Below are positions 1 to 40,782 of a DNA stretch of 40,782 nt, one piece after another (position 1 is the first letter of the stretch; every line of letters begins with the position of its first letter). The translations under genes and the position numbers were made by a program. Where the stretch lies: the NCBI RefSeq assembly GCF_014696385.1, contig NZ_JACJQB010000031.1, forward strand, positions 1-40,782, read 5' to 3'. The notes beneath the pieces were generated by a model that did not search any database, had not been told where the DNA came from, and was given only the letters and a program-made list of their open reading frames with translations. The DNA is from Pseudanabaena mucicola FACHB-723 (GTDB lineage Bacteria > Cyanobacteriota > Cyanobacteriia > Pseudanabaenales > Pseudanabaenaceae).

Positions 1-162
1 GCTAAATATGGAATTTATCCCAATGATGGGCTGTCTGAATTTATATTTTCTGGAGAAGACAAACGTCCTTACGATAGAAATAAGGGAATATTATCAAAAG
101 CAGATAAAACAAATGCAGTCATAAATTATAAAGTCGTACTTAAAGCCGATCAAAAATTTTGA
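1..162 (+). CDS. C-terminal end of an unknown protein (cut by window start)
   Basis: An open frame runs from base 1 to a TGA at 160-162 and encodes 53 residues with no start in the window. The fragment is rich in Lys, Asp and Asn and ends KADQKF. I recognise no family. Base composition is AT-rich, like the accessory genes in this window. The next gene (xisI) is convergent, and the 80 bases between them hold nothing I can name. Confidence 0.45.
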   Translation, partial: AKYGIYPNDGLSEFIFSGEDKRPYDRNKGILSKADKTNAVINYKVVLKADQKF

Positions 163-240
163 TAAGTTTATAGATAAAATGATAGATAAATAAAATCTAA
201 AGTTGTTAAATAAATATAATTATTAGGCGATTTAAATGAT

Positions 241-579
241 CTAGAAAATCGCAAACTCTGTATATTGTCGAACTTCTGGTGGTTTGAATGCTAAGACAAT
301 CTGCTTTTTGGGTATTCCTGCCGCCACTAATTCATCGGCAATTCCCTCTTCTGTTCCGTCATGTTGAATCCAGAGCTTTCCATTAATTAGATCAATATGT
401 AATAGCGTTCCATAAATGCGATAACCATTTTGCCATCCTGTCTCAACTAGCAAATAGCGATCGCGTTTTTCATCTAATATTAATTCAACTTGAACTTGGC
501 GATCAGTGTCGAGAAATTTTGCATAGTCTTGGAGAATTTTTGCAATAATTTGTCGATATTCATGGGTTAAGGAATCCAT
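241..579 (-). CDS. xisI: XisI family protein (fdxN element excision controlling factor)
   Basis: This 112-residue protein has the full length and sequence character of the XisI family (N-terminus MDSLTHEYRQIIAKIL, central ETGWQNGYRIYG, C-terminal VRQYTEFAIF). XisI was named in Anabaena, where with XisF and XisH it is needed to excise the fdxN DNA element. Most cyanobacteria carry xisHI pairs without that element, so the role here is open. The ATG lies inside the end of xisH (13-base overlap), so the two are translationally coupled in the order xisH-xisI. No nitrogenase gene or recombinase is visible nearby. Family assignment is firm; function is not. Confidence 0.9.
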   Translation of the reverse strand: MDSLTHEYRQIIAKILQDYAKFLDTDRQVQVELILDEKRDRYLLVETGWQNGYRIYGTLLHIDLINGKLWIQHDGTEEGIADELVAAGIPKKQIVLAFKPPEVRQYTEFAIF

Positions 580-986
580 CGTACAATCTCCTCTTGATTA
601 GGATCAAAGCTAAATAATCGAATAATGCCATCCTCGATTAATGTATGACCAGCCTCTTCCTCAAAAACTGCTTTGCAAACGTTTTCGGTGACCGCTAAAA
701 ATAACTTATATTCAGGATAATAACGCATTAATAAATGAGCATACAAAACAAACTGTCCAACGGCTTCTTCAAGATCTTTCATCTCGGAAGGACGAGTAAA
801 ACTTTTTACCTCAACTGCTATTTTCTCTGTCCCTCGCTCTGCGGCTAGTAGCCTTTCTGCACCTAAGTCAACAAATAAATTTTTACCTCTGGCTAAGCGA
901 ATTCGCAAAGGATCATGGGTGACTTTCCAATTGTCTTTGATAAGTGCATTTTTTACAGCGTCATGGTAGATGTCTTTGGCTGGCAT
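567..986 (-). CDS. xisH: XisH family protein (nuclease-fold partner of XisI)
   Basis: This 139-residue protein opens MPAKDIYHDAVKNALIKDNW, the typical XisH start, and matches the family length. Residues D40 and E59-V-K61 (in EKIAVEVKSF) form a D...ExK pattern that fits the PD-(D/E)xK endonuclease fold inferred for XisH; catalysis has not been assumed here. It is the upstream gene of the xisH-xisI pair and overlaps xisI by 13 bases. It is divergent from psbE, with about 195 bases between the two starts. The pair behaves as a mobile accessory unit in cyanobacteria and is sometimes compared to toxin-antitoxin pairs; that is speculation. Confidence 0.9.
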   Translation of the reverse strand: MPAKDIYHDAVKNALIKDNWKVTHDPLRIRLARGKNLFVDLGAERLLAAERGTEKIAVEVKSFTRPSEMKDLEEAVGQFVLYAHLLMRYYPEYKLFLAVTENVCKAVFEEEAGHTLIEDGIIRLFSFDPNQEEIVRWIP

Positions 987-1119
987 ATAGATAGAGATAA
1001 TAGCTAGCTAGAGCGATAATTTCTGGGAGGACGGTAACGGGACTAATCAACAATAATGACTTATATATGAAATTCTTTCACGGGTAGTGTATTGTTTTAG
1101 CTCTGCGATCGCAAGTAGG

Positions 1120-1125
1120 TACAAT
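1120..1125 (+). promoter_or_regulatory. candidate -10 box upstream of psbE
   Basis: TACAAT lies 55 bases before the psbE ATG in the xisH-psbE divergent spacer (987-1180). No well-spaced -35 hexamer is obvious, so this is a weak call. A GAGGA Shine-Dalgarno motif is at 1171-1175, six bases before the ATG. Confidence 0.3.
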
Positions 1126-1180
1126 AGTAAATTATTATTTAAGATAAAGATTTTAAACATCGTACATTTAGAGGACTCTT

Positions 1181-1423
1181 ATGGCAGGTACTACTGGAGA
1201 ACGCCCATTTTCCGACATTATTACTAGCGTTCGTTACTGGCTAATTCATAGCCTCACCATTCCTGCATTGTTTTTGGCAGGTTGGCTATTTGTCAGCACA
1301 GGCTTGGCTTATGACGTATTTGGCACACCACGCCCCAACGAATACTACAGTCAAGATCGTCAGTCTGCCCCTCTTGTAACTGATCGCTACAATCCTTCCA
1401 AAGATATCCAATCTGGAAAATAG
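1181..1423 (+). CDS. psbE: Photosystem II cytochrome b559 alpha subunit
   Basis: This 80-residue protein is full length. It has the conserved N-terminal region ([15 protein letters not shown]), a single transmembrane helix and the haem-ligand histidine in the segment [10 protein letters not shown] (His23). The C-terminal lumenal part has TPRPNEYY and ends at Lys80. With PsbF it binds haem b559 in the thylakoid photosystem II reaction centre and is needed for its assembly. It is first in the psbE-F-L-J operon. A GAGGA ribosome site precedes the ATG. Confidence 0.98.
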
Positions 1424-1523
1424 GACTTTTAACTTTGTTAATTTCTAAGCCCTAATTTTTGACTTGAAATTAATAAATCTAAGTTAACGCCCACAATCTA
1501 ACGCATTCACTACCTAAATAACT

Positions 1524-1658
1524 ATGGCAAGCAACAATCCTAATCAACCCATTCAATATCCTGTTTTTACTTTCCGTTGGCTAGCAGTACACGGTTTGGG
1601 CGTACCTACCGTATTTTTCATCGGTGCGATCGCCGCAATGCAATTCATTAGCCGCTAG
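1524..1658 (+). CDS. psbF: Photosystem II cytochrome b559 beta subunit
   Basis: A 44-residue ORF translates as [19 protein letters not shown], followed by the haem-ligand histidine in LAVHGLG, one transmembrane helix and the C-terminal AMQFISR. This is the canonical PsbF sequence and length. It pairs with PsbE to ligate haem b559. It lies 100 bases after psbE and 79 before psbL. Confidence 0.98.
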
Positions 1659-1737
1659 TTTGAACTACTAATACTGAGATTTCAGATCTAAATCTTGCAT
1701 AAACACAAAGTCAAAACCAAAATAAGAATCCTTAACT

Positions 1738-1854
1738 ATGGCTCCTAAAAATCCTAATAGCCAACCCGTAGAGTTGAACCGTACTTCCCTCTTCTTGGGG
1801 CTACTTTTAATTTTTGTAACCGTTCTACTTTTTTCCAGCTATTTCTTCAACTAA
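1738..1854 (+). CDS. psbL: Photosystem II reaction centre protein L
   Basis: A 38-residue ORF reads [18 protein letters not shown], then a hydrophobic helix, and ends SSYFFN. The VELNRTSL motif and the C-terminal SSYFFN are diagnostic of PsbL. It is a single-pass thylakoid protein at the photosystem II dimer interface that affects the acceptor side and lipid binding. It is third in the psbEFLJ operon. Confidence 0.97.
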
Positions 1855-1908
1855 ATTTCGATTGAGCTAGTCTAACTAGCAACTCGTTTCATAAAACTAT
1901 TTTTATCT

Positions 1909-1914
1909 GGAGGT
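1909..1914 (+). promoter_or_regulatory. strong Shine-Dalgarno site of psbJ
   Basis: GGAGGT lies seven bases before the psbJ ATG at 1922. It is the best ribosome-binding match in this operon and fixes the start of the 39-residue reading frame. Confidence 0.75.
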
Positions 1915-1921
1915 TTAATTC

Positions 1922-2041
1922 ATGCTTCAAAACGGACGTATTCCACTTTGGTTAGTAGCAACAGTTGCTGGGACTGGCGTACTAGTTGTTGTTGGTCTTT
2001 TCTTTTATGGTTCCTATGTTGGTCTTGGCTCAGCAAGCTAA
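1922..2041 (+). CDS. psbJ: Photosystem II reaction centre protein J
   Basis: A 39-residue ORF begins [17 protein letters not shown] and ends YVGLGSAS, with one transmembrane helix. The [13 protein letters not shown] segment is diagnostic of PsbJ, which sits beside cytochrome b559 and affects electron transfer to the plastoquinone pool. It is the last gene of the operon; a terminator hairpin starts ten bases after the stop codon. Confidence 0.97.
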
Positions 2042-2050
2042 AGATTTCTA

Positions 2051-2085
2051 AAAAAGAGAGGTCGCATTGCGACCTCTCTTTTTTT
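2051..2085 (+). terminator. rho-independent terminator of psbEFLJ
   Basis: A perfect stem (AAAAAGAGAGGTCGC paired with GCGACCTCTCTTTTT) around a three-base loop, with a T-run, follows psbJ directly. It may also end transcription of the convergent cobM side, since the A-tract on the other strand makes it bidirectional. Confidence 0.93.
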
Positions 2086-2102
2086 GTGGCAATAATTTGT
2101 GG

Positions 2103-2858
2103 TTAACGAAAAAGTCGATTGTAGTGGGAGCTGTATAACTGCGATCGCAATTTATCACTCTTTACATGCTTTAAGGCAGGACTAATCACAAATAGCGTCG
2201 TTCTGGTTAAGTTCTCTTTGATGGTGGTAGATGCCATATCTGCGAGGGGAACTGTCAAAATCTTTTCATCTTCCCAACCTAAGCGATAACAAATTGCCAC
2301 TGTCGTATCCGATGGATAATGTTCCATTAACTTAGCTTGAGCATTCTCAACATGATGAGCGCTGAGATAGAGGCATAGAGAAGCTTGATGAGACGCAAGA
2401 CTTGATAACTCTTCGCTTTCTGGAACTTGGGTGCGCCCACTAATGCGCGTGAGAATGATTGTCTGCACCAATTCAGGAACAGTGAGTTCTACTTGTAAAC
2501 GAGCCGCAGCTAATTGGAAAGCACTCACCCCCGGAATTATCTCAAAGGGAATTTCCGCTTCACTGAGAGCGATCATTTGTTCTTGAATTGCGCCGTACAA
2601 ACTAGGATCGCCATCATGCAAACGGACTACTAATTTTTGCGATCGCACCCTATCGATCATAATTTCTAAAATCTCTTCTAGGGATTTGCTTGCAGTAGGA
2701 ATAATTTCCGCATCGGGGCGACAACATTGCAGCATTGTGTCAGGGATTAGGGAATTAGCATAAACGACCACATCGGCTTTGGCGAGCAAATTTCGTCCCT
2801 TAACTGTGATTAGTTCTGGGTCACCTGGCCCCGCACCGACGATATAAACTGGTTGCAT
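2103..2858 (-). CDS. cobM: Precorrin-4 C11-methyltransferase
   Basis: This 251-residue protein belongs to the SAM-dependent tetrapyrrole methylase family. The SAM-binding start VYIVGAGPGDPELIT (GAGPGDP at residues 8-14) and the segment VVYANSLIPDTML typify the CobM/CbiF branch. It adds the C-11 methyl group of (cobalt-)precorrin-4 in corrin-ring synthesis, in the cytoplasm. It lies 46 bases downstream of cbiD, on the same strand and in the same pathway, although a hairpin separates the two. Length is normal. Confidence 0.93.
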   Translation of the reverse strand: MQPVYIVGAGPGDPELITVKGRNLLAKADVVVYANSLIPDTMLQCCRPDAEIIPTASKSLEEILEIMIDRVRSQKLVVRLHDGDPSLYGAIQEQMIALSEAEIPFEIIPGVSAFQLAAARLQVELTVPELVQTIILTRISGRTQVPESEELSSLASHQASLCLYLSAHHVENAQAKLMEHYPSDTTVAICYRLGWEDEKILTVPLADMASTTIKENLTRTTLFVISPALKHVKSDKLRSQLYSSHYNRLFR

Positions 2859-2867
2859 TACAAAACC

Positions 2868-2908
2868 CTAAGATTAAAAACAACGCAAAGCGCTGTTTTT
2901 AATCTTAA
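2868..2908 (-). terminator. hairpin at the cbiD stop codon
   Basis: A long inverted repeat (TAAGATTAAAAACA ... TGTTTTTAATCTTA) overlaps the TAA of cbiD. With a following T-rich stretch on the minus strand it could terminate or attenuate transcription before cobM. Confidence 0.6.
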
Positions 2909-3945
2909 ACAACTAACTGCCCTAAGCGATCGCACAAAATTGTTTTGATTTCAATCTGGCGATCGCTGTACTTCTGCACATAGGCAATTGCCCTCTGAGT
3001 AATTTGATGAGCAATGTACTGAAAAATTTTGCGATCGCAGTTATGCGTCACTAGTAATTTATGGATGGATTCAGCAGTTTGAGAGTTTTCGATAGCCTGA
3101 ATTAGTTCAACGGGTAAATGCTCATGTACGGCAGCCCTCACCAAAATGTCCACTCTGGCATCGGCTAAGTGACTAGAAGTATTAAAAATTCCCCCAGCTA
3201 ATTTCAGTAATTTGCCATGATAGCCAACCAGTGTGAGCGAAGTCACACCTAAAAGTGCTGCTTCCACTAGCATTGCCCCCACCCAATTCGCGGTTTGGAC
3301 TAGCTGGGAATCCTGAAATCCTAAATTGCGGGCAACTTGATAGCCATTTGCCCCAATGTAAAAGGCGAGTTCACGGCTATGAGCTGCCTTAATGCGGAGG
3401 TCTTGGCGAAATTCTTCAAGTTTATCTTCCACAGACAAAGGTTTAGAGATTGCCGAAGTTCCGAGTAATGACAACCCTTCTAAAATACCAAAAGCCTCAT
3501 TAGAAGTACGTTTTGCCAAAGCTCGACCTTCGGGCAAAATAAATCTTATTCTTGCTGTAATCTCTTCTGACAACAATGGCAAAAGATTCACGGTTGCTAA
3601 ATGTCGCGCTAGTTTATAGATTGCAGGCTCACCACTAGCAGTTCTGCCTAAACCTTCTCCTGCTTCTAAAATAATCTGCTCATCACTCAAGTCGCCCCGT
3701 TCTAGTCTGACCCATGCCCATACAGGTGTACCTGCGGTCAAATCTAGATTGTCTCCGGGTTCACTAATTGCGATCGCAAGGGCAGTATTTTCGTCAATAA
3801 TTGCACTTTGCGAAATATCGACTTCGCCAATCCCAGACTCTAATAGATCAAGTTTGACTACCTTAGTGCTTTGTCTTTGAATGGTAAGAATAGCGGCTTT
3901 AGCGGCTGCGATCGCAAATATAGGAAGTGTGTAACCAGATTTCAT
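2905..3945 (-). CDS. cbiD: Cobalt-precorrin-5B C1-methyltransferase
   Basis: The protein begins MKSGYTLPIFAIAAAKAAI, the CbiD signature (SGYTLP then an Ala-rich helix), and is 346 residues from this ATG, typical for the family. A TTG nine bases upstream could extend it by three residues, but the ATG matches homologues better. CbiD methylates C-1 of cobalt-precorrin-5B in the anaerobic (early cobalt insertion) cobalamin route. It is upstream of cobM on the same strand, forming a small corrin cluster. Sequence towards the C-terminus (LAGGIFNTSSHLADARVDIL) also fits CbiD. Confidence 0.93.
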   Translation of the reverse strand: MKSGYTLPIFAIAAAKAAILTIQRQSTKVVKLDLLESGIGEVDISQSAIIDENTALAIAISEPGDNLDLTAGTPVWAWVRLERGDLSDEQIILEAGEGLGRTASGEPAIYKLARHLATVNLLPLLSEEITARIRFILPEGRALAKRTSNEAFGILEGLSLLGTSAISKPLSVEDKLEEFRQDLRIKAAHSRELAFYIGANGYQVARNLGFQDSQLVQTANWVGAMLVEAALLGVTSLTLVGYHGKLLKLAGGIFNTSSHLADARVDILVRAAVHEHLPVELIQAIENSQTAESIHKLLVTHNCDRKIFQYIAHQITQRAIAYVQKYSDRQIEIKTILCDRLGQLVV

Positions 3946-3961
3946 ATACTTCAATAATGAT

Positions 3962-4001
3962 AAAAAAAGAGAGTCGAGGATTCTGCCCCGACTCTCTTTT
4001 T
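3962..4001 (-). terminator. terminator of the lipoprotein gene
   Basis: The stem AAAAAGAGAGTCG ... CGACTCTCTTTTT, with T-rich tails on both strands, lies between the lipoprotein stop (4055) and the cbiD start (3945). In the minus direction it follows the lipoprotein gene and separates it from cbiD. Confidence 0.85.
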
Positions 4002-4054
4002 GGTTTTACAAATTTGTCTTTTACAAATCTTTTGCAAATCTTTTACAAGGAAGA

Positions 4055-4600
4055 TTAAGACTTAATCTTGTCCTTGTGTTGTGGGCAGGAAATAACCACA
4101 CTAGCACCAAGCACAAAACCTGTGTACTCTTTCAACTTGGTGAGTTTGTCAGCAGGAATGCTATCACCCTGTTTGTCAAATTCCTTTTCAAGAGTTTCAA
4201 CTAAAGTATCAAGGGGAACACCTGAGTCTAAAGCTTTGCAAGATTCAGTCTCAACTAAAGCAATGTACTCAATACCTTTAGTTGCCTCATACATTTCCTT
4301 GTATTCAGCATTTTCTTTCACTACAGACTCAATAGCCTTGGTTTTTTCTGAAGCAGATGCAGCAGATGCAGTCGTATCACCTTCTTTTATTGCAGCAGAT
4401 GCTTCAGGAGATGCAGAAGGAGATGCTGACGCAGTGGGGCTAGCGGTAGTAGTAGTGGTGGTTGTTGTCGTTGTTGTGGCTGGAGCTGAAGCTGAAACTG
4501 ACGGCGAAGAAGTTGTTGTAGCACTAGGCTGCTGGCATGAGGCTACTGCCAAGGCAATGGATACAGGCAATAGCAAGCGACCAGCGAAGTGTTTAATCAT
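4055..4600 (-). CDS. Predicted lipoprotein with a Thr/Ser/Ala-rich linker
   Basis: This 181-residue protein has a signal peptide of about 21 residues ending in a lipobox (LAVASC, Cys22), so it should be lipid-anchored and exported. Residues 23-90 are a low-complexity linker with 11 consecutive threonines (about 42-52) and repeated SAS/ASP units. A mostly helical domain of about 100 residues follows, with two cysteines (ESCKALD and ISCPQHKD) that could pair. I recognise no family for this domain. The gene is monocistronic, with its own terminator. An antisense ORF spans it but is a codon-bias shadow. Confidence 0.75.
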   Translation of the reverse strand: MIKHFAGRLLLPVSIALAVASCQQPSATTTSSPSVSASAPATTTTTTTTTTTASPTASASPSASPEASAAIKEGDTTASAASASEKTKAIESVVKENAEYKEMYEATKGIEYIALVETESCKALDSGVPLDTLVETLEKEFDKQGDSIPADKLTKLKEYTGFVLGASVVISCPQHKDKIKS

Positions 4601-4890
4601 ATTTGATTTTTTGAGAGTTAAGATTTTATAAACATAGTCATATTACCCTAACTATATTGCTCATATATTACTTTTTAGCTTAACTTAAAAATATTAGATT
4701 TAGACACCTAAACTATCACAATCGAATGGGGATTAACTGAGCGCAAAAAAACTTGATAGTGTTAAACAACTAAGCTGTTTAAAGCTCTAGTCAAGGTTTA
4801 TATAGATGCAGATCAATATTTTAAATCAATATTTTTTCAACTTCGAAAAGTTGTCTAATCTTATAGCAAAAAAAATTTTGCTTAAGACAT

Positions 4891-4945
4891 AAAACCAGAA
4901 GACGATTGGCGGCGCTCCTCGCCGCCAATCGTCTTCTGGGGTTTT
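4891..4945. repeat. long palindromic intergenic repeat
   Basis: AAAACCAGAAGACGATTGGC pairs with its reverse complement GCCAATCGTCTTCTGG (then GGTTTT) around a GGCGCTCCTCGCC centre. The design is a near-perfect stem of 20 or more base pairs with a GC-rich tip, shared with the other palindromes in this window. Confidence 0.85.
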
Positions 4946-5077
4946 GATTTATACCAACTAACTCTTGCCTTGCTATACAAACAAAATCAGCTAATAGCAC
5001 AATTTTTTGCGCTAAAGTTTCATCTGTGAGTCTTGTGTTTTTTAGGAAATTTATTTGCGATCGCATAAAATCAAAAT

Positions 5078-5149
5078 TAAAACCTGTGGCGCACACGGGC
5101 AGCGTGCGCCATAGGTTTTATGTTTTTTAATTATGCCCAGCTACTTCGG
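5078..5149. repeat. palindromic repeat with half-MITE flank
   Basis: AAAACCTGTGGCGCAC pairs with GTGCGCCATAGGTTTT. The sequence after it, TTTTTTAATTATGCCCAGCTACT, matches the right end of the elements at 28967-29166 and 32340-32442 (ttaat..cctagctact). No left terminal repeat is visible, so this copy appears truncated. Confidence 0.7.
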
Positions 5150-5184
5150 CTTATTATTTAAGGTAGATAGTTACATGCTGATAT

Positions 5185-6027
5185 ATGTTTAACGCAACTG
5201 AGCTACTGATTGATAACTTTGTTGACCAACTCAAACAAGGATATCGCCGCACCTATGGCGGATCTCAACATGACTATGAAGAGATCATTGGCTGGGCTGG
5301 CAACATGGCTCTAGAAAATATTGCCAACAGCGATGCCCTCTACCACAACGTCGAGCATACGATTTTAGTAACCTTGGTGGGGCAAGAAATCTTACGCGGT
5401 AAACATATCCGTGAAGGTCGGATTGCCGCCGAAGATTGGTTGCATTTTATTATTTCGTTAGTGTGTCATGACATTGGCTATGTCAAGGGGGTCTGCCTTC
5501 AAGACAAGAATAATAAGTTTGCCACAGGCATTGGTGATGCCATGGTAGAGTTGCCCATCGGCGCGTCTGATGCAGCTTTGACTCCCTATCATGTTGATCG
5601 AGCTAAATTATTTGTCAATCAGCGCTTTGCCAACCATGCCTTGATTAATGCCGAAGCTATATGTCGCAATATTGAATTAACCAGATTTCCTGTTCCCAAA
5701 ACAGGAGACCATCAAGATACAACGAATTTTGCAGGACTAGTCCGCTCCGCAGATTTAATTGGTCAGCTTAGTGATCCGCGCTATCTCAAAAAAATTAGTG
5801 CGCTATTTTATGAATTTGAAGAAACTGGCATCAATAAAGCTCTTGGCTATGCGAACCCCGGAGACTTACGCCGCAATTATCCCAAATTTTATTGGACAAA
5901 CGTATACCCATACGTCAAAGATGCTTTGTACTATCTCTCGCTAACACAGCAAGGACAAGAAAGCATCGCCTATCTCTATTCCAATATGTTTGTAATAGAA
6001 CATGAAAAAGTAGAATACAAGTTCTAA
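5185..6027 (+). CDS. HD-domain metal-dependent phosphohydrolase-like protein
   Basis: This 280-residue protein has the HD-superfamily metal site: H54 and H58 in YHNVEHT and the H95-D96 pair in CHDIGY. The YHN-x-x-H start resembles class I cyclic nucleotide phosphodiesterases, though overall similarity places it in a cyanobacterial HD metalloprotein family of unknown substrate. No signal peptide or membrane segment is visible. It stands alone between spacers of more than 200 bases (5097-5184 and 6028-6263). Hydrolysis of a phosphoester is likely from the motif; the substrate is unknown. Confidence 0.8.
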   Translation: MFNATELLIDNFVDQLKQGYRRTYGGSQHDYEEIIGWAGNMALENIANSDALYHNVEHTILVTLVGQEILRGKHIREGRIAAEDWLHFIISLVCHDIGYVKGVCLQDKNNKFATGIGDAMVELPIGASDAALTPYHVDRAKLFVNQRFANHALINAEAICRNIELTRFPVPKTGDHQDTTNFAGLVRSADLIGQLSDPRYLKKISALFYEFEETGINKALGYANPGDLRRNYPKFYWTNVYPYVKDALYYLSLTQQGQESIAYLYSNMFVIEHEKVEYKF

Positions 6028-6263
6028 CTAGCTAGACCTCTACTTACAGCAAAAAATCCGTAATCATGCAGAATCTTGTCTAGTTTTTATCACTGTGCTT
6101 TGCACTGTAAAGTAATATATAAGCTTATACTTGTTTGCCATTACCGAAAAATTTCCCAAAATTTTAAATCATTTAGCAAATTTCTAGATTGCTATTTAAA
6201 ATTGGTATCAGGCTAAACTAGGTTTGACATTTTAATTAAGTATTTACATAGATAGAAGAAAGC

Positions 6264-7367
6264 GTGATTGATACCCGTCTCGATCTTTACCCTGCCTCTA
6301 CAGTTCCCAATGGTTGGCCCGGACTGATATGTCGCTATGCGGATTATTTGCCAGTTACAGACCAGACCCCGATCGTAACTTTGCATGAAGGCAATACGCC
6401 GCTAATTCCCGCCCTTGCCCTCAGTGAAAAGCTTGGTCGGAATATCAAAGTCTTGCTCAAATATGACGGACTCAACCCCACAGGCAGCTTTAAAGATCGC
6501 GGTATGACCATGGCGATCTCTAAGGCAAAGGAAGCAGGATCTCATGCTGTAATTTGTGCTAGCACAGGTAACACCTCAGCAGCAGCAGCCGCCTATGCCA
6601 AACGTGGTGGGTTAAAAGCTTTTGTTCTAATTCCTGATGGCAAAATTGCATTAGGTAAATTGAGTCAAGCGTTAATCTATGGCGCTGAAGTAATTGCGAT
6701 CGATGGTAACTTTGACCAAGCCCTAGAAATTGTGAGGGAAATGTCTGAAAAGTTTCCCATCACGTTAGTTAACTCCGTCAATCCCTATCGCCTTGAAGGT
6801 CAAAAGACGGCTGCTTTTGAGTTGGTTGAAGCAATCGGCGATGCCCCAGACTGGCTCTGCATTCCCATGGGTAATGCAGGTAATATCACCGCTTACTGGA
6901 TGGGCTTTTCGCAATACTATGCTTCTGGCAAATCAACAAAACTGCCTCGGATGATGGGTTTCCAAGCAGCAGGTTCAGCACCTTTGGTGACAGGGCAAGT
7001 TTTTGAAAAGCCTGAAACAATTGCCACGGCAATTAGAATTGGTAATCCTGCGAACTGGGCAAAGGCGCTCAAAGTCCGTGAAGAAAGCGGTGGCGAGTTC
7101 AACAGTGTTACTGATGTCGAAATCTTATCAGCCTACAAGTTTTTAGCAAGTGAAGAAGGTGTTTTCTGTGAACCTGCGAGTGCGGCTTCGGTGGCTGGCT
7201 TATTAAAGGTCAGCGATCAAATCCCTTCAGGAGCAACAATTGTTTGTGTGTTAACTGGTAATGGCATTAAAGATCCTGATACGGCAATCGCCTGTGCTGG
7301 CGATGAAAAACTGCACAAAGGAGTTTCCCCTGACATTACTAGCGTTGCGAAGGTAATGGGATTCTAA
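6264..7367 (+). CDS. thrC: Threonine synthase
   Basis: This 367-residue PLP enzyme converts O-phosphohomoserine to threonine. PLP-binding Lys77 sits in GSFKDRG, the substrate/PLP loop in [13 protein letters not shown] (about 100-112) and the phosphate-binding GNAGN at 203-207. Length matches the short bacterial/cyanobacterial ThrC type. The start is a GTG preceded by AGAAGAAAG; no better upstream start is seen. The gene is monocistronic, with a terminator six bases after the stop. The 236 bases upstream (6028-6263) contain no other gene. Confidence 0.96.
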
Positions 7368-7372
7368 ATAAA

Positions 7373-7404
7373 GAAAGAACCTCACGCAGTGAGGTTCTTC
7401 CTTT
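7373..7404 (+). terminator. rho-independent terminator of thrC
   Basis: AAAGAACCTCAC and GTGAGGTTCTT form a stem with a GCA loop, followed by CCTTTT, directly after the thrC stop. Confidence 0.9.
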
Positions 7405-7419
7405 TATGGTAAGTGTATC

Positions 7420-7512
7420 TTCCTCAAAGCCTGCAATGATGCGCTCTTCTCTTGTGGAGAGTTGATCACCTTGATCGAGTGCGATATCTTGCCCCAGTTC
7501 TTCTAACAAGGC
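7420..7512 (-). pseudogene. remnant of a GIY-YIG-nuclease-associated N-terminal region
   Basis: Read on the minus strand the sequence gives LLEELGQDIALDQ then LSTREERIIAGFEE. The REERIIAGFE motif resembles a conserved segment in a family of GIY-YIG nuclease-like bacterial proteins. Only about 31 residues remain. The upstream side ends at the IS5-type remnant and the downstream side at the thrC terminator. The family match is from memory and low confidence. Confidence 0.35.
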
Positions 7513-7524
7513 TAGGGCGTGTCA

Positions 7525-7690
7525 TCAATTAAGCCAGATAACGGAAGCAGTGAGATAAATAGCCCCCAGAAAATTCGTTGCCCGTTTATCGTAACGAGTA
7601 GCAATTGCTCGAAACTGCTTAATTTTAGCGAAAAAGTTTTCAATCAAATGTCGAGCTTTGTACAAATGCTTGTCATATTCCCGTTGAGGG
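7525..7690 (-). pseudogene. 3' remnant of an IS5-family (IS427-like) transposase
   Basis: On the minus strand this encodes YDKHLYKARHLIENFFAKIK, then QFRAIATRYDKRATNFLGAIYL, and ends VIWLN at a TGA (7525-7527). This is the C-terminal end of IS5-type DDE transposases, including the conserved catalytic-Glu helix (HLIENFFAKIK). About 55 residues survive and the rest is missing, replaced by DUF29-coding sequence on the other strand. GGCGTGTCATCAATT just beyond the stop could be the old IS end. Confidence 0.85.
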
Positions 7691-8010
7691 GAGTTTCGCA
7701 AAAAAAAGAGTTGCTAAATCGCTTAATCACTTTGTTAGAGCATTTACTCAAGCGAATTTATGTGTCTTTACCCAATGATTACAACGGATGGGAAAGAACC
7801 ATTCGCAACCAACGTAAAAAGTTAGAGGCGTTATTAGTGGAAGTACCGAGTTTAAAGACAAGATGGAACGTTAGTTTTAGTTCTGCTTGGAATATTGCGC
7901 TTAAAACTGTCAGGGATGAATATTCAAAAGTAGAGTTCCCTGATTCGTGGCAATTTTCATCGGATTTAGAACGAATGTTGGGTGATCGCTTTTGGCAAGA
8001 AGTCGAGTAA
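7691..8010 (+). pseudogene. DUF29 family protein, 5' end missing
   Basis: The plus-strand frame contains LNRLITLLEHLLKRIY, then GWERTIRNQRKKLEALLVEVPSLK, and ends SDLERMLGDRFWQEVE. This is the C-terminal two thirds of the DUF29 family, which is very common in cyanobacteria and of unknown function. The normal N-terminus (about 50 residues) is absent, and the frame reads back into antisense IS5-type sequence with only a GTG at 7519. The gene was probably truncated when the IS inserted or decayed. The frame might still express a chimera, but I treat it as broken. Confidence 0.75.
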
Positions 8011-8024
8011 TAAGGTGTCTGGAG

Positions 8025-8306
8025 TTAATGCGATTAGAGAGAAGCTGGCAAGTTTTGAGACGATGACTTGGCGGGAGATATTGCTGGATGCGAAGAAACA
8101 AAATCACAATGTTTCGGTGGATAAGTTAATTAAGGAGGCGCAGGAGCGTTTGCTTGAGATTTTTTCGGAGCAGTTTAGATGAGCTTACTTCTTTGAGTTT
8201 AACGGTTAAGGGAAGGGTTTGGGACAAGATTGATGAGGGGGGGATGGATTTGCTATGGTGGGACGCTGAAAATCAGATTTGTCCATCGCATAAGAAGCAT
8301 ACTTAG
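8025..8306 (+). pseudogene. frameshifted small protein ending LLWWDAENQICPSHKKHT
   Basis: One frame encodes NAIREKLASFETMTWREILL through RLLEIFSEQF and stops at 8180-8182. The neighbouring frame continues LDELTSLSLTVKGRVWDKID and ends with the LLWWD...CPSHKKHT motif at a TAG (8304-8306). Together they make one coherent protein of about 94 residues, split by a shift near 8172-8178. The MTWREI...RVW...LLWWD...CPS.KKHT layout recurs in a family of small accessory proteins of unknown function. No clear start codon precedes it and the 5' end abuts the DUF29 stop. Confidence 0.6.
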
Positions 8307-8479
8307 TTAATTAACTGCTTTAGCAAAGAGATGAGGCGCGTTACATCTCATTAAAATACCATACAAGGTTTGCTTTTATTGTAAATCTCCCCCAAGAGTG
8401 TTTTGTTAATAGTTACCCTGATCTACAATTACTTTCAAACATAAACATAAAATCAAACACTAATAGAATAGAGAAACTT

Positions 8480-8938
8480 ATGACTTTATTTACGTTGAAT
8501 AATTCCAAAATAAATGACTTAAATAGTATTGTATCTCAATGGAATGGAAAACTAATACTAAAAACGAACGTTACAAAAATTAGTTTAGATAAATTTGGAG
8601 ATATAAGCTCTATTGAAGATGAGACTATTTATCAGCCAGATTCTCAAGCGGCATTTCCATCATCGGAGCCATTTCACATTGACTCTCCAAAGATAGATTC
8701 AAATAGTTTTACTTATTATAATACTGATAAAAGTAAGACTGAATCAGAACAAATTAGTGGCTTATGGTTAGACCCACAAGGAGATTTCATGATAACATCA
8801 CCTCAACCCTTAAAAGTTGAAGTAGATGACGCTCCTTACTCAGGTGTTAGCAAAACACACTTGGTACATAGTTCTGGAATGCTAGTATTTAGGTCTGAAA
8901 AAATAGATCTTAAGGGAATAAATCAAAAGCTTCCTTAA
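8480..8938 (+). CDS. Hypothetical protein, AT-rich orphan
   Basis: A 152-residue ORF opens MTLFTLNNSKINDLNSIVSQ. It has many Ser, Asn, Asp and Lys residues and no signal peptide, membrane segment or motif I recognise. The middle part (PSSEPFHIDSPKIDSN, SGLWLDPQGDFMITSP) suggests a soluble beta-rich protein. Its codon use is more AT-biased than nearby core genes, which fits acquisition by transfer. It stands alone in a decayed region; the flanking spacers 8307-8479 and 8939-9261 hold nothing I can identify. Confidence 0.55.
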   Translation: MTLFTLNNSKINDLNSIVSQWNGKLILKTNVTKISLDKFGDISSIEDETIYQPDSQAAFPSSEPFHIDSPKIDSNSFTYYNTDKSKTESEQISGLWLDPQGDFMITSPQPLKVEVDDAPYSGVSKTHLVHSSGMLVFRSEKIDLKGINQKLP

Positions 8939-9261
8939 TCCTTGAGATCCTGATTTGCTACTAGATCCTGTTTAAAAAGTTCTAACCCTCTAAATCCACA
9001 AGCTCTGGAGGAATTTGAAAAACTTCTATGTTTTTTGTTCCCCCAGAATTGGGTATTAGAGGGTACTTAATTTCTGTCTTTGTTAGGTTTTATAACTTGT
9101 GTGGACACGGTAGTCAGACTAACGCAATGGCTATATCATTTAGCCCTATCAAAATTTCCAAACATTTTGTCCTATACTTTTGGAAGTAGTTTTGGGGTTT
9201 ACTTGCCATCAACTTTCCATAATCTGCCAGTTGTGTCCTAACTCCCTGTAGCGATGCGACG

Positions 9262-11409
9262 CTATTGACATAATCCCCATACGCTATAACATTTGCCATC
9301 TAAAGACCACAACTTGATAGTTTTATCATCACTTGCGGAGGCGATAATCTTTCCATCAGGACTAAAGGCGACGCTCCGAACAGAACCAGCATGTCCTTCC
9401 AGAGTTTGCAGTTCTTTGCCACTTAAAGACCACAATTTGACGGTGCGATCCAGACTGGCAGAAGCGATAGTTTTTCCATCAGGACTAAAGGCAACGCTAG
9501 TGACAGCATCACCATGTCCTTTCAGAGTTTGCAGTTCTTTGCCACTTAAAGACCACAATTTAATGGTGCGATCCAGACTGGCAGAAGCGATAGTTTTTCC
9601 ATCAGGACTAAAGGCAACGCTAGTGACAGCATCACCATGTCCTTTCAGAGTTTGCAGTTCTTTGCCACTTAAAGACCACAATTTAATGATGCGATCCAGA
9701 CTGGCAGAGGCGATGATCTGTCCATCAGGACTAAAGGCAACGCTAGTGACAGCATCACCATGTCCTTTCAGAGTTTGCAGTTCCTTGCCACCTAAAGACC
9801 ATAATTTGATGGTTTGATCGGTACTTGTGGAAGCGATAGTCTGTCCATCAGGACTAAAGGCAATGCTAGTGACAGGATTACCATGTCCTGTGAGGGTTAT
9901 TCCTTTGCCATACTGATATCCCAATTGGATAGTTCCATCCCTACTCGCGGAGGCGAAGATCTCTCCATCAGGACTAAAGGCAACACTAGTGACAGGAGCA
10001 TCATGCCATGGGAAACCTACAATTTGGAGTCGCTCTTTGCTATCTATAGAGTACAAATTGATGGTTTTATCATCACTTGCAGAAGCCATGATTGCGTAGT
10101 TTGGATTAAAGACAACACTATTGACAGAACCTTTATGATCTTCTAGAGTTTTCACAGATTGAAAACCTTGGATAGTTTTGACAATTTGAGGCTGTGAAAA
10201 AAGAACAATGAAAATAAGTACGATGGCTGCTATAGCTATGATAGCCAATTTTTTCTGATATATAATTAAACTCTTCCAATGGGATACCACTGAAACTGAA
10301 TTCGTAGTAGTGGGTAGTGAGTTAAATTTTGCTTGTAATGTTGATTTGCTCAGTCCTTTACCGATCGCCGCAGGTTTCAGATGTTGCCCCGAACTAATCG
10401 CACCCAACGCAGGAAACGGATCGCGTCCGCCTAACTTCACAGCCCTCTCACACCAAGGACAAACACCCAAATGTCCACTGTAAAAATGCTGACCATTTAC
10501 CCCACATCTCACCAAACCATCCTCAGCCTCACCCAACGCCTTACTCCAAACCTCCGCCGTAGGACGTGCCGCAGGATTGCTATGTCCCTCCTCAAAACAA
10601 AGCAGAAAAAGCTCCTGCAAAGCCACAGGTAACATCTGAAAAGAAGGAGCCAAAGGCATCGGCTTATAAGGAATCCCAGACCGACCATGAGGGAAATGTC
10701 CCGCCTTAATCCGCTCCTTTAGCTCAGGCGCTTCACCCTGCCCCGTAAACACTCCACCAAAAGGATGCGTCCCCTCCATCAACAACTGATAAATCAACAC
10801 CCCCAACCCAAACAAATCATGCTTCACCGAGCGATCCACATCCCGAAAACTCATGCCCTGTAACTCAGGCGGCGTATACTCAGGCTTACCCACCGTACAG
10901 CGATAAACCGTATTTCCATCATTCACCTGAAACGAATCCGTATCCACCAAAGTCACGATCGCATCATCGGCAACCAACACATTCGACTCATTCACATCCC
11001 CAATCACATAGCCCCGTGAATGCACCGATCGCACCGCCCGTGCCAAATTTCTCGCAGTTCGCATCAAAGAAATATAGCTAAATCTAGGACTTTCCTTACG
11101 TCGAGTGGAAGGATTGTAATATTGAAAAATTGGCTTTGCCTTGCTCGTATCCAGTTTGGGCATCAAAAAGCCCACCACCCGATCCAAATCCGTTACCAAC
11201 TCAGTCGCCCAAGCAATAGAAACCCTTCCCGAACTTGCCAAAGGATCGACAGGCGGATTTGCCACCATAAACGACAACTTTCGCGCATAGTCCCCATGCG
11301 GCTGATGATAAACCTTCGCTACCAGATCAGGTCTAATCCGCACTGTATAAATATTCGCCTCACCACCCGATCCAATGGGAGATTTTAAGAAAATGTAACT
11401 TTTATCCAT
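9262..11409 (-). CDS. Protein kinase with zinc ribbon, TM helix and WD40 propeller (TerY-P/YegI-type)
   Basis: This 715-residue protein has an atypical Ser/Thr kinase domain at about 1-300: Gly-rich loop IGSGGEANIY, Lys32 in VAKVY, catalytic GDVNESNVLV (D138, N143) and DTD at 156-158 in place of DFG. A Cys/His cluster follows (C302, H308, C317-P-W-C320), like a zinc ribbon, then one transmembrane helix (about 388-405) and seven WD40 blades (about 420-710). The kinase part matches the E. coli YegI type. Upstream on the same strand lie PP2C and vWA genes, forming the TerY-P/YegLKI triad, with a vapBC pair between. The WD40 domain would lie across the membrane from the kinase. The end KCYSVWGLCQ after the last blade is odd. 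Confidence 0.88.
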   Translation of the reverse strand: MDKSYIFLKSPIGSGGEANIYTVRIRPDLVAKVYHQPHGDYARKLSFMVANPPVDPLASSGRVSIAWATELVTDLDRVVGFLMPKLDTSKAKPIFQYYNPSTRRKESPRFSYISLMRTARNLARAVRSVHSRGYVIGDVNESNVLVADDAIVTLVDTDSFQVNDGNTVYRCTVGKPEYTPPELQGMSFRDVDRSVKHDLFGLGVLIYQLLMEGTHPFGGVFTGQGEAPELKERIKAGHFPHGRSGIPYKPMPLAPSFQMLPVALQELFLLCFEEGHSNPAARPTAEVWSKALGEAEDGLVRCGVNGQHFYSGHLGVCPWCERAVKLGGRDPFPALGAISSGQHLKPAAIGKGLSKSTLQAKFNSLPTTTNSVSVVSHWKSLIIYQKKLAIIAIAAIVLIFIVLFSQPQIVKTIQGFQSVKTLEDHKGSVNSVVFNPNYAIMASASDDKTINLYSIDSKERLQIVGFPWHDAPVTSVAFSPDGEIFASASRDGTIQLGYQYGKGITLTGHGNPVTSIAFSPDGQTIASTSTDQTIKLWSLGGKELQTLKGHGDAVTSVAFSPDGQIIASASLDRIIKLWSLSGKELQTLKGHGDAVTSVAFSPDGKTIASASLDRTIKLWSLSGKELQTLKGHGDAVTSVAFSPDGKTIASASLDRTVKLWSLSGKELQTLEGHAGSVRSVAFSPDGKIIASASDDKTIKLWSLDGKCYSVWGLCQ
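9418..9786 (-). repeat. three near-identical 123-bp WD40-coding tandem repeats
   Basis: Three consecutive 123-bp units (starting at 9418, 9541 and 9664) inside the kinase gene differ by only a few bases. More diverged units flank them. Each encodes one 41-residue blade of the type KELQTLKGHGDAVTSVAFSP. Identity at the DNA level points to recent duplication or gene conversion. Confidence 0.93.
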
Positions 11410-11423
11410 GTGATACTGCGCTT

Positions 11424-11813
11424 CTAGCTAATGGCTTGTAACCAAGAAAACCCTGTCAGATTTTGATCCACAGTCGCCAACGTGAGCTTGTAGAAAATAG
11501 CCGTAGCCGCAATAAATCGATCTGCAGGATCTTGATGAGGCAATGCAATTTCACGACTCAAAATCGCAATTTCATGATTTAGCACAGCTTCACGGGTTTC
11601 TAATTTCTGAAGTGACAAGTTGATCCATTCATTCGTATTAGGTTGTAAAGATATTCGCCTTTTCTCAGCGAGAATGACCGTCTCCCAAATACTAATCGGA
11701 CTTAACCAAAGCTCAGTGGTTGGGTTTGCAATCAGTGATTGTAGTTCACCAGATAGGCGATTATCTGCGAGTAAATACCATAGCCAAATATGAGTATCGA
11801 GTAAAAGTTTCAT
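11424..11813 (-). CDS. vapC: VapC-type PIN-domain toxin
   Basis: From the ATG at 11811-11813 the protein starts MKLLLDTHIWLWYLL and is about 129 residues, the usual PIN toxin size. Acidic PIN residues are visible: D6 in LLDTHIW, E in SPISIWE, and D in the DPADRFIAA segment. PIN toxins are Mg-dependent RNases. The ATG overlaps the antitoxin stop as ATGA, so translation is coupled. A longer frame starts at a TTG (11828), but the ATG is the better start. It ends 14 bases before the kinase start. Confidence 0.9.
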   Translation of the reverse strand: MKLLLDTHIWLWYLLADNRLSGELQSLIANPTTELWLSPISIWETVILAEKRRISLQPNTNEWINLSLQKLETREAVLNHEIAILSREIALPHQDPADRFIAATAIFYKLTLATVDQNLTGFSWLQAIS

Positions 11814-12061
11814 TGCAGCACTTCCCAAGCGCTTTCAGGTAATGCTGGAGCAACTATATCTCCCAAAATTTCACCACTGCCTTTCATGACACCAAAAGCA
11901 GGACGTTGATTTTGAATTATTTTAGGGTCAACATCAACCATCTCGCGTGATTTTTGCAAAGATTGAGCGATCGCACTAATTAATTCAAGGCGATCGCTTG
12001 GCGATAATTTATAAGACTGTTCTTTGAGTTCTTGTAACAGCATGAGAGTAACCTCAATCAT
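11810..12061 (-). CDS. vapB: Antitoxin partner of the PIN-domain toxin
   Basis: This 83-residue protein has an N-terminal helical part (LLQELKEQSYKLSPSDRLEL) typical of small cyanobacterial antitoxins and a C-terminal tail rich in Pro and Ala (GSGEILGDIVAPALPESAWE) that likely binds the toxin. It overlaps the vapC start by four bases. The start may be Met1 (12061) or Met7. The pair sits between the PP2C gene (ends 12100) and the kinase gene and is co-directional with both. Confidence 0.8.
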   Translation of the reverse strand: MIEVTLMLLQELKEQSYKLSPSDRLELISAIAQSLQKSREMVDVDPKIIQNQRPAFGVMKGSGEILGDIVAPALPESAWEVLQ

Positions 12062-12099
12062 TGTGAATATTTTAGTACAAGTGCTTGAGTATAATCACT

Positions 12100-12906
12100 C
12101 TAAGCCAATGAAGCCAACAGCAAAGTTAAATCATCATCTGTGCGATCGCAAACTCTCGGCGATCGCAAAAATCCTGTTAACTCCTGATGTGCCACATCCA
12201 AATCCTTTGCTTCCGCAATGAACTTAAATAGCGGTGCAAAAAATGGCGCATGAGCCACACCTTGAGGCATTTGCAAAGCAAGCATTTGCAACCCATCGGA
12301 AAACATCGCTAACTGAGCAGGTTCCCCTTCCCACAAACAAATTTGAGCCGAATCAATGCCATTAGCTGAAGTTATAAACGTGGCTAAATCTAGAGATTCC
12401 TCAATGGGAGGACTAGTTAAAGCGATCGCCGTTCCCTTTTGATTCGCAACCACAATCGCTCCATCTCCCACCTGAATCGCCGCTACAATCTCAGGAGTTG
12501 CTACTACGATTAACAATGTCGTTGATAGCTCACGCACATTCACTTGACGTGATTCCGCTTCCGTTTGAATAGCTACTAAAGCATCTTCTAAGCCACTATT
12601 AAGCAGCACTTTCCATCCTTCATCACTATCAGGAAGTGATGACTCGGCTATTTTAGAAGCAATTCCCTTTACCGCAGTCTGTACCGCCAGCAAAGATCCC
12701 ACATCTGAGAGCGAGACTGATCCTGCTCCATCTGCAACACCCGCCACTAAAATCCGATCGCCTACCACTTGCCAAAAATGAGCATCCTGACAGGGCAAAT
12801 CACGCTTTTGATGACTAGTTCCCTCAAGAGAAACTGCTACCACTGACCATTGATCGGCACTTTCTGATTTACAAGAATCATCAATATTCATCAAACTGAC
12901 ATCCAA
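12100..12906 (-). CDS. PP2C-family protein phosphatase of the TerY-P-like triad
   Basis: This 268-residue protein has the metal-binding PP2C motifs CQDAH (D41) and GVADGAGS (D59, G60). The QKRDLPCQDA entry (rather than RNEDA) is typical of the YegK-like PP2C_2 group, as is the TLLIVVATPE segment. It should dephosphorylate Ser/Thr in partner proteins, probably substrates of the linked kinase. The start lies 16 bases inside the upstream vWA gene, so the two are coupled. The final part has a D-D pair (DRTDDDLTLLL) that completes the metal site. Confidence 0.9.
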   Translation of the reverse strand: MDVSLMNIDDSCKSESADQWSVVAVSLEGTSHQKRDLPCQDAHFWQVVGDRILVAGVADGAGSVSLSDVGSLLAVQTAVKGIASKIAESSLPDSDEGWKVLLNSGLEDALVAIQTEAESRQVNVRELSTTLLIVVATPEIVAAIQVGDGAIVVANQKGTAIALTSPPIEESLDLATFITSANGIDSAQICLWEGEPAQLAMFSDGLQMLALQMPQGVAHAPFFAPLFKFIAEAKDLDVAHQELTGFLRSPRVCDRTDDDLTLLLASLA

Positions 12907-13553
12907 TCTGTAGGAGGTGCTAAAGGAACTTGTTCATCAGGCTTAGAATGGGAAACTCTCTGCATACTTGCCGATAGCCACACAAACATCTCGCGGAAAC
13001 TTAATCCCTTCAGTTTAATCGGCGATCGCACAGACATCGTTTGCAACTGATTCATATCTGTACCTTCCACACCCACCGCAAAAAAGGCAACCCGTTTATT
13101 TGTCTCCTCTTCCTTCACCCGTTGCGCCGCCTGACTCAATACATAGGCATCTTCCCCATAGGGCGCACCATCGGTAATCAAAAACACCCAAGGACGATAG
13201 TAAGTAATTCCATTATCCTTATACTCGCGCTTACGTGCTTGCAACAAATCAAGAGCTTTATTAATACCCGCAGCCGTATAGGTCAAACCCTGTGCCGTTA
13301 AAGTTGGCGTATGGAAATGTTCAGCCGTAGCAAATTCATGCTCCACGCGCACCGTCGTATCAAAAGCCACGACTGCCACTTCCACCCGTTTACTCGCCAA
13401 ATTATCCTGCAACAAGTCATCTCGAAAAGTTTGTAACCCTGCATTTAAGGCGGCAATTTTTTCCCCACTCATCGATCCAGAAGTGTCTAAAAGCAACACA
13501 CAAGGGCAACGTGGCTCTGGATTCTCCGCAAACTCGATCGCATCAAGGGTCAT
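12891..13553 (-). CDS. von Willebrand factor A domain protein (TerY/YegL-like)
   Basis: This 220-residue protein is a single vWA domain. The MIDAS metal site DTSGS is at residues 23-27 (D23, S25, S27), with a Thr loop (TYTAAGINKAL) and a later Asp (LITDGAPYGED). The sequence matches TerY/YegL proteins, the first gene of the vWA-PP2C-kinase triad known from stress/tellurite-linked clusters. It is the first gene of this minus-strand operon and overlaps the PP2C gene by 16 bases. It may present substrates or act as a switch; this is not shown. Confidence 0.92.
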   Translation of the reverse strand: MTLDAIEFAENPEPRCPCVLLLDTSGSMSGEKIAALNAGLQTFRDDLLQDNLASKRVEVAVVAFDTTVRVEHEFATAEHFHTPTLTAQGLTYTAAGINKALDLLQARKREYKDNGITYYRPWVFLITDGAPYGEDAYVLSQAAQRVKEEETNKRVAFFAVGVEGTDMNQLQTMSVRSPIKLKGLSFREMFVWLSASMQRVSHSKPDEQVPLAPPTDWMSV

Positions 13554-13650
13554 AGCACTGAAATAAACCTAAAGTATTTATAATTAAAGCATATCTAGAT
13601 AGCTGATTATCGGATAAATTTAGGAGTGCGATCGCAAATCTGTAAATCAA

Positions 13651-13687
13651 AAAGAGAAGAGAGTTGCGCCACAACTCTCTTCTCTTT
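13651..13687 (-). terminator. terminator of the ubiD-family gene
   Basis: AAAGAGAAGAGAGTTG pairs with CAACTCTCTTCTCTTT around a short CGC-containing loop, four bases past the ubiD-family stop in the minus direction. It also separates the ubiD-family gene from the vWA operon. Confidence 0.85.
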
Positions 13688-13690
13688 AAT

Positions 13691-15208
13691 TTAGCGAATG
13701 TCGTAACCAAATAAATTAGGATCGGCTCCATCTAGTTTAATATCTGCCAAACCATACTCCGCCCAGCGACGAGTTACCTTATCCGCCACCTCTGGATCAC
13801 TCTCTAAGGGATCTCCCCAATCGCGATCGGTTTCAGGATAGATTTTTGTTGTCGCATCAATACCCATTCTGCCGCCCAGACCTTCCTTTTCACAGGCAAA
13901 ATCGAGGGAGTCAAAGGGATTGTCGGGCAGGATAAAGACATCGCGAGTGGGGTCAACCTTAGAACTGAGCGCCCATACAACCATGCGTGGGTCGCGAATA
14001 TTGATTGTATGGTCAACCACAATCACAAACTTGGTGTAGGTAAATTGCGGTAGAGCGCTCCAAAAGGCGAGGGCAGCGCGGCGGGCTTGTCCGGGATAGG
14101 CTTTCTTAATGGAAATAATTGCTGCTTTATAGGACAGCGCTTCCATTGGTAAAAAGAAGTCGGTAATCTCGGAAACCTGTTGCCGCAGAATCGGTGTATA
14201 GATTCGATTTAAGGCAATTGCCATCATTGCTTCTTCTTTGGGAGGTAAGCCGCTAAAGGTAGTCAGATAAATTGGATCTTTGCGGTGAGTCATGCAATGG
14301 AAACGGATTAACGGCGCTTGGTCATTAATGCCTCCGTAATAGCCCATATGGTCGCCAAAAGGACCATCAGTACCGACCTCATGGGGAGTAATCGTTCCTT
14401 CCAAAACATATTCCGCACAGGCAGGAACTTCCAAATCAAGGGTTTTGCATTTGGTCAGTTGTACGCCTTCATTACCATAGAGACCTGCAAAAATCCATTC
14501 CGATAAATCGACGGGAATCGGAGTTGCCGCCGCCATGATTAGCACTGGATCAACGCCGATTGCGATCGCAATTTCTAGTTTCTTGCCTGCCTCAGTTGCC
14601 TTGCGTAAATGTCTTGCGCCACCTCGCACCGATAGCCATTGAACCGTCATCGTGTTTTTTGATTGCTGCTGCAAACGGTACACACCAACGTTAGGAATAC
14701 CATTCTCGACATCTTTGGTAATTACGAGCGCAAGTGTGACCGCCCTGCCACCATCCTTGGGATAGGGTTTGAGAATCGGAATCTGATCAAGATCGACATC
14801 ATCACCTTGCAAAATTACTTCCTGACAAGGAGCATTGCCAAAGAGAATCTTTTGGGGACGTGACTTGACGACATCAAAGAGAATCTTGCCAAACTCGATC
14901 GCCTGTGAAATTTTCTTCGGAGGTTTAGGGCTTTGTAGTTTGCCCAATTTTGTACCCAGCACCTCTAATTCTGACTGTTCCTTCATCCCCATTGCCCAGC
15001 AGACCCGCTCAACCGTGCCAAGCAAATTTACGGCAACGGGTGTGTTATAGCCCTTGACATTCTCAAATAGTAACGCTGGCCCTGCCGATTGCAAAAGGCG
15101 ATTGCTAATCTCGGCAATTTCTAATTCAGAATCAACTTGGGCTTTGACGCGATGGAGTTGTTTGCGTTCTTCGAGCAGCTTGAGAAAGGATCGCAGGTCA
15201 CGGGTCAT
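13691..15208 (-). CDS. ubiD: UbiD-family prenylated-FMN-dependent decarboxylase
   Basis: From the ATG at 15208 the protein is 505 residues and starts MTRDLRSFLKLLEERKQLHR. It shows UbiD features: ENVKGYNTPVAVNLLG, the DGPFGDHMGYYG region with acidic catalytic residues, and the C-terminal region DATTKIYPETDRDWG. UbiD decarboxylates aromatic acids. In cyanobacteria the likely role is 4-hydroxybenzoate-derived quinone synthesis (plastoquinone), by inference. A TTG 24 bases upstream is a weaker start. It is monocistronic with its own terminator. Confidence 0.93.
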   Translation of the reverse strand: MTRDLRSFLKLLEERKQLHRVKAQVDSELEIAEISNRLLQSAGPALLFENVKGYNTPVAVNLLGTVERVCWAMGMKEQSELEVLGTKLGKLQSPKPPKKISQAIEFGKILFDVVKSRPQKILFGNAPCQEVILQGDDVDLDQIPILKPYPKDGGRAVTLALVITKDVENGIPNVGVYRLQQQSKNTMTVQWLSVRGGARHLRKATEAGKKLEIAIAIGVDPVLIMAAATPIPVDLSEWIFAGLYGNEGVQLTKCKTLDLEVPACAEYVLEGTITPHEVGTDGPFGDHMGYYGGINDQAPLIRFHCMTHRKDPIYLTTFSGLPPKEEAMMAIALNRIYTPILRQQVSEITDFFLPMEALSYKAAIISIKKAYPGQARRAALAFWSALPQFTYTKFVIVVDHTINIRDPRMVVWALSSKVDPTRDVFILPDNPFDSLDFACEKEGLGGRMGIDATTKIYPETDRDWGDPLESDPEVADKVTRRWAEYGLADIKLDGADPNLFGYDIR

Positions 15209-15277
15209 AAAAGTTTGGTGGCGCTTGGGCAATTGGTCAGTAACCTATTGTAACTAAATGTTACGTTGATCAAACCC

Positions 15278-15322
15278 AAAAAAGATTAGAGTCGATGCAA
15301 TGCACCGACTCTAATCTTATAG
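15278..15322 (-). terminator. second copy of TPR-gene terminator
   Basis: AAAGATTAGAGTCG and CGACTCTAATCTT form the stem, with a T-rich tail on the minus strand. It is the duplicate of the hairpin at 15497-15541. Confidence 0.8.
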
Positions 15323-15493
15323 CCCTAACCTCTTGGCATATTCACAGTCAGCATTTGCGCTCTCAGCATCTCCCAGTTTTGCCTTGGCTAAACCACGATT
15401 AAAATAGGCAGGAGAAGCGTCGGGGGCAAGTTCAATCACTTTGTCATAGTCGTTGATTGCACCTGCATAGTCCTCTAGCTCAGAGCGATCATA
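15317..15493 (-). pseudogene. duplicated 3' fragment of the TPR gene
   Basis: The 58 C-terminal codons of the TPR protein, including its stop, are repeated here without a start. The fragment lies downstream of the intact gene and after its terminator, so it is unlikely to be expressed. It arose from the 219-bp tandem duplication. Confidence 0.9.
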
Positions 15494-15496
15494 CCC

Positions 15497-15541
15497 AAAA
15501 AAGATTAGAGTCGATGCAACGCACCGACTCTAATCTTATAG
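15497..15541 (-). terminator. terminator of the TPR gene
   Basis: The hairpin AAAGATTAGAGTCG ... CGACTCTAATCTT lies right at the TPR stop codon, with a T-run on the minus strand. Confidence 0.85.
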
Positions 15542-15859
15542 CCCTAACCTCTTGGCATATTCACAGTCAGCATTTGCGCCCTCAGCATCTCCCAGTTTTG
15601 CCTTGGCTAAACCACGATTAAAATAGGCAGGAGAAGCGTCGGGGGCAAGTTCAATCACTTTGTCATAGTCATTGATTGCACCTGCATAGTCCTCTAGCTC
15701 AGAGCGATCATAGGCACGGTTGTAATAGGCTTCGGCGTAATTAGGATCAAGAGCAATCGCTTCTGTATAATTTGCGATCGCACCTGCAAAATCTTCTTGC
15801 TCAGCAAGTTCCATGCCACGCTGGTTATAGGCTGATGCGGAATCAAGTTTGTCCGTCAT
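15536..15859 (-). CDS. Small tetratricopeptide repeat protein
   Basis: From ATG 15859 the protein is 107 residues and is almost entirely three TPR units: AYNQRGMELAEQEDFAGAIA, AYYNRAYDRSELEDYAGAIN and AYFNRGLAKAKLGDAEGANA. TPRs mediate protein-protein contact; no partner can be named. There is no signal peptide. A TTG nine bases upstream is a weaker start. Its 3' half is duplicated downstream (15317-15493). Confidence 0.85.
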   Translation of the reverse strand: MTDKLDSASAYNQRGMELAEQEDFAGAIANYTEAIALDPNYAEAYYNRAYDRSELEDYAGAINDYDKVIELAPDASPAYFNRGLAKAKLGDAEGANADCEYAKRLGL

Positions 15860-15913
15860 TGCTTTCAAAAATAGTTACTGGCTATGATTTTCTTCTAAGA
15901 TACAAGATGCGAG

Positions 15914-16020
15914 GTCTGTTAAGCAGTTTAGTATGAGTAAACTGAAAATCCAGAAGCTTGTGTCGCCCGCGTAGCGGGCGACACAAGCTCTGGTTGTTAA
16001 CTATGCTGAACTGCTTAGAC
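15914..16020. mobile_element. MITE-like element with palindromic core
   Basis: The ends are imperfect inverted repeats: left GTCTGTTAAGCAGTTTAGTA, right (reverse complement) GTCTAAGCAGTTCAGCATAG. The core is a palindrome (CAGAAGCTTGTGTCGCCCGC GTA GCGGGCGACACAAGCTCTG, about 15951-15992). It is 107 bp, non-coding, and ends 28 bases before ictB, so it may shape the ictB 5' region. Confidence 0.65.
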
Positions 16021-16048
16021 CAAATCCTTAAAAACCCCAGTTCTATCT

Positions 16049-17410
16049 ATGAATTCCAAGCTCAAACTACCATTTGTCAATTTCTACCATAAATTTTTGC
16101 AACTAATTAGCCCATTACAGGCTTGGCGCGAAGGTAGTTGCTTGGTTAGTACAAGATTTCTGGGCGTTTTATTGGTTGTCCTCATTGCTAGTTTGCCCTT
16201 TTTAGAAAATGCTCAAACTGGTGTGATTGGCGCAGCCGTGGCGATCGCATGGCTGATGCTGTGGCTTAGCGATCGCCAAGAAGATCAATCAACACCGATT
16301 TGGACAGCGATTCATTTACCTCTAATTGGTTACTGGGCGATTGCCTTACTGGCTACCTTAATTTCACCTGTGCGTACAGCCGCCCTCGATGGCATGGTAA
16401 AGCTAACTATTTATATGTTGGCGTTTGTGTCGATGAGTCGAGTTATGCGTTTGGGTTGGCGGTCGATCTTGGTGAGTGCATACCTCGTTTCCGTCCTCAT
16501 CGCCAGTGCCTACGGTGTGCAGCAATGGTATCTTGGCGCACCCGAACTTGCTACATGGACAGACCCTACCTCAGAGTCCGCAGGAATCACCCGTGTTTAT
16601 AGTTTTCTTGGCAATCCCAATTTATTTGCAGGTTATCTAATGCCCGCCTTACCCTTGGGCGCAATCGCTGCATTGCGTTGGCAGGGTTGGGGGATGAAAG
16701 CATTGGGAGCAATTACGGCGATGATGGGCGCATTTTGTATTGTCCAAACCCAAAGTCGTGGTGGGTTATTGGGGCTAGCTGCCACAGGTTTTGCCCTTGT
16801 GCTGCTCTTGGTCTATTGGTGGGGCAAGCGATTGCCAACTTGGACTTTACCTGCGGCGTTGGGTGGGACTGCGGGAGCAATCGCCTTGGGGACTGTGGTG
16901 ATTCCCGCTTTACGCACCAGAGTTTTCAGCATTTTTGGGACGGCGGACAGTAGCAATGCTTTTCGGGTCAATGTTTGGATTTCGGTTTTGAATATGATCA
17001 AAGCAAAACCTGTTTTGGGAATTGGGCCGGGGAATAAAGCCTTTAACCTCATTTATCCGCTATATCAACGATCGGGCTACAGCGCTCTTGGTACATATTC
17101 CGTGCCGTTGGAAATTACGGTGGAAACAGGAATTGTCGGCGTGATTTGCTATGGCTGGCTTTTGGTCACAGTGTTGCGACAGGGCTGGTTGATTTTGAAT
17201 GATCTGCGGCGCGATCGCAATGCTGATGGACTATGGATTATTGCCGCGCTTGCCACTATTGCAGGGATGTTTGTACATGGTCTGTTTGACACAGTTTGGT
17301 ATCGTCCGCAGGTGCAATTACTGTGGTGGCTGGCGATCGCCATTATCAGTAGCTTTCTCTTATCCCCTGAGCCGCAATCCAAGCCGTCGTCCACGCATTC
17401 TGAAAATTAA
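16049..17410 (+). CDS. ictB: IctB-family membrane protein (O-antigen ligase-like)
   Basis: This 453-residue polytopic membrane protein has about 10 or more hydrophobic helices and the Wzy/O-antigen-ligase-like region NPNLFAGYLMPALPLG with a large loop (PVLGIGPGNKAFNLIYPLYQ). It matches the cyanobacterial IctB family. IctB was first proposed as a bicarbonate transporter; later views favour an indirect role or a ligase-like activity, so function is unsettled. Its last 65 bases overlap the 3' end of the convergent HI0933-type gene. A MITE-like palindrome sits just upstream. Confidence 0.88.
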   Translation: MNSKLKLPFVNFYHKFLQLISPLQAWREGSCLVSTRFLGVLLVVLIASLPFLENAQTGVIGAAVAIAWLMLWLSDRQEDQSTPIWTAIHLPLIGYWAIALLATLISPVRTAALDGMVKLTIYMLAFVSMSRVMRLGWRSILVSAYLVSVLIASAYGVQQWYLGAPELATWTDPTSESAGITRVYSFLGNPNLFAGYLMPALPLGAIAALRWQGWGMKALGAITAMMGAFCIVQTQSRGGLLGLAATGFALVLLLVYWWGKRLPTWTLPAALGGTAGAIALGTVVIPALRTRVFSIFGTADSSNAFRVNVWISVLNMIKAKPVLGIGPGNKAFNLIYPLYQRSGYSALGTYSVPLEITVETGIVGVICYGWLLVTVLRQGWLILNDLRRDRNADGLWIIAALATIAGMFVHGLFDTVWYRPQVQLLWWLAIAIISSFLLSPEPQSKPSSTHSEN

Positions 17411-18614
17411 ATCCGCCCGTTACGCCATCGATATCTAATATTTCTCCTGCAAAATATAGACCTTGGCAGAGCTTACTTTCCATCGTCTGAAAATTGACAT
17501 CTGGTAAGCGAATGCCGCCGCAAGTCACAAATTCCTCTTTGAACGCACCTTTGCCTGCAATCGCATATTCACTGGCTGTCAACACATTCACAATTTGCTG
17601 AATTGATTTATTTGAGATATCTGCCCAGCGTTTATCTGTTTCGACTTCGGCTTTATCGAGTAAATATGTCCAGAGACGCAATGAGATTTCCACGGGACAG
17701 TAATTAGAGATAAATTTCTTAGGTTGATCGGTTTTCGCTGTTAATAGAATTTGTTTAACTATTTCTGGTTTGAGGGAGGGAATCCAATTAACGGCTAATT
17801 TCGCTTGATAGTTGCAATCATGTAATTCTCGCGCCGCCCAAGCTGATAACTTCAAGACGGCGGGGCCACTTAGTCCCCAATGCGTAATTAATAGCGCCCC
17901 TGATTGTTCTAAAGAATTGCGGGATTTTTTCTTGTCTGGATGAGAATTCGTCATTAAAAGTTTGACATTGGCAGGATTAACACTCACCCCAGCCATTGCC
18001 TGAAGCTGAGAATCTTTAATATTAAAAGTAAATAATGAAGGGACAGGCGGCTCTAATTCGTGACCGAGGGATTTTGCGATCGCATAGCCCGATGGACTGC
18101 TACCCGTAGCTAACAAGAGCCGATCGCAGATTAAACTTTCACCATTTTTGAGAATCACCTCAAAATTGCGATCGCAATTTTGATCCTCTAAGCGCTCAAT
18201 TTTATGAACCAAAACATTGTTACGCAGCAACACGCCAGCCTTTTTCGCAGCAAACATTAACGCTTCCACAATCGTTTCCGAATCATCGGTAACGGGAAAC
18301 ATCCTGCCATCAGCTTCAGTTTTTAACTTCACTCCTTCTGCATTAAACCAACGCACCACATCGAGCGGTTGAAATCGTGAAAATGCTCCCCGTAAAGCCT
18401 TGCCACCTCTGGGATAGTTCTGGACTAATTGCGAAGGTTCAAAACAGTGATGGGTGACATTACAACGCCCACCACCTGAAATTCTGACCTTGGCGAGTGG
18501 TTGCCGACCTGCTTCTAATAAAGTAACTCTGGTATGTGGTGCTTGAGCAGCATGAATTGCCCCAAAAAATCCTGCTGCTCCGCCACCGATTACTACAACT
18601 TCTAAATTTGCCAT
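17346..18614 (-). CDS. HI0933/YhiN-type FAD-dependent oxidoreductase
   Basis: This 422-residue flavoprotein has the dinucleotide-binding start VVVIGGGAAGFFGAIHAA, then SGGGRCNVTHHC, which is characteristic of the HI0933 (YhiN) family, and a C-terminal FAD-contact motif GEILDIDGVTGGFNFQNAW. Length is normal. The substrate is unknown. The 3' end overlaps ictB by 65 bases tail to tail, so the last 20 or so codons of both genes are constrained by each other. Confidence 0.92.
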   Translation of the reverse strand: MANLEVVVIGGGAAGFFGAIHAAQAPHTRVTLLEAGRQPLAKVRISGGGRCNVTHHCFEPSQLVQNYPRGGKALRGAFSRFQPLDVVRWFNAEGVKLKTEADGRMFPVTDDSETIVEALMFAAKKAGVLLRNNVLVHKIERLEDQNCDRNFEVILKNGESLICDRLLLATGSSPSGYAIAKSLGHELEPPVPSLFTFNIKDSQLQAMAGVSVNPANVKLLMTNSHPDKKKSRNSLEQSGALLITHWGLSGPAVLKLSAWAARELHDCNYQAKLAVNWIPSLKPEIVKQILLTAKTDQPKKFISNYCPVEISLRLWTYLLDKAEVETDKRWADISNKSIQQIVNVLTASEYAIAGKGAFKEEFVTCGGIRLPDVNFQTMESKLCQGLYFAGEILDIDGVTGGFNFQNAWTTAWIAAQGIRESY

Positions 18615-18757
18615 ATTATTTTTTGTGCGATTCTCGCCCCAAGCATGGCAAGTTCATGCCCTCAAAAAAGTGGATTTCTATCATCAGGATGACTGCGTTG
18701 ATTGCGATTTCATGACAACATCTTAATATAATGATCCTGTTCTGTCTGAGCGTTTGA

Positions 18758-19867
18758 ATGAAATCTCCTGACCGTTTACTAATTGTTGATGATGTCCCAG
18801 ACAATCTATTCCTTGTGCGGACAATTCTGGAGGAAGAGGGATATGAGATCATCACATCATCAAATGGTCAAGATGCTCTCAAAATTATTGAGTCAGAACC
18901 ACCAGACTTAGTATTACTAGATGTGATGATGCCAGTAATGGATGGCTATGAAGTCACCCGCCGCATCAGAACAATGAAAGATTTACCATTTATCCCGATC
19001 CTCCTGATCACTGCCTACGATCGTGCCAATGCGGTAAAAGGGCTAGATCTTGGCGCAGATGAATTTATTCGTAAGCCGATCGAGGCTGATGAGCTATTAG
19101 CAAGAGTGCGATCGCTATTGCGTCTCAAGCATAGTATTGCGGAGCGCGATCGCATTGATCGCCAAAGACAGGATTTTGTATCGCGACTCACCCATGATCT
19201 GCGAACGCCACTCGTTGCCGCCGATCGCATGTTAGGACTATTACAAGATGGAGTATTGGGGGAGATTTCGCCAGAAATTGGTGAAGCCCTAACGATCATG
19301 ACTCGCAGCAATCGCAATTTGCTGGAAATGGTCAACAAATTGTTAGATGTTTATCGCTATGAATCGGGTAGTAAAACCATTAATTTACAGCCCCTAGATT
19401 TGCGAGAATTAATCGAGCAAGTCGTCCAAGAACTCAACCCGATCGCAATTTCTAAAAACCTTGAACTAATCACCGATATTGATCAGGTCGATACTAATCA
19501 AAGCGATCAAGGGCATACTCAGATCAAAGGCGATCGCCTAGAACTATTGCGTGTGTTTAATAATTTGATTGGTAATGCTCTCAAATTTACCGAAGCAGGC
19601 AGTGTGCACGTCAGCTTAAGATCAGATCAATCTGAAGCAATTATTGCGATCGCAGATACAGGTGCAGGGATTCCCCTCGAAGAACAACCATTCTTGTTCC
19701 AAAGATTTCGCCAAGGCAATCACCAAAAGCAAGGTAGCGGCTTGGGTCTATACCTATCGCATTACATCATTAATGCCCATAACGGCAAAATCCTCGTCCA
19801 GTCTCCCAACTCACCATCCCAAAAAGGTTCTACATTCTTTGTGCATCTGCCGATCATTACGCCATGA
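18758..19867 (+). CDS. Response regulator/histidine kinase fusion
   Basis: This 369-residue soluble protein has an N-terminal receiver domain (D11-D12, phospho-acceptor D55 in LVLLDVMMP, K106), a short linker helix, a HisKA domain (H146 in THDLRTPL) and a C-terminal HATPase (N-box FNNLIGNALKF, G1 ADTGAGIP, G2 GSGLGLYLS). It has no membrane segment, so it takes input from another kinase through the receiver. The stop overlaps the next gene's start (ATGA), so the pair is coupled. The 143-base gap to the divergent HI0933-type gene holds the promoter. Confidence 0.93.
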   Translation: MKSPDRLLIVDDVPDNLFLVRTILEEEGYEIITSSNGQDALKIIESEPPDLVLLDVMMPVMDGYEVTRRIRTMKDLPFIPILLITAYDRANAVKGLDLGADEFIRKPIEADELLARVRSLLRLKHSIAERDRIDRQRQDFVSRLTHDLRTPLVAADRMLGLLQDGVLGEISPEIGEALTIMTRSNRNLLEMVNKLLDVYRYESGSKTINLQPLDLRELIEQVVQELNPIAISKNLELITDIDQVDTNQSDQGHTQIKGDRLELLRVFNNLIGNALKFTEAGSVHVSLRSDQSEAIIAIADTGAGIPLEEQPFLFQRFRQGNHQKQGSGLGLYLSHYIINAHNGKILVQSPNSPSQKGSTFFVHLPIITP

Positions 19868-20430
19868 GTACCCTGCAACTTCAGTACGATTCGCTGCTCA
19901 GTCATTACAGCAACCCTCTCGAAGCGATCGCCCTTTTAAGGGAATATCGCCCCTATTTTGAGCTAATTCCCAGCCTGCGCCGCCCCACCGAAAGTCTGAT
20001 CTCGATCCCCTTCCCCGTTGTGCAACTGACTAGCCCCAACTTGACCCAGAGCAATATCCAGTTACAATGCGATCTAGCGTTGATCATGTGTGACCCTGAC
20101 TGGAAAGTGAAAACTGGTCAAGAAATTTTTGTATTTATTCATCGCCCCAATGAAGATTTTTCGGCACTTTTACAGCGCTGGCGGCAGGTAGAAGTTGCTC
20201 TTGGCGAAGAATATTATTGGCTTTTACCTTGGAAACATCGCAGCATCATTAGCGATCGCGGGGAGCATCACTATCCCCTATTTGTCACCCTAGACTATTC
20301 ACCAGTAAGAATCACCAAAGGACTAGAGGGTGCATCATTACCCCATGTAAGGGCATCAAGTTTTGCGATCGAAATTCCCCCCGACCTTGAAGAAAATCAG
20401 GAAGATTCCATTTGCGACTCTACCAACTAA
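19864..20430 (+). CDS. Conserved hypothetical protein coupled to the histidine kinase
   Basis: This 188-residue protein starts MSTLQLQYDSLLSHYSNPLE and overlaps the kinase stop by four bases. It has no membrane segments or known motifs. It contains WKVKTGQEIFVFIHRPNEDF and a Trp/Tyr-rich stretch (EEYYWLLPWKH). The tight coupling suggests a partner or output of the hybrid kinase. I do not recognise the family. A long palindrome follows 12 bases after the stop. Confidence 0.7.
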   Translation: MSTLQLQYDSLLSHYSNPLEAIALLREYRPYFELIPSLRRPTESLISIPFPVVQLTSPNLTQSNIQLQCDLALIMCDPDWKVKTGQEIFVFIHRPNEDFSALLQRWRQVEVALGEEYYWLLPWKHRSIISDRGEHHYPLFVTLDYSPVRITKGLEGASLPHVRASSFAIEIPPDLEENQEDSICDSTN

Positions 20431-20441
20431 CCTTGAGATAC

Positions 20442-20497
20442 AAAACCCAAGAAGTGAGATGCGGCGCGAAGCGCCGCATCTCACTTCTTGGGTTTTT
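20442..20497. repeat. long palindromic repeat, likely also terminator
   Basis: AAAACCCAAGAAGTGAGATG pairs with CATCTCACTTCTTGGGTTTT, with the tip CGGCGCGAAGCGCCG. The stem is near perfect over about 26 base pairs and ends in a T-run, so it can terminate the preceding operon before pdhB. Confidence 0.9.
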
Positions 20498-20600
20498 AAT
20501 CGCCGAATCATAATATGAAGTTGTGTTGAGAAGCGCCCCAAAAGTTATAATTACAGCTCATGGCTTGTTTACATAATCATAGACACAATCACAAATTCAT

Positions 20601-21575
20601 ATGGCAGAGGTTACTTTTTTTAACGCCCTCAGAGCAGCAATCGATGAGGAAATGGAGCGCGATCCAGCCGTTTATGTTTTAGGCGAAGACGTGGGGCATT
20701 ATGGCGGCTCCTACAAAGTAACCAAAGACCTGTATAAGAAATACGGTGACTTGCGCTTATTAGACACTCCAATCGCCGAAAACAGCTTTACAGGAATGGC
20801 AATCGGCTCAGCAATGACAGGCTTACGCCCGATCATTGAAGGGATGAACATGGGCTTCCTGTTACTTGCTTTCAACCAAATTTCTAACAACGCAGGGATG
20901 TTGCGCTATACCTCTGGTGGCAACTTCAAAATCCCCATCGTCATTCGTGGTCCTGGGGGCGTAGGTCGTAACCTTGGCGCAGAACATTCCCAACGCCTAG
21001 AAACCTATTTCCAAGCAGTCCCTGGCATTAAAATGGTTGCCTGCTCAACTCCCTACAATGCAAAGGGCTTGCTCAAGTCGGCAATTCGTAACGATAACCC
21101 CATCATCTTTTTCGAGCATGTGTTGCTCTATAACCTCAAGGAAGATATCCCCGACGAAGAGTATCTACTCCCCCTCGATAAAGCCGAGATCGTGCGCGAA
21201 GGTAGCGATGTCACCATCTTGACCTATTCACGGATGCGTTATCACGTTTTGAAAGCCGTAGAAACTTTGGAAGCTAAGGGCTATGACCCTGAAGTGATCG
21301 ACTTGATTTCGTTGAAGCCACTCGACATGGAAACGATTGTCACCTCATTACGGAAGACTCATCGAATGGTGATTGTCGAAGAAGGGATGCGTTGCGCTAG
21401 CATCGGCTCAGAAATTATTGCTTCGATTAATGATCATTACTTCGATGAGTTGGACGCACCGATAGTGAAATTAGCCGCCTTAGATGTCCCAACTCCCTAT
21501 AACGGCACATTGGAGAACCTCACTATTCCCCAACCCGAAGATGTCGTCGCCGCCGTCGAGAAGTTATTAGCCTAA
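20601..21575 (+). CDS. pdhB: Pyruvate dehydrogenase E1 component, beta subunit
   Basis: This 324-residue protein matches E1-beta of 2-oxoacid dehydrogenases. It has [40 protein letters not shown] and [19 protein letters not shown] in the usual order. With PdhA it forms the thiamine-diphosphate E1 that decarboxylates pyruvate and acylates the E2 lipoyl group. It is monocistronic here; the partner subunits are not in the window. A palindrome starts three bases after the stop. Confidence 0.96.
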
Positions 21576-21577
21576 AT

Positions 21578-21612
21578 AGCTTTCACCGCCCGCATAGCGG
21601 GCGGTGAAAGCC
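21578..21612. repeat. palindrome between convergent pdhB and GGCT gene
   Basis: GCTTTCACCGCCCGC ATA GCGGGCGGTGAAAGC is a perfect 15-bp stem filling the 36 bases between two convergent stop codons. It probably serves as a bidirectional terminator, though it lacks a long T-run. Confidence 0.85.
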
Positions 21613-22187
21613 TAACCATACTGTCGTTGATGGTAAGACTGCAAGCGATAGATATGATAGAACAATTGCCAAAAATATTTTTCAGTTAAGCCACAGGTTG
21701 ATGCCCCGCGTAGCACGACATTGGAATACCAATCATTGGGGGCAAGTTCGCGAGCAAGCTTATTCACGACACTATAGGTTCTCACATTGGCATAAATCTT
21801 GTGATCAACAGTAACGGTGATCAGTTCGTGCTGATAGCCACCATGCGATACATCTTCTCGAATATCTAAGCGATCGCTTAATCGCATCGGTAAGCAATAT
21901 AAAACCCCTTCCACATAAGAATTGGGATCTTTCACAATATCTAGACAACCACAACCACGATGCGGCGATCGGTAATAAAAACCAAGCTTATAGCCACTTA
22001 ACCTTGCCACCCCGACAACATAGTTATGGGTTGGCTCACCCAATGTTCTCTTTAAATCGACAGGACACATACAGGAGCCGTAGGCAAAGTAGTAAAACAT
22101 CGGCTCAGATTGACGGCACAACTCCAAATCAAGATTTTCTGAAGTCTGTAACTGCTGTATCTGCTGTGATTTAAGCGAATCTACCAT
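21612..22187 (-). CDS. Gamma-glutamylcyclotransferase-like protein
   Basis: This protein is 191 residues from Met1, or 162 from Met30 (MFYYFAYGSCM), where the domain begins. The FAYGSCM motif (residues 34-40) is the nucleotide-loop-like signature of the GGCT fold, followed by GYKLGFYYRSPHRGCGCLDI and EGVLYCLP. Such enzymes cyclise gamma-glutamyl groups, and many members are uncharacterised. The catalytic Glu is plausible in YVEGVLYCLP or the later RLDIREDV but not certain. It is convergent with pdhB. Confidence 0.8.
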   Translation of the reverse strand: MVDSLKSQQIQQLQTSENLDLELCRQSEPMFYYFAYGSCMCPVDLKRTLGEPTHNYVVGVARLSGYKLGFYYRSPHRGCGCLDIVKDPNSYVEGVLYCLPMRLSDRLDIREDVSHGGYQHELITVTVDHKIYANVRTYSVVNKLARELAPNDWYSNVVLRGASTCGLTEKYFWQLFYHIYRLQSYHQRQYG

Positions 22188-22307
22188 ATCTGTTGCTTGG
22201 CAAAAACTATTGAGTATTCTGGGATACTTACAAGAAGTATAGGGCTTTGTGTATGCTCATCTGATGATTTTGCTAACTGAGTATGTCGCACATAATTAGA
22301 AAAAAAT

Positions 22308-23525
22308 ATGCCTGAGTATACAAAACAAGATGCAGCATCAGAAAATTCCTTGGATGATCAAGCTCAGGAGACTCAGTTACCGAAAAAGCCTTCCCTATGG
22401 GATTTAGCGATAGTCTTTAGCCAGTTAGGAACGATCGCCTTCGGGGGGCCAGCCGCCCATGTTGCTCAGATTGAATTGGAAGTAGTCCAAAATCGTCGTT
22501 GGCTCAGTCGTGAAAAATTGCTGGATATGTTAAGTATCAGCAATTTAATTCCCGGACCGAACTCGACGGAGCTTGCCATTCATGTGGGTTTAGCGCAAGC
22601 AGGATGGCAAGGGGCGATCGTGGCGGGAGCTTGTTTCATTATTCCTGCGATGTTGTTGGTGTGGGGATTAGCGATTATTTATGTGGAATATCAAACAGTT
22701 CCTACTGTCGGTTGGCTGTTGTATGGGGTCAAACCTGTAATTATTGCGATTATTGCTCAGGCGCTATGGAAGTTAGGCAAATCAGCCTTGAAAAATATCC
22801 CAACTTGGTGTGCAGGACTCTTAGTTTTAGGTCTATATTTTCTCAAAATCAATGAAATTGCACTGATGTTAGGGGCTGGTGTAGTTGTCAGTCTAGTTCG
22901 GAATCTAGCCGCTTCTAAAAAGAATAAATCCCTATCAATTTTCCTTTTTCCTTTTTCCTTTTTCCCTTTAGGAGCGATTGCTGCCGAAGCCCATCCTAAA
23001 ACTTGGACAGCCGTATTTCTCAGCTTTCTCAAAATTGGTTCGGTTCTCTATGGTGGTGGTTATGTATTGTTAGCCTTTGTGCAGCAAGAGTTTGTCGATC
23101 GCACCCATTGGCTGACTTCTCAACAATTACTCGATGCTGTGGCGATCGGGCAGTTTACCCCTGGCCCCCTATTTACAACGGCGACATTTATTGGCTATCT
23201 GGTAGCAGGGAACTTAGGCGCGATCGCTGGCACAATTGGCATCTTTTTACCAGCTTTTATCCTCGTTCCTGTTCTTAATCCCTTTGTCTCCCAATTACGC
23301 AAATCACCTTGGACAGCAGGTTTTCTCGATGGCGTAAATGCGGCTTCTATTGGTTTGATGGCAGCTGTAGCTTGGGATTTAGGACGAGGAACTTTGATTG
23401 ATATCTGGACAATTATTATTGCGATCGCAAGTTTGGCTATTCTCCTAAAATTCCCTAAAGTTAATTCAGCTTGGTTAGTCATCACTGGTGCTGCGATCGG
23501 TTGGCTACTTAAATTTAATCAATAA
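22308..23525 (+). CDS. chrA: Chromate transporter, ChrA family
   Basis: This 405-residue membrane protein contains two homologous chromate-transporter halves. Half 1 has AFGGPAAHVAQIE and NLIPGPNSTELAIHVG; half 2 has LYGGGYVLLAFVQQEFVDR and GQFTPGPLFTTATFIGY. This is the long two-domain ChrA type, with about 10-12 helices. It exports chromate, or imports it in exchange for sulfate in some family members. A 39-bp inverted repeat follows the stop. Confidence 0.93.
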   Translation: MPEYTKQDAASENSLDDQAQETQLPKKPSLWDLAIVFSQLGTIAFGGPAAHVAQIELEVVQNRRWLSREKLLDMLSISNLIPGPNSTELAIHVGLAQAGWQGAIVAGACFIIPAMLLVWGLAIIYVEYQTVPTVGWLLYGVKPVIIAIIAQALWKLGKSALKNIPTWCAGLLVLGLYFLKINEIALMLGAGVVVSLVRNLAASKKNKSLSIFLFPFSFFPLGAIAAEAHPKTWTAVFLSFLKIGSVLYGGGYVLLAFVQQEFVDRTHWLTSQQLLDAVAIGQFTPGPLFTTATFIGYLVAGNLGAIAGTIGIFLPAFILVPVLNPFVSQLRKSPWTAGFLDGVNAASIGLMAAVAWDLGRGTLIDIWTIIIAIASLAILLKFPKVNSAWLVITGAAIGWLLKFNQ

Positions 23526-23527
23526 AA

Positions 23528-23566
23528 ACTAATGATGTCCTGCACTCCGATCAGGACATCATTAGT
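23528..23566. repeat. inverted repeat after chrA
   Basis: ACTAATGATGTCCTG and CAGGACATCATTAGT form a perfect 15-bp stem with a 9-base loop three bases past the chrA stop. There is no T-run, so termination is possible but not certain. Confidence 0.75.
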
Positions 23567-23622
23567 CAACGGTATACTAAACAAAGCAAATCACCTAAGT
23601 TTTGCGGTTGAGGTCAATTTTT

Positions 23623-24348
23623 ATGGTTCTCCAAGTCTCACCCATCAAAATCGAGCCAAATATTACTTGGGAAGCTTTACCCGCCGACTTTGTATTACCT
23701 GATGATCCTGTGGAAAATATTCAACAACCGATTTTGGCGGCGGCGCTGACTGAGGCACTAGGAGCCGCAGGACTGATCCAGCCAGAAATGCTGATTGGTT
23801 CTAACTTTGGTTTAGTTGCTTCAGTCAATTCACGAACTATTGTCAAAGCCCCTGATTGGTTCTATGTGCCTAGGGTCTATTCCATTGGCGGAGAATTTAC
23901 TCGGCGCAGTTACACCCAAAATCTAGAGGGTGAACCCGTCGCGATCGCGATGGAATTTCTTTCAGAGACAGAGGGAGGTGAACTTTCAATTAGAGCAACG
24001 CCTCCCTATGGCAAGCTGTATTTCTACGAAAGAATTTTGCAAGTGCCAACCTATGTCATTTACGATCCTTCTGTACCGAGTTTAGAAGTACGGTGCTTAC
24101 AAAATGGTCGTTATGTATTGCAAGAAGCCAATACTCAAGGACAGGTATGGATTCCTGAATTAGAATTGTTTCTAGGAATTTGGTCAGGCGCGAGACTGGG
24201 ACAATCCATCAACTGGTTGCGTTGGTACGATCGCGCTGGCAAGTTACTATTATGGAGTTCTGAGCAAGTTGAACAAGAGCGCCAAAGATCTGAAATACTA
24301 GCAGCAAAGTTGCGTGAACTTGGTGTTGATCCCGATACTCTGACTTAA
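23623..24348 (+). CDS. Uma2 family endonuclease-like protein (DUF820)
   Basis: This 241-residue protein from ATG 23623 belongs to the Uma2 family, greatly expanded in cyanobacteria and carrying a PD-(D/E)xK-like fold. Candidate catalytic residues are D78 (VKAPDWFYVP) and E111 (IAMEFLSETEGGE). The C-terminus has a coiled-coil-like tail (EQVEQERQRSEILAAKLREL). The true substrate is unknown. A TTG at 23602 would add seven residues but is less likely. It is convergent with dnaG, with only seven bases between the stops. Confidence 0.85.
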   Translation: MVLQVSPIKIEPNITWEALPADFVLPDDPVENIQQPILAAALTEALGAAGLIQPEMLIGSNFGLVASVNSRTIVKAPDWFYVPRVYSIGGEFTRRSYTQNLEGEPVAIAMEFLSETEGGELSIRATPPYGKLYFYERILQVPTYVIYDPSVPSLEVRCLQNGRYVLQEANTQGQVWIPELELFLGIWSGARLGQSINWLRWYDRAGKLLLWSSEQVEQERQRSEILAAKLRELGVDPDTLT

Positions 24349-24355
24349 ATTAATT

Positions 24356-26320
24356 TTAAAACTCGATCGCATTTTTATCACTCGTGCTAGTACTAGTACC
24401 AGAAAGATCAAGATAGTTAACTTCTATCTGTTTACGGATTTCGGCTTTACGTTGTCTTGCTTCCTTGATTTTAGTTTGACATTCATAACCAAAATCTGGA
24501 TTAGCAATCACATCAACAGTTTGATATTTACTGAGCCAGTCTTTTTCATGTTTTTCGCACATGATGTATTGAATTTTTGCGATCGCAGTTCTGACAACAA
24601 TTTGTGGGCGCAGCAAACCGATGCGCGAGTTTTCATCCAGCCAGAGTAAATGCTGTAATTGCTGAGCAACATCTTCATTTTCGGCACAGAGAATCTGTAA
24701 TTGTTGTACTAGATGATCGGGATAGGGTTCTTCGGCAGCAAGGGATGTTTTATTGGCTTGGAGCAGATTGAGAATTGTTTGCCAAAGATAGCGATGATTT
24801 GATTGCGTAAATTCAATATTTTCTTCTTCGGCAATCTCTTGATATAGATAAGCGCGATGTTGCGGGAAATGTAGATATATTTGCAACAGTTGAGTTTCGG
24901 CAATATGTAAGGCGTTGGTGGTAGTGGTTAGGGAAGGCGCGGGCTTGTTACTGTTCCACCGTGTATTGCGTAACTGGCGGCGAAGATCTTGCTCTAGGCG
25001 CAATGCCAGATAGGAATTACCTTGAGATAATTTTTGAGCAGAAGTATGGATGTAATGAGTACGAAAGAAGGAATCAACAGGTAAATTATTTAATAGTTGC
25101 GCGATTGCTTGACTACTTTTTTGAAAACGATCGGCTTGATTTAAGTCTTGTCCCGTGAGGATTTGATCGATCTGCCAATCAAGAAATAGTGGCGCATTTT
25201 TAAGCAAATCTTGATATGCCTCAGCGCTATGTTGTTTGAGATATTCATCGGCATCCTTACCATCGGGTATCGTTAGCACTCTTAGTTGCACCGTGCCATT
25301 AAAGACTAATTCCTTAAAACCTGCGATCGCCTTTTCTGCCGCCGTGATTCCCGCCTTATCCGCATCAAAGTTCAAAATTACATTTTTAGTTTCGGTATAG
25401 CGCAATAACTGCTTCATTTGGTCAGCATTAAGGGCGACACCCATCGTGGCGATCGCCTGACTAATTCCTGATTGATGCAAGGCGATCGCATCAAAATAAC
25501 CTTCTACAACTATTGCTTGATCGGATTTGGATATCGCATCTCGCGCCTTATCCATTCCAAACAGAACCGTACCCTTGCTAAAGAGTTCCGTTTCAGGTGA
25601 GTTTAAATATTTGGGTTCTTCATCACCAAGGGAACGCCCACCAAAGGCAATCACCCGACCGCGAGTATCGTGAATCGGAATCATCAGACGATCGCGAAAG
25701 CGATCGTAAAAGCCATTGCCTGTTTTGCGTGGAACAATTAAACCTGCTTCTTCTACTAAATTTACAGGGATTTGCTTTTGCTGTACCAGATAGCCCATCA
25801 GGGTTTCCCAACCCGCAGGCGCATAACCCAGTTGAAATTTTTGGATTGTCTCTTTGCTCATTTGCCGCTTGTCGGTGAGATAGGCAAGAGCTGCGCGCCC
25901 CTGTGGTGCGTAGAGTGCGTGCTGATAAAAACTGGTCGTCAATGCCATCACTTCATAGAGGCGATCGCGATGGGAGATTTGACGTTGAATTTCCTTGGCT
26001 CTTTCTGGCTCAACGGTTTGAATGGGAACGTTGTATCGTTTCGCCAAATCCAAAACTACGTCAGAGAAAGATCTCTTATCAATCTCCATCAAAAACTTGA
26101 CTGCACCACCTGCTGCCCCACAGTTAAAGCAGTGATACATCTGTCGTGAGGGATTAACCGTTAAAGCTGTGGCATTTGTCCCGTTGTGAAAAGGACATGC
26201 TCCCCGAAAATTTGCCCCACTTTTTCGTAGCACAACCCGTTCAGACACGATATCGACGATATCGGCCCGTTGACTTACTTGGTCAATAGTATCTTTGTGG
26301 AGCTGAAACTGTGCCGCCAT
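24356..26320 (-). CDS. dnaG: DNA primase
   Basis: This 654-residue primase has an N-terminal zinc-binding domain (C42, H45, C64, C67 in CPFHNG...YHCFNCGAAGG). The catalytic RNA polymerase core includes FRDRLMIPIHD and the Toprim motifs EGYFD (273-277) and DADKAG (D319, D321). The C-terminal helicase-binding region (460 onwards) is less conserved. It makes RNA primers for replication. It is single-gene here rather than in the rpsU-dnaG-rpoD operon. Length is normal for cyanobacteria. Confidence 0.97.
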   Translation of the reverse strand: MAAQFQLHKDTIDQVSQRADIVDIVSERVVLRKSGANFRGACPFHNGTNATALTVNPSRQMYHCFNCGAAGGAVKFLMEIDKRSFSDVVLDLAKRYNVPIQTVEPERAKEIQRQISHRDRLYEVMALTTSFYQHALYAPQGRAALAYLTDKRQMSKETIQKFQLGYAPAGWETLMGYLVQQKQIPVNLVEEAGLIVPRKTGNGFYDRFRDRLMIPIHDTRGRVIAFGGRSLGDEEPKYLNSPETELFSKGTVLFGMDKARDAISKSDQAIVVEGYFDAIALHQSGISQAIATMGVALNADQMKQLLRYTETKNVILNFDADKAGITAAEKAIAGFKELVFNGTVQLRVLTIPDGKDADEYLKQHSAEAYQDLLKNAPLFLDWQIDQILTGQDLNQADRFQKSSQAIAQLLNNLPVDSFFRTHYIHTSAQKLSQGNSYLALRLEQDLRRQLRNTRWNSNKPAPSLTTTTNALHIAETQLLQIYLHFPQHRAYLYQEIAEEENIEFTQSNHRYLWQTILNLLQANKTSLAAEEPYPDHLVQQLQILCAENEDVAQQLQHLLWLDENSRIGLLRPQIVVRTAIAKIQYIMCEKHEKDWLSKYQTVDVIANPDFGYECQTKIKEARQRKAEIRKQIEVNYLDLSGTSTSTSDKNAIEF

Positions 26321-26460
26321 AATCGCGATCGCCTATTTGTAAATCGCTGGATGCGTAGCTAAACTGTCAAAATTCTAGTTAATTTATTATCCTGTAAGCT
26401 TGGTTGCGATCGCAGTTTTAAAACTCTGATGTTGTGGGGATCACACAATTCTTACGAGGT

Positions 26461-26494
26461 AATGTAGTGGCAATTCATGAATTGCCACTACATT
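26461..26494. repeat. 34-bp perfect palindrome
   Basis: AATGTAGTGGCAATTCA and its reverse complement form a perfect palindrome of 34 bases with no loop. The 28-base core is identical to the core of the palindrome at 29205-29238. It lies eight bases past the ispH stop, in the minus direction. Confidence 0.95.
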
Positions 26495-26501
26495 ACGTCA
26501 C

Positions 26502-27716
26502 TTATAGAGAATTTTTGAGTGCAAAAATCCTGTTAATCACATCCTCAACTACGCGATCGGGAGTAGAAGCGCCAGAGGTAATACCAACCTTGATGTTGCC
26601 TGTGGGTAACCAATGATCAGCTTTTTCGATGGCTTTACCCAATGGCTTATGCTCAATTGTCTCCGCCGAAATAATCCGATGCACATCATCAATGTGATAG
26701 GAAGGCAGATTTCGCTCGATCGCAATTTCCTGTAAATGGGTTGTATTTGAAGAATTGTAGCCACCGATGACGATCATCAAATCGATATCTTCTTCGACAA
26801 TCTCAAACATGGCATCTTGACGCTCTTGAGTCGCATCGCAAATAGTGTTAAAAGCAAGGAAATGCTCATTGAGATGTTCCACACCATACTTTTGCATCAT
26901 GGTTCTTTCAAACAATTTGCCAATTGCTTCAGTCTCACCTTTGAGCATCGTCGTTTGGTTTGCCACACCGACGCGCTCTAGATCTCGATCAGGGTCAAAA
27001 CCTGCGGATATTGCCTTGCTAAATTTAGTCAAAAATTCTTGACGATCGCCACCATTGAGCATGTAGTTCGCCACGTACTCAGCTTCCTTCATATTTAGCA
27101 CCACTAGATAGCGCTTGGCATAGGAACTCGTAGCAATGGTTTCCTCATGGTTATATTTACCATGCACAATGGAAGTAAAGTCAGCCTTCTTATGCTTCTC
27201 TACACGATTCCAAACCTTAGATACCCAAGGGCAGGTGGTATCCACAATCTTGCTGCCAAGACGATCGAATAACTGGGTTTCCTGCACACTTGCACCAAAC
27301 GCAGGCAAAATCACCACATCACCCTGTCCAATCTCCGAAAAGTCCTTAGTTCCATCATCCTTGACGGGTACAAATTGAACTTCCATTTCCTTAAGCTTGG
27401 CATTAACGGAAGGATTGTGAATAATTTCATTGGTAATCCAAATCCGTTCATTGGGGAACTGAGTGCGGGTTTCATAGGCCATTGCCACCGCTCTTTCGAC
27501 ACCCCAACAAAAACCAAAGGATTTTGCCAAATAAATTGTCACATCACCCTGTGTATAAACATAGTTATGCTCACGAATAGTTTGGATGAGGTCGCTATGA
27601 TATTGTGATCGCATGGTTGATTCGGCTTCTTCCCCATGCCCAAAACTTTGGCGAAAATAGTTGGGAGACTTGTGCAAAGCTCTCCGCATAGCTTGCGTAT
27701 CGAGCGTATTGTCCAT
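26502..27716 (-). CDS. ispH: 4-hydroxy-3-methylbut-2-enyl diphosphate reductase
   Basis: This 404-residue enzyme has the three cysteine ligands of the [4Fe-4S] cluster: C70 ([11 protein letters not shown]), C162 ([11 protein letters not shown]) and C293 ([10 protein letters not shown]). The long N-terminal region of about 60 residues ([20 protein letters not shown]) is typical of the cyanobacterial/plastid IspH. It catalyses the last step of the MEP pathway, making IPP and DMAPP for carotenoid, chlorophyll and quinone synthesis. It is monocistronic. Confidence 0.97.
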
Positions 27717-27814
27717 GCGCTTAAAATGACATCCTAGGTAATTGTGCTGAAAGTATTATAACGGGCAGCCGTGAAAATTCGCGCCGCCACGTTATCTCAA
27801 TCAGGGGTTTGGTA

Positions 27815-28909
27815 TTACTGACTGATAGTTTCGGCAAGCCGATTTAGTCGCTCATCTACAAATTTTTGCTCAAGGAAATTCTGGGCTACTGTTTCTAGAT
27901 TCCGCAAATTCCCTTCGTTGGCTTGAAATGTAGAGACATTCTTGCTCTTGTCTTTATAGCTAGGAATTAGCGGCTGATAACGATCATAGCCATGATCCAA
28001 CAACTGCTTGGCAATATAGTCAACCGAATCGGCTGAGCCATCAGAAAATACATCAAGGAGAGGAATTCCATTAAAAACACTGAGCCAGTCCAATGCGCCC
28101 CAAGTTTTTGCTTGGTGAGGAGTGATGCGATTTTCTAGCTGTCCTGTCCCAAACGATGCAACAAAGATATTCTCTAAACTCGCAGATTTTTGAGTTTCAT
28201 CGCATTTACTCATTTTGATGGCTTCTGCGATCGCACATAAGGTCGGATTGTTAGCAACCACACCACCATCAATGATGGGAACACCCTTAACATCATCAGG
28301 AATAGCGATATTTACAGGATTCTTAATAATTGAATGGGTAGGGTTATCTTTTAAATTCTCAATGTAGTTTGGCTCAGTCAAAATATATCCAGCGAATGCT
28401 GTAGGCGCAGCCGAAGAACATCGACAAACTTCCCAAATCGGAATTTGACTAAATTCCATTTGATTGCTTTTAAAAACTACCGCATTGCGATTGTAAGTGT
28501 CATAGGCAACTACGATCGTGGGCGGTAGTGAACCAAATAGATCGTGGTCGAAAATTTGGGGACTTTGCAGTACAGACTCCAGTCCTTGCGATGGAAATAG
28601 AGGCAGAGACAAATCAAATTTCGTAATTCTTTCGATCAGACTATTCCACAAAAACGAGAGGCTAGTCATATTGGGGAATATGCTCATACCTTTCTCTCTG
28701 TAAAATCGACTGATTTCTGAAGCAGGTATGCCTCTGGCGATCGCACAGGCAATGATGCTACCTGTCGAAGTCCCTGCGAATAGGTCAAAATAATTGTTGA
28801 GACGTGAACCTAATTTCTGCTCCAATCGCTCCAATATAATCGTTGTGATCAGTCCACGAATACCGCCGCCATCGCAAGACAGAATTTTAAATTTGTGGGA
28901 GTTACTCAT
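27815..28909 (-). CDS. Patatin-like phospholipase
   Basis: This 364-residue lipase has the oxyanion-hole GGGIRG (14-19), the nucleophile in GTSTG (Ser48) and the catalytic Asp in IDGG (D214), a Ser-Asp dyad. There is no signal peptide. It should hydrolyse acyl chains of membrane lipids. The family also includes defence-system effectors (for example CBASS CapV), but no cyclase or ubiquitin-like partner is adjacent here, so a housekeeping or orphan role is as likely. GGTG lies 8 bases before the ATG as a ribosome site. Confidence 0.93.
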   Translation of the reverse strand: MSNSHKFKILSCDGGGIRGLITTIILERLEQKLGSRLNNYFDLFAGTSTGSIIACAIARGIPASEISRFYREKGMSIFPNMTSLSFLWNSLIERITKFDLSLPLFPSQGLESVLQSPQIFDHDLFGSLPPTIVVAYDTYNRNAVVFKSNQMEFSQIPIWEVCRCSSAAPTAFAGYILTEPNYIENLKDNPTHSIIKNPVNIAIPDDVKGVPIIDGGVVANNPTLCAIAEAIKMSKCDETQKSASLENIFVASFGTGQLENRITPHQAKTWGALDWLSVFNGIPLLDVFSDGSADSVDYIAKQLLDHGYDRYQPLIPSYKDKSKNVSTFQANEGNLRNLETVAQNFLEQKFVDERLNRLAETISQ

Positions 28910-28966
28910 TAAATTTCACCTCTTATCAATCTCATATAGTATGCCACCACTTAATTTTCTAAGCAG

Positions 28967-29166
28967 ATAAGTAACTGGGCGCAATTAAATATAAAACCCT
29001 AAAACCTGTAGCGCACGCTGCGCGTGCGCTACAGGTTTTAGGGTTTTAATTCTAGCTAAAGGGTAAATTCCCCGCTGCTCTGCGGCGTGAGTATATTCTG
29101 TCAAAAAAGAATTTAGATACCCCGTCCGCTTGCGGCGGGGTTATTCATTTATGCCTAGCTACTTAT
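28967..29166. mobile_element. MITE-like element, 200 bp
   Basis: Imperfect terminal inverted repeats: left ATAAGTAACTGGGCGCAATT, right (reverse complement) ATAAGTAGCTAGGCATAA. Inside is a long palindrome (AAAACCCTAAAACCTGTAGC to its complement, 28993-29047) and a shorter hairpin (ACCCCGTCCGCTTGCGGCGGGGT). It holds no coding sequence. The left half is shared with the element at 32340-32442. It lies upstream of the patatin gene. Confidence 0.75.
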
Positions 29167-29204
29167 AGCCAAGTATTGTGGTTTTCAGTTGAGCATGGCA
29201 CAAA

Positions 29205-29238
29205 AAAGTAGTGGCAATTCATGAATTGCCACTACTTT
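29205..29238. repeat. 34-bp perfect palindrome (second copy)
   Basis: AAAGTAGTGGCAATTCA with its reverse complement forms a perfect palindrome. The central 28 bases are identical to 26464-26491, and the outer three bases on each side compensate (AAA/TTT here, AAT/ATT there). Confidence 0.95.
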
Positions 29239-29280
29239 CTGTACTGTATTCATTTGTAAACTGCAATAAGTTAAGACATG

Positions 29281-29329
29281 AAAGCAAAATAGAGTTGCAG
29301 CGCGAAGCGCTGCAACTCTATTTTGCTTT
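29281..29329. repeat. long palindromic intergenic repeat
   Basis: AAAGCAAAATAGAGTTGCAG pairs perfectly with CTGCAACTCTATTTTGCTTT around CGCGAAGCG. The stem is about 23 bp. Weakly matching inverted sequences flank it (GCAATAAGTTAAGACA on the left; TGCCCTAACGTAGTTGGC on the right). Confidence 0.9.
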
Positions 29330-29419
29330 TTGGTTTTGCCCTAACGTAGTTGGCTGTAGCTATAAAATAATGAGGAACTGTAAATTCATACTTATTTGTC
29401 TAGGAATGCTTAATTAAAT

Positions 29420-30022
29420 ATGGAAAAAGTTGCAATTACCAATCACGAAATTCATCCTTTAATCGCTAAAAGATGGAGTCCAAGAGCTTTTGATAGCAGT
29501 AAGCTTGTGGAAACGGAAAAACTTTCCCAAATTTTTGAGGCGGCAAGATGGTCAGCATCTTGTTTTAATGATCAGCCTTGGGTCTTTATTGTTGCCACCA
29601 AAGATGACACTGTGAACTATCAAAAAATGCTGGATTGCCTAGTTCCCTTTAATGTCTCTTGGGCGCAGGCTGCACCAGTTTTGGGTTTAGTAGTCGCTCA
29701 AAAAAACTTTAAGCACAATGGCAAGCCCAATGCTTTTGGGGAATATGATGCAGGACAAGCAGTAGCAACCCTCGTATTACAAGCCACGGCGCTCGATCTC
29801 GTCGCGCACCAAATAGGTGGCTTTGATGCCGAGATTGCGATCGCAAGTTTTCATATCCCTGAAACCGCAAAACCTGTTGCTGCGATCGCAATCGGTTATG
29901 CAGGGGAGGTCAGCAACTTGCCCGCAGATTTGCGAGAACGGGAGAACGCACCTCGCGAACGTCAGTCTCTATCTAGTTTTGTATTTACTGGCGAATGGGG
30001 TAATGCAGCTTCATTTGTTTAG
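29420..30022 (+). CDS. Nitroreductase family protein
   Basis: This 200-residue flavoprotein shows nitroreductase features: KRWSPRAFDSSKLVE at the N-terminus (FMN phosphate contacts), FEAARWSASCFNDQPWVFIV, and a C-terminal AIAIGYAG with the basic tail RERENAPRERQSL. These FMN enzymes reduce nitro compounds or quinones with NAD(P)H; the native substrate is unknown. It is a single gene; a bidirectional palindromic terminator follows 4 bases after the stop. Confidence 0.9.
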   Translation: MEKVAITNHEIHPLIAKRWSPRAFDSSKLVETEKLSQIFEAARWSASCFNDQPWVFIVATKDDTVNYQKMLDCLVPFNVSWAQAAPVLGLVVAQKNFKHNGKPNAFGEYDAGQAVATLVLQATALDLVAHQIGGFDAEIAIASFHIPETAKPVAAIAIGYAGEVSNLPADLRERENAPRERQSLSSFVFTGEWGNAASFV

Positions 30023-30025
30023 CGC

Positions 30026-30072
30026 TTCAAATCAATAAAGGCGGCGCTTCGCGCCGCCTTTATTGATTTGAA
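30026..30072. terminator. palindrome serving convergent nitroreductase and psaK
   Basis: TTCAAATCAATAAAGGCGGC pairs with GCCGCCTTTATTGATTTGAA around GCTTCGC. The perfect stem lies between the two convergent stop codons (30022 and 30082). It belongs to the same palindrome family and probably acts as a bidirectional terminator. Confidence 0.75.
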
Positions 30073-30081
30073 GGAGAAAAT

Positions 30082-30354
30082 TTATAGCAAGCCAGCTTGA
30101 GCAAGACCCAAGATCAAACCTGCGCCAAGAACATGACCAAAGCTAGTAACTGCTAGTAACTCTGGCAAACCAAAACCTGAAAATAACCCAGGTAATGCGA
30201 CAGGTAAGCTAGGTCCAACACCCTTGACTTTGATGCCATAGCGAGCAACAACCAACGCAAAAACATTGGCAGTAATCATGATTAAAGCCACGTTTATAGA
30301 CCAAACGGGGGTTGCAGGAACGGCGGCGAGAAGATTAAGAGAAATATTTGTCAT
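30082..30354 (-). CDS. psaK: Photosystem I reaction centre subunit PsaK
   Basis: This 90-residue protein has two transmembrane helices flanking a basic stromal loop (ARYGIKVKGVGPSLP). The second helix contains PELLAVTSFGHVLGAGLILGL, the PsaK signature. Length fits the mature-plus-leader PsaK. It binds chlorophyll at the photosystem I periphery. It is monocistronic; the upstream spacer (30355-30420) should hold its promoter. Confidence 0.95.
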   Translation of the reverse strand: MTNISLNLLAAVPATPVWSINVALIMITANVFALVVARYGIKVKGVGPSLPVALPGLFSGFGLPELLAVTSFGHVLGAGLILGLAQAGLL

Positions 30355-30470
30355 AGGTCTAATTACTTATAAAAAATTTTATTTCCATAATCCTAAGAGG
30401 TATCAAGACATCAAAAAAATCTTCTTAAGTTAAATTTATGAAACTTAGCAATCAGTTACAGTTCACAAAC

Positions 30471-30511
30471 CAGATCTTGTTCCGCTCGCGTAGCAGGCGG
30501 AACAAGATCTG
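30471..30511. repeat. palindromic intergenic repeat
   Basis: CAGATCTTGTTCCGC pairs with GCGGAACAAGATCTG around TCGCGTAGCAG. It lies 11 bases past the stop of the transglutaminase-domain gene in the minus direction and likely ends that transcript. Confidence 0.85.
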
Positions 30512-30521
30512 CGGTTTTAAG

Positions 30522-32147
30522 TTAGATTTCTTCTAAAACTTTAAATCGAACATGATTGAGAGCTAATTCACCAATGGAATAGGGTTGAGGCTGAATTGTC
30601 TCAAAAAATATGCCTTTCCCAATCTCCACATGATACCAAGGCAAACCCATAAACCAGCGCGTAGGATAGGGACGATAGCCAGTATCGTCAGGATTAGACT
30701 CCATCGGTAACCAACCAATACTGGGAATATAAAACTCAATCCAAACATGATTGTAGTATTGATGCAACGGCACATTCATGACCATATCGCTCTCATGGGG
30801 GCATTTATAGCGTCCTACGGTGCGGCAAGCAATACCATTTAATCGCGTCAGCGCTAATAGTAAGCCCACATACTCGCCACAGGAGCCTGTACCTCTCTCA
30901 AGCACTTCTTCTGGGGGGGCAATGTACGGAGTCACGCGATAGGAAAGCTTGTCATAGACATAATCACGAATGCGGAGCATCTTTCGCAAAATGTTGGTTT
31001 CATCGCCCACTGCTTCCCTTGCTGCTGCTTGGATAATCGGATGATCCATACTCAATCCATCATCATCGATAAGATAAAGTTTCTGCATTTCTGGTGATAA
31101 ATCAGGGACAAATTCCACTTCACTATCTTTAAGTTCATACTTAATGCCGCGCAGTTCCAAAGTGGCTTTCCATCCAAACATCCGCGCTTCTTCTGGTTTC
31201 AGATTGCCTAAATTGAAAGCTGCAACCCTTTGTCCATCCACAATTTCCTCTGAAAAGGGAATGCCGATTGGCTCGATCGTTAATAATTTTTGACGATAAT
31301 TATCTGTGGGATAGGCAACGCGCCATGTGAGGTTATAGACGGAAGTTGGTTCTTCTGAAGAGAGTTCTTCTAAATAGATCATCTCAACTTTATAGCCATT
31401 GGTTAGCGTGTAGTTCAGCTTGCCATCTTGATATTGCGTAAACTTCAGCCGATGAATAAAGGTTTTTTCTCGCGAAGAGACTGAGAAGGGTTGATCTAAA
31501 TCATTAGGATTCTCCCGAATGTAATTTTCATCGCTTGAGTAAACCACGTATAGGTCTTTTTCTAAAAATCCTAAGCCCACTGGGTTAGGGAATGGGGTCA
31601 AGCCACGATGGATCACTTCACCTGTTTTAGCGTTAAGTCGATAGACTGTTTCTTCAGTGCGATCGCAAACCCATAAATCTTCACCCACCAAGGTTAATGA
31701 CTCAAAACCTGCACCAGGGGCATCCATAATCCTTAGCAAAGTTCTTGTGGCACGTCCAAACACAAAAATTTTGCCAACTTCGCTAGAACTGACATAGACC
31801 CCACCCTCAGACACCGCAATACCATCGATGCGATTGGGTAACTCCATAAATGGCTGTAGATCGAAATCAACTAGATCGCAGTAATAAATACTGTTGTCCT
31901 TAACAATCCAAAGTGTTTCCCCTGCGATCGCTAAGCCAGTGGCATCCCGAAATTGAAATGCAGTGTAATTATTAAGTACCGTTGCCCCTTCAGAAATCGG
32001 ATCGATTTTGAGCAGATGTCCTTGGTAAGCATCCACACAAAGGGCATAGGGCTTGCTCTGATCATCATTACTTACATCAATTTGCCACACTAAACCATGA
32101 AGTTTGTAAGCGCCAATAGGGTAAATCGTGCTTGGTAAGCTAGGCAT
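30522..32147 (-). CDS. Beta-propeller plus transglutaminase-like protein
   Basis: From ATG 32147 the protein is 541 residues (a TTG at 32207 would add 20). The N-terminal half has propeller/NHL-like repeats (IAGETLWIVKDNSIYYCDLV, GVYVSSSEVGKIFVFG, GEDLWVCDRTEETVYRLNAK). The C-terminal half is a transglutaminase-like cysteine protease core with Cys in GTGSCGEYVGLL, His in YNHVWIEFY and Asp in ESNPDD. There is no signal peptide, so it is probably cytoplasmic. The reaction (peptidase or amidase) is unknown. The fusion is unusual. Confidence 0.85.
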   Translation of the reverse strand: MPSLPSTIYPIGAYKLHGLVWQIDVSNDDQSKPYALCVDAYQGHLLKIDPISEGATVLNNYTAFQFRDATGLAIAGETLWIVKDNSIYYCDLVDFDLQPFMELPNRIDGIAVSEGGVYVSSSEVGKIFVFGRATRTLLRIMDAPGAGFESLTLVGEDLWVCDRTEETVYRLNAKTGEVIHRGLTPFPNPVGLGFLEKDLYVVYSSDENYIRENPNDLDQPFSVSSREKTFIHRLKFTQYQDGKLNYTLTNGYKVEMIYLEELSSEEPTSVYNLTWRVAYPTDNYRQKLLTIEPIGIPFSEEIVDGQRVAAFNLGNLKPEEARMFGWKATLELRGIKYELKDSEVEFVPDLSPEMQKLYLIDDDGLSMDHPIIQAAAREAVGDETNILRKMLRIRDYVYDKLSYRVTPYIAPPEEVLERGTGSCGEYVGLLLALTRLNGIACRTVGRYKCPHESDMVMNVPLHQYYNHVWIEFYIPSIGWLPMESNPDDTGYRPYPTRWFMGLPWYHVEIGKGIFFETIQPQPYSIGELALNHVRFKVLEEI

Positions 32148-32339
32148 AGGGTATTTTGACTGGTGGATAAAAGATGAGGGCAAGAGACATCTTTGGACTT
32201 CCTGCAACTCTTGATCTGACTTTAAAAGTAATATTACTTCCGTAGCAAAGGTAACACTAGCCTAGAATTGTACAGGGCATTGGTCAGCCAATTAGTAATA
32301 GGTGCTGAAACGCAGGAATTCTCATTATGACTTTTGGGT

Positions 32340-32442
32340 ATAAGTAACTAGTCGCAATTAAATATAAAACTCTAAAACCTGTGGCGCACGCTGCGCGTGC
32401 GCCACAGGTTTTAGCTCTGGTTTTTAATTCCTAGCTACTTAC
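32340..32442. mobile_element. MITE-like element, 103 bp
   Basis: Terminal inverted repeats: left ATAAGTAACTAGTCGCAATT, right (reverse complement) GTAAGTAGCTAGGAATTA. The core AAAACCTGTGGCGCACGC pairs with GCGTGCGCCACAGGTTTT. The left 35 bases and the core match the element at 28967-29166. It is upstream of the transglutaminase gene and of rpsN, in a 500-base spacer with no gene. Confidence 0.75.
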
Positions 32443-32470
32443 AAGAAATTAGATACTCCCATCCCATTGG

Positions 32471-32513
32471 AAGCAATAGCGTTGCGGCGCGAAGCGCCGC
32501 AACGCTATTGCTT
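32471..32513. repeat. palindromic intergenic repeat
   Basis: AAGCAATAGCGTTGCGGCGC GAA GCGCCGCAACGCTATTGCTT is a perfect 20-bp stem with a three-base loop. The GCGCGAAGCGC centre is shared with the copies at 20442 and 29281. Confidence 0.93.
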
Positions 32514-32681
32514 GGCTTTATATGTCTATTTCTTCAGTGAGAAGGGAGTAAGAGATAAATTATTTTTCATTTCATAAAAAATTATGCTCAACAAATTGAC
32601 GATTTAGGTTATGATCGGTAACTGTCGCGAATTGTATTAAATTTTTAGACTTTTACCTCTACATCACCTGATAGAACCGCA

Positions 32682-32987
32682 ATGGCTAAGAAAAGCATGA
32701 TTGAGCGCGAAAAAAAGCGCGCTAAGTTAGTTGAAAAATATGCAGCTAAACTCGAAGCACTCAAAGAAAAGTTTGCCAGCCCCGAACTGACACAACAACA
32801 AAAAGTTGCTGTCCACCGTGAAATCCAACAAATTCCTCGTAACGCCAACCCTACCCGTCACCGCAACCGTTGCTGGGCGACTGGTCGTCCTCGTGGCTAC
32901 TACAAAGATTTTGGTCTATGCCGCAACGTCTTGCGTGACATGGCTCACCAAGGATTACTACCAGGCGTAGTTAAATCTAGCTGGTAA
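32682..32987 (+). CDS. rpsN: 30S ribosomal protein S14
   Basis: This 101-residue protein has the S14 features: basic N-terminus [20 protein letters not shown], the segment [20 protein letters not shown], and the C-terminal [17 protein letters not shown]. It lacks the CxxC zinc site, so it is the long C-minus form, as usual in cyanobacteria and plastids. It binds 16S rRNA in the small-subunit head. It stands alone with its own terminator. Confidence 0.97.
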
Positions 32988-33004
32988 TTTTTCCAAATAA
33001 ATAG

Positions 33005-33045
33005 CAAAAGAAAAAGACTGGGCATTGCCTAGTCTTTTTCTTTTG
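33005..33045 (+). terminator. rho-independent terminator of rpsN
   Basis: CAAAAGAAAAAGACT...AGTCTTTTTCTTTTG is a long stem with a T-rich 3' arm, 18 bases after the rpsN stop. Confidence 0.92.
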
Positions 33046-33110
33046 GGTCACAGCTTACCCCGCTATAGTATGATTCTGTCAGCCCATAGCAATCGCTCCC
33101 CTTACAGTCT

Positions 33111-34238
33111 ATGCGTATCGCCATCTTTACCGAGACCTTCTTACCCAAAATTGACGGCATTGTAACTCGCCTCAAATACACCGTTGAATATTTGGTCAAA
33201 CTCGGTAATCAGGTGATGGTGTTTTCGCCCGATGGTGGTCTTACCGAATATTGCGGCGCTCAGGTTTATGGTGTGTCTGCCTTTGACTTTCCGCTATACC
33301 CAGAACTTAAACTAGCCTTGCCACGTCCCTCAATTGGTCATGCCCTAGAGCAGTTTAAGCCTGATATTGTGCATATTGTTAATCCTGCGATTTTGGGAAT
33401 GGCAGGGTTGTATTATGCCAAATCCATGAACTATCCGTTGATGGCTTCCTATCACACCCATTTGCCCCAGTATTTGCAGCATTACGGTTTGGGATTTTTG
33501 GAGGGTCTGATGTGGGAGTTGGTCAAAAATACCCACAATCAAGCCAAGCTCAATCTCTGTACCTCCACTGCGATGATCGACGAATTGCGATCGCACGGAG
33601 TGGAAAAGCTCGATCTATGGCAACGCGGGGTAGATACAGTCCAGTTTCATCCGCGCTTTAAAAATGCCGAAATGCGATCGCAACTTTCTCAGGGACATCC
33701 TCAAGATCGATTATTTCTGTATGTGGGTAGGCTGTCGGCGGAGAAGGAAATTCAGCAAATTTTGCCAGTATTACAAGCCATTCCCAACAGTCGTCTCGCT
33801 CTAGTCGGTAATGGGCCCTATCGGCAAGAACTAGAGAAAATCTTTGCAGGTACAAACACTAACTTTGTCGGCTATTTACGCGGTGATGATCTAGCTGCCG
33901 CCTTTGCCTCTAGCGATGCCTTTCTCTTCCCATCACGCACCGAAACCCTTGGGTTAGTGCTACTCGAAGCGATGGCGGCGGGTTGCCCCGTGGTGGCAGC
34001 AAATTCGGGCGGTATTCCCGACATTGTGACCAATGGCGTTAATGGCTATTTGTTTGACCCCAATGACAGCAACGGTTTGGTCAAAGCAACTCAAAATCTA
34101 TTGCAGGATCGGCATGAGCATATGTGCATTGAAGCGCGTCTAGAGGCAGAAAAATGGAGCTGGGATGCGGCAACGCGACAGTTGCAGGGGTATTACGAGC
34201 AAGTAATTGAGGCTTGTCAACCAGTTTTGAGTACATAA
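33111..34238 (+). CDS. sqdX: Sulfoquinovosyldiacylglycerol synthase (GT4)
   Basis: This 375-residue GT-B glycosyltransferase begins MRIAIFTETFLPKIDGIVTR, the SqdX/SQD2 start, and has the SYHTHLPQYLQHYG segment and the GT4 donor-site motif FPSRTETLGLVLLEAMAAG (E-x7-E). It transfers sulfoquinovose from UDP-sulfoquinovose to diacylglycerol to make the thylakoid sulfolipid. No sqdB is in the window. The 3' spacer holds an imperfect inverted repeat. Confidence 0.93.
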   Translation: MRIAIFTETFLPKIDGIVTRLKYTVEYLVKLGNQVMVFSPDGGLTEYCGAQVYGVSAFDFPLYPELKLALPRPSIGHALEQFKPDIVHIVNPAILGMAGLYYAKSMNYPLMASYHTHLPQYLQHYGLGFLEGLMWELVKNTHNQAKLNLCTSTAMIDELRSHGVEKLDLWQRGVDTVQFHPRFKNAEMRSQLSQGHPQDRLFLYVGRLSAEKEIQQILPVLQAIPNSRLALVGNGPYRQELEKIFAGTNTNFVGYLRGDDLAAAFASSDAFLFPSRTETLGLVLLEAMAAGCPVVAANSGGIPDIVTNGVNGYLFDPNDSNGLVKATQNLLQDRHEHMCIEARLEAEKWSWDAATRQLQGYYEQVIEACQPVLST

Positions 34239-34248
34239 AAGCTTCTAA

Positions 34249-34346
34249 GCCCTCACCCCTAGCTACTCTCCTACGGGAGAGGGGAATAAGAAAAAATATC
34301 TTAGTTCCCCTTCTCGCAGACAGGAGAAGGGGCTGGGGATGAGGGC
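34249..34346. repeat. 98-bp imperfect inverted repeat (GCCCTCACCCC type)
   Basis: The ends GCCCTCACCCCTAGC and GCTGGGGATGAGGGC are inverted copies, as are inner CTCTCCTACGGGAGAGGGGAA and TTCCCCTTCTCGCAGACAGG, around AATAAGAAAAAATATCTTAG. This GC-rich repeat type is widespread between cyanobacterial genes. It lies between convergent sqdX and icd. Confidence 0.85.
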
Positions 34347-34361
34347 AAATCTTTGCGCGAT

Positions 34362-36626
<2,265 letters not shown>

Positions 36627-36846
36627 TTAAATGATACATGGCTTAGTTAACCTGATTCGTATCGTTGCATTCAGAAATTAGCCTTACAGCAAAGCACAGA
36701 ATAATCAATTTATATGCAATCGCATTAACTGTTACCGTGTCTTGTTATCTGGCTGGCGCGCTCGTCTTTCGTAAAACATGAGGTAGGCTTAATTATATAA
36801 CTTTAAGAATTGAATTTAGGCATCTAAAAGAACTAAATCCTATAGT

Positions 36847-37095
36847 ATGAAAAACTCCGATTCAAGCGCCACTCCTGATTTGCTTTCTGTAGCTCAAACT
36901 GCTGAGAAACTTGGCGTAACCCGTCAACGGGTTCATGACCTGATCAAGAATGGTCAGATTATAGCTCGCAAGCTGGGGCGCTATTACTACATAGAATCTA
37001 GTGAGATCGAGAGATATGGGAATCAGCCAACAGGGAAACCTTATCAACCGAGAAGTACAACACCTCAAATAGACTCTATTGACAAACGACAATAG
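36847..37095 (+). CDS. Small helix-turn-helix (excisionase-type) DNA-binding protein
   Basis: This 82-residue protein carries a MerR/excisionase-like HTH: LLSVAQTAEKLGVTRQRVHDLIKNGQIIARKLGRYYYI (about 13-50), then a Pro/Gln-rich tail. Such domains occur in excisionases and in small regulators. It is followed by a DNA methyltransferase gene 44 bases downstream on the same strand, so it may be a control protein for the restriction-modification genes. That link rests on position only. Confidence 0.8.
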   Translation: MKNSDSSATPDLLSVAQTAEKLGVTRQRVHDLIKNGQIIARKLGRYYYIESSEIERYGNQPTGKPYQPRSTTPQIDSIDKRQ

Positions 37096-37139
37096 AGTAT
37101 GTAAACTTAGACTATATCAATGTTTTAAATGTTAAATCA

Positions 37140-38117
37140 ATGCTTCCTTTTCAACTAATTTCAACGGATATTGCAAGGCAAAAAGAGTTGCATCAAATAT
37201 ATATGAGTGAGTATGGCATTCTATATCAAGGAGATTGTCTTCAGCTTTTATCAGCGTTACCTAATGAATCCGTAGACCTTATATTTGCTGATCCACCCTT
37301 TAATCTTGGTAAAGATTACGGTGAAGGGATAAATGACCAAATGGAACTAGACAAGTATCTAAACTGGTCGCAACAGTGGCTTAGTGAGAGTATTCGAGTG
37401 ATTAAGCCTGGTGGCAGTCTATTTGTGTTTAATCTGCCTAAATGGTGTGTAGAATATGGAGCATACCTAAATCGAAAAGGAATGTGTTTTCGGCACTGGG
37501 TCGCTTGCCGAATGCCAAAAGCTTTTCCTAGAGGTAAAAAGATGTCTCCTGCTCATTATGGGTTACTCTATTACACTAAAGGAGAACCAGCGGTCTTCAA
37601 CAAGGTCTATACACCTATTCAAGTTTGCAGACATTGTGGCGGAGAAATTCGAGATTATGGTGGGCATCGCAAAAGCCTTAATGAAAAGGGAATTAACTTA
37701 ATGGATGTTTGGGATATGCCAGAAGATGTTTGGGAGAATGTTCCTATAGCCGATCCTACCGAAGTCCTTTGGACATTGGCAGAGGAGATGTGGACTGATG
37801 TTCCACCAGTTCGACATAATCGGCACAAAAAAAGAGTTGCGAATGAACTTGCTCCTATCATGCTAGAGAGGATCATCGCAATGGCATCTAATCCAGGACA
37901 GATTGTGGTCGATCCGTTTGGAGGCTCTGGTACTACATTCTATGCAGCAGAAAAATTACATCGCTACTGGATCGGTTCAGAAATAGGGGGAACTGAAGCA
38001 GCAATAGACCGACTAACTGATTTGAATAATGGAATAGTAGAGGAATGGGAGTCAGCAAGAGGGCGCAAAAAATTGAAGCAGTCCAAAACAACTACCTCAC
38101 AACTATCAATTCTTTGA
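37140..38117 (+). CDS. Type II DNA methyltransferase (beta-class, N6A or N4C)
   Basis: This protein is 325 residues from this ATG, or 304 from Met22 (MSEYGILYQGDCLQLL), where the family normally begins. The catalytic motif IV is DPPFNLG (51-57) and the SAM-binding motif I is DPFGGSGTT (258-266). The IV-before-I order is the beta class. Between them lies a target-recognition region with CRHCGG (163-168), a half zinc-knuckle-like pair. It methylates an exocyclic amino group; adenine is favoured by DPP, but N4-cytosine cannot be excluded. It is convergent with the nuclease gene, with 28 bases between. Confidence 0.92.
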   Translation: MLPFQLISTDIARQKELHQIYMSEYGILYQGDCLQLLSALPNESVDLIFADPPFNLGKDYGEGINDQMELDKYLNWSQQWLSESIRVIKPGGSLFVFNLPKWCVEYGAYLNRKGMCFRHWVACRMPKAFPRGKKMSPAHYGLLYYTKGEPAVFNKVYTPIQVCRHCGGEIRDYGGHRKSLNEKGINLMDVWDMPEDVWENVPIADPTEVLWTLAEEMWTDVPPVRHNRHKKRVANELAPIMLERIIAMASNPGQIVVDPFGGSGTTFYAAEKLHRYWIGSEIGGTEAAIDRLTDLNNGIVEEWESARGRKKLKQSKTTTSQLSIL

Positions 38118-38145
38118 ACCACATGATATTTTTGTGCAGAAAATT

Positions 38146-38739
38146 TCAGATCAATGCACGTCCATCAGTGCCTTTCGCAATTGTTGGGATACTGCTGTCT
38201 AATTGATCATGTTCAATCACAAAGATTGCAAGAAATCCATCTTTGATTAGAACTGATCGCCAAACATCAAAGTATGGCTCTAGCTCCTCGTAGTTACCGA
38301 TTCGATCAGTTAAATAAGGGTAAAGTTTCCTGCTAGGGAGTACCAACGCAGCACCTAGAAAAACACCTCGTAACAATCCAAGAATCATTTTATTGACTGA
38401 CCGATGACTTGAGGATATATTCCCTGTTTCCCATTCAAGTGCGAAAAGATGATTATCAACTACTTTTGTTGCATCAATTTTTCCTGGTGATCGGGTTGCA
38501 TAATTAGTTGTAGTTTCGAGATTCCATCCAAATTTATCCCTCAACGCAATCATGCAAGCTTCTTTGATAGGCTTAACCCCATTACCATGTTTTATTGGAT
38601 TGATTGTGAAGGAGGATGCACCAGGAGGATAAACAATTAAAGAAATCGCCTCACGAACTTCAGCGCGAATCATAGACCAATCGCTTGACTTTTCAAAATT
38701 TCCAACACTGATTAGAGAAATCTCTTGAACAATTTTCAT
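38146..38739 (-). CDS. Probable type II restriction endonuclease (BamHI/BglII-like)
   Basis: This 197-residue protein has an active-site pattern of E60 (KPIKEACM), D89 (PGKIDATK) and E102-W-E104 (FALEWETGN). The D...ExE form, with Glu in place of the usual Lys, is typical of BamHI. The EWETGNISSSHRSVNKM helix is strongly conserved in my memory of such enzymes. It sits tail to tail with the methyltransferase, as expected for an RM pair. The recognition site cannot be read from the sequence. The ATG at 38739 has no strong ribosome site. Confidence 0.75.
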   Translation of the reverse strand: MKIVQEISLISVGNFEKSSDWSMIRAEVREAISLIVYPPGASSFTINPIKHGNGVKPIKEACMIALRDKFGWNLETTTNYATRSPGKIDATKVVDNHLFALEWETGNISSSHRSVNKMILGLLRGVFLGAALVLPSRKLYPYLTDRIGNYEELEPYFDVWRSVLIKDGFLAIFVIEHDQLDSSIPTIAKGTDGRALI

Positions 38740-39053
38740 ATTGATTAATCACATAACTTTGCTAAGCAAGAGTAGTACGGATTTGTCTAATTGTGTCGAG
38801 TATACGAAAATATTTTCAAGTTGAGCCGCAACCACATAAGTTTTTAGCTCTGATACCAGACTGAGCCAGAGAGATTATTTTAATTTTTGGATTGGTTTCA
38901 TCTCGAATCAATCATCTATCACCTAAAGATACGATCATAATTTTGGATGTTTAGGGGGCGATCGCTGTTTGATTTTTGTGGAGTGGAGATCTTTTTACCT
39001 CATGATAGGATTTAACAAAGTAAACATACTTGTAATCAAAAATTAATTCTCTT
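38740..39053. other. spacer without recognisable gene
   Basis: An AT-rich spacer of about 310 bases lies between the divergent nuclease and antitoxin genes. It has one HIP1 octamer near 38960. I see no RNA, hairpin or coding frame that I can support; promoters for both genes must lie here. Confidence 0.5.
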
Positions 39054-39275
39054 ATGAATACCCTATTAGAGATTAAAACAGCGATCGCTAGATTGTCTGA
39101 TGACGAAACATCAGCATTACTATCGTGGCTACAAGAACGCGCAGAAGATGACTGGGACAAGCAAATCAAGAAAGACTCTGAGCAAGGTAAATTAAACAAA
39201 GTCATTCAACGCGCCAAAGCCCATATCGCTGCCAATCGCGTAAAGAAACTAGATGAAGTCATTAACAACTCCTGA
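39054..39275 (+). CDS. Antitoxin-like protein (partner of RelE/ParE-type toxin)
   Basis: This 73-residue protein has an N-terminal helical dimerisation-like part (LLEIKTAIARLSDDETSALL SWLQERAEDD) and a basic C-terminal helix. The IARLSDDE..L..WL.ER..DDWD layout recurs in cyanobacterial antitoxins. It overlaps the toxin start by 23 bases, so the two are coupled. The partner carries a nonsense codon, so selection on this gene may have relaxed. Confidence 0.75.
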   Translation: MNTLLEIKTAIARLSDDETSALLSWLQERAEDDWDKQIKKDSEQGKLNKVIQRAKAHIAANRVKKLDEVINNS

Positions 39276-39516
39276 TTTTTGGGAAGCTTACGCAGCTTTG
39301 CCGCCAGCCATCAAAGCACAAGCCAAAAAAACTTATCAAATCTGGCTAAGTGATCGCTTCTATCCATCCCTACACTTTAAAAAAGTCAATCAAAATCTAT
39401 GGTCTATTCGCATTAATAGAGAATATCGAGCTTTAGCCCTAAAAGAAGGAGATGATTATTACTAGTTTTGGATTGGGTTGCATGACGAATACGAAAGATT
39501 GATTGATGAAAGTTGA
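39253..39516 (+). pseudogene. RelE/ParE-family toxin with an in-frame stop
   Basis: The frame encodes MKSLTTPDFWEAYAALPPAI, the RelE-like core FKKVNQNLWSIRINREYRAL and ALKEGDDYY, then stops at TAG 39463-39465. In the same frame it continues FWIGLHDEYERLIDES to TGA 39514-39516. Family members usually read ...YYWFWIGxHDEYE, so the TAG probably came from TGG (Trp) by one change. The last 17 or so residues, including the conserved HDEYE end, are lost from the 70-residue product. Confidence 0.85.
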
Positions 39517-39548
39517 TTTTGAGAAACTGAGATCGCTGTTTGTTTTTT

Positions 39549-39596
39549 TGTAGAGGCGATCGTGATTTTGGGTGATGAGAGGGCGATCGCTCTACA
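39549..39596. repeat. imperfect inverted repeat built on HIP1 sites
   Basis: TGTAGAGGCGATCG and GGGCGATCGCTCTACA are near-inverted copies with an 18-base loop. Each arm contains a HIP1-like GCGATCG. It is a possible hairpin between two toxin-antitoxin remnants. Confidence 0.6.
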
Positions 39597-39649
39597 ACCC
39601 AAACCCAACTCTATGTTAGGATTTTAGATATTTTAGCGCCTAAAATTAT

Positions 39650-39856
39650 ATGAAAAGCCAGTTATTACAATTAGCTTTTGAAATAGAGATTCAAGACGGA
39701 GAAAAACTTACAATACCTAGCTCCATAATAGAAGAAATCGGCAAAGGTAAATGGCTTATTACCATCCAGCCAAAATCAGAAATAGACGATCGCGCTCATG
39801 ATGCCTTTTTAAAAAGTTATTCGCCAGAAGATGAAGGGTTGTATGACGACTATTAA
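39650..39856 (+). CDS. Antitoxin-like protein of a lost MazF/PemK-type module
   Basis: This 68-residue protein (MKSQLLQLAFEIEIQDGEKL ... YSPEDEGLYDDY) has a short beta-rich N-terminus and an acidic tail. The final residues SPEDEGLYDDY are typical of antitoxins preceding PemK/MazF toxins in cyanobacteria. Its last 14 bases overlap an ATG opening MTTIKAGEIWVA, the start of such a toxin, which soon ends. The gene itself looks intact. Confidence 0.7.
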   Translation: MKSQLLQLAFEIEIQDGEKLTIPSSIIEEIGKGKWLITIQPKSEIDDRAHDAFLKSYSPEDEGLYDDY

Positions 39857-39911
39857 GGCAGGAGAAATTTGGGTTGCATCAATTAAGCGGCGATCGCGAA
39901 GGTCAATATAG
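39843..39911 (+). pseudogene. MazF/PemK-type toxin, only the first dozen residues left
   Basis: An ATG inside the antitoxin end opens MTTIKAGEIWVA, matching the beginning of MazF/PemK toxins (KxGEIWxA). After about 12 residues the sequence becomes SIKRRSRRSI and stops. The sequence beyond belongs, in another frame, to a HigB tail, so a deletion joined two toxin genes here. Confidence 0.65.
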
Positions 39912-39996
39912 CATTCGGATTAACAATCAATGGCGTATTTGTTTTGAATGGCAAAATGATGACGCTTTCAATGTGGAAATTGTTGATTATCATTGA
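39874..39996 (+). pseudogene. HigB-type toxin C-terminal fragment
   Basis: The frame LHQLSGDREGQYSIRINNQW, RICFEWQNDDAFNVEIVDYH and a TGA is the C-terminal 40 residues of HigB toxins (about 92 residues when whole), including the conserved QYSIRIN.QWRICF and VEIVDYH. There is no start of its own; the 5' half is gone. Confidence 0.88.
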
Positions 39997-40005
39997 GGAA
40001 TTCAA

Positions 40006-40080
40006 ATGAACGAAGATAAACTTAACCCAATTCATCCTGACACTGGTCAGTTAATTAGTGAGGCAATAAAATCCCCTTGA
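40006..40080 (+). pseudogene. HigA-type antitoxin stub
   Basis: Ten bases after the HigB tail, an ATG opens MNEDKLNPIHP, the typical HigA start (…PIHPGEIL). After PIHP (to 40038) the sequence diverges into DTGQLISEAIKSP and stops. The divergence point coincides with the edge of the transposase-bearing region, so the insertion probably removed the rest of higA. Confidence 0.75.
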
Positions 40081-40782
40081 GGATAATAATTCCAGAATAG
40101 AAAGGGGACGATGAAAAAGTCCGATTGCCATAGCAGGGGTCTTGTTCTTGCCCAAACCCACATGAGGTCGTACCCAATTGTGAATTAAGCGTTGTACTGT
40201 AATAGCTCGTTGCAAGCCCTCGGTATTTTTAGCATATAGATTTTGTCTGCGACGATAAGCGCTACATCTCCTTCTTAAAGCACTGTTATTTGCTTCATTA
40301 TGATTGGCATGAACGTCACTCTTGTCGCTAATAGCCGTATATGGATGCTCAGTTTTGAGCCATTCGACTCGACATTTTCCCTGTGAGCCTTTGATTTTGA
40401 TAGCAACTTCCAAGCCATGTCGCCATACCTTCCAATGTCCATACTCACGGCTTACTTCATTAGATTTGAGGTACACATTTGCCATTTGCCACAGTTGCTG
40501 AGCGTAGCGTCTTTCACCATCGGTAAACCATCGAATGTATTGACTTGCCTTTGTCCATTCCCATGCTGTTTTTGTGGCTTTTGCAAATAGTTCTGTGGTT
40601 TTGAGTCCTGCCCTTGCCTCAATCCAATAGCGACTTTTACGCTCAATGAATGTCACTGTCCATCCTTTTGACTCACTGGGGGGGAAGGTTCTCGCCTACG
40701 CGAGTATAGACTTCATCTCCTTCGATGATGATATCTCCTCCTGCTGGTGCGGTGGGACTCCATTGCTCAGATTGGGTTGCTA
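40039..40782. mobile_element. insertion sequence, cut by window end
   Basis: The region from the higA break (about 40039) to the window end holds a minus-strand transposase. The 3' end of the element lies close to GACACTGGTCAGTTAATT (40039-40056), a candidate terminal sequence. The other end is outside the window. Confidence 0.6.
40051..40782 (-). pseudogene. DDE transposase with frameshift at a C-run, 5' end outside window
   Basis: Upstream on the minus strand, the frame reads IIIEGDEVYTRVGENLPP and hits a stop just past seven C (40678-40684). One fewer C would join it to SESKGWTVTFIERKSRYWIE and the remaining 201 residues. DDE candidates are D in EGDEVY, D in RWFTDGERRY and E in HNEANNSALRRR. 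The C-terminus NWVRPHVGLGKNKTPAMAIG is typical of a DDE transposase. I cannot name the IS family. The frameshift may be inactivating or a programmed slip. Confidence 0.75.

Follow-up and report, generated by a model that had tools for sequence, protein, structure and literature searches.

The window analysed here is a stretch of 40,782 nucleotides (contig NZ_JACJQB010000031.1) from Pseudanabaena mucicola FACHB-723, in which five neighbouring genes encode a vWA protein, a PP2C phosphatase, an antitoxin-like protein, a PIN-domain protein, and a kinase (Table 1). All five lie on the minus strand, at the place given in an earlier sequence-only reading, and its spacings were also correct, with 38 bases between the PP2C stop and the antitoxin ATG and 14 bases between the PIN stop and the kinase ATG. 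The probable PP2C start, the ATG at 12891, shares one base with the vWA stop (TGATG); the probable PIN start, the ATG at 11813, overlaps the antitoxin stop. Loci and genomes used for comparison carry L and G numbers, respectively.

Table 1. Features of the triad locus and its surroundings, in window coordinates.
Feature	Position	Strand	Remarks
vWA protein, YegL homologue	12891..13553	-	motif DTSGS; PF00092 E 2.4e-12; 55% identity to YegL
PP2C phosphatase, PphC/YegK homologue	12100..12891	-	PF13672 E 2.2e-44; 37% identity
Antitoxin-like 83-aa protein, PIN partner	11810..12061	-	sub-threshold profile matches
PIN-domain toxin-like protein	11424..11813	-	PF01850 E 1.2e-14
TA slot, PP2C 3' end to kinase start	11410..12106	-	content varies among close relatives
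Kinase, 715 aa: core, zinc ribbon, TM, WD40 propeller	9262..11409	-	seven WD40 matches
Kinase core and zinc ribbon, residues 1-345, YegI-type, conserved	10375..11409	-
Presumed zinc ligands C302, H308, C317, C320	10450..10506	-	invariant in 11 aligned kinases including YegI
End of DNA homology, start of exchanged C-terminal cassette	10358..10382	-	versus eight genus kinase loci
Predicted transmembrane helix, residues ~388-406	10192..10248	-	hydropathy
Seven WD40 repeats	9304..10161	-	Pfam matches; 123-base period in blades 3-6
Segment without counterpart in compared genus triad loci	8368..10357	.	C-terminal module and ~900 bases downstream
Strong hairpin, 17 pairs, T-rich tail	13651..13687	-	after upstream ubiD-like gene; consensus match only

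The earlier assignment to a vWA-PP2C-kinase triad is borne out by alignment of all three proteins with their E. coli K-12 counterparts: the vWA protein with YegL (55% identity over 220 residues, E 3e-78), the PP2C with PphC (37% identity, E 5e-43), and the kinase core with YegI (37% identity, E 3e-60). The Ser/Thr kinase carries a C-terminal zinc ribbon with C-H-C-C ligands, and the catalytic residues K32, D138, and D156/D158, together with the zinc ligands, are invariant in 11 aligned kinases. The triad genes are same-strand neighbours here, with the TA pair interposed, and the order vWA, PP2C, kinase on one strand was found at 122 of the 166 loci examined; L056 has another gene order, and the other non-matching loci are without a hit for at least one gene in the stretch read. 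YegI-type kinases are widespread: of 386 genomes in the phylum, 89 have a kinase match at E ≤ 1e-20, and of 5426 E. coli genomes, 5363 have pphC. Within the genus, a kinase match at E ≤ 1e-15 turned up in only 10 genomes out of 26; two of these have broken copies and one solely another paralogue. The few neighbours covered by the scan are UbiD, DUF29, and one ORF of unknown kind, and no ter, DNA-processing, or restriction gene was recognised among them. PADLOC, whose library possibly lacks TerY-P models, gave no model match for the vWA protein or the PP2C up to E 10 and matched the kinase with general kinase models only. A search for solved structures returned only eukaryotic kinases among the best 60 of 318 matches for the kinase family and no match for the vWA protein. 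To our knowledge, no signal sensed by YegI-type kinases has been established so far.

Beyond the zinc ribbon, the kinase continues with a transmembrane helix and then a WD40 propeller that has all seven blades, and here the original description held in full: the seven Pfam matches, the predicted fold, and the structure matches agree. The full-length model was poor (mean pLDDT 65.5, with a badly modelled first blade), and the propeller was therefore folded by itself, which gave a model of 27 strands with a pLDDT of 84.5 and a pTM of 0.84 and TM-scores (query) of 0.83-0.91 against the five best solved seven-bladed propellers. Among the solved structures that it resembles is the Thermomonospora WD40 domain 5yzv; we take PkwA to be a Thermomonospora kinase of the same WD40-tailed kind. 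At the DNA level, blades 3-6 repeat with a 123-base period and an identity of 84-95%. Hydropathy indicates one transmembrane helix, which appears as a helix of residues 388-403 in the low-confidence full-length model, and from this one hydrophobic stretch the propeller is predicted to lie outside the cytoplasmic membrane in this protein.

Among the genus copies compared, the kinase domain and the C-H-C-C zinc ribbon, up to residue ~345, form the constant part of the protein. We found six Pseudanabaena kinases whose open cores are 91-94% identical and whose C-termini differ, the homology ending after codon ~343-351. In DNA, the breakpoint lies at 10358 in five genus loci, at 10364 in one, and at 10381 and 10382 in two, and homology picks up again downstream at 8305-8367 in four genus loci and at 8174 or lower in others. 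The tails of the genus comprise WD40, FGE-sulfatase (L040; presumably the same domain as DUF323), a pilin-like domain (Pilin_GH, L043), an unnamed module, and membrane helices only (L039 and L042), and the first three exceed their curated cut-offs. Seven genus kinases represent six tail kinds, and 18 label changes are counted on a tree of 92 rows, in which the WD40, TPR, FGE, and PQQ labels were assigned with small profiles built from these very sequences, L041, L043, and L044 were labelled by hand, and 18 rows, including L135 by hand, have no module label. Rows dropped from the tree were broken (L047, L052, and L138), distant (L056 and L057), without an ORF (L137), kinase C-terminal (L121), or without a kinase hit (L119 and L120).

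At a core identity of at least 90%, tails were alignable over 60% in 0 of 15 genus pairs versus 300 of 303 pairs elsewhere, the latter being Nostocales-dominated, drawn from the best 80 matches, and hence not independent cases; the propeller is therefore one insert in an exchange slot. Identical proteins and five loci duplicating other contigs were left out of this comparison. The window tail had no match at E ≤ 1e-3 among the tails of eight relatives, and within this set of copies the propeller is the present cassette of this strain, absent from those of its relatives. Some tails are partly related, with a common membrane-helix end in L040, L042, and L052, one module common to L041 and L044, and linker pieces common to several. 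We infer recombination because the DNA breakpoints are sharp; no donor of the WD40 cassette was caught in 25 genus genomes, with the best 12 candidates scored per genome. A recent donor of the same genus was rejected, the best long match reaching 72% over ~700 bases, with higher values in shorter pieces. As a control, the N-terminal and C-terminal parts of yegI were found at a cover of at least 80% in 5348 and 5358 of 5426 E. coli genomes, respectively; the C-terminal part is retained yet more divergent than the N-terminal part.

The sequence-only reading had seen in the propeller a sensing version of the triad displayed across the membrane. Such a display is plausible for this protein; a stable version of the triad it is not, because the closest relatives bear other tails and another clade differs in the order of WD40 and transmembrane helix. 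The helix precedes WD40 in the window and in eight further loci (L045, L083, L089, L093, L094, L099, L109, and L126), three of which (L045, L083, and L093) group together in a supported WD40 clade, and these orders, with the completeness of the propeller, are what one would expect if WD40 were a long-standing outside sensor of the kinase lineage. That reading is nevertheless highly improbable: none of the six genus relatives having an open kinase carries WD40, eight changes of the WD40 label are required on the tree, and WD40 lies ahead of the helix in L103, L104, and L108, while L110, L132, and L136 have no transmembrane helix. Outside display, judged by these predicted orders, is not general among WD40-bearing kinases. 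A fixed sensing version is largely refuted for the available genus copies, and the idea that a WD40 tail is fixed in the genus lineage is rejected on the tree, the tail comparison, and the counts of core/tail pairs.

Decay is a competing explanation, some of the relatives' triads being damaged. The triad copies in G007 and G018 are broken, the first 48 residues of the L040 vWA protein, which include the metal-binding motif, are missing, and the L044 vWA gene has an internal stop; these, with the helix-only tails of L039 and L042, would suit a tail and a gap free of selection in the genus and collecting junk. We regard this as unlikely, since six genus kinases have kept open, closely similar cores, three tails have recognisable domains above curated cut-offs, and the window propeller is modelled as a whole seven-bladed domain.

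The genes between phosphatase and kinase have the VapBC layout, namely a PIN domain with a small, overlapping antitoxin gene upstream, whose product gave only sub-threshold matches (DUF1804, 0.0039; TIGR02574, 0.001); the pair in the L041 gap matches VapB and VapC models, likewise under the NCBIfam cut-offs. The homology borders of the slot lie at 12104-12107 and 11409-11411. Ten genus loci, a count that omits the distant second triads L050 and L051 (gaps of 93 and 26 bases) and the lone vWA of G021 (L120), hold in this gap the complete pair (two loci), the antitoxin sequence with other genes and no PIN (four), a different VapBC-like pair (three), or no recognised TA (one). Other TA genes occupy the same gap in L069, L112, L113, and L130 of other cyanobacteria, and G001, which lacks the kinase, has an NTase/HepT-like pair next to an antitoxin remnant. 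In 4 of the 25 genus genomes, PIN proteins 68-88% identical to that of the window lie outside triads, and one of these copies has an in-frame stop. Across 134 loci the PP2C-kinase gap has a median of 60 bases, and 101 gaps do not exceed 300 bases. Five vWA-PP2C gaps are longer than 300 bases; no TA was seen by eye in L109, L113, and L130 (L164 and L190 were outside this inspection), and the long gaps of L113 and L130 are broken PP2C frames.

These alignments show a second site of turnover in the PP2C-kinase gap, which hosts various TA genes. The embedded position of the TA pair stands as first described. Functional integration, which the earlier reading had left open, is not supported when judged by that reading's own criterion of absence from close relatives, where the complete pair is present at only two of ten loci and other TA genes are found at others. 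The pair was also rejected as a conserved operon member, being patchy across the genus loci and having related PIN genes elsewhere. Most probably the pair is a passenger of a permissive, insertion-tolerant gap, albeit older than a casual one because the antitoxin sequence persists in four further loci. It is very unlikely that the pair is a functional part of the triad, for instance with the PIN ribonuclease as an output released or activated by the kinase; the scarcity of the complete pair, the other TA types in the same gap, the off-triad PIN relatives in four genus genomes, and the 60-base median gap all weigh against the same strand and tight spacing in the window and L039, the long TA residence suggested by the four additional antitoxin sequences, and the product of the same gap in E. 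coli, YegJ, which is reported, in the portion of the source available, to interact with RNase E. The gap genes might instead be an addiction anchor guarding a dispensable, exchange-prone operon, the kind of TA being irrelevant, as the differing TA genes of the genus loci and of L069, L112, L113, and L130 and the NTase/HepT-like pair of the kinase-less G001 would suggest. This is doubtful, as triads with short gaps are the majority, TA genes may pile up anywhere that tolerates insertion, and several gap residents are single or truncated, hence unable to addict.

The locus resembles yegL-pphC(yegK)-yegI of E. coli in its three families, order, strand, zinc ribbon, and hydrophobic segments after the kinase, and the pphC-yegI gap is polymorphic too, with yegJ there in K-12; the yegJ region matches 1914 of 5426 E. 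coli genomes, counted by match and not by place. Unlike the tail studied here, that of YegI, which we take to be a helix-hairpin-helix, is kept within E. coli and has no WD40 match, and unlike in K-12 the gap in the window holds a TA pair and no yegJ. The TerY-P triad also combines a TerY-like vWA protein, a PP2C, and a Ser/Thr kinase with a C-terminal zinc ribbon (PMC11090510), and has been described alongside genes for tellurite resistance and for DNA processing or restriction (for the H. pylori case, see PMC4978471); the available portions of these papers name a zinc ribbon or an OB fold as C-terminal additions and do not mention further module exchange. In the actinobacterial kinase-PP2C-vWA sets with GAP1-N2 GTPases, as excerpted from PMC7159879, the kinase likewise adjoins a PP2C and a lone vWA protein, is active, and often has a zinc ribbon or transmembrane segment; the same excerpt describes MoxR-system vWA proteins with variable C-terminal domains among close relatives, whereas here it is the kinase that varies. 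Cyanobacterial Ser/Thr kinases with WD40, TPR, or DUF323 tails are surveyed in the part of PMC2176072 consulted; a kinase joined to seven WD40 repeats is what such kinases and PkwA share with the window. Compared by tail type with that survey, which the YegI-type family possibly falls outside, the tail here is attached to a kinase with a zinc ribbon, within a vWA-PP2C triad, and differs between 92%-identical kinases. We recognised no account of such kinase tail exchange in the literature searched. Polymorphic toxins have exchangeable C-terminal tips and offer an analogy only, in their constant N-terminal part, sharp breakpoint, and C-terminal cassettes that differ from one close relative to the next; scans of the kinase tails of the window, L040, L041, L043, and L044 recognised no toxin domain.

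We consider it probable that the locus is a YegL-PphC-YegI-type triad whose kinase consists of a constant and an exchangeable part, with the TA pair as a passenger of the gap. The membrane-anchored kinase would read a binding event via its C-terminal module, here a propeller that may bind peptides or proteins and is predicted to lie outside the cytoplasmic membrane, and would phosphorylate itself and cytoplasmic targets. The PP2C may reset the kinase as PphC does YegI, which it dephosphorylates according to the excerpt of PMC13232886 (citing Rajagopalan et al.), and the vWA protein may bind a peptide or metal, connecting kinase and target. Cassettes would be replaced via recombination in the conserved flanks, namely the kinase core and the downstream DNA, and gap contents via recombination between the PP2C end and the kinase start, and the passenger TA pair perhaps aids retention of the locus. 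A bolder reading, which we offer tentatively and think less likely to hold than to fail, is a rapidly re-armed receptor whose recognition half is swapped between Pseudanabaena strains by recombination in the conserved flanks, much as in polymorphic toxins or immune receptors, while the cytoplasmic signalling half is kept, the gap docking TA modules that tie the operon to the cell; if true, the exchanged recognition half suggests a fast-changing target such as phage, competitors, or kin. A constant core with a wholesale-replaced, presumed input half amounts to a natural domain-swap experiment, in which the tails indicate the kinds of input or binding partner open to the kinase, and chimaeras are directly testable. 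By the same token, a WD40 tail or a TA pair seen in a single strain should not be taken as evidence of a fixed function.

Around the genes, promoter-like sites were near background (10 found versus 8.4 expected), terminator-like sites numbered 9 versus 4.2 expected, and no Rfam match reached the gathering score in positions 7000-16000. The strong hairpin listed in Table 1, a consensus match only, sets the ubiD-like gene apart from the triad.

The gene set is a triad of a known kind; the degree of its modularity is new. The five minus-strand genes lie in the place and order that the sequence-only reading had claimed (vWA, PP2C, antitoxin-like ORF, PIN, and kinase), with the claimed spacings of 38 and 14 bases around the PIN/antitoxin pair. 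The triad assignment also stands, as the kinase is similar to E. coli K-12 YegI, with 37% identity over the core (residues 1 to ~345) and a shared zinc ribbon at the end of the alignment; the vWA protein shares 55% identity with YegL, and the phosphatase 37% with PphC (YegK). K32, D138, D156, and D158, and the presumed zinc ligands C302, H308, C317, and C320, are invariant across an 11-row kinase alignment that took in the first 328 residues of YegI. TerY-P is defined as vWA, PP2C, and a kinase with a zinc ribbon (PMC11090510), and YegI is dephosphorylated by PphC (PMC13232886). Because a strong hairpin separates the vWA gene from the ubiD-like gene upstream, a unit of its own probably begins with the triad; promoter-like matches around it were at about background level in a sequence-motif scan.

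Of the 26 Pseudanabaena genomes searched, 10 have a match to the kinase core at E ≤ 1e-15; records of the genus by name are P. biceps O153, Pseudanabaena sp. FACHB-1998, Phormidium tenue FACHB-1050, CAN_BIN31, and UBA1465. The copies in genomes G007 and G018 are broken, the former genome also carrying a distant paralogue. In G001, the vWA and PP2C are 95% and 91% identical to those of the window, no kinase match lies beside them, and the sole match in the genome is a 41%-identical paralogue. The triad contig of P. biceps O153 (locus L140) is called a plasmid in its record title.

Open kinase frames exist at seven genus loci (the window and L039–L044), whose first ~345 residues are 91–94% identical among six and 72–74% identical to the seventh. 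The tail consists of a TM and WD40 in the window, a membrane segment only in L039, an FGE-sulfatase domain (E 1.8e-46) followed by membrane helices in L040, four membrane segments in L042, a TM and Pilin_GH (E 4.6e-23) in L043, and, in L041 and L044, a TM and a related unnamed module (45% identity over 110 residues) with no Pfam match. The window tail found no match at E ≤ 1e-3 in the tails of eight relatives. Judged by sequence, the genus tails are not all unrelated: L040, L042, and L052 have a common membrane-helix end (38–70% over 79–124 residues), and several tails share short linker pieces. Among 158 kinases, pairs with cores at least 90% identical had alignable tails (over 60% of the shorter tail) in 0 of 15 genus pairs versus 300 of 303 elsewhere, the pairs being non-independent and the latter mostly Nostocales with a conserved TPR tail. 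From the DNA breakpoints, we infer that recombination in the conserved flanks exchanges the tails.

Coordinates of features in the window and in compared loci
Location	Position	Feature
Window	12891	Better PP2C start (ATG); TGATG overlap with vWA stop
Window	11813	Better PIN start (ATG)
Window	10358; 10364; 10381 and 10382	DNA homology to window ends (five loci; one; two)
Window	8305-8367; 8149-8174	DNA homology returns past kinase gene (four loci; two)
Window	8981-9113	~133-base sequence directly downstream of kinase gene; many copies across genus genomes, mostly 75-80% identical; perhaps a small dispersed repeat
L119 (G001)	7012-10384	vWA and PP2C retained, kinase not found; NTase/HepT-like pair, with ResIII/HNH helicase gene next, on opposite strand
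L040 (G013)	12969-14719	Second, degenerate vWA-PP2C-antitoxin set, in tandem upstream of first
E. coli K-12 NC_000913	2151185-2151646	yegJ, in the same PP2C-kinase gap

On a 92-row kinase tree, which came from a quick search and has several long branches, eight module labels required 18 changes, and WD40 alone 8. A second clade appears to hold a smaller exchange hotspot, where, for example, L105 (TPR) is sister to L132 (WD40). In E. coli, the N- and C-terminal parts of yegI are kept in 5348 and 5358 of 5426 genomes, respectively (80% cover), the C-terminal part being more divergent. Cyanobacterial kinases with WD40, TPR, and DUF323 tails have been catalogued (PMC2176072), and PMC7159879 describes actinobacterial kinase-PP2C-vWA sets and vWA proteins whose C-terminal domains vary between close relatives. 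Among the papers listed by our literature searches, we recognised no account of tail exchange in YegI-type kinases or of TA turnover in the PP2C-kinase gap. Unusual tails were also observed: L103 (G329) has two tandem kinase cores that share a frame and are followed by seven WD40 repeats and then two TM segments; L115 (G106) has one TM followed by repeats resembling a PQQ-type propeller, a label given only by eye and by a profile built from its own repeats; and L112 (G356) has a tandem array of at least five FGE-sulfatase-like domains, a domain type that diversity-generating retroelements are known to target.

The window kinase has 715 residues and seven WD40 repeats, which, folded alone by structure prediction, give a confident seven-bladed ring close to solved WD40 propellers, among them one from Thermomonospora and one that is highly repetitive. 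Blades 3–6 are 84–95% identical in DNA and have therefore been recently multiplied or homogenised. WD40 repeats are matched 96 times across the genome, but no close donor was found in 25 genus genomes. Placement of the propeller across the membrane, as proposed earlier, is predicted for the window protein but is not a class property, since the order varies among WD40 kinases: the TM precedes WD40 in the window, L045, L083, L089, L093, L094, L099, L109, and L126, follows it in L103, L104, and L108, lies between repeats in L107, and is absent from L110, L132, and L136.

In the mechanism we propose from sequence, the kinase and zinc ribbon would be cytoplasmic, with one TM and a binding module on the far side; binding to this module would alter kinase activity, PP2C would reset the kinase, and the vWA protein might be the link to a peptide or metal. 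Tail exchange suggests that the input or partner varies between strains with a constant output. Damaged vWA genes and the broken triads of G007 and G018 count against a purely adaptive reading: the L040 vWA lacks its first 48 residues, where the metal-binding motif sits, and the L044 vWA is interrupted by an in-frame stop, leaving full-length matches at five of the seven open-kinase loci (window, L039, L041, L042, and L043).

The sequence-only reading had left open whether the TA pair is integrated with the triad, and the close relatives speak against integration: a complete PIN/antitoxin pair occupies only 2 of the 10 genus gaps read (window and L039, among window, L039–L044, L047, L052, and L119). 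Four hold antitoxin sequence without PIN, accompanied by DUF5615 (L040), Uma2 (L042), YafQ-type (L044), or NTase/HepT-like (L119) genes; three hold a different VapB/VapC-like pair (L041 by scan; L043 and L052 by similarity); and the broken triad L047 has no recognised TA, with one DUF2281 match below cut-off. DNA homology is bounded on one side of the gap by the end of PP2C and on the other by the start codon of the kinase. Outside the genus, gaps contain a PemK-like gene (L069), FitA-, BrnA-, and NTP-transferase genes (L112 and L113), a YoeB toxin on the opposite strand (L130), and HNH genes (L123 by scan, L124 by similarity). Gaps longer than 300 bases occur between PP2C and kinase at 33 of 134 loci versus 5 of 121 between vWA and PP2C; three of these five were opened, with no TA by eye. 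Of 25 genus genomes, 4 carry a 68–88% identical PIN located away from a triad, and PIN is matched 17 times in the 3.96 Mb of the genome. Most simply read, the gap is permissive: TA genes enter it and displace each other there, and the PIN/antitoxin pair was an early resident.

The PP2C-kinase gap of E. coli K-12 holds yegJ, whereas that of the window holds the PIN/antitoxin pair. PMC13232886 restricts yegJ, between pphC and yegI, to K strains; of the 5426 E. coli genomes that we searched, 1914 have a match to the yegJ region, at whatever position, and 5363 a match to pphC. At the Microcoleus/Oscillatoria-like loci L145, L158, L161, L164, L170, L178, L205, and L214, PP2C and kinase are 2.5–4.7 kb apart, with several other genes inside.
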